Shown: piece by piece, positions 1 to 44,351 of the stretch
How the letters are laid out: the number at the start of each line of letters is the position of its first letter
Position numbering within the stretch: the stretch's first letter is position 1
Assembly (NCBI GenBank): GCA_947632395.1
Contig: CANRPA010000005.1
Coordinates: 1 to 44,351 of the forward strand
DNA: 44,351 bases
Direction: 5' to 3'
From: an uncultured Bacilli bacterium
GTDB taxonomy: Bacteria; Bacillota_I; Bacilli_A; RF39; UBA660
Notes under the pieces: model-generated
Told to the model about the DNA's origin: nothing
The model's database searches: none
Seen by the model: only the letters and a program-made list of their open reading frames with translations
Made by a program: the position numbers and the translations under genes

Positions 1-195
1 GTTATAGAATTAAATTATGATGTTAATTATAAATTTTCTTTTAATAAAACTGCTCCTCTTTTCAATCAAATAAATAATGACATAACTAGAAATTTAATCA
101 CTTATATTTATATTAATTATATAAACAAGGATAATAATATTAATCATTTTTTTGAAAATGAGATAAATGAAATTTTAAATGGAACAAATAATTAA
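1..195 (+). CDS. C-terminal part of an unidentified protein (truncated by window start)
   Basis: Frame 1 is open from base 1 to TAA at 193-195 (VIELNYDVNYKFSFNKTAPLFNQINN...EILNGTNN*), followed by an intrinsic terminator. Confidence 0.6.
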   Translation, partial: VIELNYDVNYKFSFNKTAPLFNQINNDITRNLITYIYINYINKDNNINHFFENEINEILNGTNN

Positions 196-219
196 TTATA
201 TAGTGATATTTAATAACAT

Positions 220-250
220 AAGCTTTTGAATTTTTTCAAAGGCTTTTTAT
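220..250 (+). terminator. Intrinsic terminator after the upstream gene
   Basis: AAGCTTTTGAA - tttt - TTCAAAGGCTT followed by a T run. Confidence 0.75.
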
Positions 251-397
251 ATTACTTACTATAAAACTCAAAAGTTAAATTAAAATAATATTGAGGGAAA
301 TATATTTACATAACCTATTATATTGCAATCAGACTTATTTCTGTTCTTAATAAAAAAGAGAAAAATTAACGAAATTTATAAAAAATGCAAAAAAGTG

Positions 398-426
398 TTG
401 ATTTTTATAATTAAATAGCGTATAAT
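398..426 (+). promoter_or_regulatory. Promoter of the S10-spc-alpha superoperon
   Basis: TTGATT - 17 bp - TATAAT, followed by a leader of about 130 nt before rpsJ. Confidence 0.75.
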
Positions 427-432
427 TTTTAT

Positions 433-555
433 ATGTGTGGCGTGCGTTGATGTGTAAGGTTGCTGATACACCAGGTTAAGTTGTTAGAAAAAATAATCTG
501 TGAATTAGGTTTTTACACGGAGCAAGTCTATACTAGATATAGGCGAAGGGAGGAT
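433..555 (+). ncRNA. Structured 5' leader of the S10 operon (candidate r-protein leader)
   Basis: GC-richer untranslated leader (GATACACCAGGTTAAG...TTTTTACACGGAGCAAG) between promoter and rpsJ RBS; resembles leaders seen upstream of Firmicute rpsJ; structure not computed. Confidence 0.4.
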
Positions 556-560
556 ACAAG

Positions 561-869
561 ATGTCAAAAACTAAAATTCGTATCAAATTAAAATCGTTTG
601 AACATAAAAGTTTAGACAAAGCTTGCGCTAAAATCGTTGAAACTGTTAAAAGAAATGGTGGTACAGTAGTTGGACCAGTTCCACTACCAACAGAAGTTGA
701 AAAAATCACTATCTTAAGAGCAGTTCACAAAGATAAAGATTCACGTGAGCAATTTGAGAGAAGAACACACAAAAGACTAGTAGATATCGTTGATCCATCA
801 AAGGAAACTATTGAAGCATTAGCTCATTTAGATATTCCAAGTGGTGTTGATATCAAAATAATTAAATAA
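561..869 (+). CDS. rpsJ: 30S ribosomal protein S10
   Basis: Characteristic S10 sequence ([36 protein letters not shown]); operon position. Confidence 0.98.
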
Positions 870-880
870 GGAGGATATAT

Positions 881-1696
881 ATGAAAGGAATCTTAGGTCG
901 TAAAATTGGAATGACTCAAGTATTTACTGAATCTGGTAAATTAATTCCTGTAACTGTTGTTGAAGTTGAAAAAAATGTTGTAACACAAATTAAAACAAAA
1001 GAAAATGATGGTTATGATGCAATTCAATTAGGATTTGGAAATACAAGAGAAAAGTTAGCGACTAAAGCTTCTGCTGGACATACAGCAAAAGCACAAACTA
1101 CACCTAAGCGCTTCTTTAAAGAAATAAAAGGTGTAGATATCAATTCATATACTCTAGGACAAGAAATATCAGCTGATATTTTTACTCCAGGAGAAGTGGT
1201 TGATGTAACTGGAACTACTAAAGGAAAAGGGTTCCAAGGTGTTATTAAAAGACATGGACAAAGTAGAGGACCTATGGGACATGGTTCACATTATCATAGA
1301 AGACCAGGTTCAATGGGAACAATGAGACCAATGCGTGTTTTCAAAGGTAAAAAATTAGCAGGACATATGGGAACACTTACAGTAACAATTCAAAACTTAG
1401 AAATAGTTGCTGTAGATATTGAAAATAATGTAATATTAGTAAGCGGTAATATACCAGGACCTAAAAAAGGTTTAGTAGTTATCAAGAGTGCTGTTAAAGG
1501 TAATGGTAAAGTAAACGAAATGGAAAACTTAATTTCTTATGATGAACCAGTAGTAGTTGAAGAACCAACAACTGAAGAAACTACTACAAAAGAAACACCA
1601 GTGGTTGAAGAACCTATAGCAGAGGAAGAATCTACTGTTGAAGAAACAGAAAATGAAGAATCTGCAGTAGAAGAAACTACTAAGGAAGAAAATTAG
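881..1696 (+). CDS. rplC: 50S ribosomal protein L3 with acidic C-terminal extension
   Basis: [38 protein letters not shown]; Glu/Thr-rich tail after SYDEP. Confidence 0.98.
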
Positions 1697-1710
1697 TAGG
1701 GAGGATACAT

Positions 1711-2334
1711 ATGAACAAAATAGATGTATTAAACACAAATGGTGAAAAAGTAAAAGATATTACATTAAGTAAAGAAGTATTTGGTATTGTTCCAAATGAT
1801 GCAGTATTATACGATGCTATTAAATTAGCTCAAAATAATGCTCGTCAAGGTACTAGAGGAGTTAAAGGACGTTCTGATGTTTCTGGTGGAGGAAGAAAAC
1901 CATGGAGACAAAAAGGAACAGGTCGTGCTCGCCAAGGTTCAACTCGTGCACCACATTGGTATCATGGTGGTTGGGCATTTGGAAACCAAGTTAGAAATTA
2001 TGAAACTAAACAGAATAAAAAAGAAAGAATTATTGCTTTAAAATCTGCTTTAGCTTACAAAGTAATTAATAAAGAATTAATTATAGTTGATTCATTTGGA
2101 CTTGAATCAAATAAAACTAAAGATATGAAAAATATTTTAAATAACTTTAAAGTTGAAAGAAACGTATTAATAGTTGTTTCAGAATTAAATGATAATTTAA
2201 TATTAGCTACTCGTAATTTAAATAATGTTTTATTATTAGAAGCAAATGAAATCAACGTATTAGATTTAGTTTCTGCAAACTTAGTAATAGCAGAAGAAAG
2301 TGCTATTAAAGAAATAGAGGAGGCTTTAGCATAA
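1711..2334 (+). CDS. rplD: 50S ribosomal protein L4
   Basis: [29 protein letters not shown] motif. Confidence 0.98.
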
Positions 2335-2615
2335 TGAATAATTATAGAGATATAATAAAAGCTCCAATTATTACTGAAAAAACTGCAAATTTAAGCCAAA
2401 ATGGAAACATTGTAACTTTTAGTGTAGACCCTAAAGCTAATAAAACTCAAATTAAACAAGCTGTAGAAAAAATCTTTGATGTAAAAGTAGAAAGCGTAAA
2501 TACAATAAATGTTAAACCTAGAAAAAAAAGAGTAGGACGTTATGCTGGACTTACTAATAGAAAGAAAAAAGCTATAGTTACATTAAAAGAAGGAAGTTCA
2601 ATAGAACTTAACTAA
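2334..2615 (+). CDS. rplW: 50S ribosomal protein L23
   Basis: [13 protein letters not shown]...[21 protein letters not shown]. Confidence 0.98.
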
Positions 2616-2633
2616 TGTAAGGAGGGAATTAGA

Positions 2634-3464
2634 GTGGCAATCAAAAGTTATAAATCAACAACTAATGGTAGACGTGGAATGACTACTTTGGATAATACTG
2701 AATTAACTAAAGTAGCACCAGAAAAATCATTACTTGTTACATTAAAGAAAAATGGTGGTCGTAATAATCAAGGTAAAATAACTGTTCGTCATCAAGGCGG
2801 AGGAGCAAAAAGAAAATACCGTATTATTGATTTCAAAAGAGTTAAAGATGGTGTTGTAGGAACTGTAGCATCTATAGAATATGATCCAAACAGAACATCA
2901 AATATAGCTTTGATTAAATACGCAGATGGAGAAAAAACTTATATAATCGCTCCAAAAGGGTTAAAAGTTGGAGATAAAATTGAAAGTGGAGAAAAAGCAG
3001 ATATCAAAACTGGTAACTGTTTACCACTAGCAAATATTCCAGAAGGTACTTTAGTTCACTGTGTTGAATTAAAAGCTGGAAAAGGAGCACAAATGGCTCG
3101 TTCAGCAGGATCAAGTGTACAAATACTTGGTTTTGAAGGAAAATATGCATTACTACGTTTAACTAGTGGTGAAGTTCGTAAAGTATTAAGTACTTGCCGT
3201 GCAACTATTGGTGAAGTAGGAAATGAAGATAATGAATTAGTAAATTTAGGTAAAGCTGGTCGTAAAAGACATATGGGAATTCGTCCAACAGTTCGTGGAT
3301 CAGTTATGAATCCTAATGATCACCCTCATGGTGGTGGTGAAGGTAGAGCTCCAGTAGGACACAAAGGACCTCTTACACCTTGGGGAAAACCTGCACTTGG
3401 ATATAAAACTCGTAAAGGTAAAAAACAATCAGATGACTTAATAGTTCATCGCCGTAAAAAATAG
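2634..3464 (+). CDS. rplB: 50S ribosomal protein L2 (GTG start)
   Basis: [55 protein letters not shown]. Confidence 0.98.
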
Positions 3465-3480
3465 GAAAGGATGGTAACTA

Positions 3481-3753
3481 ATGACTAGGAGTTTAAAAAA
3501 AGGACCTTTTGCAGATGAAAGTCTAATGAAAAAAGTTCAAAAGGTAAATGAATCTGAAAAAAAAGAAGTTATAAAAACTTGGTCACGCCGTTCAACAATA
3601 TTTCCTGAATTTATAGGTAACACATTTGCAGTTCATAATGGAAAAGAATTTGTTCCAGTATATGTTACTGAAGATATGGTAGGACACAAATTAGGTGAAT
3701 TCGTTGCTACTCGTAAATTCGGTGGTCACGGTGATGACAAAGATAAAAAATAG
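3481..3753 (+). CDS. rpsS: 30S ribosomal protein S19
   Basis: [28 protein letters not shown]. Confidence 0.98.
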
Positions 3754-3777
3754 AAAAACCTAGGAAGGAAGGAATTT

Positions 3778-4113
3778 ATGGAAGCAAGAGCAATCGCAAA
3801 AGGGCTTAGAATCCCTCCACGCAAAGCACGACTAGTAATTGATTTAGTACGTGGTAAAGACGTGGCAGAAGCAGAAAAAATTTGTAGTAATTACAATAGT
3901 GAAGCTGCTAGATTAACTTTAAAAGTGTTAACTTCAGCAGTAGCAAATGCTTGTAACAACTTAGGTTTAGATAAAACTAAATTATATGTTAGTAAAGCAT
4001 ATGTTGATGAAGGTCAAACATTGAAAAGAATGAATTTTGGTTCTCGTGGACATATAGATCCAATAAAAAAGAGAACATGTCATATTACAATTGTTGTAAG
4101 TGAAAAAAACTAA
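3778..4113 (+). CDS. rplV: 50S ribosomal protein L22
   Basis: IPPRKARLVIDLVRGKDV, MNFGSRGHIDPIKKRTCHITIVV. Confidence 0.98.
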   Translation: MEARAIAKGLRIPPRKARLVIDLVRGKDVAEAEKICSNYNSEAARLTLKVLTSAVANACNNLGLDKTKLYVSKAYVDEGQTLKRMNFGSRGHIDPIKKRTCHITIVVSEKN

Positions 4114-4131
4114 GGTAAAGGAGGAAAACTT

Positions 4132-4809
4132 GTGGGTCAAAAAGTTAGTCCAGTGGGACTTAGAATAGGCGTTAACAAATCTTGGCAATCAACTTGGTAT
4201 GCAGAAGGAAAAGATAATGCTAAGTATATTAAAAATGATGACAAGATTCGTAAAATGTTAGAGAAAAAACTAAAAGACGCATCAGTTTCAAGTATTCTTA
4301 TTGAAAGAGACACTAAGAAGACTAATGTTGTTATAAATACAGCTAAACCTGGAGTTGTTATTGGTCATGGTGGAGATGAAATTGATAAACTTAAAAATGA
4401 ATTGTCAAAACTAGTAGATGAAAATATTCAAATTTCAATAAAAGAAGTTAAAAATCCAGATTTAGATGCTGCACTAGTTGCAGAAAATATCGCACGCCAA
4501 ATAGAAGGTCGTGTATCATTTAGAATAGCTCAAAAAAGAGCAATTAGAAATACAATGAAAGCAGGAGCAAAAGGAATTACAACTTCTGTGTCTGGACGTT
4601 TAGGAGGAGCTGATATGGCTCGTACTGAAGGATATACAGAAGGTAGCGTTCCTCGTCATACTTTAAGATCTGATATTGATTATGCTTGGAAAGAAGCAAA
4701 TACTACTTATGGTAAAATTGGTGTAAAAGTATGGATTTGCAAAGGTGAAATACTTCCTGCAAAAAATAAGGGAGGTAATCAAGATGGCAGTAATTCCAAA
4801 AAGAACTAA
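4132..4809 (+). CDS. rpsC: 30S ribosomal protein S3 (GTG start)
   Basis: [26 protein letters not shown]-like [11 protein letters not shown]; overlaps rplP start. Confidence 0.98.
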
Positions 4810-5212
4810 ACATCGTTGCGTACATAGACTTCCTTATGATGGAAAAGCAAAAGGAAATACAGAGTTACACTTCGGTGAATATGGTTTAATGGCACTTGAA
4901 GGAGCTTGGATTACAGATAGACAAATCGAAGCTGCCAGAATTGCTATGACTCGTTATATGAAACGTGGAGGAAAAGTTTGGATAAATATATTTCCACATC
5001 TTTCATTAACTAAAAAACCACTTGAAACTCGTCAAGGTAAAGGTAAAGGTTCTCATGATGCATGGGTTGCAGTAGTTAAACAAGGAAAAATTATGTTTGA
5101 AATAGCTGAAGTTGAAGAAGCTATAGCACGTGAAGCATTAAGACTTGCTATGCATAAACTTCCTGTCAAATGTAAATTTGTAAAAAAAGAAAGTGGTGAA
5201 AGTAATGACTAA
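4784..5212 (+). CDS. rplP: 50S ribosomal protein L16
   Basis: Start moved to [15 protein letters not shown], preceded by AAGGGAGG; classic L16 sequence. Confidence 0.97.
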
Positions 5213-5399
5213 CAAAGAAATAAGAGAATTATCTAATGAGGAAATACTTTCAAAAATTGAAGAATCAAAAGAAGAATTATTTAACTTACGTTTGAAACAA
5301 GCAACAGGATCTTTAGAAAAACCTTCAAGAATAACAGAATTAAGAAAGTTAGTTGCACGTATGAAAACAATCTTACGTGAAAGAGAATTAACTAAATAA
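5205..5399 (+). CDS. rpmC: 50S ribosomal protein L29
   Basis: [18 protein letters not shown]...[20 protein letters not shown]; start moved to the internal ATG. Confidence 0.96.
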
Positions 5400-5410
5400 T
5401 AGGAGGAAAT

Positions 5411-5671
5411 ATGGAAGAAAAAAGAGCACACGAATTAGTTGGAACTGTTGTAAGTGATGTAAACGATAAAACTATTACAGTTTTAGTAGAAACTTACAAA
5501 AATGATAGATTATATAAAAAACGAGTTAAATATTCTAAAAAATATACTGCACATGATGAAAAGAACGAAGCTAAAAAAGGTGATAAAGTCCTTATAGCTG
5601 AAACAAGACCATTATCAAAAACTAAACATTTCCGTTTAGTAAAAGTTATAGAAAAAGCAATTATTTTATAA
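5411..5671 (+). CDS. rpsQ: 30S ribosomal protein S17
   Basis: [33 protein letters not shown]. Confidence 0.97.
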
Positions 5672-5696
5672 TTGAACGAGTGAAGGAGGATAATAT

Positions 5697-6065
5697 ATGA
5701 TTCAACAAGAAAGCCGTTTAAAAGTAGCTGACAACTCAGGAGCAAGAGAATTATCTGTAATTCGTGTTCTTGGAGGCTCAAAAGTTAAAACTGGAAATAT
5801 TGGAGATATAGTAGTTGCTACTGTAAAAAAAGCAACACCTAATGGAACTGTTGACAAAGGTAAAGTTGTTAAAGCAGTTGTAGTTAGAAGTAAATTTGGT
5901 CTAAGAAGAGAAGATGGATCATACATCAAATTTGATGATAACGCTGCTGTTATTGTTAAAGAAGATAAGAGTCCAGTTGGAACTCGTGTATTTGGACCAG
6001 TAGCACGTGAATTACGTGATTTAGGTTTTAATAAAATCATATCACTAGCTAAAGAAGTGTTATAG
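5697..6065 (+). CDS. rplN: 50S ribosomal protein L14
   Basis: [28 protein letters not shown]. Confidence 0.98.
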
Positions 6066-6082
6066 AGTTTGGAGGCAGAAAG

Positions 6083-6391
6083 ATGAATTTTAAAACTGGA
6101 GATAAAGTAGTTGTCATTTCTGGTAAGGATAAAGGTAAAGAAGGAAAAATCATAAGTGTATTACGTAACGAAAATAGAGTAGTTGTTGAGGGAATTAACA
6201 TGGTAAAAAAACATGTTAAAGGAAATGGACAACAAGCTGGAAGCATCAATGATGTAGAGGCACCTATTCATGCTTCAAACGTAATGATTATAGATCCTAA
6301 AACTAAAAAGCCTACTAGAATAGGACACAGTGTAAATAAAGACGGAAAGAAAATTAGAGTAACTAAAAAATCTAATTCAAGTCTTGATTAA
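6083..6391 (+). CDS. rplX: 50S ribosomal protein L24
   Basis: [20 protein letters not shown] (KOW). Confidence 0.97.
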
Positions 6392-6408
6392 TTGGAAGGA
6401 GGGTATAT

Positions 6409-6948
6409 ATGAACCGCCTAAAAGAAAAGTATGTTAAAACAATCGTATCCGATTTAATGAGTAAACATAATTATAAAAATATTATGGAAGTACCTAAATT
6501 AGAGAAAATCGTAGTTAATATTGGTTGTGGAGATGCTACTTCTAATTCTAAATTATTAGAAGCTGCTATGAAAGATCTTGAAATAATAACAGGACAAAAA
6601 CCAGTTGCTACAAAAGCTAAAAAATCAATAGCAGGATTTAAACTTAGACAAGGTCAAGCTATTGGTTGTAAGGTAACTTTACGTGGGGATAATATGTATA
6701 ACTTCTTAGATAAATTAATTAGTATTACATTACCTCGTGTAAGAGATTTTAGAGGTATATCTAATAAGGCATTTGATGGGAGAGGTAATTATACGTTAGG
6801 TTTAACTGAACAATTAATATTCCCAGAAATCGAATATGATAATGTAGTTAAAGTACGTGGTATGGACATAGTTTTTGTAACAAGTGCAAAAACTGATGCT
6901 GAAGCGTTAGAACTCTTAAAAGGTTTCGGAATGCCATTTAAGAAATAA
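6409..6948 (+). CDS. rplE: 50S ribosomal protein L5
   Basis: [39 protein letters not shown]. Confidence 0.98.
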
Positions 6949-6963
6949 ACTTAGGAGGAAATT

Positions 6964-7149
6964 ATGGCTAAGAAAAGTATGAAAATAAAAGCTAGCCGCG
7001 AACCAAAATTTGAAGTACGTAGATATACTCGTTGCAGTCGTTGTGGACGTCCACATGCTGTATTAAAAAAATACGGAATATGCAGAATTTGTTTTCGTGA
7101 ATTAGCTTACAAGGGACAAATACCAGGGATGAAAAAATCAAGCTGGTAG
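6964..7149 (+). CDS. rpsZ: 30S ribosomal protein S14, zinc-binding type (S14p/Z)
   Basis: 61 aa; [38 protein letters not shown]. Confidence 0.97.
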
Positions 7150-7171
7150 TTGATAAGAGAAGGAGGATATT

Positions 7172-7564
7172 ATGGTAACAGATCCAATCGCAGATATGCT
7201 TACTCGTATTCGTAATGCAAATCAAATGCGATATAAAGAAGTTGAAGTTCCCGCTTCAAAAATAAAGAATGAAATCGCTAGAATATTAAAATCTGAAGGA
7301 TTTATAACTGACTATAAAGTAAAGAAAAATAATATTCAAGACATCCTTGTTTTATCACTTAAATATGTAGACAAGGAACGTGTAATTACTGGACTTAAGA
7401 GAATTTCTAAACCAGGATTACGTGTATATGCAAAAGCAGAAGAAGTTCCTACAGTATTAAATGGACTTGGTATAGCAATTATCTCAACATCTAAAGGTGT
7501 TATGACAGATAAAGAAGCTAGAAAAGAATCATTAGGTGGAGAAGTTCTTGCTTATGTTTGGTAG
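7172..7564 (+). CDS. rpsH: 30S ribosomal protein S8
   Basis: [33 protein letters not shown]. Confidence 0.98.
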
Positions 7565-7579
7565 AAAGGAAGGAATCTT

Positions 7580-8113
7580 ATGAGTCGAGTTGGAAATAGA
7601 AAATTAAAAATACCAACTGGTGTAACTGTAGCCGTAGATGGAAATGTTGTTACTGTAAAAGGACCAAAAGGTGAACTTTCTACTGTAATAAATGAAAATA
7701 TTACTGTTAATGTAAATGATAATGAAGTTACTTTAACAAGAAAAAATGATAATTTTAAAAATTTTCATGGTACAGCTAATGCAAATATTAGAAATATGAT
7801 AATTGGTGTAACACAAGGATTTGAAAAAAAATTAGAATCTGTTGGTGTTGGTTATCGTTTTCAAATAAAAGGTGCACAGTTAGTAGTAACAGCTGGTTAT
7901 TCACATCCTGTTAATGTTGATGTTCCAGAAGGAATTAAATTAGAAAGTCCAAGTAATACAGAATTATTTATAAGAGGAATAGATAAACAATTAGTAGGAG
8001 AATTTGCAGCTAATGTAAGAAAAATTAGAAAACCTGAGCCATACAAAGGAAAAGGTATTCGTTATGCTGACGAACATATTCGTCGTAAAGAAGGAAAGAA
8101 AGCTTCTAAATAG
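7580..8113 (+). CDS. rplF: 50S ribosomal protein L6
   Basis: [39 protein letters not shown]. Confidence 0.98.
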
Positions 8114-8133
8114 TTAGAGTAAAGGAGAGAGTT

Positions 8134-8496
8134 ATGATCAAAAAAGTAGACCGTAATAGCGCTCGTGTTTCAAGACATGAACGTGTTAGAAATAAAGTAG
8201 TTGGTACATCAAGCGTTCCTAGATTGAATGTATATAGATCAAACAGTAATATTTTTGCTCAAATCATTGATGACGAAGCTTCTAAAACTTTAGTAAGTGC
8301 TTCTTCTATAGACAAAGAATTAAAACTTGAAAATGGTGGAAATATCGAAGCCGCACAAAAAGTAGGAGAATTGCTTGCTAAAAGAGCTAAAAAAGCAAAA
8401 ATATCAAAAGTAGTTTTCGATAGAGGTGGATATCTTTATCATGGACGTGTTGAAGCTTTAGCAAACGCAGCACGTGAAAACGGACTAGAATTCTAA
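8134..8496 (+). CDS. rplR: 50S ribosomal protein L18
   Basis: [45 protein letters not shown]. Confidence 0.98.
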
Positions 8497-8506
8497 TAGG
8501 AGGGTA

Positions 8507-9121
8507 ATGATGGAAAAAGAAATCGAAAAGGATCTTGAAGTAAAAGATACTGAAAATACTGAGAAATCAGAAAAAGTAGAAAAAACTGATAGAAAACCTC
8601 GTAAATCAAATGGTGAAAAACGTAGTCCACGTCAAAGACAACCAAAACTTTATGAAGAAGAAGTAATATCTATCGGACGTGTTACAAAAGTAACAAAAGG
8701 TGGACGTCATTTCCGCTTCTCAGCAGTTGTAGTAGTTGGAGATAAAAAAGGTAGAGTTGGACTTGGTACTGGAAAATCAAATGAAGTTCCAGATGCAATA
8801 AAAAAAGCAAGTCAAGCTGCAGCTAAAAATGTCGTAAAAGTATCTATAGTTGATGAGCGTACAATACCACATGAAGCAATTGGCGTATGTGGCGCAAGTA
8901 AAGTTATGTTAAAACCTGCTAATAAAGGTACAGGAGTTAAAGCTGGAGGACCAGTTAGATCAGTACTAGAAATGGCTGGTGTTAAAGATATCTTATCTAA
9001 ATCATTAGGATCAAGTACAAAAGTTAATATGGCATATGCAACACTTGAAGCATTAAAATCACAAAAAACATTAGAAGAAGTAGCTCGCCTACGTGGAAAA
9101 AAAGTAGAGGAGATTAGATAA
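8507..9121 (+). CDS. rpsE: 30S ribosomal protein S5 with charged N-terminal extension
   Basis: [57 protein letters not shown]; about 48 aa Glu/Lys/Arg-rich N-term. Confidence 0.98.
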
Positions 9122-9122
9122 T

Positions 9123-9566
9123 ATGAAATTACATGAATTACGTCCAAGTGAAGGTGCTTTTAAAACTAATAAAAGAGTTGGTCGTGGAGTAGCTTCAGGA
9201 CATGGAAAAACTAGTGGTAAAGGACATAAAGGACAAAATGCTAGAAGTGGCGGAGGAGTAAGACCTGGATTTGAAGGTGGACAATTACCATTATTCAGAC
9301 GTTTACCAAAAAGAGGTTTCTCAAACGCTATGTTTAAAGTTGAATATGCTACAATTAATGTAAGTGATTTAGAAAAATTTGAAAATGGAGCAGTTGTTAC
9401 TCCAGAATTATTAAAAGAAATGGGAATATTAAAAAAACAACTTGCAGGAGTTAAAATATTAGGTAATGGTGAATTAACTAAAAAATTAACTGTAAAAGCA
9501 AATAAATTCTCAAAATCAGCAATTGAAAAAATAGAAGCGATAGGTGGAAAAGCTGAGGTGATTTAA
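9123..9566 (+). CDS. rplO: 50S ribosomal protein L15
   Basis: [45 protein letters not shown]. Confidence 0.98.
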
Positions 9567-9567
9567 T

Positions 9568-10818
9568 ATGTTTGGAAGCGTCAAACAAATATTTACTTCA
9601 AAAAATCGTGATTTGTTAAAAAGAGTTTTATTCACATTATTCGCTTTACTAATATTTAAAATTGGAACAGCTATAGTTGTTCCAGGGGTTAATGTTAGTA
9701 CTTCGGGAATGTCATTTTTGGAAATAATAAATGCTATGAGTGGTGGAGCATTCTCAAATGCATCAATATTTGCACTTGGTGTTACACCATATATAACAGC
9801 GCAAATCATAATTCAATTATTATGTGCAGATATAGTTCCATATTTAGCAGAATTATCAAAACAAGGTGGCGTTGGTAGAAGAAAATTAAACCAAATAACT
9901 AGAGTTACAGGTATATGCCTTGGCTTTTTACAAGGATACCTATATTCATTTGCATATATAGGAAATGGAACTGCAATGGATTATATATTATATTCATTAA
10001 TTCTAACTGCAGGTACAGCACTTCTTATGTGGATAGCAGATGAAATAACTCTAAAAGGTATTGGAAATGGAATGTCATTGATAATAATGGCTGGTATTAT
10101 AAGTGTTTTACCTGGAATGTTTAAAGATTTATGGGTAGAATTAACAGTTAAAGGATTTTTAGGAATAATGACGTTTATTGCTTTTGTATTAGTATTTTTA
10201 GCGATTGTAGTAGGTGTTATTTATGTTGAAACAGCAGAAAGAAGAATACCTATTCAATATGCTAATAAATCAACTAGTACTTTAGGTAAGCAAAGTTATA
10301 TTCCATTTAAATTAAATAGTGCAGGAGTTATGCCAGTAATATTTGCATCTGCATTACTTTCAATACCACAAATTTTATCCGCAGTTATAAAGAAAGATGG
10401 TTTTACATTATTTGTACAAAAGTATTTATCATATACTAATGGTACAGGACTAATTTTATATATAATATTAATCTTTGTATTTGCATATTTATATACATTT
10501 ATGCAACTTAAACCCAAAGAAATGTCTGATAATTTAAATCAAAATGGCGGATACATACCAGGTATAAGACCAGGTAATGAAACTATAAAATATATAAACA
10601 CAGTGTTAACTAGAATAACAATTGTTGGTGCATCATTTTTAACATTGCTTGCAATACTTCCAATATTGTTTGATAAATTTTCTAATTTAGCAACTCAAGT
10701 TACTATTAGTGGTACAGGATTACTTATCGTAGTTGGAGTTGCACTTGAAATATTTAAACAATTTGAAAGTCAATTAATAAGTAGGACTTATACTAGAGGT
10801 AGGAGAGGAAGAAAATGA
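9568..10818 (+). CDS. secY: Protein translocase subunit SecY
   Basis: Multi-TM; LGVTPYITAQIIIQLL, AERRIPIQYA, IPFKLNSAGVMPVIFASALLSIP, GIRPG. Confidence 0.98.
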   Translation: MFGSVKQIFTSKNRDLLKRVLFTLFALLIFKIGTAIVVPGVNVSTSGMSFLEIINAMSGGAFSNASIFALGVTPYITAQIIIQLLCADIVPYLAELSKQGGVGRRKLNQITRVTGICLGFLQGYLYSFAYIGNGTAMDYILYSLILTAGTALLMWIADEITLKGIGNGMSLIIMAGIISVLPGMFKDLWVELTVKGFLGIMTFIAFVLVFLAIVVGVIYVETAERRIPIQYANKSTSTLGKQSYIPFKLNSAGVMPVIFASALLSIPQILSAVIKKDGFTLFVQKYLSYTNGTGLILYIILIFVFAYLYTFMQLKPKEMSDNLNQNGGYIPGIRPGNETIKYINTVLTRITIVGASFLTLLAILPILFDKFSNLATQVTISGTGLLIVVGVALEIFKQFESQLISRTYTRGRRGRK

Positions 10819-11477
10819 AAAATATAATTTTAATAGCTGCTCCTTCTGCTGGTAAAGGTACTGTGTCAAATTTTTTAACAAAAGAATATGGTATACCTCA
10901 TATATCTACTGGAGATATATTGAGAGAAAAAGCCAAAGAGGATTCAGATTTAGGTAGAGATATTAAATATAAAATTGACAATGGAATATTTGTTAGTGAA
11001 GATATAATTCTCGATATTCTAAAATCTAGAATTCAAGAAGAAGATTGTAACAATGGGTACATTTTAGATGGATTTCCACGAGATGTATCACAGGCAGAAA
11101 GTTATCAAAAAATACTTAAAGAAATAGGAAAAAATATTGGAGTAGTTATCGTTATAGATGTAAGTTTAGAAACTGCTCTAAAAAGAATTGCAGGAAGGGT
11201 AATATGTCCTAAATGCAAAAGCGTTTATAGCACTAATTCAGATGGTGTGAAACCTAAAGTAGATGGTATTTGCGATAAATGTAACGAACCACTTGTAAAA
11301 AGAGTAGATGATAACGAAGAAACATATATGAATAGATATAATACATATATGGAAAAGACATATCCATTAATAGAATATTATGAAAAACAAAATATAGTTT
11401 ATCATGTTGATGGTAATGTAAGTGTTGAATATACTCATAAACAAGTTAAAGAAATTTTAGGAGAAGAAAATGATTAA
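10815..11477 (+). CDS. adk: Adenylate kinase with zinc-binding LID and variant P-loop
   Basis: AAPSAGKGT P-loop, HISTGDILRE, GYILDGFPRDVSQA, CPKC...CDKC LID; between secY and map. Confidence 0.96.
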   Translation: MKNIILIAAPSAGKGTVSNFLTKEYGIPHISTGDILREKAKEDSDLGRDIKYKIDNGIFVSEDIILDILKSRIQEEDCNNGYILDGFPRDVSQAESYQKILKEIGKNIGVVIVIDVSLETALKRIAGRVICPKCKSVYSTNSDGVKPKVDGICDKCNEPLVKRVDDNEETYMNRYNTYMEKTYPLIEYYEKQNIVYHVDGNVSVEYTHKQVKEILGEEND

Positions 11478-12216
11478 CATTAAAACTCCAAGAGAGATAG
11501 AACTAATGCGCGTAGCTGGTGAAATAGTAGGTGATACACATAAGTATCTAATTCCGTTTTTAAAACCAGGAATTACTACTAAGGAAATAGATTCACTAGC
11601 ACGCGACTATATTATAAAAAGAGATGCGACTCCATCTTGTTATCATTATGAAGGTTATCCAGCAAATATCTGTATTTCAATTAATGAAGAAGTTGTACAT
11701 GGTATTGCTAGTAACAGAAAGTTATGTGATGGGGATATAGTTACTCTAGATATATGTGCTTGCTATAAAGGATATCATGGTGATAGTGCATGGTCATATC
11801 CAATTGGAAATATATCAGAGGAGAAAAAATATTTACTTGAACATACAGAAAAAGCATTATTTAAAGGTTTAGAACAAGTTAAATCAGGAGCTCGTGTTGG
11901 CGATATAGGATATGCTGTTGAAAAATATGCAACAGAACATAACCTAGGAGTAGTAAAAGAATTAGTAGGTCATGGTGTAGGAAATAAATTACACGAAGAT
12001 CCAGATGTTCCTAACTACGGTAAAAAAAATACTGGACCTATCTTAAAAGAAGGAATGGTTATTGCTGTAGAACCCATGTTAAATTTAGGAACTGCAGATG
12101 TTTATTTATTAGATGATGATTGGACAGTAGTTACTGCTGACAATCAGCCGTCAGCTCACTTTGAACATACAGTGTTAATTACCAAAGATGGATATGAAAT
12201 ATTAACAAAGAGGTGA
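11470..12216 (+). CDS. map: Methionine aminopeptidase, type I
   Basis: IKTPREIELMRVAGEIV, VVHGI, GHGVGNKLHEDPDVPNYG, EPMLNLG. Confidence 0.98.
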   Translation: MINIKTPREIELMRVAGEIVGDTHKYLIPFLKPGITTKEIDSLARDYIIKRDATPSCYHYEGYPANICISINEEVVHGIASNRKLCDGDIVTLDICACYKGYHGDSAWSYPIGNISEEKKYLLEHTEKALFKGLEQVKSGARVGDIGYAVEKYATEHNLGVVKELVGHGVGNKLHEDPDVPNYGKKNTGPILKEGMVIAVEPMLNLGTADVYLLDDDWTVVTADNQPSAHFEHTVLITKDGYEILTKR

Positions 12217-12219
12217 AAT

Positions 12220-12435
12220 ATGGCAAAAGAAGATGTTATTGAGATGGAAGGTAAAGTATTAGAGGTATTGCCAGGCTATGAATTTAAAGTAGAACTAGCA
12301 AACAAACATGTAATTACGGCACACGTTTCAGGTAAAATACGAATGAACATGATTCGAATTTTAGCTGGTGACACAGTAATGGTTGAATTATCAACTTACG
12401 ATTTAACACGTGGTCGTATAACCTACAGAAAATAG
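12220..12435 (+). CDS. infA: Translation initiation factor IF-1
   Basis: [37 protein letters not shown]. Confidence 0.98.
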
Positions 12436-12447
12436 GAGGTAAGAAAG

Positions 12448-12561
12448 ATGAAAGTTAAACCATCAGTAAAACCAATGTGTGAAAAATGTAAAGTTATTAA
12501 ACGTAAGGGTAAAGTAATGGTAATTTGTGAAAACCCAAAACATAAACAAAGACAAGGTTAA
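12448..12561 (+). CDS. rpmJ: 50S ribosomal protein L36 (not in the ORF track)
   Basis: ATG after [46 protein letters not shown], 37 aa. Confidence 0.97.
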
Positions 12562-12576
12562 AATAGGAGGTGTTTT

Positions 12577-12942
12577 ATGGCACGTATTAAAGGTGTAAAT
12601 ATACCAGATAATAAAAGAATAGAAATTTCACTTACTTATGTATATGGAATTGGAAGAAGTCTTTCAAATAAAATCTTAAAAGACGCAAAAGTTAATCCAG
12701 ATACAAGAGCTGGAAAACTTACAAATGATGAATTAAATGCAATTCGTGATCAAGTTGATAAGTATATGACAGAAGGAGATCTTCGTCGTGAAGTAAATAT
12801 GAATATTAAAACTAAAATGGAAATAAATTCATATCAAGGAGATCGTCATAAAAAAGGTTTACCTGTAAGAGGTCAAAGAACAAATAGAAATGCTCGTACT
12901 CGTAAAGGTAAAGGTAAAGTAGTTGCTAATAAGAAAAAATAG
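12577..12942 (+). CDS. rpsM: 30S ribosomal protein S13
   Basis: [44 protein letters not shown]. Confidence 0.98.
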
Positions 12943-12965
12943 TTGTGATTAAAGGAGGATAAATT

Positions 12966-13349
12966 ATGGCTTATAAATCAAGAAAAAGAAAAGTGAAGAA
13001 AAATGTACCAGAAGGTAAAGCTTACGTTCATTCAACATTCAATAATACTATTGTAACAATTACTGATAATGATGGTAATGCAATAAGTTGGGCTTCTGCT
13101 GGGACTTTAGGTTTCAAAGGAAGTAAAAAGTCAACTCCATTCGCAGCTGGTATGAGTGCTGAAGCAGCAGGTAAAGCAGCATACGATATGGGTATGAGAA
13201 AAGTTGAAGTATTTGTAAAAGGTTTAGGATCAGGTAAAGAAACAGCAATCCGTTCACTTCAAACAGCAGGTTTAGAAATTACATCTATATCTGATGTTAC
13301 ACCTATACCACACAATGGATGTCGTCCACCAAAACGTCCACGTGGATAA
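12966..13349 (+). CDS. rpsK: 30S ribosomal protein S11
   Basis: [32 protein letters not shown]. Confidence 0.98.
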
Positions 13350-13363
13350 GAGGAGGAATGAAA

Positions 13364-14314
13364 ATGTTAAATTTTGAAAAACCAATATATAAAATAACTG
13401 AATATGTAGAAGATAAAAATTATGGTAAATTTGAATTAGAACCACTTGAAAGAGGTTTTGGTACAACTTTAGGTAATGCTCTTAGAAGAGTAATGCTATC
13501 TAGTATGCCAGGAAGTGCTATAGTAGCAGTAAAAATAGATGGAGTTATGCATGAATTCCAAACTATGGATGGTATAGTAGAAGACGTAACAACTATAGTT
13601 TTAAATTTAAAGAATGTAGTTGTTAAGAAAAATGTAGAAGAAGAAGTAATTCTTAAACTATACGCTGATAAAGAAGGTGTAGTAACTGCCGGAGATATCG
13701 AGGAAAACACAGATGTTGAAATTATTAATAAAGACCAAGTAATAGCAACTATTGCTAAAGGTGGAAAACTTGATATGGAATTAATAGTAGCAAATGGACG
13801 CGGTTATGTACCATCAACAGAAAATAAAAAATATATTGAAAATCAAAAAATAGGATTCATTCCAATTGATGCATTGTATTCACCAATTGAAAGAGTTAGT
13901 TATGAAATAGATAGTGCACGTGTTGGTCAAGATGCTAGTTATGATAAACTAATAATGGAAGTATTTACAAATGGATCAATTAGACCAGAAGAAGCTATGG
14001 CTCTTGCAGCAAAAATTATGATTGAACATTTAAATATAGTAACTAATTTAAGTGAAATAGCTGATATTACAGGAATAATGAACGCTAAGCAAGAAGATAG
14101 TAAAATAAAAAAATTAGAAACTTCAATAGATGATTTAGATTTCTCAGTAAGAGCATACAATTGTTTAAAAAGAGCTGGAGTTAATACTCTTGGGGATTTA
14201 ACAGCTAAATCAGAAGTAGAAATGATGAAAATTCGTAACTTAGGTAAAAAGTCTTTAAAAGAAGTAATCGATAAGATTAAGGATATGGGACTTAGATTCC
14301 GCGAAGACGATTAA
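13364..14314 (+). CDS. rpoA: DNA-directed RNA polymerase subunit alpha
   Basis: [28 protein letters not shown]; alpha-CTD; start moved downstream to an ATG preceded by AGAGGAGG. Confidence 0.97.
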
Positions 14315-14331
14315 TAGTTAGGAGGAATATT

Positions 14332-14688
14332 ATGGCTTATAGAAAATTAGGACGCAAAAATAAACATAGAAGAAGTATGCTTGCTAATTTGACTAAAGAT
14401 GTTATCATGAATGAAAGAATAGAAACAACAGAAACTAGAGCTAAAGAAGTTCGTAAATTTGTTGATAAAATGATTACTTATGGTAAAGATGGTTCTTTAG
14501 TATCAAGAAGAAAAGCATTAGCATTTTTACATAACAATGAAACAGTAGTTAAAAAAGTTTTTGATGATTTAGCTAAACGTTATGAAAATCGTAATGGTGG
14601 TTATACAAGAATTTTAAAACTTACTGAACGCCGTGGGGATGATGCTTTAATGGTTATTTTAGAGTTAGTTGAGGGAGATGCAAAATAA
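14332..14688 (+). CDS. rplQ: 50S ribosomal protein L17
   Basis: [34 protein letters not shown]. Confidence 0.98.
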
Positions 14689-14700
14689 TCTCTCTTTTTT
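14671..14700 (+). terminator. Intrinsic terminator at the end of the alpha operon
   Basis: GAGGGAGAT - gcaaaata - ATCTCTC followed by TTTTTT, overlapping the rplQ stop. Confidence 0.7.
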
Positions 14701-14786
14701 CTTCTAACATATACAACTTGTCTAAATGCGTTGTAAAATAAGGGGTTTTGTGGTAACATAATGGTGTTAGAATAGGAGTTGGTAGT

Positions 14787-15488
14787 ATGATTAACTTTAT
14801 ATTATGCGAAGATAATGCGAAAGATAGAAAAATTGAAATATCAGTAGTAAAGGAATTTATTAAAGAAAATAAGATAGATGGAAAAATTCATTTATTTGAT
14901 GACTATGATAATAGATTTAATAGTATTATAAAAGAAAAACTACCTAATAAGATATATTTATTAGATATTGAAACACCTTCAGGTTCTGGTATAGATGCAG
15001 CAAGAAAAATAAGAAGGATAGATATGGATAGTGTAATTACATTTTTAACATCACATGAAGAATTAGGTAATATAGTATTAAAAAATGATTTAATGTATTT
15101 ATCATTTATAAATAAGTTTGATAATTTTTCTGATAGACTTAATAATTCATTAAAAAAATCATTATATGTATTAAATCAAAAACAAGCAATAAAATTTATC
15201 GATAGAAATATTTCATATACAATAAAATTAAATGACATTTTGTACATAACAACTGATAGTTTTGAAAGAAAAACAATAATTAAAACAGATTATTCTGAAT
15301 TTAAAGTTAATAAGACTTTATCAGAAATAGTTAATATGTTAGATGATAGATTTATTCAAACTCATAGAGCATGTTATATAAATTCTGATAGAAAAGTTAT
15401 GATTGATAAAAATACTAAAACAATCACATTTGATAACAATGAAACAATTTCTCTTCTTTCTGATAAATTTAAGAAAGTTGTGTGTTGA
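14787..15488 (+). CDS. agrA: AgrA-like response regulator (receiver + LytTR DNA-binding domain)
   Basis: FILCEDN start, LLDIETPSGSGIDAARKIR receiver, C-terminal LytTR fold (FIQTHRACYIN); adjacent to HPK10 kinase and AgrB. Confidence 0.88.
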   Translation: MINFILCEDNAKDRKIEISVVKEFIKENKIDGKIHLFDDYDNRFNSIIKEKLPNKIYLLDIETPSGSGIDAARKIRRIDMDSVITFLTSHEELGNIVLKNDLMYLSFINKFDNFSDRLNNSLKKSLYVLNQKQAIKFIDRNISYTIKLNDILYITTDSFERKTIIKTDYSEFKVNKTLSEIVNMLDDRFIQTHRACYINSDRKVMIDKNTKTITFDNNETISLLSDKFKKVVC

Positions 15489-15489
15489 T

Positions 15490-16809
15490 ATGATAGAAAA
15501 TTTATATTTAATTTTTGCCTGTATGATTCTAGTTTGTTCTCTTATATACGTATGGCATAAATTGTTAAATAAAAAGATTAATTTTACTGATTATAAATTA
15601 TATATTTCATTGGTTTCAATAACGGCTATTTCTTATTTTAATTTTTATATTGTAGATAAATTTATAAGAGTAATATTAATAACAATTGTTTTCATGTTTT
15701 TCTTTAGATATTTATTTAAAGAAAATCTACAAAAATGTATAATAACTCCGATTTTTTATCAAATATTATTAATGATAGTTGAAGCAATTTTTATGTTGTT
15801 AACAATAACAATATTTAAATTAAATTTAGGAACTTTTAGATATGAGTATGTTGGTACGTTCTTTTCTAATGTTGCAATTTCTATACTAACAATATTAATT
15901 GTAAATATTCCTATTACTAAAAAAATCTATAATATTATATTGAAATATGTAGAAAAAATTAAAAAGGAAATATTAATAATGCTTTCTTTGGGATTAATAT
16001 TTGTTTTTAATATAGTTGAAGTTATTACATATTATAAAGTTGATGTTAGAATTTTAGTAATAAGTAATATGATATTTATGTCATTTTGTTTTTTCATAAT
16101 GATATATTTGTTTAAAACACAAAGTAATTACAATAAAGTATCTAGTAAATATAATATAGCTACAAAAAGTTTGAATGATTATGAAGAAATGATGACAAAA
16201 TATAGAGTTGCAAATCATGAAAATAAAAATTTACTTAAAACAATTAGAGCTATGATTTTAAATAATGAAAAAGATATACCTAAATATATAGACACTATTG
16301 TTGAAGAAAAATATGAAGTAGATGATAAACTTTTATTTAAAATGAGTGTAATACCAACAGGTGGACTTAGGGCAACAATTTATTCAGAAATATTAAAAAT
16401 CAAAGAAAATAAAATAGACTATAATTTAAATATAGATAGAAAAATTAAATCAATAGATTTTATAGAAATGGATACTAATGTAATTTTAGATATATGTAAA
16501 ATTGTTAGTGTATTCATAGATAACGCAATAGAAGAAGTTAAAAATATAAAGAATAAATATATTGGAATAGATTTATATATGGATGATGACAAACTAAATA
16601 TAAAAATTTCCAATTGTTATAAAAGTAAAATAGAATTAGATAAAATTTTTGATGAAGGATATACAACAAAAGGTTCTGGACATGGTTATGGATTGCCTTT
16701 AGTAAAAGAAATAATAAAAAAGAATACTATATTTGAAAATCGATTAGAAATTACAGATGAAATATTTAGCCAAATATTGATTATTAAAATAAAAAAGAAT
16801 TACATTTAA
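15490..16809 (+). CDS. agrC: AgrC-like sensor histidine kinase (HPK10 type)
   Basis: N-terminal multi-TM; NHENKNLLKTIRAM H-box, DNAIEEV N-box, GHGYGLPLVKEI G-box; start moved to MIENLYL. Confidence 0.85.
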   Translation: MIENLYLIFACMILVCSLIYVWHKLLNKKINFTDYKLYISLVSITAISYFNFYIVDKFIRVILITIVFMFFFRYLFKENLQKCIITPIFYQILLMIVEAIFMLLTITIFKLNLGTFRYEYVGTFFSNVAISILTILIVNIPITKKIYNIILKYVEKIKKEILIMLSLGLIFVFNIVEVITYYKVDVRILVISNMIFMSFCFFIMIYLFKTQSNYNKVSSKYNIATKSLNDYEEMMTKYRVANHENKNLLKTIRAMILNNEKDIPKYIDTIVEEKYEVDDKLLFKMSVIPTGGLRATIYSEILKIKENKIDYNLNIDRKIKSIDFIEMDTNVILDICKIVSVFIDNAIEEVKNIKNKYIGIDLYMDDDKLNIKISNCYKSKIELDKIFDEGYTTKGSGHGYGLPLVKEIIKKNTIFENRLEITDEIFSQILIIKIKKNYI

Positions 16810-16827
16810 TTCAATGCAATTCTTTTT
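16792..16827. terminator. Bidirectional intrinsic terminator between convergent agrC and agrD
   Basis: AAAAAGAATT - 16 nt loop - AATTCTTTTT, perfect 10-bp stem with A/T tracts on both sides. Confidence 0.75.
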
Positions 16828-16828
16828 C

Positions 16829-16945
16829 TTATTTAATTAAACTTTCTGGACATTCTGGTTCATCAATCATTAAAAAAAAGCATGCTTGACTTCCAGTTTT
16901 AGCAGATCCTATGCCTAACATAGCTAATAAATTTGCAAAAAACAT
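16829..16945 (-). CDS. agrD: AgrD-like autoinducing peptide precursor (not in the ORF track)
   Basis: RBS GAGAGGAGGAG then MFFANLLAMLGIGSAKTGSQACFFLMIDEPECPESLIK*: amphipathic N-term, single core Cys, DEPxCPxS/L-type recognition tail; directly downstream of agrB. Confidence 0.85.
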   Translation of the reverse strand: MFFANLLAMLGIGSAKTGSQACFFLMIDEPECPESLIK

Positions 16946-17002
16946 ACTTCTCCTCCTCTCTTTATTCTTTTATATATTTAAACCTCAAAATAAAGTTTAA
17001 AC

Positions 17003-17623
17003 CTAATTATTTAAAAAATCTGGATGATTCTGTAAAAACGTTATATAGTTGTTGTAAGGTAATTTGAATAATTTATAAACACAAGGTGATATTAAACAAT
17101 TTTCTAATATACTAGATAGTATTAAACAGTTAGAAATAAAATTGTTATTTATAAGAACTGCTATAAAAGAAAATGTAATAACTATTAAAGTAGATATAGT
17201 TTTATAAACCAATCTTCTTTTTTTATTTACTATGGGTCTTTTATATGTATCAGCAGGTGAATTTTTAAAAATAAATATAATATTTAAAATACAAATAATA
17301 ATTTTAACATAAATATTAATATCTATATTTCTACATAAAATTGGTATTTCTATAAATATAATAGTAGAGCTTACTAAACAAATCCAACTTTTAGTAGCAT
17401 GTAATCCAAATGCTGTAGTTCTTATAATATTAAATAGAATCATAAATATTAATACATCTTTAAATATTCCTAATAATAAAGAAATTACACAAATAATAAT
17501 TAATTTATAAGAAGTTAAATATATACTAGTTAAACCATATTCTATTTCTTTTAATTTACCTTCATCGTAATCATTATATTTTTTTATATAATTCATGCAA
17601 TTATTAATAATAAACTTTTTCAT
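17003..17623 (-). CDS. agrB: AgrB-like AIP-processing membrane endopeptidase
   Basis: TTAFGLHATKSWICL (catalytic His and Cys 7 apart), SPADTYKRPI loop; multi-TM. Confidence 0.88.
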   Translation of the reverse strand: MKKFIINNCMNYIKKYNDYDEGKLKEIEYGLTSIYLTSYKLIIICVISLLLGIFKDVLIFMILFNIIRTTAFGLHATKSWICLVSSTIIFIEIPILCRNIDINIYVKIIICILNIIFIFKNSPADTYKRPIVNKKRRLVYKTISTLIVITFSFIAVLINNNFISNCLILSSILENCLISPCVYKLFKLPYNNYITFLQNHPDFLNN

Positions 17624-17885
17624 AAAACTTACCTCTTATGTTTACGATAAAATTATATAATGTAGCAACAAAATAATAAATATAAAATGCGTCAATGCAC
17701 AATATAATTGATTAATTCCAACAAATGTGATGTGCTATTTTGCACGTTTCCCCGTTTTAAACATTATAAATATGGTTTCATGTAATTTGACTTAATCTTA
17801 TATTTTAGGTGTGATAAAATGTTAATGTTTTCTATTTGATAAAATACTAGAAGCATGATTTTGTCGAAATTTGGAGAACGGTTAT

Positions 17886-17916
17886 GTATACTATATGTAT
17901 AAATTTTATAGTATAC
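17886..17916. repeat. Perfect inverted repeat upstream of the csp gene
   Basis: GTATACTATA - tgtataaattt - TATAGTATAC. Confidence 0.7.
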
Positions 17917-17953
17917 TTAGATTGTAATTAAATAGAAGGGAGATGTGAGTGTA

Positions 17954-18169
17954 ATGATTACAGGTAAAGTAAAATGGTTCAACAATGAAAAAGGCTTTGG
18001 ATTTATCGAATATAATGAGCATGAGGATATATTTGTTCACTATTCATCAATTATGTCAGAAGGTTACAAAACTTTAGTTGAAGGACAATATGTAAAATTT
18101 GAACTTGTTAGAACAGATAAAGGATTACAAGCAAAAAATGTAGTAGAAATCAAGACAGCTTTAGTATAA
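17954..18169 (+). CDS. Cold-shock domain protein
   Basis: [33 protein letters not shown] at 17954 fits AGAAGGGAG RBS better than the upstream GTG. Confidence 0.96.
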
Positions 18170-18231
18170 TCAACTTTGTGAAATAAAACTATGTTAGTAT
18201 AAGTAGTTTTTTTTATGCAAAAATTTGAATT

Positions 18232-18259
18232 TTGACAAAAATAAAAAATATGCTATAAT
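18232..18259 (+). promoter_or_regulatory. Promoter of hpf
   Basis: TTGACA - 16 bp - TATAAT, about 23 bp upstream of the chosen ATG. Confidence 0.8.
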
Positions 18260-18281
18260 GAAATCAGAAAGGATTGATGCT

Positions 18282-18803
18282 ATGAAATTTAATATTCATG
18301 GAAAAAAGCTTGATGTAACTAGCTCAATTAAAAGTTACATAGAAGAAAAAATAGGGAGATTAGATAAATATTTTGGAAATCCTGATGACATAACAGCAAC
18401 CGTACTTATCAAACTAAGAGGAAATGATCAAGTAGTTGAAGTTACAATTAATGCAAATAAATATATGATAAGAGGAGAAGAATCTCATAAAGATTTATAT
18501 GCAGCGATAGATAAAGTTTCAGATAAAATGGAACGTCAAATAAGAAAAAACAAAACTAGAATGAGTAGAAGGGTTAGTAAAGATTTAGATTTTAATTTGA
18601 ATTTTGAAGAACCAGAAGAAAATAATAATGTCATTGTTAAAAGAAAGACTATACAAAATAAACCAATGGATGAAGAAGAAGCTATTTTACAAATGGAACT
18701 TTCTGGGCATGAATTCTTTGCCTTTAAAAATATGAATACAGATGATGTTAATATATTATATAAGAGAAAAGATGGAAATTATGGTATATTAGAAATTAAA
18801 TAG
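18282..18803 (+). CDS. hpf: Ribosome hibernation promoting factor, long form
   Basis: MKFNIHGKKLDVTSSIKSYIEEKIGRLDKYF, C-terminal EEAILQMELSGHEFFAFKNMNTDDVNILYKRKDGNYGILE; start moved downstream of the promoter. Confidence 0.95.
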   Translation: MKFNIHGKKLDVTSSIKSYIEEKIGRLDKYFGNPDDITATVLIKLRGNDQVVEVTINANKYMIRGEESHKDLYAAIDKVSDKMERQIRKNKTRMSRRVSKDLDFNLNFEEPEENNNVIVKRKTIQNKPMDEEEAILQMELSGHEFFAFKNMNTDDVNILYKRKDGNYGILEIK

Positions 18804-18887
18804 GAATTTTCCTATTTTTTTTAAATTTACTATTATTTTTACATAATATTTGATAAAATATATATATAAGACAAAGGAGAATGATAC

Positions 18888-21380
18888 ATGAAGTTTTTAA
18901 AAAAAATATTCAATCACGAATATAGAGAGTTAGAAAAATTTAAAGAAATAGCAAATCAAGTAATTGCGCTTGATGAAGAATATTCAAAATTATCAGATAA
19001 GGATTTGAAGCATAAAACAGAAGAATTTAAAAAAAGACTTGAAAATGGTGAAACACTTGAAGATATCAAAGTAGAAGCCTTTGCTACTGCACGCGAAGCC
19101 GCAAGTCGTGTAATAGGAGAAAAACCATATTATGTACAAATAATAGGTGGACTTGCAATTCACTATGGTAATATAGCAGAAATGAAAACAGGTGAAGGTA
19201 AAACTTTAACATCTACAATGCCTGCTTATTTAAATGCACTAACAGGTGAAGGTGTACACATAATAACAGTTAATGAATATTTAGCTGAGCGTGATGCAAA
19301 TTGGATGGGTGAAATTTATAGATTCTTAGGACTTACGGTAGGTATTAATTATCGTGAACTTTCAACTAATGATAAAAGAGAAGCTTATAATTGTGATATA
19401 TTGTACTCAACAAATAATGAAATAGGATTTGATTATTTAAGAGATAATATGGTAATAAAAGCAAGTGATAGAGTAGCACGCCCTTATAACTTTGCTATTA
19501 TAGATGAAGTAGACTCAGTATTAATAGATGAAGCTCGTACTCCACTTATTATATCAGGTGGATTTATGAAATCTGCTAATTTATATATGCAAACGGATAA
19601 ATTTGTTAAAGGATTAAAGGAAAATGATGGATATATATACGATGAAAAAACAAAAGCAGTATCACTTGATCAAAAGGGTATTGAAAAGGCAGAAAAAACA
19701 TTTGCTGTAGATAACCTATATGATATTAATAATACAAATTTAGTACACTTTATAAATCAAGCATTAAAAGCTAATTATGCTATGAAAATAGATGTAGATT
19801 ATGTAGTAAATGATGGAAAAATAGTAATAGTAGATCCATTTACAGGCCGTTTAATGCAAGGTCGTTCTTATTCAGATGGACTTCATCAAGCAATAGAGGC
19901 AAAAGAAGGAGTACAAATAAATGAGGAAACTAAGACTTTAGCAACTATTACATTTCAAAATTTATTTAGAATGTATAAAAAATTATCTGGTATGACTGGT
20001 ACAGCAAAAACAGAAGAAGAAGAATTTAGAGATATTTATAACATGTATGTTATTCAAATACCAACAAATAAGCCAATAGCTCGTAAAGATTATGGAGATT
20101 TATTATTTGCTACAAAAGAGGGTAAATATAAAGCAATAGTAAATGAAATAAAGGAACGTCATGAAAAAGGTCAACCAGTATTAGTAGGTACAATAGCAGT
20201 TGAAACAAGTGAATTAATAAGTGAAAGACTTAAAAAAATTAAAATTCCACATGAAGTATTAAATGCTAAAAATCATGCAAGAGAAGCAGAAATTATTGCT
20301 AAAGCAGGAGAAAAAGGAGCCGTTACAATAGCTACAAATATGGCAGGACGTGGAACAGATATCAAGCTTACAGACGAAGTAAAAGAACTTGGAGGACTTT
20401 TTGTAATAGGTACAGAACGTCATGAATCAAGACGTATAGATAATCAGTTAAGAGGTCGTTCAGGTCGTCAAGGAGACCCTGGAGAAAGCCAATTTTGTGT
20501 ATCATTTGAAGATGATCTTATGGTTAGATTTGGAACAGATAGAGCCAAATTAATGCTACAAAGAATAGGCTTTGGAGAAGATGTTTCAATAAGAAATAAA
20601 ATGTTATCAAGTTCAATAGAATCTGCCCAAAAAAGAGTAGAGGGTAATAATTTCGATACAAGAAAAACTTTACTTGAATATGATGATGTTATTAATGAAC
20701 AAAGATCAATAATATATGAAAAAAGAAATCAAATACTTGATATGGAATCTATTAAAGAAATAATAGAAGAAATGGTAGGAAATTTTGTTAAGGATATAGT
20801 TTATGGTCGTTTACAAGATGAAAAAGAATTAAATAGAAATGATAAATCAGAAATACTTGAAAAAATAAATGAACTTGTTAAAGATAAAGTAATCTTTGAT
20901 GAAATAGAGTATAAAAATTCTGATGAAATAATTGAATATCTAAGTCAAAAATTATTAACAGAATATCAAGATAAAGTTAAAAAGATACCAGAAGAGATTA
21001 CAAATGAATTTGAAAAGGCAATAACTTTAAGAGTAATAGATACATATTGGATGGAACATATAAATACTATGTCACATTTAAAAGAAGGAATACACCTAAG
21101 AGGTTATGGACAAAATAATCCACTAATGGAATATAAAAATGAAGGGTATGAACTATTTGATGAATTACTTGCTAGAATAGATGCTCAAGTAACTACATAT
21201 TTATTAAAAGCAGAAGTAAGGCAAAATAGTGAACGCAAAAAAGTAGCTGATAATGTATCAACTAATGAAGATAAAGTTAAACAAAAGAAAGCTACACCAA
21301 AAAGGGTACAGAAAATAGGTAGAAATGCCCCATGTCCTTGTGGTTCGGGCAAAAAGTACAAGAACTGTTGCGGAAAATGA
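18888..21380 (+). CDS. secA: Protein translocase subunit SecA
   Basis: IAEMKTGEGKTL, IDEVDSVLIDEARTPLIISG, RGRSGRQGDPGESQF, C-terminal SEC-C zinc motif CPCGSGKKYKNCCGK. Confidence 0.98.
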   Translation: MKFLKKIFNHEYRELEKFKEIANQVIALDEEYSKLSDKDLKHKTEEFKKRLENGETLEDIKVEAFATAREAASRVIGEKPYYVQIIGGLAIHYGNIAEMKTGEGKTLTSTMPAYLNALTGEGVHIITVNEYLAERDANWMGEIYRFLGLTVGINYRELSTNDKREAYNCDILYSTNNEIGFDYLRDNMVIKASDRVARPYNFAIIDEVDSVLIDEARTPLIISGGFMKSANLYMQTDKFVKGLKENDGYIYDEKTKAVSLDQKGIEKAEKTFAVDNLYDINNTNLVHFINQALKANYAMKIDVDYVVNDGKIVIVDPFTGRLMQGRSYSDGLHQAIEAKEGVQINEETKTLATITFQNLFRMYKKLSGMTGTAKTEEEEFRDIYNMYVIQIPTNKPIARKDYGDLLFATKEGKYKAIVNEIKERHEKGQPVLVGTIAVETSELISERLKKIKIPHEVLNAKNHAREAEIIAKAGEKGAVTIATNMAGRGTDIKLTDEVKELGGLFVIGTERHESRRIDNQLRGRSGRQGDPGESQFCVSFEDDLMVRFGTDRAKLMLQRIGFGEDVSIRNKMLSSSIESAQKRVEGNNFDTRKTLLEYDDVINEQRSIIYEKRNQILDMESIKEIIEEMVGNFVKDIVYGRLQDEKELNRNDKSEILEKINELVKDKVIFDEIEYKNSDEIIEYLSQKLLTEYQDKVKKIPEEITNEFEKAITLRVIDTYWMEHINTMSHLKEGIHLRGYGQNNPLMEYKNEGYELFDELLARIDAQVTTYLLKAEVRQNSERKKVADNVSTNEDKVKQKKATPKRVQKIGRNAPCPCGSGKKYKNCCGK

Positions 21381-21490
21381 TTGTAAAATAAGGGCTTGCA
21401 AGCAATTTTTTAAAAAATAAAATATTTGCAAATTTGTAATTTGTTTGCCAAAAAAATTAAAAAAACTAAAAAATCATTTGAAATTAAAGG

Positions 21491-21526
21491 AAATGTTAAC
21501 CAGTAAAGTATGTTAACATTTTTTAA
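21491..21526 (+). terminator. Intrinsic terminator downstream of secA
   Basis: AAATGTTAAC - cagtaaagtat - GTTAACATTT then T run. Confidence 0.75.
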
Positions 21527-21551
21527 TTTTTAGAAAAAAAACAAAAAGCAT

Positions 21552-21597
21552 GTTCCTTTTAACATACATATATGATATAATGTATGTAGAAAGGAAC
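21552..21597. promoter_or_regulatory. Operator-like inverted repeat overlapping the abiE promoter
   Basis: GTTCCTTTTAACATACAT - 10 nt - ATGTATGTAGAAAGGAAC; 16 of 18 positions complementary; -10 TATAAT at 21576-21581 lies at the spacer/right arm. Confidence 0.7.
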
Positions 21598-21605
21598 AAA
21601 GAAAA

Positions 21606-22199
21606 ATGAATAAAGAAGATATTATATTAAATTTAGCTAAAAAAAATAATGGAATTATTACCACAAAAGAAGTAGTAAGTAAAAATATAAATAAGATTTT
21701 TTTGACAAGATTAGTTAATAACAAAAAACTAGAAAGAGTAAAAAAAGGTTTATATGTTTTGCCTTCTACTTGGGGTGATGAATATTTCAATTTAATTTAT
21801 GGAAATAATGCAGTTTTTTCTTATGAAACAGCTTTATATTTTTTAGAACTTTGCCAGTCGGTTCCAAGTGAATATCATATTACAGTAAATAGGGGATATA
21901 ATGGAAGTTTAAGGAAAATTAAAAAAGTGAAACTACATTTTGTGAAAAAAGAATTATTTGATTTAGGCTTAATTGAGATGAAAAGTCCTCAAGGACAATT
22001 TATAAAATGTTATAATGCAGAAAGATGTATATGTGATTTACTTAGGAATAGAGATAATCAAGATATAGAAATAATTAAATATGCTATAACAGAATATTTG
22101 AAGGATAAAAATAAGAGAAATATTCCTTTACTTCTTGATTATGCAAAAGTATTTAATATTCTAGATGATATCAATAAATATTTGGAGGTGCTAATATAA
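21606..22199 (+). CDS. abiEi: AbiEi-type antitoxin / transcriptional regulator
   Basis: N-terminal wHTH, LVNNKKLERVKKGLYVLP, FSYETALYFLELCQSVPSEYHITVNRGY; overlaps an AbiEii-like gene by 1 nt. Confidence 0.88.
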   Translation: MNKEDIILNLAKKNNGIITTKEVVSKNINKIFLTRLVNNKKLERVKKGLYVLPSTWGDEYFNLIYGNNAVFSYETALYFLELCQSVPSEYHITVNRGYNGSLRKIKKVKLHFVKKELFDLGLIEMKSPQGQFIKCYNAERCICDLLRNRDNQDIEIIKYAITEYLKDKNKRNIPLLLDYAKVFNILDDINKYLEVLI

Positions 22200-23053
22200 T
22201 GATTGATGCTGAAGATTTAAAAATTAAAGTAAAGACTAAAGCCCATGAAAATAACTTAGAACCTCAAGATATTATGCAAATGTATTTTTTTGAAAGGCTT
22301 TTATATAGAATATCAATAAGTGCATATAAATACAATTTTATATTAAAAGGTGGATTATTACTATCTGCAATATTTGGTGATGATCGTAGAACTACACAAG
22401 ATATGGATACTATGATAAAAGGAATTCCACTAGATGAAAGAAAAATAGAGAAAGTTATAAATGAGATTATTAATATAGATTGTGAAGATGGAATAAGTTA
22501 TAGTTTAAAGAAATCAAGAGAAATAAGATTAAATGATAAATATGGAGGAATTAGAGTAAACCTTCTAGGATATAAAGAACATTTACAAGTGCCACTATCT
22601 ATTGATATAACAGTAGGTGATCCAATTACTCCAAGAGAATTAGAATATAGATATAAATGTATGTTTGATGATTCTTATATTAACATTATGGCTTTTAATA
22701 TGGAAACTATTATTGCTGAAAAATTTGAAACATTCATTTCTGATAATATTATGAATACAAGAACGAAAGATTTTTATGATTTGTATATTTTATTAACTAG
22801 ATATTATGATAAAATTGATAAAAAAGTTTTAGTAAAGGCAATTAAAAACACTTTTGAAAGAAGAGAAACTGATTTTGATATAGATAAAATCATATATAAT
22901 TTTAGTAAAATAAAAGAAAGTGATAAGTTAAGATTAAATTTTAAAAATTATAAAAATAAAAAATCTTATGTATCTGATATTGATTATGATGAAATAATGA
23001 ATGCAATTAATTTGGTTATTGAATTATTAAAAAAAGAATTGGTTACAGTTTAG
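22199..23053 (+). CDS. abiEii: AbiEii-type nucleotidyltransferase toxin
   Basis: FILKGGLLLSAIFGDDRRTTQDMDTMIKG nucleotidyltransferase motif; AEKFETFISDNIMNTRTKDFYDLYIL. Confidence 0.9.
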   Translation: MIDAEDLKIKVKTKAHENNLEPQDIMQMYFFERLLYRISISAYKYNFILKGGLLLSAIFGDDRRTTQDMDTMIKGIPLDERKIEKVINEIINIDCEDGISYSLKKSREIRLNDKYGGIRVNLLGYKEHLQVPLSIDITVGDPITPRELEYRYKCMFDDSYINIMAFNMETIIAEKFETFISDNIMNTRTKDFYDLYILLTRYYDKIDKKVLVKAIKNTFERRETDFDIDKIIYNFSKIKESDKLRLNFKNYKNKKSYVSDIDYDEIMNAINLVIELLKKELVTV

Positions 23054-23175
23054 AAAAGTGTTAACATTTTTGTTGACATTTTTTTATGGAAAAATTTTGA
23101 AATTTAACAAAAAAATAAGTTAATCAAAATAAGAAAAGGAGATGACTAACTATAAAAAGTCAACTCATTTTTCTC

Positions 23176-23258
23176 AAAAATCTTAAAAAGATTTTTCAGA
23201 GTATTGAACACTTTGTCAACACTCTGAAAAAATGTCATCTTTATGTTGACATTTTTTG
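23176..23258. repeat. Cluster of three consecutive hairpins
   Basis: AAAAATCTT-aaa-AAGATTTTT; TTTTTCAGAGT (23192-23202) - 18 nt - ACTCTGAAAAA (23221-23231); AATGTCA...TGACATT + T run. Confidence 0.6.
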
Positions 23259-23309
23259 CTACTTTTAAAAATAAAATTATTTGATTAGCATGATTGTTAG
23301 TTAAAGATA

Positions 23310-23771
23310 TTATAGTTTATATTTTTTAACATAATTATTAAATTGTGGTTTCCTATGATTTAGATAATTTAGAGCATTAGTTTTAATACTACTTATTCTA
23401 GATACATTATATAGAATTTTTTCTTGTTCTTCAGTTGTTACATATTTATAATTTAAATACTTTTTATATATAATTGGACTAACTCCTATAATTTTTTTAA
23501 AAGTTTCAGAAAAATATTCTAAAGAATTAAAACCATTTTTAAAAGCAATACTTAATATATAATTATCATTTTTGAAAAATAGTAAACTATTATATATTCT
23601 TATTATATTTATATATTCGTGTATTGAAATATTTAATTCCTTTTTAAATTTTTTCATAATATATGTTTTATTAAAATAAAATATTAAACTTAATTCTTCA
23701 ATAGTTATTTCTTTATTTATGTTTTTATTTAAATATTCTAAAATATTACATATTAAGTCATTAGAGTACAT
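23310..23771 (-). CDS. AraC/XylS-type transcriptional regulator, DNA-binding domain only
   Basis: NKEITIEELSLIFYFNKTYIMKKFKKEL...SIAFKNGFNSLEYFSETFKKIIGVSPIIYKK double HTH. Confidence 0.85.
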   Translation of the reverse strand: MYSNDLICNILEYLNKNINKEITIEELSLIFYFNKTYIMKKFKKELNISIHEYINIIRIYNSLLFFKNDNYILSIAFKNGFNSLEYFSETFKKIIGVSPIIYKKYLNYKYVTTEEQEKILYNVSRISSIKTNALNYLNHRKPQFNNYVKKYKL

Positions 23772-23881
23772 AAAATCACCTTTATTAATTAATTATAACA
23801 ATTTTTTGAATAAAAAGCCATTTTTGTTTAAGTTAATAGAAAAGTAGATGCTATAATTAGATTGTGAAAGGAGTGATATGC

Positions 23882-25231
23882 ATGGCATATTCAAGATGGG
23901 CGACTGAAGAAGAACTAAAGTCAAAATTAACCCAAATCAGTTATGATTCTGAAATAAAAAAATCAGGAATTCCTTTGATGTATGATGACAAATATCTTTA
24001 TATTAAAGATGATGAATCCCATACCATGGTTATAGGCTCAGCAGGAAGTGGCAAAACACAAACAACAATGCTAACTCAGTTAAGACTTGCTATTAAAGCA
24101 AATGAATCATTTGTAATTCATGATGTTAAGGGTGAGGTTTATGATTTATTATCTGGTGAACTAAAGAAACAAAATTACAATATAGTTGTGATTAATTTAG
24201 ACAATCCTACTGTAGGCAATAATTTTAATCCTTTAACTTTACCTTATGAATTATATAAGAAAGGTGAAAAAGATAAAGCTATTGAATTATTAGAAAGCAT
24301 TGGATATTATTTTTGTTGTAATGAAACATTTGATGTAAAAGCTGATCCATTTTGGGTAAATTCAGCTATCTCATTATTTATAGGTTTATCTTTATATCTA
24401 TTTGAAAATGCAACTGAAGAAGAAATAAATATTAGTAGTTTATTAAATTTAGTATCAGAATTTGAAAAATTATCAGAAGAAATTAAGAAAATGGATAAAA
24501 CATCAGCAATTTATATTAATTTGTCTAATATTGTTCTTGCCCCTAATGAAACAAGAGGAAGTATAATATCAGTATTTGTACAAAATATAAGATTATTTGT
24601 ATCAAGAGAATCATTATTAAAATTATTATCTTCAACAAATTTCAATATTGAAAATGTACAAAAAGACAAAACAGCTATATTTATAATTAGCAATAGTAAA
24701 TTTGTTTCAAAGAGATTAATTCCTTTAATTATTGAAGAATGTTATTTTGCTGCAACTATGACTAATGATAAAACTCGTAGATTAAATATAGTTTTAGATG
24801 ATTTTGAAAATTTGATTCCAATTAGAGAATTTAATAATATGTTGACACTTGCAAGAAGTAATAATATAAAATTTAGTATCTTTGTAAGAAGTATATTAGA
24901 ATTAAGAAATATTTATGGAGTAGAAGGTACTGAAATATTAAAAATGGTATTTGGAAATATCATATACTTATTAGCAAATGATATTGAAACATTACAAGAT
25001 ATTTCAAAACTATGTGGTAATCAAAAATCTGAATATGGAATAGAACCTTTAATTTCCGTTGAAGAATTAAAATTACTTAATACTTTTGAGGCTATTGTTT
25101 TAATTCCCAGAATTAATCCTATAAGAACTAAATTATTACCTGATTATAAAATTGATTGGAAATTTAGTGAAGAAAAAGTTCCTATGCAAGAGTTTAAAAA
25201 TAAAACTGTTAAAGCATTTTGTATAAAATAA
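23882..25231 (+). CDS. Soluble VirD4/TraG-like P-loop ATPase (orphan coupling-protein homologue)
   Basis: TMVIGSAGSGKTQTTMLTQL Walker A, SFVIHDVKGEVYDLLSGEL, NNFNPL, LNIVLDDFENL Walker B; no N-terminal TM helices; start moved downstream of GAAAGGAG. Confidence 0.82.
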   Translation: MAYSRWATEEELKSKLTQISYDSEIKKSGIPLMYDDKYLYIKDDESHTMVIGSAGSGKTQTTMLTQLRLAIKANESFVIHDVKGEVYDLLSGELKKQNYNIVVINLDNPTVGNNFNPLTLPYELYKKGEKDKAIELLESIGYYFCCNETFDVKADPFWVNSAISLFIGLSLYLFENATEEEINISSLLNLVSEFEKLSEEIKKMDKTSAIYINLSNIVLAPNETRGSIISVFVQNIRLFVSRESLLKLLSSTNFNIENVQKDKTAIFIISNSKFVSKRLIPLIIEECYFAATMTNDKTRRLNIVLDDFENLIPIREFNNMLTLARSNNIKFSIFVRSILELRNIYGVEGTEILKMVFGNIIYLLANDIETLQDISKLCGNQKSEYGIEPLISVEELKLLNTFEAIVLIPRINPIRTKLLPDYKIDWKFSEEKVPMQEFKNKTVKAFCIK

Positions 25232-25307
25232 AAATGTAATTTAACTTAAAAAGCACGATATGTTTGAGAAAGAAAATATTTCTAAACAATTAACAAAATA
25301 AGAAATT

Positions 25308-25463
25308 GTGATAGTAAACGAATGCAAACAATGTTTGCAAATTAGTCTTAAAAATAACAATAATATAATAAATACTGAAGCATGTTCAACTTGTAAGACT
25401 GGTAAGAAATACAAAAATTGTTGTGGAAAAGTGGTAATTTTTATAAGTTTTTGCGAAGTATAG
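25308..25463 (+). pseudogene. Short ORF/remnant with a SEC-C-like zinc motif
   Basis: GTG-initiated 51-aa frame: VIVNECKQCLQ...EACSTCKTGKKYKNCCGK...; a TAA three codons upstream separates it from an ATG-initiated segment in the same frame. Confidence 0.45.
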
Positions 25464-25593
25464 GTCTTTGAAAAAATCATAAAAAAATCAAAAAAATTGA
25501 AAAATGTACACAAAAAGATTCAATTTATTCACAAAAATATCAAAAAAACGTAGAATCAGTGGTTTTCAATGGAACATTTTATGATAAAAGTGT

Positions 25594-25621
25594 AAATCAG
25601 CATTTGTGCTGATTTTTATTT
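25594..25621 (+). terminator. Intrinsic terminator upstream of the T7SS locus
   Basis: AAATCAGCA - tttg - TGCTGATTT then TTATTT. Confidence 0.7.
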
Positions 25622-25923
25622 CACTTAAATTAGAATATTTATAGTCAAATACATTTAAAATATATTTTTCCATATTTTTAAATGTTTTAAGCATTTTTTT
25701 CATATTCATACATTTAGAAACTTTGTTATTTTTACCATTAATATCTACGATTTTTAAATAATTTTTATAAAAAATACATTTTTTAAATTTAATAATAACA
25801 TTTTGTTGACAATTTCACCCTTTTGTTAATTTTTTGTTTAAAATTTAAAATATTTTCTTTTTTATTATAATGTGTTATAATTAATATGTTACAATAAAAT
25901 ATGATATGTTAGGGGTTGTACTT

Positions 25924-28900
25924 ATGAAATTATATGTAATGAATGGGAAACAAATAAATAAATATGCCTTACCATTTCAAAGTGAAGAATTTTATTCATT
26001 CGATTGCTTTTTTGATGGCTTTAGTGAAAAATGTACTATAACTTTACATAATATTAATAATATTTGGTACCTAAAAAGTAATGGTATGGTAAACGTTATA
26101 AACAATAATCAAAGTGTTTTAGATAAAATTCAATTAGTAGAGTATGGAATTTATTATATAAAAGTTCTTGGAATGAATAAATATGTTGGAATATATGCAA
26201 TGCCAAGTCAAGAAAAAAATTTATTAGAGTTTTCATACAAAAATATAAATAATATTACTATAGGTAATGGTTCAAATTGTAATATAAATTATAATAACCA
26301 ATTCATTTCAGGCGTGTATGCTACTATACAATTTAAAGCAAATGAGTGGATTATAAGTGGGAATGTAAACTCAAAAACTGGAATATTTGTTAATGATAAA
26401 AATGTCAAATCTGCAAAATTGAAGTATGGTGATGTTATTTTCATTTTTGGATTAAAAATAATTTGGATGCCAACTTTTTTAAAAATTAATAACCCTAACA
26501 ATATGGTTAAAATTACAGGGCTCAGTATATATATGAGTGAAGATATAGTTGATAATGTTAATGTACAAAGCGTAACTGATGAAGAATCTGCAATTGAATT
26601 ATATAAAGAGGATGATTATTTTTATCACATTCCTAGAATTAAAGAAACTATTGAAGAAGAAGAAATTTCAATAGACCCACCTCCAACTTCACAAATTCAA
26701 GAAGAAATGCCATTTTGGCTTACTTTAGGAACAAGTTTAACCCTTGTTGCATCATCTATAGTTATGATTTTTAATATATATAATAATGTTGTAGCAGGAC
26801 GAAATGTTTTAATGTTAATTCCACAAATAATAATGTTATTTGCAATGGTAGTTGGAAGTTTTGTTATGCCTAACTTACTAAAAAGATATCAAAAGAAAAG
26901 GGCTAAAAAAAGAGAAAAGTTAAGACAAACCAGATATAAAGAATATTTGGAAACAAAAAAACAAGAAATTGAAAAAATTTTAAGACATCAAAATGAAGTT
27001 TTACTTCAAAATAATTATAATGATATTAAATGTATAGAAGCTATAAGATCTAATAACCGTATTTTGTGGAGTAGAGAAATTTTTGATGATGATTTTTTAA
27101 ATATTAGATTGGGATTAGGAAATTTTCCCGCAAGTTTACATATTAATGCCCCAGAGGAACATTTTACTTTAGATAAGGATAATTTGTTTCAAGCAGTTTA
27201 TGATGTTGTTGATGCTTCAAAAATTTTAAAAAATGTTCCAATAACTTATTCCTTTCTAGAAAATAATATAAGTTCATTTATATTTAATAGTACTCAAAAA
27301 AATAATTATATAAACGATATAATGTTAAAATTGTTAACATTTCATAGTGGTACAGATTTAAAGATAGTTATTTTTACTAATAAAAATAGAGAAAATTTTT
27401 GGAATTACTTGAAAATTCTACCACATTGTTGGAATGATGAAAAAAGTGTGAGATTTTTTGCAACGGATTCTTCTGAAATTAATGAGGTATCAGCGGTTTT
27501 AGATGCAGAATTTAAACAAAGAAAGGAAATGTTCAGCAGTAATTCAGGTGAGTCAGAAAATATTGATAAGAACAAATGCTACAAAAATTTTATTCCATAT
27601 TATCTAATAATAACTGATGATTATCAAAATGCTAAAAATAGTCAAATAATATTGGATATTTTAAAAACTAAACAAAATTATGGATTTTCTTTATTAACTA
27701 TAGCAGATTCAATGAAGTCAATACCAAATAAATGTGAAAAATTTATTCAAATTGGTGAGAAAGATGGGTGCATATTAAATAAAGAATTAAATTCTAAATC
27801 ACAGCAAGAATTTTTAATTGAAAAATTACACACTATAGATATGGAAGAAATTTGCATGAAATTAGCTAATATTCCTCTTATGCCTAAAGATGGTCTTAAA
27901 GAGTTTCCAACATCTTTGCCTTTTTTAGAAATGTATAATGTGTCAAAGATAGAACAATTAAATATTTTAAATAGATGGCAAACAAATAATCCGGTTACAT
28001 CTTTATCAACTATTGTCGGTGTACATAAAGATATGGAATTATTTAAACTAGATTTGCATGAAAAACATCATGGACCACATGGCCTTGTTGCAGGTATGAC
28101 AGGATCAGGTAAATCAGAATTTATAATAACATATATTTTATCTATGGCTGTTAATTATCATCCATATGAAGTTCAGTTTGTTCTTATAGATTATAAAGGT
28201 GGTGGACTTGCTGGAGCTTTTGAAAATAAAGAAACAAATATTAGAATTCCACATTTAATAGGTACGATAACAAATTTGGATACTAGTGAAATGAATAGAA
28301 CGCTAGTATCTATAGATAGTGAATTAAAAAGAAGACAAAAGATTTTTAATGAAACAAAAGATTTGTTAGGTGAAAGTACTATTGATATATATAAATATCA
28401 AAGGTTATATCGTGAAGGAAGAGTAAAAAAACCAATGGCTCATTTGTTTATAATATGTGATGAATTTGCTGAATTAAAAAGCCAACAACCTGATTTTATG
28501 AATCAATTGGTTTCTACTGCAAGAATTGGTAGATCATTGGGTGTTCATTTAATATTGGCAACACAAAAACCTAGTGGCGTTGTAAATGATCAAATTTGGA
28601 GTAATTCTAAATTTAAGGTATGTTTAAAGGTTCAGGATAGAAGTGACAGTATGGAAATGTTGAAGAGACCTGAAGCTGCAAGTATAAAAGAGGCTGGAAG
28701 ATTTTATTTACAAGTAGGTTATGATGATTATTTTGATATTGGTCAGTCAGCATGGTGTGGAGCTAAATATGTTCCTGCCAATAAAATTATTAAAAAAATT
28801 GATGATTCTATTAGTTTTGTAAATAACACAGGATATACTATAAAATCAATAAATGATGCTGTAGTTAAAGAGGTATCTGCAGATTTAGGAGATCAATTAA

Positions 28901-30561
28901 CAAATATAGTAAAGCATATTTGTAATTTATCTGAAAAATACAATATTAAAACAGAAAAATTATGGTTAGATAAAATACCAGAGATTATTTACGTTAATAA
29001 ATTAAAAGAAAAATATAATTATAAAGCAAAACCATATTGCATTACTCCAATTATAGGTGAATATGATAGCCCTAGTACTCAATCACAAGGCCTTTTAAAT
29101 TTAGATTTGACATTTGGTGGTAATACTGTAATATATGGTCAAAGCGGAAGTGGTAAAGAAAATTTACTTTCAACAATAATATGGTCAACATTTATTGAGC
29201 ATACAACAGATGAAGTAAATATTTATGTAATAGATTGTGGTGCTGAAACACTTAAAATGTTTAGTAAAATTCCTCATGTTGGAGAAGTTGTTGATATAGG
29301 TGATTCGGACAAAATTTATGAAATTTTTAATTTAGCCTTTCAAGAAGTAGAAACTAGAAAAGAGCTTTTTTCTGATTATGCTGGAAATTATGTCAATTAT
29401 TGTCAAAATAGTGGTAATAAACTTCCTTTAATTATAATAATTATAAATAACTATGATAGCTTTATTGAATCGTATTCAAAATTATCTGAAGATGTACAAT
29501 CAATATATCGTGAATGTAGTAAATATGGTATAAAATTTATAATATCAACTGTTAACCCTTCAACTATACGTAGTAAGATGCTTCAAAATTTTGAAAATAA
29601 AATTTCTTTACAATTAGGTAGTGATGATGCTTATAGAAATTTATTTGGTGCTCCAAGAGGACTATTACCTTCTAAAGTCTTTGGAAGAGGAATTGTTCTT
29701 AAAGATAATAACTTTTATGAATTTCAAACTGCATATTTTACAAATCCAAATCAAATGAGTAATGTTTTAAGAACAGTATCTCAAAAATTAAACTCATATT
29801 ATACTAAAAAGGCAAAAAAAATATTTATAATACCTGAAAAGATTGGACTAAATTCAATAATTAAGGAATCAAAAGGATTATCTAAAATAGCATTAGGTTA
29901 TAATATTGAAAAGAAAGAAATTGAAACATATAATTTCATATCAAACAAAATAAATTTAATTTTGTCAGAAGAAATGAGTGAAAAAATAGATTTTATATAT
30001 GCATTAGTAAGACAATTTGCTATGAATGAAAAAACGAATATTATTATTCTTGATTTTGTCAATGCTTTTGAAAAAGAGATTTCTAACACTGTAAAATTTA
30101 ATAATAATTTTGATTCTATTTTTAATTCGATATATTCTAATTTAAAAAATGATAAAACAAGTAAAGTTAAAAACATGTATGTATTTATAGGGCCTGGTGC
30201 TATCAAAAACGTAGTAAGTGAAAATACTTATGAAATTATCAAAAAAATATTTACAAATGTAAATTCATTAGAAAACAATTTCTTTGTATTTGCAGATGAC
30301 TATGATAATATTAAAAATTTAAAATTAGAAGATTGGTTCCAATCTGGAGTCAACAATTCTAATGGTATATGGTTAGGTGAAGGTATTGCTAATCAAATGA
30401 TGATTAACGTTTCTGATTTATCTTTAGATGATAGAAAGAGAAGTTTCCCATATATGGGTTATACTATAGTAAATGGTAAAAGCAAATGTATAAAATGTGT
30501 ATTAGATGAAGAAATAAGTAATAATGAAGAAAAGGAGGCTATAGTATTAGATGAAAAATAA
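25924..30561 (+). CDS. essC: Type VII secretion EssC-like FtsK/SpoIIIE ATPase (FHA + 2 TM + ATPase domains)
   Basis: N-terminal FHA-like domain, two TM segments (WLTLGTSLTLVASSIVMIF; MLIPQIIMLFAMVVGSFVM), D1 GMTGSGKSEF with IICDEFAELK, D2 GQSGSGKE; start moved to MKLYVMNG. Confidence 0.95.
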   Translation: MKLYVMNGKQINKYALPFQSEEFYSFDCFFDGFSEKCTITLHNINNIWYLKSNGMVNVINNNQSVLDKIQLVEYGIYYIKVLGMNKYVGIYAMPSQEKNLLEFSYKNINNITIGNGSNCNINYNNQFISGVYATIQFKANEWIISGNVNSKTGIFVNDKNVKSAKLKYGDVIFIFGLKIIWMPTFLKINNPNNMVKITGLSIYMSEDIVDNVNVQSVTDEESAIELYKEDDYFYHIPRIKETIEEEEISIDPPPTSQIQEEMPFWLTLGTSLTLVASSIVMIFNIYNNVVAGRNVLMLIPQIIMLFAMVVGSFVMPNLLKRYQKKRAKKREKLRQTRYKEYLETKKQEIEKILRHQNEVLLQNNYNDIKCIEAIRSNNRILWSREIFDDDFLNIRLGLGNFPASLHINAPEEHFTLDKDNLFQAVYDVVDASKILKNVPITYSFLENNISSFIFNSTQKNNYINDIMLKLLTFHSGTDLKIVIFTNKNRENFWNYLKILPHCWNDEKSVRFFATDSSEINEVSAVLDAEFKQRKEMFSSNSGESENIDKNKCYKNFIPYYLIITDDYQNAKNSQIILDILKTKQNYGFSLLTIADSMKSIPNKCEKFIQIGEKDGCILNKELNSKSQQEFLIEKLHTIDMEEICMKLANIPLMPKDGLKEFPTSLPFLEMYNVSKIEQLNILNRWQTNNPVTSLSTIVGVHKDMELFKLDLHEKHHGPHGLVAGMTGSGKSEFIITYILSMAVNYHPYEVQFVLIDYKGGGLAGAFENKETNIRIPHLIGTITNLDTSEMNRTLVSIDSELKRRQKIFNETKDLLGESTIDIYKYQRLYREGRVKKPMAHLFIICDEFAELKSQQPDFMNQLVSTARIGRSLGVHLILATQKPSGVVNDQIWSNSKFKVCLKVQDRSDSMEMLKRPEAASIKEAGRFYLQVGYDDYFDIGQSAWCGAKYVPANKIIKKIDDSISFVNNTGYTIKSINDAVVKEVSADLGDQLTNIVKHICNLSEKYNIKTEKLWLDKIPEIIYVNKLKEKYNYKAKPYCITPIIGEYDSPSTQSQGLLNLDLTFGGNTVIYGQSGSGKENLLSTIIWSTFIEHTTDEVNIYVIDCGAETLKMFSKIPHVGEVVDIGDSDKIYEIFNLAFQEVETRKELFSDYAGNYVNYCQNSGNKLPLIIIIINNYDSFIESYSKLSEDVQSIYRECSKYGIKFIISTVNPSTIRSKMLQNFENKISLQLGSDDAYRNLFGAPRGLLPSKVFGRGIVLKDNNFYEFQTAYFTNPNQMSNVLRTVSQKLNSYYTKKAKKIFIIPEKIGLNSIIKESKGLSKIALGYNIEKKEIETYNFISNKINLILSEEMSEKIDFIYALVRQFAMNEKTNIIILDFVNAFEKEISNTVKFNNNFDSIFNSIYSNLKNDKTSKVKNMYVFIGPGAIKNVVSENTYEIIKKIFTNVNSLENNFFVFADDYDNIKNLKLEDWFQSGVNNSNGIWLGEGIANQMMINVSDLSLDDRKRSFPYMGYTIVNGKSKCIKCVLDEEISNNEEKEAIVLDEK

Positions 30562-30805
30562 AGTATTAGTTGAGATAATAGTACCAGTACTTGATGAAAG
30601 ATATAGCCTTTTTTTACCAATAAATAAACGTATAGGTAAAATAATTACACTCATTAATAAAGCAATAACAGAATTATCAGGAAATTCATATGTTTTAAAC
30701 AATAGTGCATCATTATACAACAGAATAACAGGAGTTAGATATCAGGCTAACATGTTGATTAGTGAAACAGATATAAGAAATGGTGCTGTTTTGGTTCTTG
30801 ATTAA
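30551..30805 (+). CDS. esaB: YukD/EsaB-like ubiquitin-fold protein
   Basis: 84 aa; VLVEIIVPVLDERYSLFLPINKRIGKIITLINKAI...GAVLVLD; overlaps essC 3' end. Confidence 0.82.
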   Translation: MKNKVLVEIIVPVLDERYSLFLPINKRIGKIITLINKAITELSGNSYVLNNSASLYNRITGVRYQANMLISETDIRNGAVLVLD

Positions 30806-30824
30806 TAGATAGGGGGGGAAAACT

Positions 30825-32498
30825 ATGATTAAAAATTTAAAAATATTTACTAATAAAAAAAATCACAAATTTTCATTGAAAAAAGGTGTTACCTTTGCAG
30901 CAATGACTGTTTTAGTTACACTACCACTTGCTGCATGTTCAAAACAATCAAATTTAAATACAAATTTTAACGATAATGATAATGTTTATAGTGTAACTGA
31001 TGAATACAATAATTCAAATTCAAAAGATGATGGATTTAATGATTTAAATTCAGAAGATGTTGGATTTGAAGAAAATTTTGAACAAAACTATATTAATTCC
31101 TTTTTGAATTCAACTATAGTATTTGATAATGCTGATGTTGAAAATCTCAGTAATAAAATCAGTTCAATTAATGTAGATTTTAAATATTCAAATTTTTATA
31201 ATCTAGATGCTGCAATGAGCAAATATAATAATTTAAAAGAGATTAATGTAACAAATAACAATATTATAAAAATAAATTCAAATGATTTATTTGATATTGT
31301 TAAAAAAAATAATGATGAATATATGAAATCCTATAAGGGGAGTAAATATACACCATTATCGGATTCATTATTAAAACAAATTTGTAATTACTTGACTTTG
31401 AGTATTAATAGTGAAGTAGATAGTCATACAAATTATTCTGATTTGAATGAAAAAATTCAAAAATTAAAAATATTTAATTATAATGATTTTGCTTATGCAT
31501 TTTATGATAATAACATAGATATATTAGGAGTTAGTGTTAATTCTATACAGACAATAAATGAAGAAAATTCATTAGAAAGATTAATAACTCATGAAGGCAA
31601 ACATTTTATGCAATCAATAAAAAATGATTTTGATGGATCGTATACAATGCGTTATGGAATAAGTTATAAGTGGGATGATTTAGCTGTTAATAGTTTATAT
31701 AATGAATGGTTTTTTGAGGCAAGTGCAGAACAATTAACTATTAATCAAATAGGAAATGAAGGAAAATGTTTGTATGAAAGCGGCATAAATTTTTTAGAAA
31801 TGATAAAAACATCAACTCTTTTGTCTGAGAAAAATGGAATAAATGATTTAGAAAAGATTTCTCTACAGGGTGATTTAAATAATTTATTTGATTATTTTGG
31901 TTGCAACACAGAAAAAGAAAAAATGGAAGTTTTAAAACTTATGTTTGCTTACAATATAATTATAACTACAGATCCACAATCTTCTGTTAATGAATTTTAT
32001 GACAATTATAATAAGGAAAGTGGACATAAACTTAGTTACATAGATAAATTGGATTATAGTGATTATTTATTAAGCCCAATTTCAGAAGTGCTTTCAAAAA
32101 AATTTTACAAAAATTTGATTTATTCAATTAGAAATAAAGAAATAACTATTGAAGAATTATTTTCAATAATAAGTGTATTTGAAATGCAACTTAATAAACA
32201 GTGTAGATATTATGAAAGTTCAAAGACTAAATATTTAGAAAGTTTATATACAACATATAATGATATACAATCTGAATTGTTTGAATGTATATCATCAAAA
32301 TTAAAAATTTCAAAAGAAGATATACAAGAACTATATAATGCTTATTATAAAAATTTTAATACTCCAAATATAAAGTTTATGTTAGAAGATAAAAATTCAT
32401 TCTATAGTGAATTGTATAATAAAAATAAGTATTTTAGAATGGATAGCATTAATGCATATTATAATAAATATTTATCAGGAAATAACAAGAAATATTAG
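30825..32498 (+). CDS. Lipoprotein with HExxH zinc-metallopeptidase motif in T7SS locus
   Basis: Lipobox LPLAAC; LERLITHEGKHFMQ with downstream EWFFEASAEQ consistent with a gluzincin third ligand. Confidence 0.7.
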   Translation: MIKNLKIFTNKKNHKFSLKKGVTFAAMTVLVTLPLAACSKQSNLNTNFNDNDNVYSVTDEYNNSNSKDDGFNDLNSEDVGFEENFEQNYINSFLNSTIVFDNADVENLSNKISSINVDFKYSNFYNLDAAMSKYNNLKEINVTNNNIIKINSNDLFDIVKKNNDEYMKSYKGSKYTPLSDSLLKQICNYLTLSINSEVDSHTNYSDLNEKIQKLKIFNYNDFAYAFYDNNIDILGVSVNSIQTINEENSLERLITHEGKHFMQSIKNDFDGSYTMRYGISYKWDDLAVNSLYNEWFFEASAEQLTINQIGNEGKCLYESGINFLEMIKTSTLLSEKNGINDLEKISLQGDLNNLFDYFGCNTEKEKMEVLKLMFAYNIIITTDPQSSVNEFYDNYNKESGHKLSYIDKLDYSDYLLSPISEVLSKKFYKNLIYSIRNKEITIEELFSIISVFEMQLNKQCRYYESSKTKYLESLYTTYNDIQSELFECISSKLKISKEDIQELYNAYYKNFNTPNIKFMLEDKNSFYSELYNKNKYFRMDSINAYYNKYLSGNNKKY

Positions 32499-32536
32499 AA
32501 ATAGCAAAAAAAAGTGTAAAGTTATTTAAAAAAATA

Positions 32537-32565
32537 TTGCAAAATTTTAACATGTGTGATATAGT
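32537..32565 (+). promoter_or_regulatory. Internal promoter upstream of the WXG100-like gene set
   Basis: TTGCAA - 17 bp - TATAGT, about 40 bp before the next start codon. Confidence 0.55.
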
Positions 32566-32606
32566 AAAGACAAGGTAGGTTTGTAGATAATAAGGAGTTG
32601 ATTGTA

Positions 32607-32900
32607 TTGACAAATGTTGTAGGAATAAATGAGCAAAAAATTGATAAATTAATCAATGAAATTTATTTCTACTCAAATAGAATTAAAATGGTTTTAGATC
32701 AGGCAGATTCTATAGTAGAAAATACAAATTCTTTTTATGATTGTGAAAGTGCAAAAATGTTTAGAAGTGCATTTGAGAAATATAAAAGGAACTTTAATAT
32801 TATCAACAAAAATATCTTAAGTTATTCTGACGATTTATCATCAGTTAAAAATTTTTATCGAAACAAAGCACAGATGTTTTCGGTAAATTTAAAAAAATAA
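32607..32900 (+). CDS. Small helical WXG100-like protein (TTG start; motif degenerate)
   Basis: About 97 aa, all-helical look, SFYDCESAKMFRSAFEKY at the WXG hairpin position; in T7SS operon; start uncertain (32598 or 32607). Confidence 0.6.
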   Translation: MTNVVGINEQKIDKLINEIYFYSNRIKMVLDQADSIVENTNSFYDCESAKMFRSAFEKYKRNFNIINKNILSYSDDLSSVKNFYRNKAQMFSVNLKK

Positions 32901-32919
32901 ATGTTAGGTGGTGAAAAAA

Positions 32920-33282
32920 ATGGGACTTTTCGGAGGAATAGGAGGAACAACTACAGCAATGAGTAAAGGTGCTTCTGATACAGGAATATCTGATTTAACT
33001 GTAGGTATATCTATATCAGGTATGGAGGCTTACATTCAACAATTAAAAGCAGATTTATTAGATACTTCAATCGAAAAAATTAATGATACATCAAATATGT
33101 TGAATGCAATAAATTCTGGTTGGCAAGGAGCTTCAAGGGATAGATTTATTGAAGATTTTAATGCTGCAAGAGAAGCAATTGCAAACGATTTAAGAGCAGA
33201 GTATAATGATTTGGCTGCAAGATTACAAGAGTTACAAGATAATTATTTTAGACAGGATGATGAATTATATGAAAAATTATAA
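32920..33282 (+). CDS. WXG100 family protein
   Basis: NAINSGWQGASRDRFIEDFNAAREAI central WXG motif; about 120 aa; ATG at 32920. Confidence 0.85.
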   Translation: MGLFGGIGGTTTAMSKGASDTGISDLTVGISISGMEAYIQQLKADLLDTSIEKINDTSNMLNAINSGWQGASRDRFIEDFNAAREAIANDLRAEYNDLAARLQELQDNYFRQDDELYEKL

Positions 33283-33296
33283 GGAGGTAAGAAATT

Positions 33297-33794
33297 ATGG
33301 CAAATTGGAATGTTGAAAGTTCAAAATCAGGTTGGGCTACGAATTCGATAGTTAATAATTTTAAATCACAAAGAGAGTCTACTAGAAGTGCTGGAATTGG
33401 TTCGGATATGTGGAGCCAGGTTGTTAAAGGTATTTCTAATTTCTTTAGTGGTGGTGGCTATAGTGTTGTTGGTATAAATGCAACTAAAGTTGAAGAAATG
33501 AGAAATGCTATAAGAGAGTATGTTAGAGCTATCCAAGCACATTTAGATGGTATAGATCCAACAACTAATGCTAATGGTGCTTTTAAAGGTGAAGAAATAC
33601 AAAATGCTGTCAGAAGTTACGTAGAAAGATTGAAACAATATTCTAAAGACTTAACATCACAATTACTCGCATTTAGCGATAAGTTAAAAGATGTTGCAGA
33701 TGCATGGGAAGCATATAATAAAAGTATGGCAGAGAATGTTACTTCTACTTCTTCTTCATTTGGTAATAATGGTGCTTATACTGAACAGAAGTAG
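33297..33794 (+). CDS. WXG100-like / T7SS-associated helical protein
   Basis: 165 aa; NANGAFKGEEIQNAVRSYVERLKQYSKDL (FKG in place of WXG); operon context. Confidence 0.65.
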   Translation: MANWNVESSKSGWATNSIVNNFKSQRESTRSAGIGSDMWSQVVKGISNFFSGGGYSVVGINATKVEEMRNAIREYVRAIQAHLDGIDPTTNANGAFKGEEIQNAVRSYVERLKQYSKDLTSQLLAFSDKLKDVADAWEAYNKSMAENVTSTSSSFGNNGAYTEQK

Positions 33795-33806
33795 TTGGTT
33801 GCGTTT

Positions 33807-34091
33807 ATGTCGGAATTAGATTTATTAAGCAGTTATAAAAATAAGTATATTCAATTATATAATGACATTAATAGAATAATAACTAATTTGAAATCTGCTA
33901 TTGATATGTTAGATTCTGCTTACAATAATTTTGAAAATTGCTATGTCGTGGATGATTATCCATACAATTCAGATGCAATAAAAAAAATTAAGCAAGAATT
34001 GGTAAATGAAAAAAATGATTTACAAAATAAAGTACTTTATTCAATAAATCTAAAAATTTCAGATTACAATAAAAGAATATCCAATTTATAA
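33807..34091 (+). CDS. Small helical T7SS-associated protein
   Basis: MSELDLLSSYKNKYIQLYNDINRIITNLKSAIDML; operon context; start at internal ATG (TTG 33795 also possible). Confidence 0.55.
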   Translation: MSELDLLSSYKNKYIQLYNDINRIITNLKSAIDMLDSAYNNFENCYVVDDYPYNSDAIKKIKQELVNEKNDLQNKVLYSINLKISDYNKRISNL

Positions 34092-34143
34092 ATCAATAAT
34101 TGATTTTATGCAGTTCACATATATATAAATAATAATCTGCAAG

Positions 34144-34174
34144 AACTAGATTATGAATAATCTAGTTTTATTTT
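34144..34174 (+). terminator. Intra-operon hairpin/attenuator candidate
   Basis: AACTAGATTAT - ga - ATAATCTAGTT perfect 11-bp arms then TTATTTT, immediately before AGGAGG. Confidence 0.6.
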
Positions 34175-34187
34175 AGGAGGTAACAAA

Positions 34188-34478
34188 TTGATAAAAATTG
34201 ATACAAAAAAAGTCAATGAAAGTGGACATGATTTGATGTTGTTATCTGATGAATTAGGGCAATTAATAGATGAACTTTTTTTAAGGTTAACATGTATGAA
34301 TACTAAGACATTTGAATGGGTAGGTAAAGCAGCGGATGAATATATTAGAAATTTAAAAAATGAAAAAACTGAATATGTTATATTTAAAAATGAGTTACAT
34401 GATTTTGGAAAATATTTAACAGTTGTTGCAAATACATATGAATCAAAAATTGAAAGTTGTAGGTATGATAAAAAATGA
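34188..34478 (+). CDS. WXG100 family protein (TTG start)
   Basis: KTFEWVGKAADEYIRNLKNEK, WVG motif; AGGAGG RBS before TTG. Confidence 0.75.
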   Translation: MIKIDTKKVNESGHDLMLLSDELGQLIDELFLRLTCMNTKTFEWVGKAADEYIRNLKNEKTEYVIFKNELHDFGKYLTVVANTYESKIESCRYDKK

Positions 34479-34789
34479 CAAAATTACTTTTAAATACTAC
34501 TTTTTTAAAAAAAAATGTTATTGATAAGTTAGATTTATCTATTGATAGTTTACGTCAATGCTATTCTACATCATGTCGTCTTAATGTTCCAGATGATTTT
34601 GAATATCAAAATATGTTAAAATCACTAACTTATGATATTAATAAAATCAAGAATGAGATTTCTAATTTTAAGGATTCAATGGATAATAATGTTATTACAT
34701 ATGATAGGACTGAAGATAGTTTTGTTTCTACTGCTAATAATTTAGGAAAAAATGTTATAAAAAAAAGAACAACATTAATGTTAAAATAG
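34475..34789 (+). CDS. Small helical T7SS-associated protein
   Basis: 104 aa, 4-nt overlap with upstream WXG100 gene. Confidence 0.6.
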   Translation: MTKLLLNTTFLKKNVIDKLDLSIDSLRQCYSTSCRLNVPDDFEYQNMLKSLTYDINKIKNEISNFKDSMDNNVITYDRTEDSFVSTANNLGKNVIKKRTTLMLK

Positions 34790-34808
34790 AATAAAAGGTG
34801 GGATGTAA

Positions 34809-35687
34809 ATGTTTACTAAAAAATTTCTTCCAATTGGTACAATATGTAAAATTAATAAAGTCGATTCTTTGGTTATGATTATAGGTTATTTCATGTACAA
34901 ATATAATGATGGTATTGAAAAATATGATTATTCTGTATGTTTATATCCTGAAGGATTATATATGTCATCAAATTTATTTGGTATTAATCATGATGAAATT
35001 ATAGAAATAGTTAAAATTGGCTATATTAATGATAATTTTGAAAGTTTAAATAGTGAATTACATAAATATGAAATGTCTGTGCCTGTTAAGAGTGTTGAAA
35101 ATAAAATAGATATTTTATTTGATGAAAATGGTGTAGTTATAGGTGTAGGTAACGAAAAAATAGATTCATCTAATATTTCTAAAACTGAAAATAATTTGAA
35201 ATTTAATTCAAATGGAGTGGTTTTAGACGATGGAAATAGTACAAAACAAGGATCAAACTTTAAAACTAACTTAAAATTTGATTCAAATGGAGTTATTTTA
35301 GACGATGGAAATAGTACAAAACAAGGATCAAACTTTAAAACTAACCTAAAATTTGATTCAAATGGAGTTATTTTAGACGATGGAAATAGTACAAAACAAG
35401 AATCAAGTCCTAAAACTAATTTAAAATTTAATTCAAATGGAGTAGTTTTAGATGATGAAAATAGTACAAAACAAGAATCAAGTCCTAAAACTAATTTAAA
35501 ATTTAATTCAAATGGAGTAGTTTTAGATGATGAAAATAGTACAAAACAAGAATCAAGTCCTAAAACTAATTTGAAATTTAATTCAAGTGGAGTAGTTTTA
35601 GATGATGAAAATAGCAATAAACAAGAATCAAACTCTAAAACTAACTTAAAATTCGATTCAAATGGATTTGTTGTATCAGAAAATTAG
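34809..35687 (+). CDS. DUF4176-like T7SS-associated protein with C-terminal 25-aa tandem repeats
   Basis: N-term FLPIGTICKI...LVMIIGYF...YDYSVCLYPEGLY..FGINHDEIIEIVKIGY matches the DUF4176 pattern; C-term repeats NLKFNSNGVVLDDENSTKQESSPKT. Confidence 0.8.
   Translation: MFTKKFLPIGTICKINKVDSLVMIIGYFMYKYNDGIEKYDYSVCLYPEGLYMSSNLFGINHDEIIEIVKIGYINDNFESLNSELHKYEMSVPVKSVENKIDILFDENGVVIGVGNEKIDSSNISKTENNLKFNSNGVVLDDGNSTKQGSNFKTNLKFDSNGVILDDGNSTKQGSNFKTNLKFDSNGVILDDGNSTKQESSPKTNLKFNSNGVVLDDENSTKQESSPKTNLKFNSNGVVLDDENSTKQESSPKTNLKFNSSGVVLDDENSNKQESNSKTNLKFDSNGFVVSEN
35193..35684 (+). repeat. 75-bp (25-aa) coding tandem repeat, six full units plus one partial
   Basis: Units begin at 35193, 35268, 35343, 35418, 35493, 35568; partial 35643-35684; degenerate unit just upstream. 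Confidence 0.95.
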
Positions 35688-35803
35688 ATTATACTAAATA
35701 TTAAATAATCTAAATTTTAGACATATTAAATTTTTTGAAACTAATTTAAAAAACATAAAATTAAGTAATCTTATGAAATAAAAATATGAAGGAAATATTT
35801 TAG

Positions 35804-35838
35804 ATAACAACATCTAACTAAATGTTGTTATTTTTTTG
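35804..35838 (+). terminator. Intrinsic terminator at the end of the T7SS operon
   Basis: ATAACAACAT - ctaactaa - ATGTTGTTAT then T run. Confidence 0.8.
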
Positions 35839-35911
35839 TTCAATATCAAGTAGTGTTGCTCAAAAAATTTGATATCATATATATATATATATAATAATCA
35901 GCATCAGAAAC

Positions 35912-36044
35912 TTTATGATATAATACACTTGACAAATAAAATATATTATATATAAACATAAAAAGTGTAAAATTTTACATTTTTATAGAAAAAATATTCA
36001 TATTTTTAAAAATAAACATTCATTTTATGATATAATACACTTGA
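35912..36044. repeat. 21-bp direct repeat containing a -10-like element
   Basis: TTTATGATATAATACACTTGA at 35912-35932 and again at 36024-36044. Confidence 0.85.
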
Positions 36045-36079
36045 ATAGTTATAATAATAAATGAGGGAGAGAGGATATA

Positions 36080-36799
36080 ATGGAGAAGAGAACAGATATA
36101 AAAACTCAGAATGGCACACTTTCAAATATTAATCAAGAAAAAATAGGATCAAAAAAATTTAAATTACAAATTGATGCAAAAAAAATTCTTTCAATTGTAG
36201 CTGCAGGTGCTATTTTTGCTGCTGGGTTTGGATTAGGAAAATCAATGGGTAAAACTGAAAATAAAGTTAATTTAGATCCAAATAAAATTATGGCAACTAT
36301 TGATTATGATGTAAATCCTGGTGATACATTATATGAAATAGTAGATAAATATTATAATGATGATTATGAAGGTTTATATGCATCAAAAGAAAATTTTGTA
36401 AAATCAATTATGGATCAAAATTCGTTAAATAATGATAAAATAATTACAGGTCAAAATTTAACAATTCCAGTAATTATTGATAAAGACAATCCATATTTTC
36501 AAGAAATAATTAGGATACAATCTAAAATAAATGAATTAGAAGAGAGTGCGAAATGGATTAAATATACTGTAAAATTAGATGATAGCTTATCAATTTTAGC
36601 AGGATGGGGTTGTGGAAGGACAGCAAGTGCTGAAGAACAAGAGGAAATACGTGAGCACAATAATTTGCCTTTAAATACTATTTATCCTGGTCAAGAAATT
36701 GAAATAATTAATCCTAAAATAGGTAATTTAAAAATAGAACTTAGAAAAGCACAACAAAATTTTAAAGAGTCTTTAATTAATAATAAAAAAACAAAATAG
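36080..36799 (+). CDS. Membrane-anchored LysM-domain protein
   Basis: TM ILSIVAAGAIFAAGFGLGKSMG; YDVNPGDTLYEIVDKYY...NDKIITGQNLTIP and a second YTVKLDDSLSILA...LNTIYPGQEIEI. Confidence 0.85.
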   Translation: MEKRTDIKTQNGTLSNINQEKIGSKKFKLQIDAKKILSIVAAGAIFAAGFGLGKSMGKTENKVNLDPNKIMATIDYDVNPGDTLYEIVDKYYNDDYEGLYASKENFVKSIMDQNSLNNDKIITGQNLTIPVIIDKDNPYFQEIIRIQSKINELEESAKWIKYTVKLDDSLSILAGWGCGRTASAEEQEEIREHNNLPLNTIYPGQEIEIINPKIGNLKIELRKAQQNFKESLINNKKTK

Positions 36800-36824
36800 G
36801 TTGCTATTTTGTTTTTAATTTATG

Positions 36825-37394
36825 TTAAACATCTCTTTTATTAAATTTTTTTAAATAATAATTTCTAAGTTCTTTAAATCTAGCATAATGTACTACTTCT
36901 CTTTGTCTTAAAAATGAAAGTGGTGCGAGTAAATCAGGATCATCAGTCATGTTCATTAAATGTTCATAAACAGCTCTAGCTTTTTGTTCTGCAGCCATAT
37001 CTTCAGTTAAATCAGCATGCCAATCACCAGTAGTAGCAAAGTAAGCGGCTGTAAATGGAACTCCATTTGCATCTACAGGGAATAAAGCATGATCATGACC
37101 AACATATTGACCTGTTAATCCATTATCAATTAACTCTTTAACACTTGCACCTTCCATAAGTTGTTTTACCATAGTTGCAATCATTTCTACATGTGCAAGT
37201 TCTTCTGTTCCAATATCATTTAAAAGTGCATAACCTTTTTCATCAGGCATAGTATATCTTTGATTTAAATATCTTAAAGCAGCAGAAAATTCTCCATTTG
37301 AACCACCATATTGTTCTAGAAGTGCTTTTGCCATTTTTAAATCTTTATTTTTAATATTTATAGGATATTCTAATTTTTTTTCATATTTCCACAT
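36825..37394 (-). CDS. cotJC: CotJC-like manganese catalase
   Basis: MWKYEKKLEYPI, LNDIGTEELAHVEMIATMV, PFTAAYFATTGDWHADLTEDMAAEQKAR, FLRQREVVHYARF. Confidence 0.93.
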   Translation of the reverse strand: MWKYEKKLEYPINIKNKDLKMAKALLEQYGGSNGEFSAALRYLNQRYTMPDEKGYALLNDIGTEELAHVEMIATMVKQLMEGASVKELIDNGLTGQYVGHDHALFPVDANGVPFTAAYFATTGDWHADLTEDMAAEQKARAVYEHLMNMTDDPDLLAPLSFLRQREVVHYARFKELRNYYLKKFNKRDV

Positions 37395-37403
37395 ATAAAC
37401 CTC

Positions 37404-37859
37404 CTAATTATCCCAAGGCCATGGCATATCGTCCCAAGCCCAAGGATATTTATTTAAACTATCAGAGTTTAAAACAATAGGGCCATATTTAGACTCATAT
37501 TGTTCCATTAAGCCTTCCTTTTGTTTTCTATATTGATTAAATAAATCAATTGCTTTTCTATCATCTGGATAAATATCTAAATAAAGATTTAAATCAACCA
37601 TTGCAAATCCCAAAGCATCTATATCAGTTAAAAGACTTGCTTGTTCATTCATAGGTTTAACATCATATGGAACTTTTATTTTATAAGGATCATATAGGTC
37701 CTTAAATAAGTTTCCTCTAATAAATCCATTATAGGGATCATATAAATTATTACTATCTTCATATGCTTCTTTATATATATTATTGTCTATGTTTTGATTA
37801 AAAAGATTATTATACATATTAGTATAATTGAATTTTCTAAAATCAGGGTAGTTATTCAT
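37404..37859 (-). CDS. CotJA-CotJB fusion protein
   Basis: N-half DPYNGFIRGNLFKDLYDPYK (CotJA-like), C-half DIDALGFAMVDLNLYLDIYPDDRKAIDLFNQYRKQKEGL...YGPI...WAWDDMPWPWDN (CotJB); ATG at 37859 after GAGGAGG. Confidence 0.82.
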   Translation of the reverse strand: MNNYPDFRKFNYTNMYNNLFNQNIDNNIYKEAYEDSNNLYDPYNGFIRGNLFKDLYDPYKIKVPYDVKPMNEQASLLTDIDALGFAMVDLNLYLDIYPDDRKAIDLFNQYRKQKEGLMEQYESKYGPIVLNSDSLNKYPWAWDDMPWPWDN

Positions 37860-37990
37860 AATTTTCCTCCTCAATCTATGTTATGAGATTAAACCATATA
37901 TGTATGGGTTAATGTCTACTAGGAAAAAAATAAAAAAAACTATAGACAAAAACACTATAATTTGTTAAAATATATTTCGTAAACGTTTAT

Positions 37991-38067
37991 GGCGAGTATG
38001 GTGAAGGGGTTAACACGGCGGATTGTGGTTCCGTTATGCTAGGGTTCGAATCCCTATACTCGCCCCA
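37991..38067 (+). tRNA. tRNA-His (GTG), CCA encoded
   Basis: Cloverleaf by eye: GGCGAGTA/TACTCGCC 8-bp acceptor (G-1:C73), anticodon loop TTGTGGT, T-arm TAGGGTTCGAATCCCTA. Confidence 0.95.
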
Positions 38068-39090
38068 TGTTGATTTAAAACTCGTATATTGGCGAGTTTT
38101 TTTATAACGATAAAAGTTAAATAAATAATAAAAAACTTCTTGCTAAACAATACATATTAAAATTTGTTTGATATAATATATGTAGTTAAACCATAATAAA
38201 ATGAGGTGTTATTGTGAATATTGAAAATATACAAAATGTTTTGTTTGAATGTTATTCAAAAGATTTATGTTATCCTAAAGTTCAAAACGAATGGAAGATG
38301 AAAATAAATGCTTTGGAATGTGTGCAATAACATCTCTAATTATTAATGATTATTTTGGTGGAGAATTTGTAAAATTCATGTGGATGGAATTAGTCATTAT
38401 TTTAATTTAGTAGAAGATAAAATTATAGATTTAACTTCAATTCAATTTAATCATGAAATTGATTATAAAGAATATCAAATTATAGATAGACAAAAAATAT
38501 TAACTGCTGATACAAAGACTAGATATCACATACTAAAGTCAAAATTAATTAAAGCATTATTAAAACAGGTAGATGAAAAAGTATATTCTTGTAAATCTTG
38601 TGATAAGTTAGTTGATAAATTTCCTAATGATGAAACAGTATTTCTTGGAAAAGATCAGACAATAGTATTAGTTGGAGAAGCACCTGCAAATAATGGTTGG
38701 AGAAAAAGTCATAAATTATGGTGTGATATAAATGGAAAAGTATTACCTAGTGGAGTTGTATTACAAAAGTTATTTGATATTATTGACAGAAATATTTTTG
38801 AAACTACATTTTTAGAATCAGTTAAGTGCTATCCACTTGAAAGAAAAAATTTAAAAACATGTTCTAGTAATTGTAAAGATATAATGTTAGAACAATTAAA
38901 AATATTAAATCCTAAATTAATCATTACTTTAGGAGAATTTCCAACTAGAAATTTACTTAATTTTAAATTTAATAAGTTTGCCGATGTAGTTGGCAATATA
39001 TATGAAGTTAATGGTTATAAAATATTACCTATTTATCATCCTAGTCCTATATCTCCAAAGAGTTATAAATGTAATGCTCCTATATTTGAA
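38062..39090 (+). repeat. Long direct repeat, copy 1
   Basis: Starts GCCCCATGTTGATTTAAAACTCGTATA inside tRNA-His 3' end; near-identical to 41750 onward (offset 3688) up to the deletion point. Confidence 0.95.
38078..38103 (+). terminator. tRNA-His terminator
   Basis: AAACTCG - tatattgg - CGAGTTT + T run; duplicated at 41766-41791. Confidence 0.75.
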
Positions 39091-39120
39091 AATTTAAGAG
39101 ATTTATTGATAGATATATAG
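38214..39120 (+). pseudogene. YunG-like domain fused to UDG-like domain, with two frameshifts
   Basis: Frame a VNIENIQNVLFECYSKDLCYPKVQNEW; frame b EDENKCFGMCAITSLIINDYFGGEFVK; frame c HVDGISHYFNLVEDKIIDLTSIQF leading into the UDG ORF. Confidence 0.7.
38380..39120 (+). CDS. Uracil-DNA glycosylase-like domain ORF (3' intact part)
   Basis: CKSC, LVGEAPANNGW, KCYPLERKNLKTCSSNC, LITLGEFPTRNLL, ILPIYHPSPISP motifs of Fe-S UDG families. Confidence 0.75.
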   Translation: MDGISHYFNLVEDKIIDLTSIQFNHEIDYKEYQIIDRQKILTADTKTRYHILKSKLIKALLKQVDEKVYSCKSCDKLVDKFPNDETVFLGKDQTIVLVGEAPANNGWRKSHKLWCDINGKVLPSGVVLQKLFDIIDRNIFETTFLESVKCYPLERKNLKTCSSNCKDIMLEQLKILNPKLIITLGEFPTRNLLNFKFNKFADVVGNIYEVNGYKILPIYHPSPISPKSYKCNAPIFENLRDLLIDI

Positions 39121-39217
39121 TATTTTAAAAATTTATTTAGTATAATATATATAGTTAAAGGGCTAGTACAGACTTTAAAAAAGTTTTGTATTGGCTTTTT
39201 TAGATGCAGGTGATTTA

Positions 39218-39736
39218 ATGAAAAAAATTATATTTTTGAGTGGAATTCATGGTGTTGGTAAGGGATATATTGCAAAGCAAATAAAAAAGGAAATTAATAT
39301 ATCTATATATGAGGCAAGTGATTTAATTCGTTTAAATGGAGTATCAACTGATGAAAAGAAAAAAGTTAATAATGTGAAACTCAATCAAGAGTTATTAATA
39401 AATTCAATAAATAATTTAACGTGTAATGAAACTTTTATATTAAATGGACATACTTGCTTACTAACTTCAGATAATAAAATTGAATCTATAGATATAAGTT
39501 ATTTTAAAAAGATTCATATTATAGGGATCATATCTGTTTACGATGATATTAATATTATAGAAGATAGATTGTATGAGAGGGACAACATTCATTTTGATAA
39601 AATTACATTAAATAATTTACAAAATGCTGAAATTGAAAATACTAAGCAATTATCAGAAAAATTGCGTATTCCGTTATTATTATTTAAAAATGGCAACGAT
39701 ATTAAAAATTTAATTAACTTTATTACCAATTTGTAG
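39218..39736 (+). CDS. P-loop AAA/adenylate-kinase-like nucleoside kinase
   Basis: KKIIFLSGIHGVGKGYIAKQI Walker A; ERDNIHFDKITL; start moved to internal ATG. Confidence 0.78.
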   Translation: MKKIIFLSGIHGVGKGYIAKQIKKEINISIYEASDLIRLNGVSTDEKKKVNNVKLNQELLINSINNLTCNETFILNGHTCLLTSDNKIESIDISYFKKIHIIGIISVYDDINIIEDRLYERDNIHFDKITLNNLQNAEIENTKQLSEKLRIPLLLFKNGNDIKNLINFITNL

Positions 39737-39746
39737 GAGGTTTATA

Positions 39747-41237
39747 ATGATAAAAGTATTATTAGATACAAATATAATTGTATATAGAGAAAGCGATAAT
39801 GTTTATAAAGAAAGAATTGGTGAATTATTTAAAATTATTGATAATAACCCAGACATGTATAAGTATATACATCCAATAATTAGACAAGAATTATTACAAA
39901 ATTTTCATAATGAAAAAAGAGATTTGCTACTTGATAGGTTGAGTTCATATAATGTGTTAGATAGCAGTAGAAATGTTGATTATAAATTAAAAATAATTAC
40001 TAATCCTTTAAACAAAACAGATAATGATCAAATAGACGATATAATTTTAAATCAACTTTATATTGGTAAAGTAGATTTTTTAGTTACTGAAGATAAAAAA
40101 ATAAAAGAAAAATCAATCTTACTAGGTATAGGTCATAAAGTAATGAACATTAATGAATTCATTTTTTCAAATAAAACAGAGAAAAGTATAAATCATAGTA
40201 TACTAGATATTTATAAAGTTAAGTTTGGTGATTTAGATATCAATGATTCTTTCTTCGATTCTTTAAAAAATGATTATCCCGGATTTTTAAGTTGGTATGA
40301 AAAAAAGAAACAAGAAGATGTATATTGCTATAAAGAACAAAATAAAATATTGGGATTATTGTTTTTAAAAAACGAAGAACCAGAGTTCGAAGATTACTCT
40401 GATATAAAGCCACCAATGAAGAAAAATAGAAAGTTAAAGATATCAACATTTAAAGTGGAAATCAGTGGTAAAAAAATTGGAGAAAGATTTATGAAAATAA
40501 TATTTGATCAAGCATTATTTTCAATGGTAGATGAAATATATGTCACAATTTATGATAATGATGAGAAAAAAATAAATCTAATAAGATATTTTGAAAAGTT
40601 TGGATTTCAATATTATGGAAAGAAGAATAATGAACTTGTATATGTTAGAAGTATGAGAAAGTTTTTTGACTGTGACTATCCATTAAAGAGCTATCCATAT
40701 TTTAAAAGAAATAATGATACATTTATAATTCCAATAAAGCCAAAATATCATACTTATTTGTTACCAGATTCAATATTACATAGAGAAACATATAATGATA
40801 TTCATATGCCTGTAGAATACGCAATAAATAAGTATTATATTACTAATTGTGGATGGTTAGAGATACCAAAGATTGGAGATAATGTTGTTTTTTACCGTAG
40901 CAAACAAGAAGGGGCTATAGCAAAATACTCTAGTGTTTTAACAACAATTGGAATTGTTACTAATATTTTTATTCCAAGAAATGCACAGGAATTAGTTGAT
41001 AAAGTTTCAGGAAGAACAGTTTATGATGAGAATGAGTTAAGAGCAACTTATAGCAAAAATACTTATGTTATTGAATTTGCTTATATTACAACGTTAGATA
41101 AAAAACTAAATTACGATTTTTGTAAAACAAATGGCATATTAGATGATGCTCCACGCGGAGTTTTGAAAATTGATAATTTAAGATTCCAAAAAATAATTGA
41201 ATTTGGAAAAATTGACACTAGTTTAATTATAAAGTAA
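39747..41237 (+). CDS. PIN domain - GNAT - PUA/ASCH-like fusion protein
   Basis: N-term VLLDTNIIVYRESDN (PIN) with VTEDKKI; middle ISTFKVEISGKKIGERFMKIIFDQAL...YFEKFGFQYYGKKNNELVYV (GNAT); C-term GWLEIPKIGDNVVFYRS... PUA-like. Confidence 0.78.
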   Translation: MIKVLLDTNIIVYRESDNVYKERIGELFKIIDNNPDMYKYIHPIIRQELLQNFHNEKRDLLLDRLSSYNVLDSSRNVDYKLKIITNPLNKTDNDQIDDIILNQLYIGKVDFLVTEDKKIKEKSILLGIGHKVMNINEFIFSNKTEKSINHSILDIYKVKFGDLDINDSFFDSLKNDYPGFLSWYEKKKQEDVYCYKEQNKILGLLFLKNEEPEFEDYSDIKPPMKKNRKLKISTFKVEISGKKIGERFMKIIFDQALFSMVDEIYVTIYDNDEKKINLIRYFEKFGFQYYGKKNNELVYVRSMRKFFDCDYPLKSYPYFKRNNDTFIIPIKPKYHTYLLPDSILHRETYNDIHMPVEYAINKYYITNCGWLEIPKIGDNVVFYRSKQEGAIAKYSSVLTTIGIVTNIFIPRNAQELVDKVSGRTVYDENELRATYSKNTYVIEFAYITTLDKKLNYDFCKTNGILDDAPRGVLKIDNLRFQKIIEFGKIDTSLIIK

Positions 41238-41291
41238 TACTAAATATAAAAATTATGTTATAATTAATTTATATAATAGGAGGGAATATTT

Positions 41292-41666
41292 ATGTGTAAA
41301 ATTTTAATTTCAATAAAACCTCAATATGTAAATGAGATTTTATCTGGTAGGAAAAAATATGAATATAGGAAAGTAAAAGCTAAAAAGGATAATGTAGATA
41401 AAATGATAGTTTATGCGACAGCCCCCATTATGAAAGTGGTAGCAGAAATAGAAATATTAAATATTTTAGAAGATGCTCCTAATTTAGTTTGGGAGCATAC
41501 AAAAAAGTATTCTGGAATTAGTAAATCTTTCTATGATAAATATTATGAAAATCGTGACATTGCGATTGCTTATCAATTGGGAAAAATAAAAAAATATGAT
41601 GAACCTAAAGAATTAAGTGAGTTAGGAATTTTATATAGCCCACAATCATTTGTTTATATTGATTAA
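41292..41666 (+). CDS. ASCH domain protein
   Basis: ILISIKPQYVNEILSGRKKYEYRKVKAKKDNVDKMIVYATAPIMKVVAEIEI. Confidence 0.88.
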   Translation: MCKILISIKPQYVNEILSGRKKYEYRKVKAKKDNVDKMIVYATAPIMKVVAEIEILNILEDAPNLVWEHTKKYSGISKSFYDKYYENRDIAIAYQLGKIKKYDEPKELSELGILYSPQSFVYID

Positions 41667-41749
41667 AATTTAAAATAATGTTATACTTAACTCATCAAGT
41701 ATTTATGTAAATACTTTTACTACTTTGGTGCAAAACTCATATTCTTATT

Positions 41750-42530
41750 GCCCCATGTTGATTTAAAACTCGTATACTGGCGAGTTTTTTTATAACGATA
41801 AAAGTTAAATAAATAATAAAAAACTTCTTGCTAAACAATACATATTAAAATTTGTTTGATATAATATATGTAGTTAAACCATAATAAAATGAGGTGTTAT
41901 TGTGAATATTGAAAATATACAAAATGTTTTGTTTGAATGTTATTCAAAAGATTTATGTTATCCTAAAGTTCAAAACGAATGGAAGATGAAAATAAATGCT
42001 TTGGAATGTGTGCAATAACATCTCTAATTATTAATGATTATTTTGGTGGAGAATTTGTAAAATTCATGTGGATGGAATTAGTCATTATTTTAATTTAGTA
42101 GAAGATAAAATTATAGATTTAACTTCAATTCAATTTAATCATGAAATTGATTATAAAGACTATCAAATTATAAATGGAAAAGTATTACCTAGTGGAGTTG
42201 TATTACAAAAACTATTTGATATTATTGACAGAAATATTTTTGAAACTACATTTTTAGAATCAGTTAAGTGTTATCCACTTGAAAGAAAAAATTTAAAAAC
42301 TTGTTCTAGTAATTGTAAAGATATAATGTTAGAACAACTAAAAATATTAAATCCAAAATTAATTATTACTTTAGGAGAATTTCCAACTAGAAATTTACTT
42401 AATTTTAAATTTAATAAGTTTGCCGATGTAGTTGGTAATATATATGAAGTTAATGGCTATAAAATATTACCTATTTATCATCCTAGTCCTATATCTCCAA
42501 AAAGTTATAAAGGTAATATACCTATATTTA
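41750..42530 (+). repeat. Long direct repeat, copy 2 (with 246-bp internal deletion)
   Basis: Copy of 38062-39090; the interval 38485-38730 is missing; junction in TATA microhomology. Confidence 0.95.
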
Positions 42531-42598
42531 AAAAATTAAAAGAGTTTGATAAAGAAATTATTAAATTGTTTGATAAAGAAATTATTAAATTCTCTTGA
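41902..42598 (+). pseudogene. Second copy of the YunG-like/UDG-like gene, same frameshifts plus in-frame deletion
   Basis: Same GTG start and frameshift positions as copy 1; UDG motifs CKSC and GEAPANNGW deleted. Confidence 0.75.
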
Positions 42599-42650
42599 CA
42601 ACCATCTGAAATATGTTTATCATATCATTATGAAATGGAGGAAAATATAT

Positions 42651-42931
42651 ATGAAAAAAGATGAAAATCTATTTGGCATTTCTAAAGAAGAATTTAGGAG
42701 ACAATGTAGTATAAAAAATCTTGATGGTGATTTGACGCAATCTCCAATTGTTAAAGGTGAAACAGGGTTGGAACCATGTTTAAGAGGCGCAAAAAAATAT
42801 TAGAAGATCCTAAAATGCTAAAAATGGTAAGAAGTTTTTTAACTAATGGTGATTTAGTTAAAGATAAAGTCAATGAATCATCAAACTTTCCTACTGCACA
42901 AAAATCAATTACAAAATACTATAAGAAATAA
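42651..42931 (+). pseudogene. Unknown small protein, apparently frameshifted
   Basis: MKKDENLFGISKEEFRRQCSIKNLDGDLTQSPIVKGETGLEPCLRGAKKY* in one frame, RRKKILEDPKMLKMVRSFLTNGDLVKD...YYKK* in another overlapping frame; RBS ATGGAGGAAAA. Confidence 0.4.
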
Positions 42932-43027
42932 AGTTAGAATATGATATTTAATATAAAAAATTATACTAAAGATTTTGGAATTAAAGTAATCTATTAAAGA
43001 GAAAAAAACAGTCATCAATAGTGAGAA

Positions 43028-44233
43028 TTATGACTGTCTTTTTATTTTTTTTATATACATTTTTAGTAGTAAAGGATAAAATAATTTTATGGGATAATAA
43101 ATTTTAGATATTTTTAAATCATATTCACCTGCAAATTCTAAAACTTGACCATTGAATTTTTCTTTAAAAATTGTTAAGTTATCATTAAGATTTCCATCTA
43201 CGCCACCTAGATTGCAGTAATGACAACCATTTTTTATAGAGAATTTTAATATTTCAAATACTACACCTGTGGAAACTCTTAATTTAGTTAAATTTAAACT
43301 ATTTCCTGCATATAGGTATTCACTTGTTCTAATTCCTTTTTTATTTTTTGGTAAAATTATTAAAGATGCAGATAATATCAAAGTATCATTATTTTCCTTT
43401 AATAGATTTTTTGCTTCTAATATTTCTTTTTCATCAGAATTATTTGACCTTAAAAATTCAATATATTTATTTAAATCAATTTTTCCAAAAACTAAATATG
43501 CTTGATCTTTGTAATTTTTCATTATTTTTCTAAAATAATCTTCATCTCTTAAATTTATACCTTGCTTTATTTCAGTTTGCTTTAGAAGATATACTAAGTC
43601 TGTAACTCTATCAATATCATTTGTTATTTCAAAAGTTATCCCTCTTTTTTCATGAAATGAACCTACATAATATTTAAATTTACTATTATATGTTTCTAAA
43701 AATTCCTCTTCAGTTAATATTTTAGAATTAATATCACAAAGAGGTGCAATTATATTATATTGAGGTTGTAGATTTTTTCCTATTTCCTTATTAATTCCGG
43801 TGGATCTATATCCTAAAGAAAGTAAATTTTTATTTTTTACATCATAATCTTTTGAATAATTATTAGCGATTTCTTTTTCCTTAATACTAAATTGTCTTAT
43901 ACAAAAATTAGGATCTATTTTAATTATATAGGCCTTATTTTCTTTAGCTAATTTTTTAATATTTATAGTCATTTCTTTTAAATCTTCAAAATTTGTAAAA
44001 TCTATCAAATATCCCCTAGGAACATAAAACATTTTTAAATTTTTAAATATTTTTTTTACTAATATTAAACATACCCCAATTAATTCTTGATTTTTATATA
44101 GTCCGCAATGAAAAGATTGCCAATTATTTTTTACATTTGCCCAATTATATTCTTGCATAAAACTTGCCATTGAATAATTTTCTATAAATTTATCATATTC
44201 TTCTTTTTCTAGATTTTTAGTAAATGTATACAT
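43028..44233 (-). CDS. FemAB-family aminoacyltransferase (peptidoglycan bridge)
   Basis: FMQEYNWANVKNNW, MFYVPRGYLIDF, GITFEITNDIDRVTDLVYLLKQT, YLYAGNS, NGCHYCNLGGVDG. Confidence 0.92.
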   Translation of the reverse strand: MYTFTKNLEKEEYDKFIENYSMASFMQEYNWANVKNNWQSFHCGLYKNQELIGVCLILVKKIFKNLKMFYVPRGYLIDFTNFEDLKEMTINIKKLAKENKAYIIKIDPNFCIRQFSIKEKEIANNYSKDYDVKNKNLLSLGYRSTGINKEIGKNLQPQYNIIAPLCDINSKILTEEEFLETYNSKFKYYVGSFHEKRGITFEITNDIDRVTDLVYLLKQTEIKQGINLRDEDYFRKIMKNYKDQAYLVFGKIDLNKYIEFLRSNNSDEKEILEAKNLLKENNDTLILSASLIILPKNKKGIRTSEYLYAGNSLNLTKLRVSTGVVFEILKFSIKNGCHYCNLGGVDGNLNDNLTIFKEKFNGQVLEFAGEYDLKISKIYYPIKLFYPLLLKMYIKKIKRQS

Positions 44234-44267
44234 TTAAATAATCACCCCTATTCTTTCCATTGATTTT

Positions 44268-44297
44268 ATTATAACATACGGCAGACGCTGTCCGCAA
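44268..44297 (-). promoter_or_regulatory. Promoter of the FemAB gene
   Basis: On minus strand TTGCGG - 18 bp - TATAAT. Confidence 0.6.
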
Positions 44298-44319
44298 CCT
44301 AATTTCTAATTTAGACCCC

Positions 44320-44351
44320 AAAAAAAGCAAACCTCACTTGAAATAGTTTGC
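44320..44351 (-). terminator. Intrinsic terminator for a minus-strand gene beyond the window
   Basis: On minus strand GCAAAC - 13 nt - GTTTGC then TTTTTTT. Confidence 0.6.

What the first reader, a model, noticed from the sequence alone, without database searches (positions are those of the whole stretch)
25924..35687. Compact T7SSb-like locus without recognisable EssA, EssB/YukC or EsaA
Seen: EssC, a YukD/EsaB-like protein and five or six small helical proteins (two with clear WXG motifs, WQG and WVG) lie in one + strand series bounded by terminators at 25594 and 35804. Established: canonical T7SSb loci (Staphylococcus, Bacillus) also encode EsaA, EssA and the pseudokinase EssB/YukC. Here the slot between EsaB and the WXG100 genes is taken by a lipoprotein of unknown family, and no LXG-type toxin is seen. 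Inference: either a reduced machine with a substitute component, or the missing subunits are elsewhere in the genome.
Basis: partly seen in the sequence, partly recalled or inferred. Interest (0 to 1): 0.72.

Follow-up and report, generated by a model that had tools for sequence, protein, structure and literature searches.

The report
Stripped-down type VII secretion locus
In a family of uncultured gut bacteria the type VII protein-export machine consistently lacks three parts that textbook versions need, and this copy carries its own set of six small cargo-like proteins plus a surface-anchored protein that looks like a zinc protease.

Summary
No EssB/YukC, EssA, EsaA or LXG protein is detectable in the locus or the rest of the 92.6%-complete genome. 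In the same taxonomic family, EssC exceeds its curated cut-off in 110 of 245 genomes and EssB in none; in the class outside the family, 4 of 5 EssC-bearing genomes have EssB. EsaB lies next to EssC in 78 of 85 loci and is the only partner shared by all types of locus. So this is a lineage-wide EssC+EsaB system, not an assembly gap. T7SS variants without EssA/EssB/EsaA are published (T7SSc-j); this set matches none of them as described.

The lipoprotein is not a stand-in for EssB: it occurs in few of these genomes. It is a putative zinc metalloprotease (HExxHxxQ plus a downstream Glu, invariant in 15 of 15 relatives), tied to one EssC clade. That clade travels with six small helical proteins (four in the WXG100 superfamily) and sometimes a DUF4176/Ltc-type chaperone with 4-8 FDxNGxV motifs.

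Most likely mechanism (inferred): EssC+EsaB export the small-protein complexes and the protease acts outside, perhaps as a mycosin analogue. New variant of a known kind.

The parts
25594..25615 (+). Terminator-like hairpin upstream of the locus
25924..30561 (+). EssC/TsxC-type ATPase, 1545 aa: FHA domain without the usual phosphothreonine residues, two TM helices, intact first ATPase domain (GMTGSGKS, CDEFAEL), second domain with GSGKE in place of GKS/T
30551..30805 (+). EsaB/YukD-like protein, 84 aa, overlaps the 3' end of essC
30825..32498 (+). Lipoprotein (lipobox LAAC, Cys38), putative zinc metalloprotease of a family absent from Pfam; H256-E257-H260-Q263 and E298 invariant in 15 of 15 relatives
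32607..32900 (+). Small helical protein p1 (97 aa), WXG100 superfamily by profile, WXG replaced by YDC
32920..33282 (+). Small helical protein p2, WXG100 family (WQG)
33297..33794 (+). Small helical protein p3 (165 aa), WXG100-like core (FKG in place of WXG) with a long N-terminal extension
33807..34091 (+). Small helical protein p4 (94 aa), not related to WXG100 by profile
34142..34173 (+). Internal hairpin followed by a U-rich tract, possible attenuator between p4 and p5
34188..34478 (+). Small helical protein p5, WXG100 family (WVG)
34475..34789 (+). Small helical protein p6 (104 aa), not related to WXG100 by profile
34809..35687 (+). DUF4176 (Ltc-chaperone-type) protein with a tail of 8 copies of an F[DN]xxGxV/I motif, seven of them in 75-bp tandem repeats
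35802..35825 (+). Terminator-like hairpin followed by T-run

Best explanation
This is an EssB/EssA/EsaA-free type VII secretion system typical of one family of uncultured gut Bacilli. Shown: the shared, recurring machine genes are EssC and EsaB alone. Shown: this locus belongs to one EssC clade whose members share a cargo module of six small helical proteins, four of them WXG100-superfamily, arranged as two triplets (p1-p2-p3 and p4-p5-p6); most members also have a surface-anchored putative zinc metalloprotease and some a DUF4176 (Ltc-type) chaperone with a repeated FDxNGxV tail. Inferred: EssC with EsaB exports complexes of the small proteins as the main substrates (no toxin is present). Inferred: the DUF4176 protein holds them, or an unknown partner, in the cytoplasm through its repeats. 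Inferred: the metalloprotease acts on the outer face of the membrane, cleaving exported proteins or trimming the envelope at the export site, like the mycosin of T7SSa in place though not in ancestry.
For: EssB 0/245, EssC 110/245 in the family; EssA, EsaA, LXG absent from 35 family genomes apart from false hits, HtrA-like and YhgE/Pip-like; EsaB adjacent in 78/85 loci; EssC tree with module-B EssCs in one supported clade; EssC and lipoprotein distances correlate, Pearson 0.78, 0 of 5000 permutations as high; catalytic residues invariant 15/15; zincin-like model, pLDDT 80, top Foldseek hits LTA4H and M48/M13 peptidases though none significant; WXG100 kinship of p1, p2, p3, p5; triplets duplicated or placed as units (L102, L147); DUF4176 = Ltc chaperones (PMC13355648); MycP is a protease needed for T7SSa complex stability (PMC5082899).
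Against: No secretion, proteolysis or interaction data exist. EssB, EsaA or EssA too divergent for the profiles cannot be excluded; EsaA and EssA were searched in 35 family genomes, not 245. The lipoprotein is absent from clade members L102 and L103 and not seen in L147, so it is not essential to the module; distant relatives of it occur without T7SS nearby (L097-L101). The DUF4176 gene is missing from about half of the module-B loci. Foldseek E-values are 0.035 or worse.
Confidence: 0.5

Rival explanations
1. Missing subunits are present but so divergent, or encoded so far away, that profiles miss them; the machine is an ordinary T7SSb.
For: Such proteins diverge fast; EsaA and EssA are poorly conserved even in canonical systems; a MAG at 92.6% completeness can lose genes.
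Against: EssB over cut-off 0/245 family genomes, yet the same profile finds it in G035, whose EssC is only 33% identical to ours. Canonical loci in the class keep the gene order EsaA-EssA-EsaB-EssB-EssC (L161-L163), whereas here the flanks of EssC+EsaB hold no membrane protein conserved across locus types (the TM proteins in type A loci are fixed-site neighbours such as a ZIP transporter and HtrA).
Confidence: 0.2
2. The lipoprotein metalloprotease is an independent surface enzyme or effector, and its link with EssC is operon hitch-hiking rather than function.
For: It has its own Sec/lipoprotein signal, distant relatives exist without T7SS nearby (L097-L101), and in G071 it lies apart from EssC.
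Against: All 11 genomes with strong hits also have EssC (10 over cut-off, G071 split over two contigs) against about 45% expected; distances covary with EssC; two clade members without it (L032, L034) have a different membrane-anchored HExxH protein directly upstream of EssC with weak profile similarity.
Confidence: 0.25
3. The lipoprotein is a substitute for EssB or EsaA.
For: It sits in the slot after EsaB and is membrane-anchored.
Against: Strong hits in 11 of 245 genomes while 110 have EssB-less EssC; type A and toxin-type loci lack it altogether.
Confidence: 0.04

Closest known systems
T7SSb (Staphylococcus Ess, Bacillus Yuk)
   Same: EssC with N-terminal FHA region, TIGR03928 above cut-off; EsaB/YukD-like partner; WXG100 proteins; DUF4176 (Ltc) protein
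   Different: No EssA, EssB/YukC, EsaA or LXG toxin in the locus, genome or sampled family; EssC clade separate from the EssB-linked EssCs
T7SSc-T7SSj (Garrett et al. 2024, PMC11217815)
   Same: Core of TsxA, TsxB, TsxC without EssA/EssB/EsaA; T7SSg is similarly small
   Different: None of the extra components described there (kinase, PPM phosphatase, DUF6382-FHA protein, EspG-like chaperone, vWA protein, TsxI, Tad-linked TsgL) is recognised in this locus; the HExxH lipoprotein is not among their components
Mycosin MycP of T7SSa (PMC5082899)
   Same: Membrane-anchored protease on the outer face, encoded with a T7SS
   Different: MycP is a subtilisin-like serine protease; this is a putative zinc metalloprotease, unrelated, and not universal in its system
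Ltc chaperones (DUF4176) and Lap partners of LXG toxins (PMC13355648)
   Same: DUF4176 domain; small helical partners encoded alongside
   Different: No LXG toxin to serve; long tail with repeated FDxNGxV motifs

Membership tests
Type VII secretion system (broad) | EccC/EssC membrane ATPase | tested here: met
   TIGR03928 966 bits vs cut-off 778; YukB and EccC structures matched
Type VII secretion system (broad) | WXG100 protein encoded with it | tested here: met
   p2 WXG100 E=2.3e-5, just below the curated cut-off; WQG/WVG motifs; profile kinship of p1, p2, p3, p5
Type VII secretion system (broad) | Exports WXG100 proteins | not testable with these tools
   Needs experiment
T7SSb | EssB/YukC | tested here: not met
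   Absent from own genome; 0/245 family genomes over cut-off
T7SSb | EssA | tested here: not met
   Absent; sole hit in 58 genomes lies in an HtrA-like protease
T7SSb | EsaA | tested here: not met
   Absent; the G024 hit is a YhgE/Pip-like protein away from EssC; the weak G023 hit (1.5e-4) was not inspected
T7SSb | EsaB/YukD | tested here: met
   Adjacent 84-aa family; 4/16 members match YukD at E<0.01, best 3e-4, below Pfam's cut-off
T7SSc-T7SSj | Subtype-specific partners (kinase, PPM, DUF6382, EspG-like, vWA, TsxI, TsgL) | tested here: not met
   No Pfam/NCBIfam match to these in the locus; 'EspG-like' was defined by fold and not tested by fold here
T7SSc-T7SSj | EssC falls in the subtype's phylogenetic group | not tested
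   Reference TsxC sequences of c-j were not available to place on the tree
Zinc metalloprotease (gluzincin type) | HExxH plus downstream Glu ligand in a zincin-like fold | tested here: inconclusive
   Residues invariant 15/15, model strand-helix order fits, but Foldseek E>=0.035 and activity untested

The most novel reading that the evidence does not exclude
EssC and EsaB alone form a working type VII translocon in a wall-bearing bacterium, a natural minimal machine, with lineage-specific EssC clades each bound to its own cargo set; in this clade a surface zinc metalloprotease matures a toxin-free export complex of six small proteins.
Probability: 0.3. Interest if true: 0.8.

Novelty: new variant of a known kind. 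Interest (0 to 1): 0.55.

Why it matters
Which parts of a type VII system actually move protein across the membrane is unsettled. A large natural family in which only EssC and EsaB are shared, next to relatives with the full set, makes the question testable: either EssB/EssA/EsaA are not needed for translocation as such, or an unrelated set replaces them. The co-inherited protease and the repeat-bearing DUF4176 protein point to accessory functions not in the published subtypes.

Tried and rejected
EssB, EssA and EsaA hits in relatives were inspected where they looked strongest: the EssA hit is the membrane segment of an HtrA-like protease, the EsaA hit in G024 a YhgE/Pip-like protein; the sub-threshold YukC hits are partial, below cut-off and the one inspected (L051) is not EssB-like. 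A conserved 434-aa neighbour of EssC proved to be Ffh (recognised by sequence). Pfam, NCBIfam and PDB sequence searches with the lipoprotein gave nothing. A first model from six sequences was poor. A literature search for T7SS in RF39-type bacteria found nothing relevant. Two papers on DUF4176/Ltc chaperones were not held.

Full report
WHAT IS THERE. The window is contig C5 of a 1.31-Mb metagenome-assembled genome, 92.6% complete. The nearest named relatives are uncultured Bacilli from gut samples, such as 'Bacillales bacterium UBA5578'; I infer an RF39-type lineage but did not test this. The locus runs on the + strand: EssC (25924-30561), an 84-aa EsaB-like protein (30551-30805), a lipoprotein (30825-32498), six small helical proteins (32607-34789) and a DUF4176 protein (34809-35687). 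Hairpins resembling terminators lie at 25594 and 35802; a third sits between the fourth and fifth small genes (34142-34173), so the series may not be a single transcript.

ARE THE SUBUNITS REALLY MISSING? Profiles for YukC/EssB, EsaA, EssA and LXG find nothing in this genome, while B. subtilis rings as control. In 245 genomes of the same family EssC passes its cut-off in 110 and EssB in none. Among the sampled class members outside the family, EssC passes in five (G324, G332, G295, G035, G515) and EssB is present in the first four. Three of these show genes of the sizes and order expected for EsaA-EssA-EsaB-EssB-EssC (L161-L163). The profile therefore works at this distance: EssC of G035 is only 33% identical to ours. 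EsaA and EssA were searched in 35 family genomes only. Their hits there were an HtrA-like protease, a YhgE/Pip-like protein and one weak, uninspected EsaA hit in G023.

WHAT STAYS WITH EssC. I called genes around 85 full-length EssCs of the family. EsaB is adjacent in 78; several of the exceptions are at contig ends. No other protein is shared across locus types. Three broad types appear: type A, at a fixed chromosomal site, with EssC-EsaB and two ~70-aa helical proteins (one related to WXG100 by profile); toxin-like loci with WXG100 proteins, a large variable protein and a short DUF4176 protein; and the type seen here.

THE MODULE IN THIS LOCUS. On an EssC tree (FastTree, 93 rows) the EssCs of this module fall into one supported clade of 19, separate from type A and from the EssB-linked EssCs. 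Two further rows labelled as carrying the lipoprotein (L021_12, L022_1) fall elsewhere only because they are tandem neighbours of a module-type EssC. The six small proteins form two triplets. In L021, L022 and L024 the lipoprotein gene lies within the series; in L102 the first triplet is duplicated. Profile comparison links p1 with p3 (96.7%), p1 with p5 (95.9%) and p2 with p3 (90.6%); p4 and p6 are unrelated to them. In this genome the only WXG100 hit is in this locus.

THE LIPOPROTEIN. It has a lipobox (LAAC, Cys38) and, in 15 of 15 relatives, invariant H256-E257-H260-Q263 and E298-A301, the pattern of a gluzincin-type zinc metalloprotease. The 15-sequence model has mean pLDDT 80, with the HExxH helix after three strands and E298 on the next helix. 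Foldseek's best hits are leukotriene A4 hydrolase and M48/M13 peptidases, but none is significant (best E=0.035). No Pfam family matches. All 11 genomes with strong hits also carry EssC, 10 over the cut-off and one split over contigs; distances of the two proteins correlate (Pearson 0.78, Mantel 0/5000, n=12; not corrected for shared descent of the genomes). L032 and L034, in the same EssC clade, have instead a membrane-anchored HExxH protein directly upstream of EssC with weak profile similarity to it (hhalign 59%).

THE DUF4176 PROTEIN. DUF4176 proteins are now called Ltc chaperones; [quoted passage not shown] In the module loci that have one, it carries a tail with repeated FDxNGxV motifs. 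By the pattern used, counts were 4-8 in the window, L021, L022, L024, L049 and L090. L089 counted 1 by that pattern, but its printed sequence shows five more copies written FDANGVV. In toxin-type loci the count is 0 or 1. In the window seven of eight copies lie in 75-bp tandem repeats. What the motif binds is unknown.

THE ATPASE. The first ATPase domain is intact (GMTGSGKS; CDEFAEL). The second has GSGKE in place of GKS/T, as in most of the family. The FHA domain lacks the usual phosphothreonine residues here, while type A EssCs keep SRxxA and SKYGTYVN. The window also encodes a LysM protein and a FemAB protein, consistent with a cell wall that exported proteins would have to cross.

MECHANISM. 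Shown: the gene content, its distribution and its co-inheritance. Inferred: EssC and EsaB export the small-protein complexes; the DUF4176 protein acts before export; the metalloprotease acts outside. MycP offers a precedent for a protease that T7SSa needs for complex stability (PMC5082899), but the two are unrelated in sequence and in catalytic type.

PLACE AMONG KNOWN SYSTEMS. T7SS variants without EssA/EssB/EsaA are published as T7SSc-j, all with TsxC and nearly all with TsxA and TsxB (PMC11217815). The present set fits none of them by the components they list, but I could not put their TsxC sequences on the tree. I file it as a new variant of a known kind. Because EssB-free systems are known, the surprise is moderate; the near absence of any other shared component, across 110 genomes, is what deserves attention.

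Noticed in passing
window 23864-25231: A VirD4/TraG-like conjugation coupling ATPase (T4SS-DNA_transf, E=6.7e-36) stands just upstream of EssC with no other conjugation gene recognised nearby.
   Followed up: partly
window 21606-23053: AbiEi/AbiEii type IV toxin-antitoxin pair upstream of the locus.
   Followed up: partly
window 25379-25434: Fragment resembling the SecA C-terminal metal-binding tail (ACSTCKTGKKYKNCCGK), near the complete secA at 18888-21380; looks like a decayed partial copy.
   Followed up: no
window 38380-39120 and 42068-42598: Two near-identical uracil-DNA-glycosylase-like genes 3.7 kb apart, the second with an internal deletion.
   Followed up: no
L155 (G441), L156 (G370): Another family of the class (f19) has shorter EssC-like proteins (1252-1365 aa) with an 84-aa neighbour, WXG100-like genes and, in L155, a DUF4176 protein, and no EssB detected; long branches on the EssC tree.
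   Followed up: partly
L104-L135, e.g. L025:6590-11641: Type A loci: EssC-EsaB plus two ~70-aa helical proteins at a fixed site between conserved housekeeping-type genes; their FHA domain keeps the canonical phosphothreonine residues although no EssB is present.
   Followed up: partly
L029:12356-15988, L028:8015-12250: Large variable proteins (1210 and 1411 aa) in sister EssC loci with no Pfam match; candidate exported toxins of these systems.
   Followed up: partly
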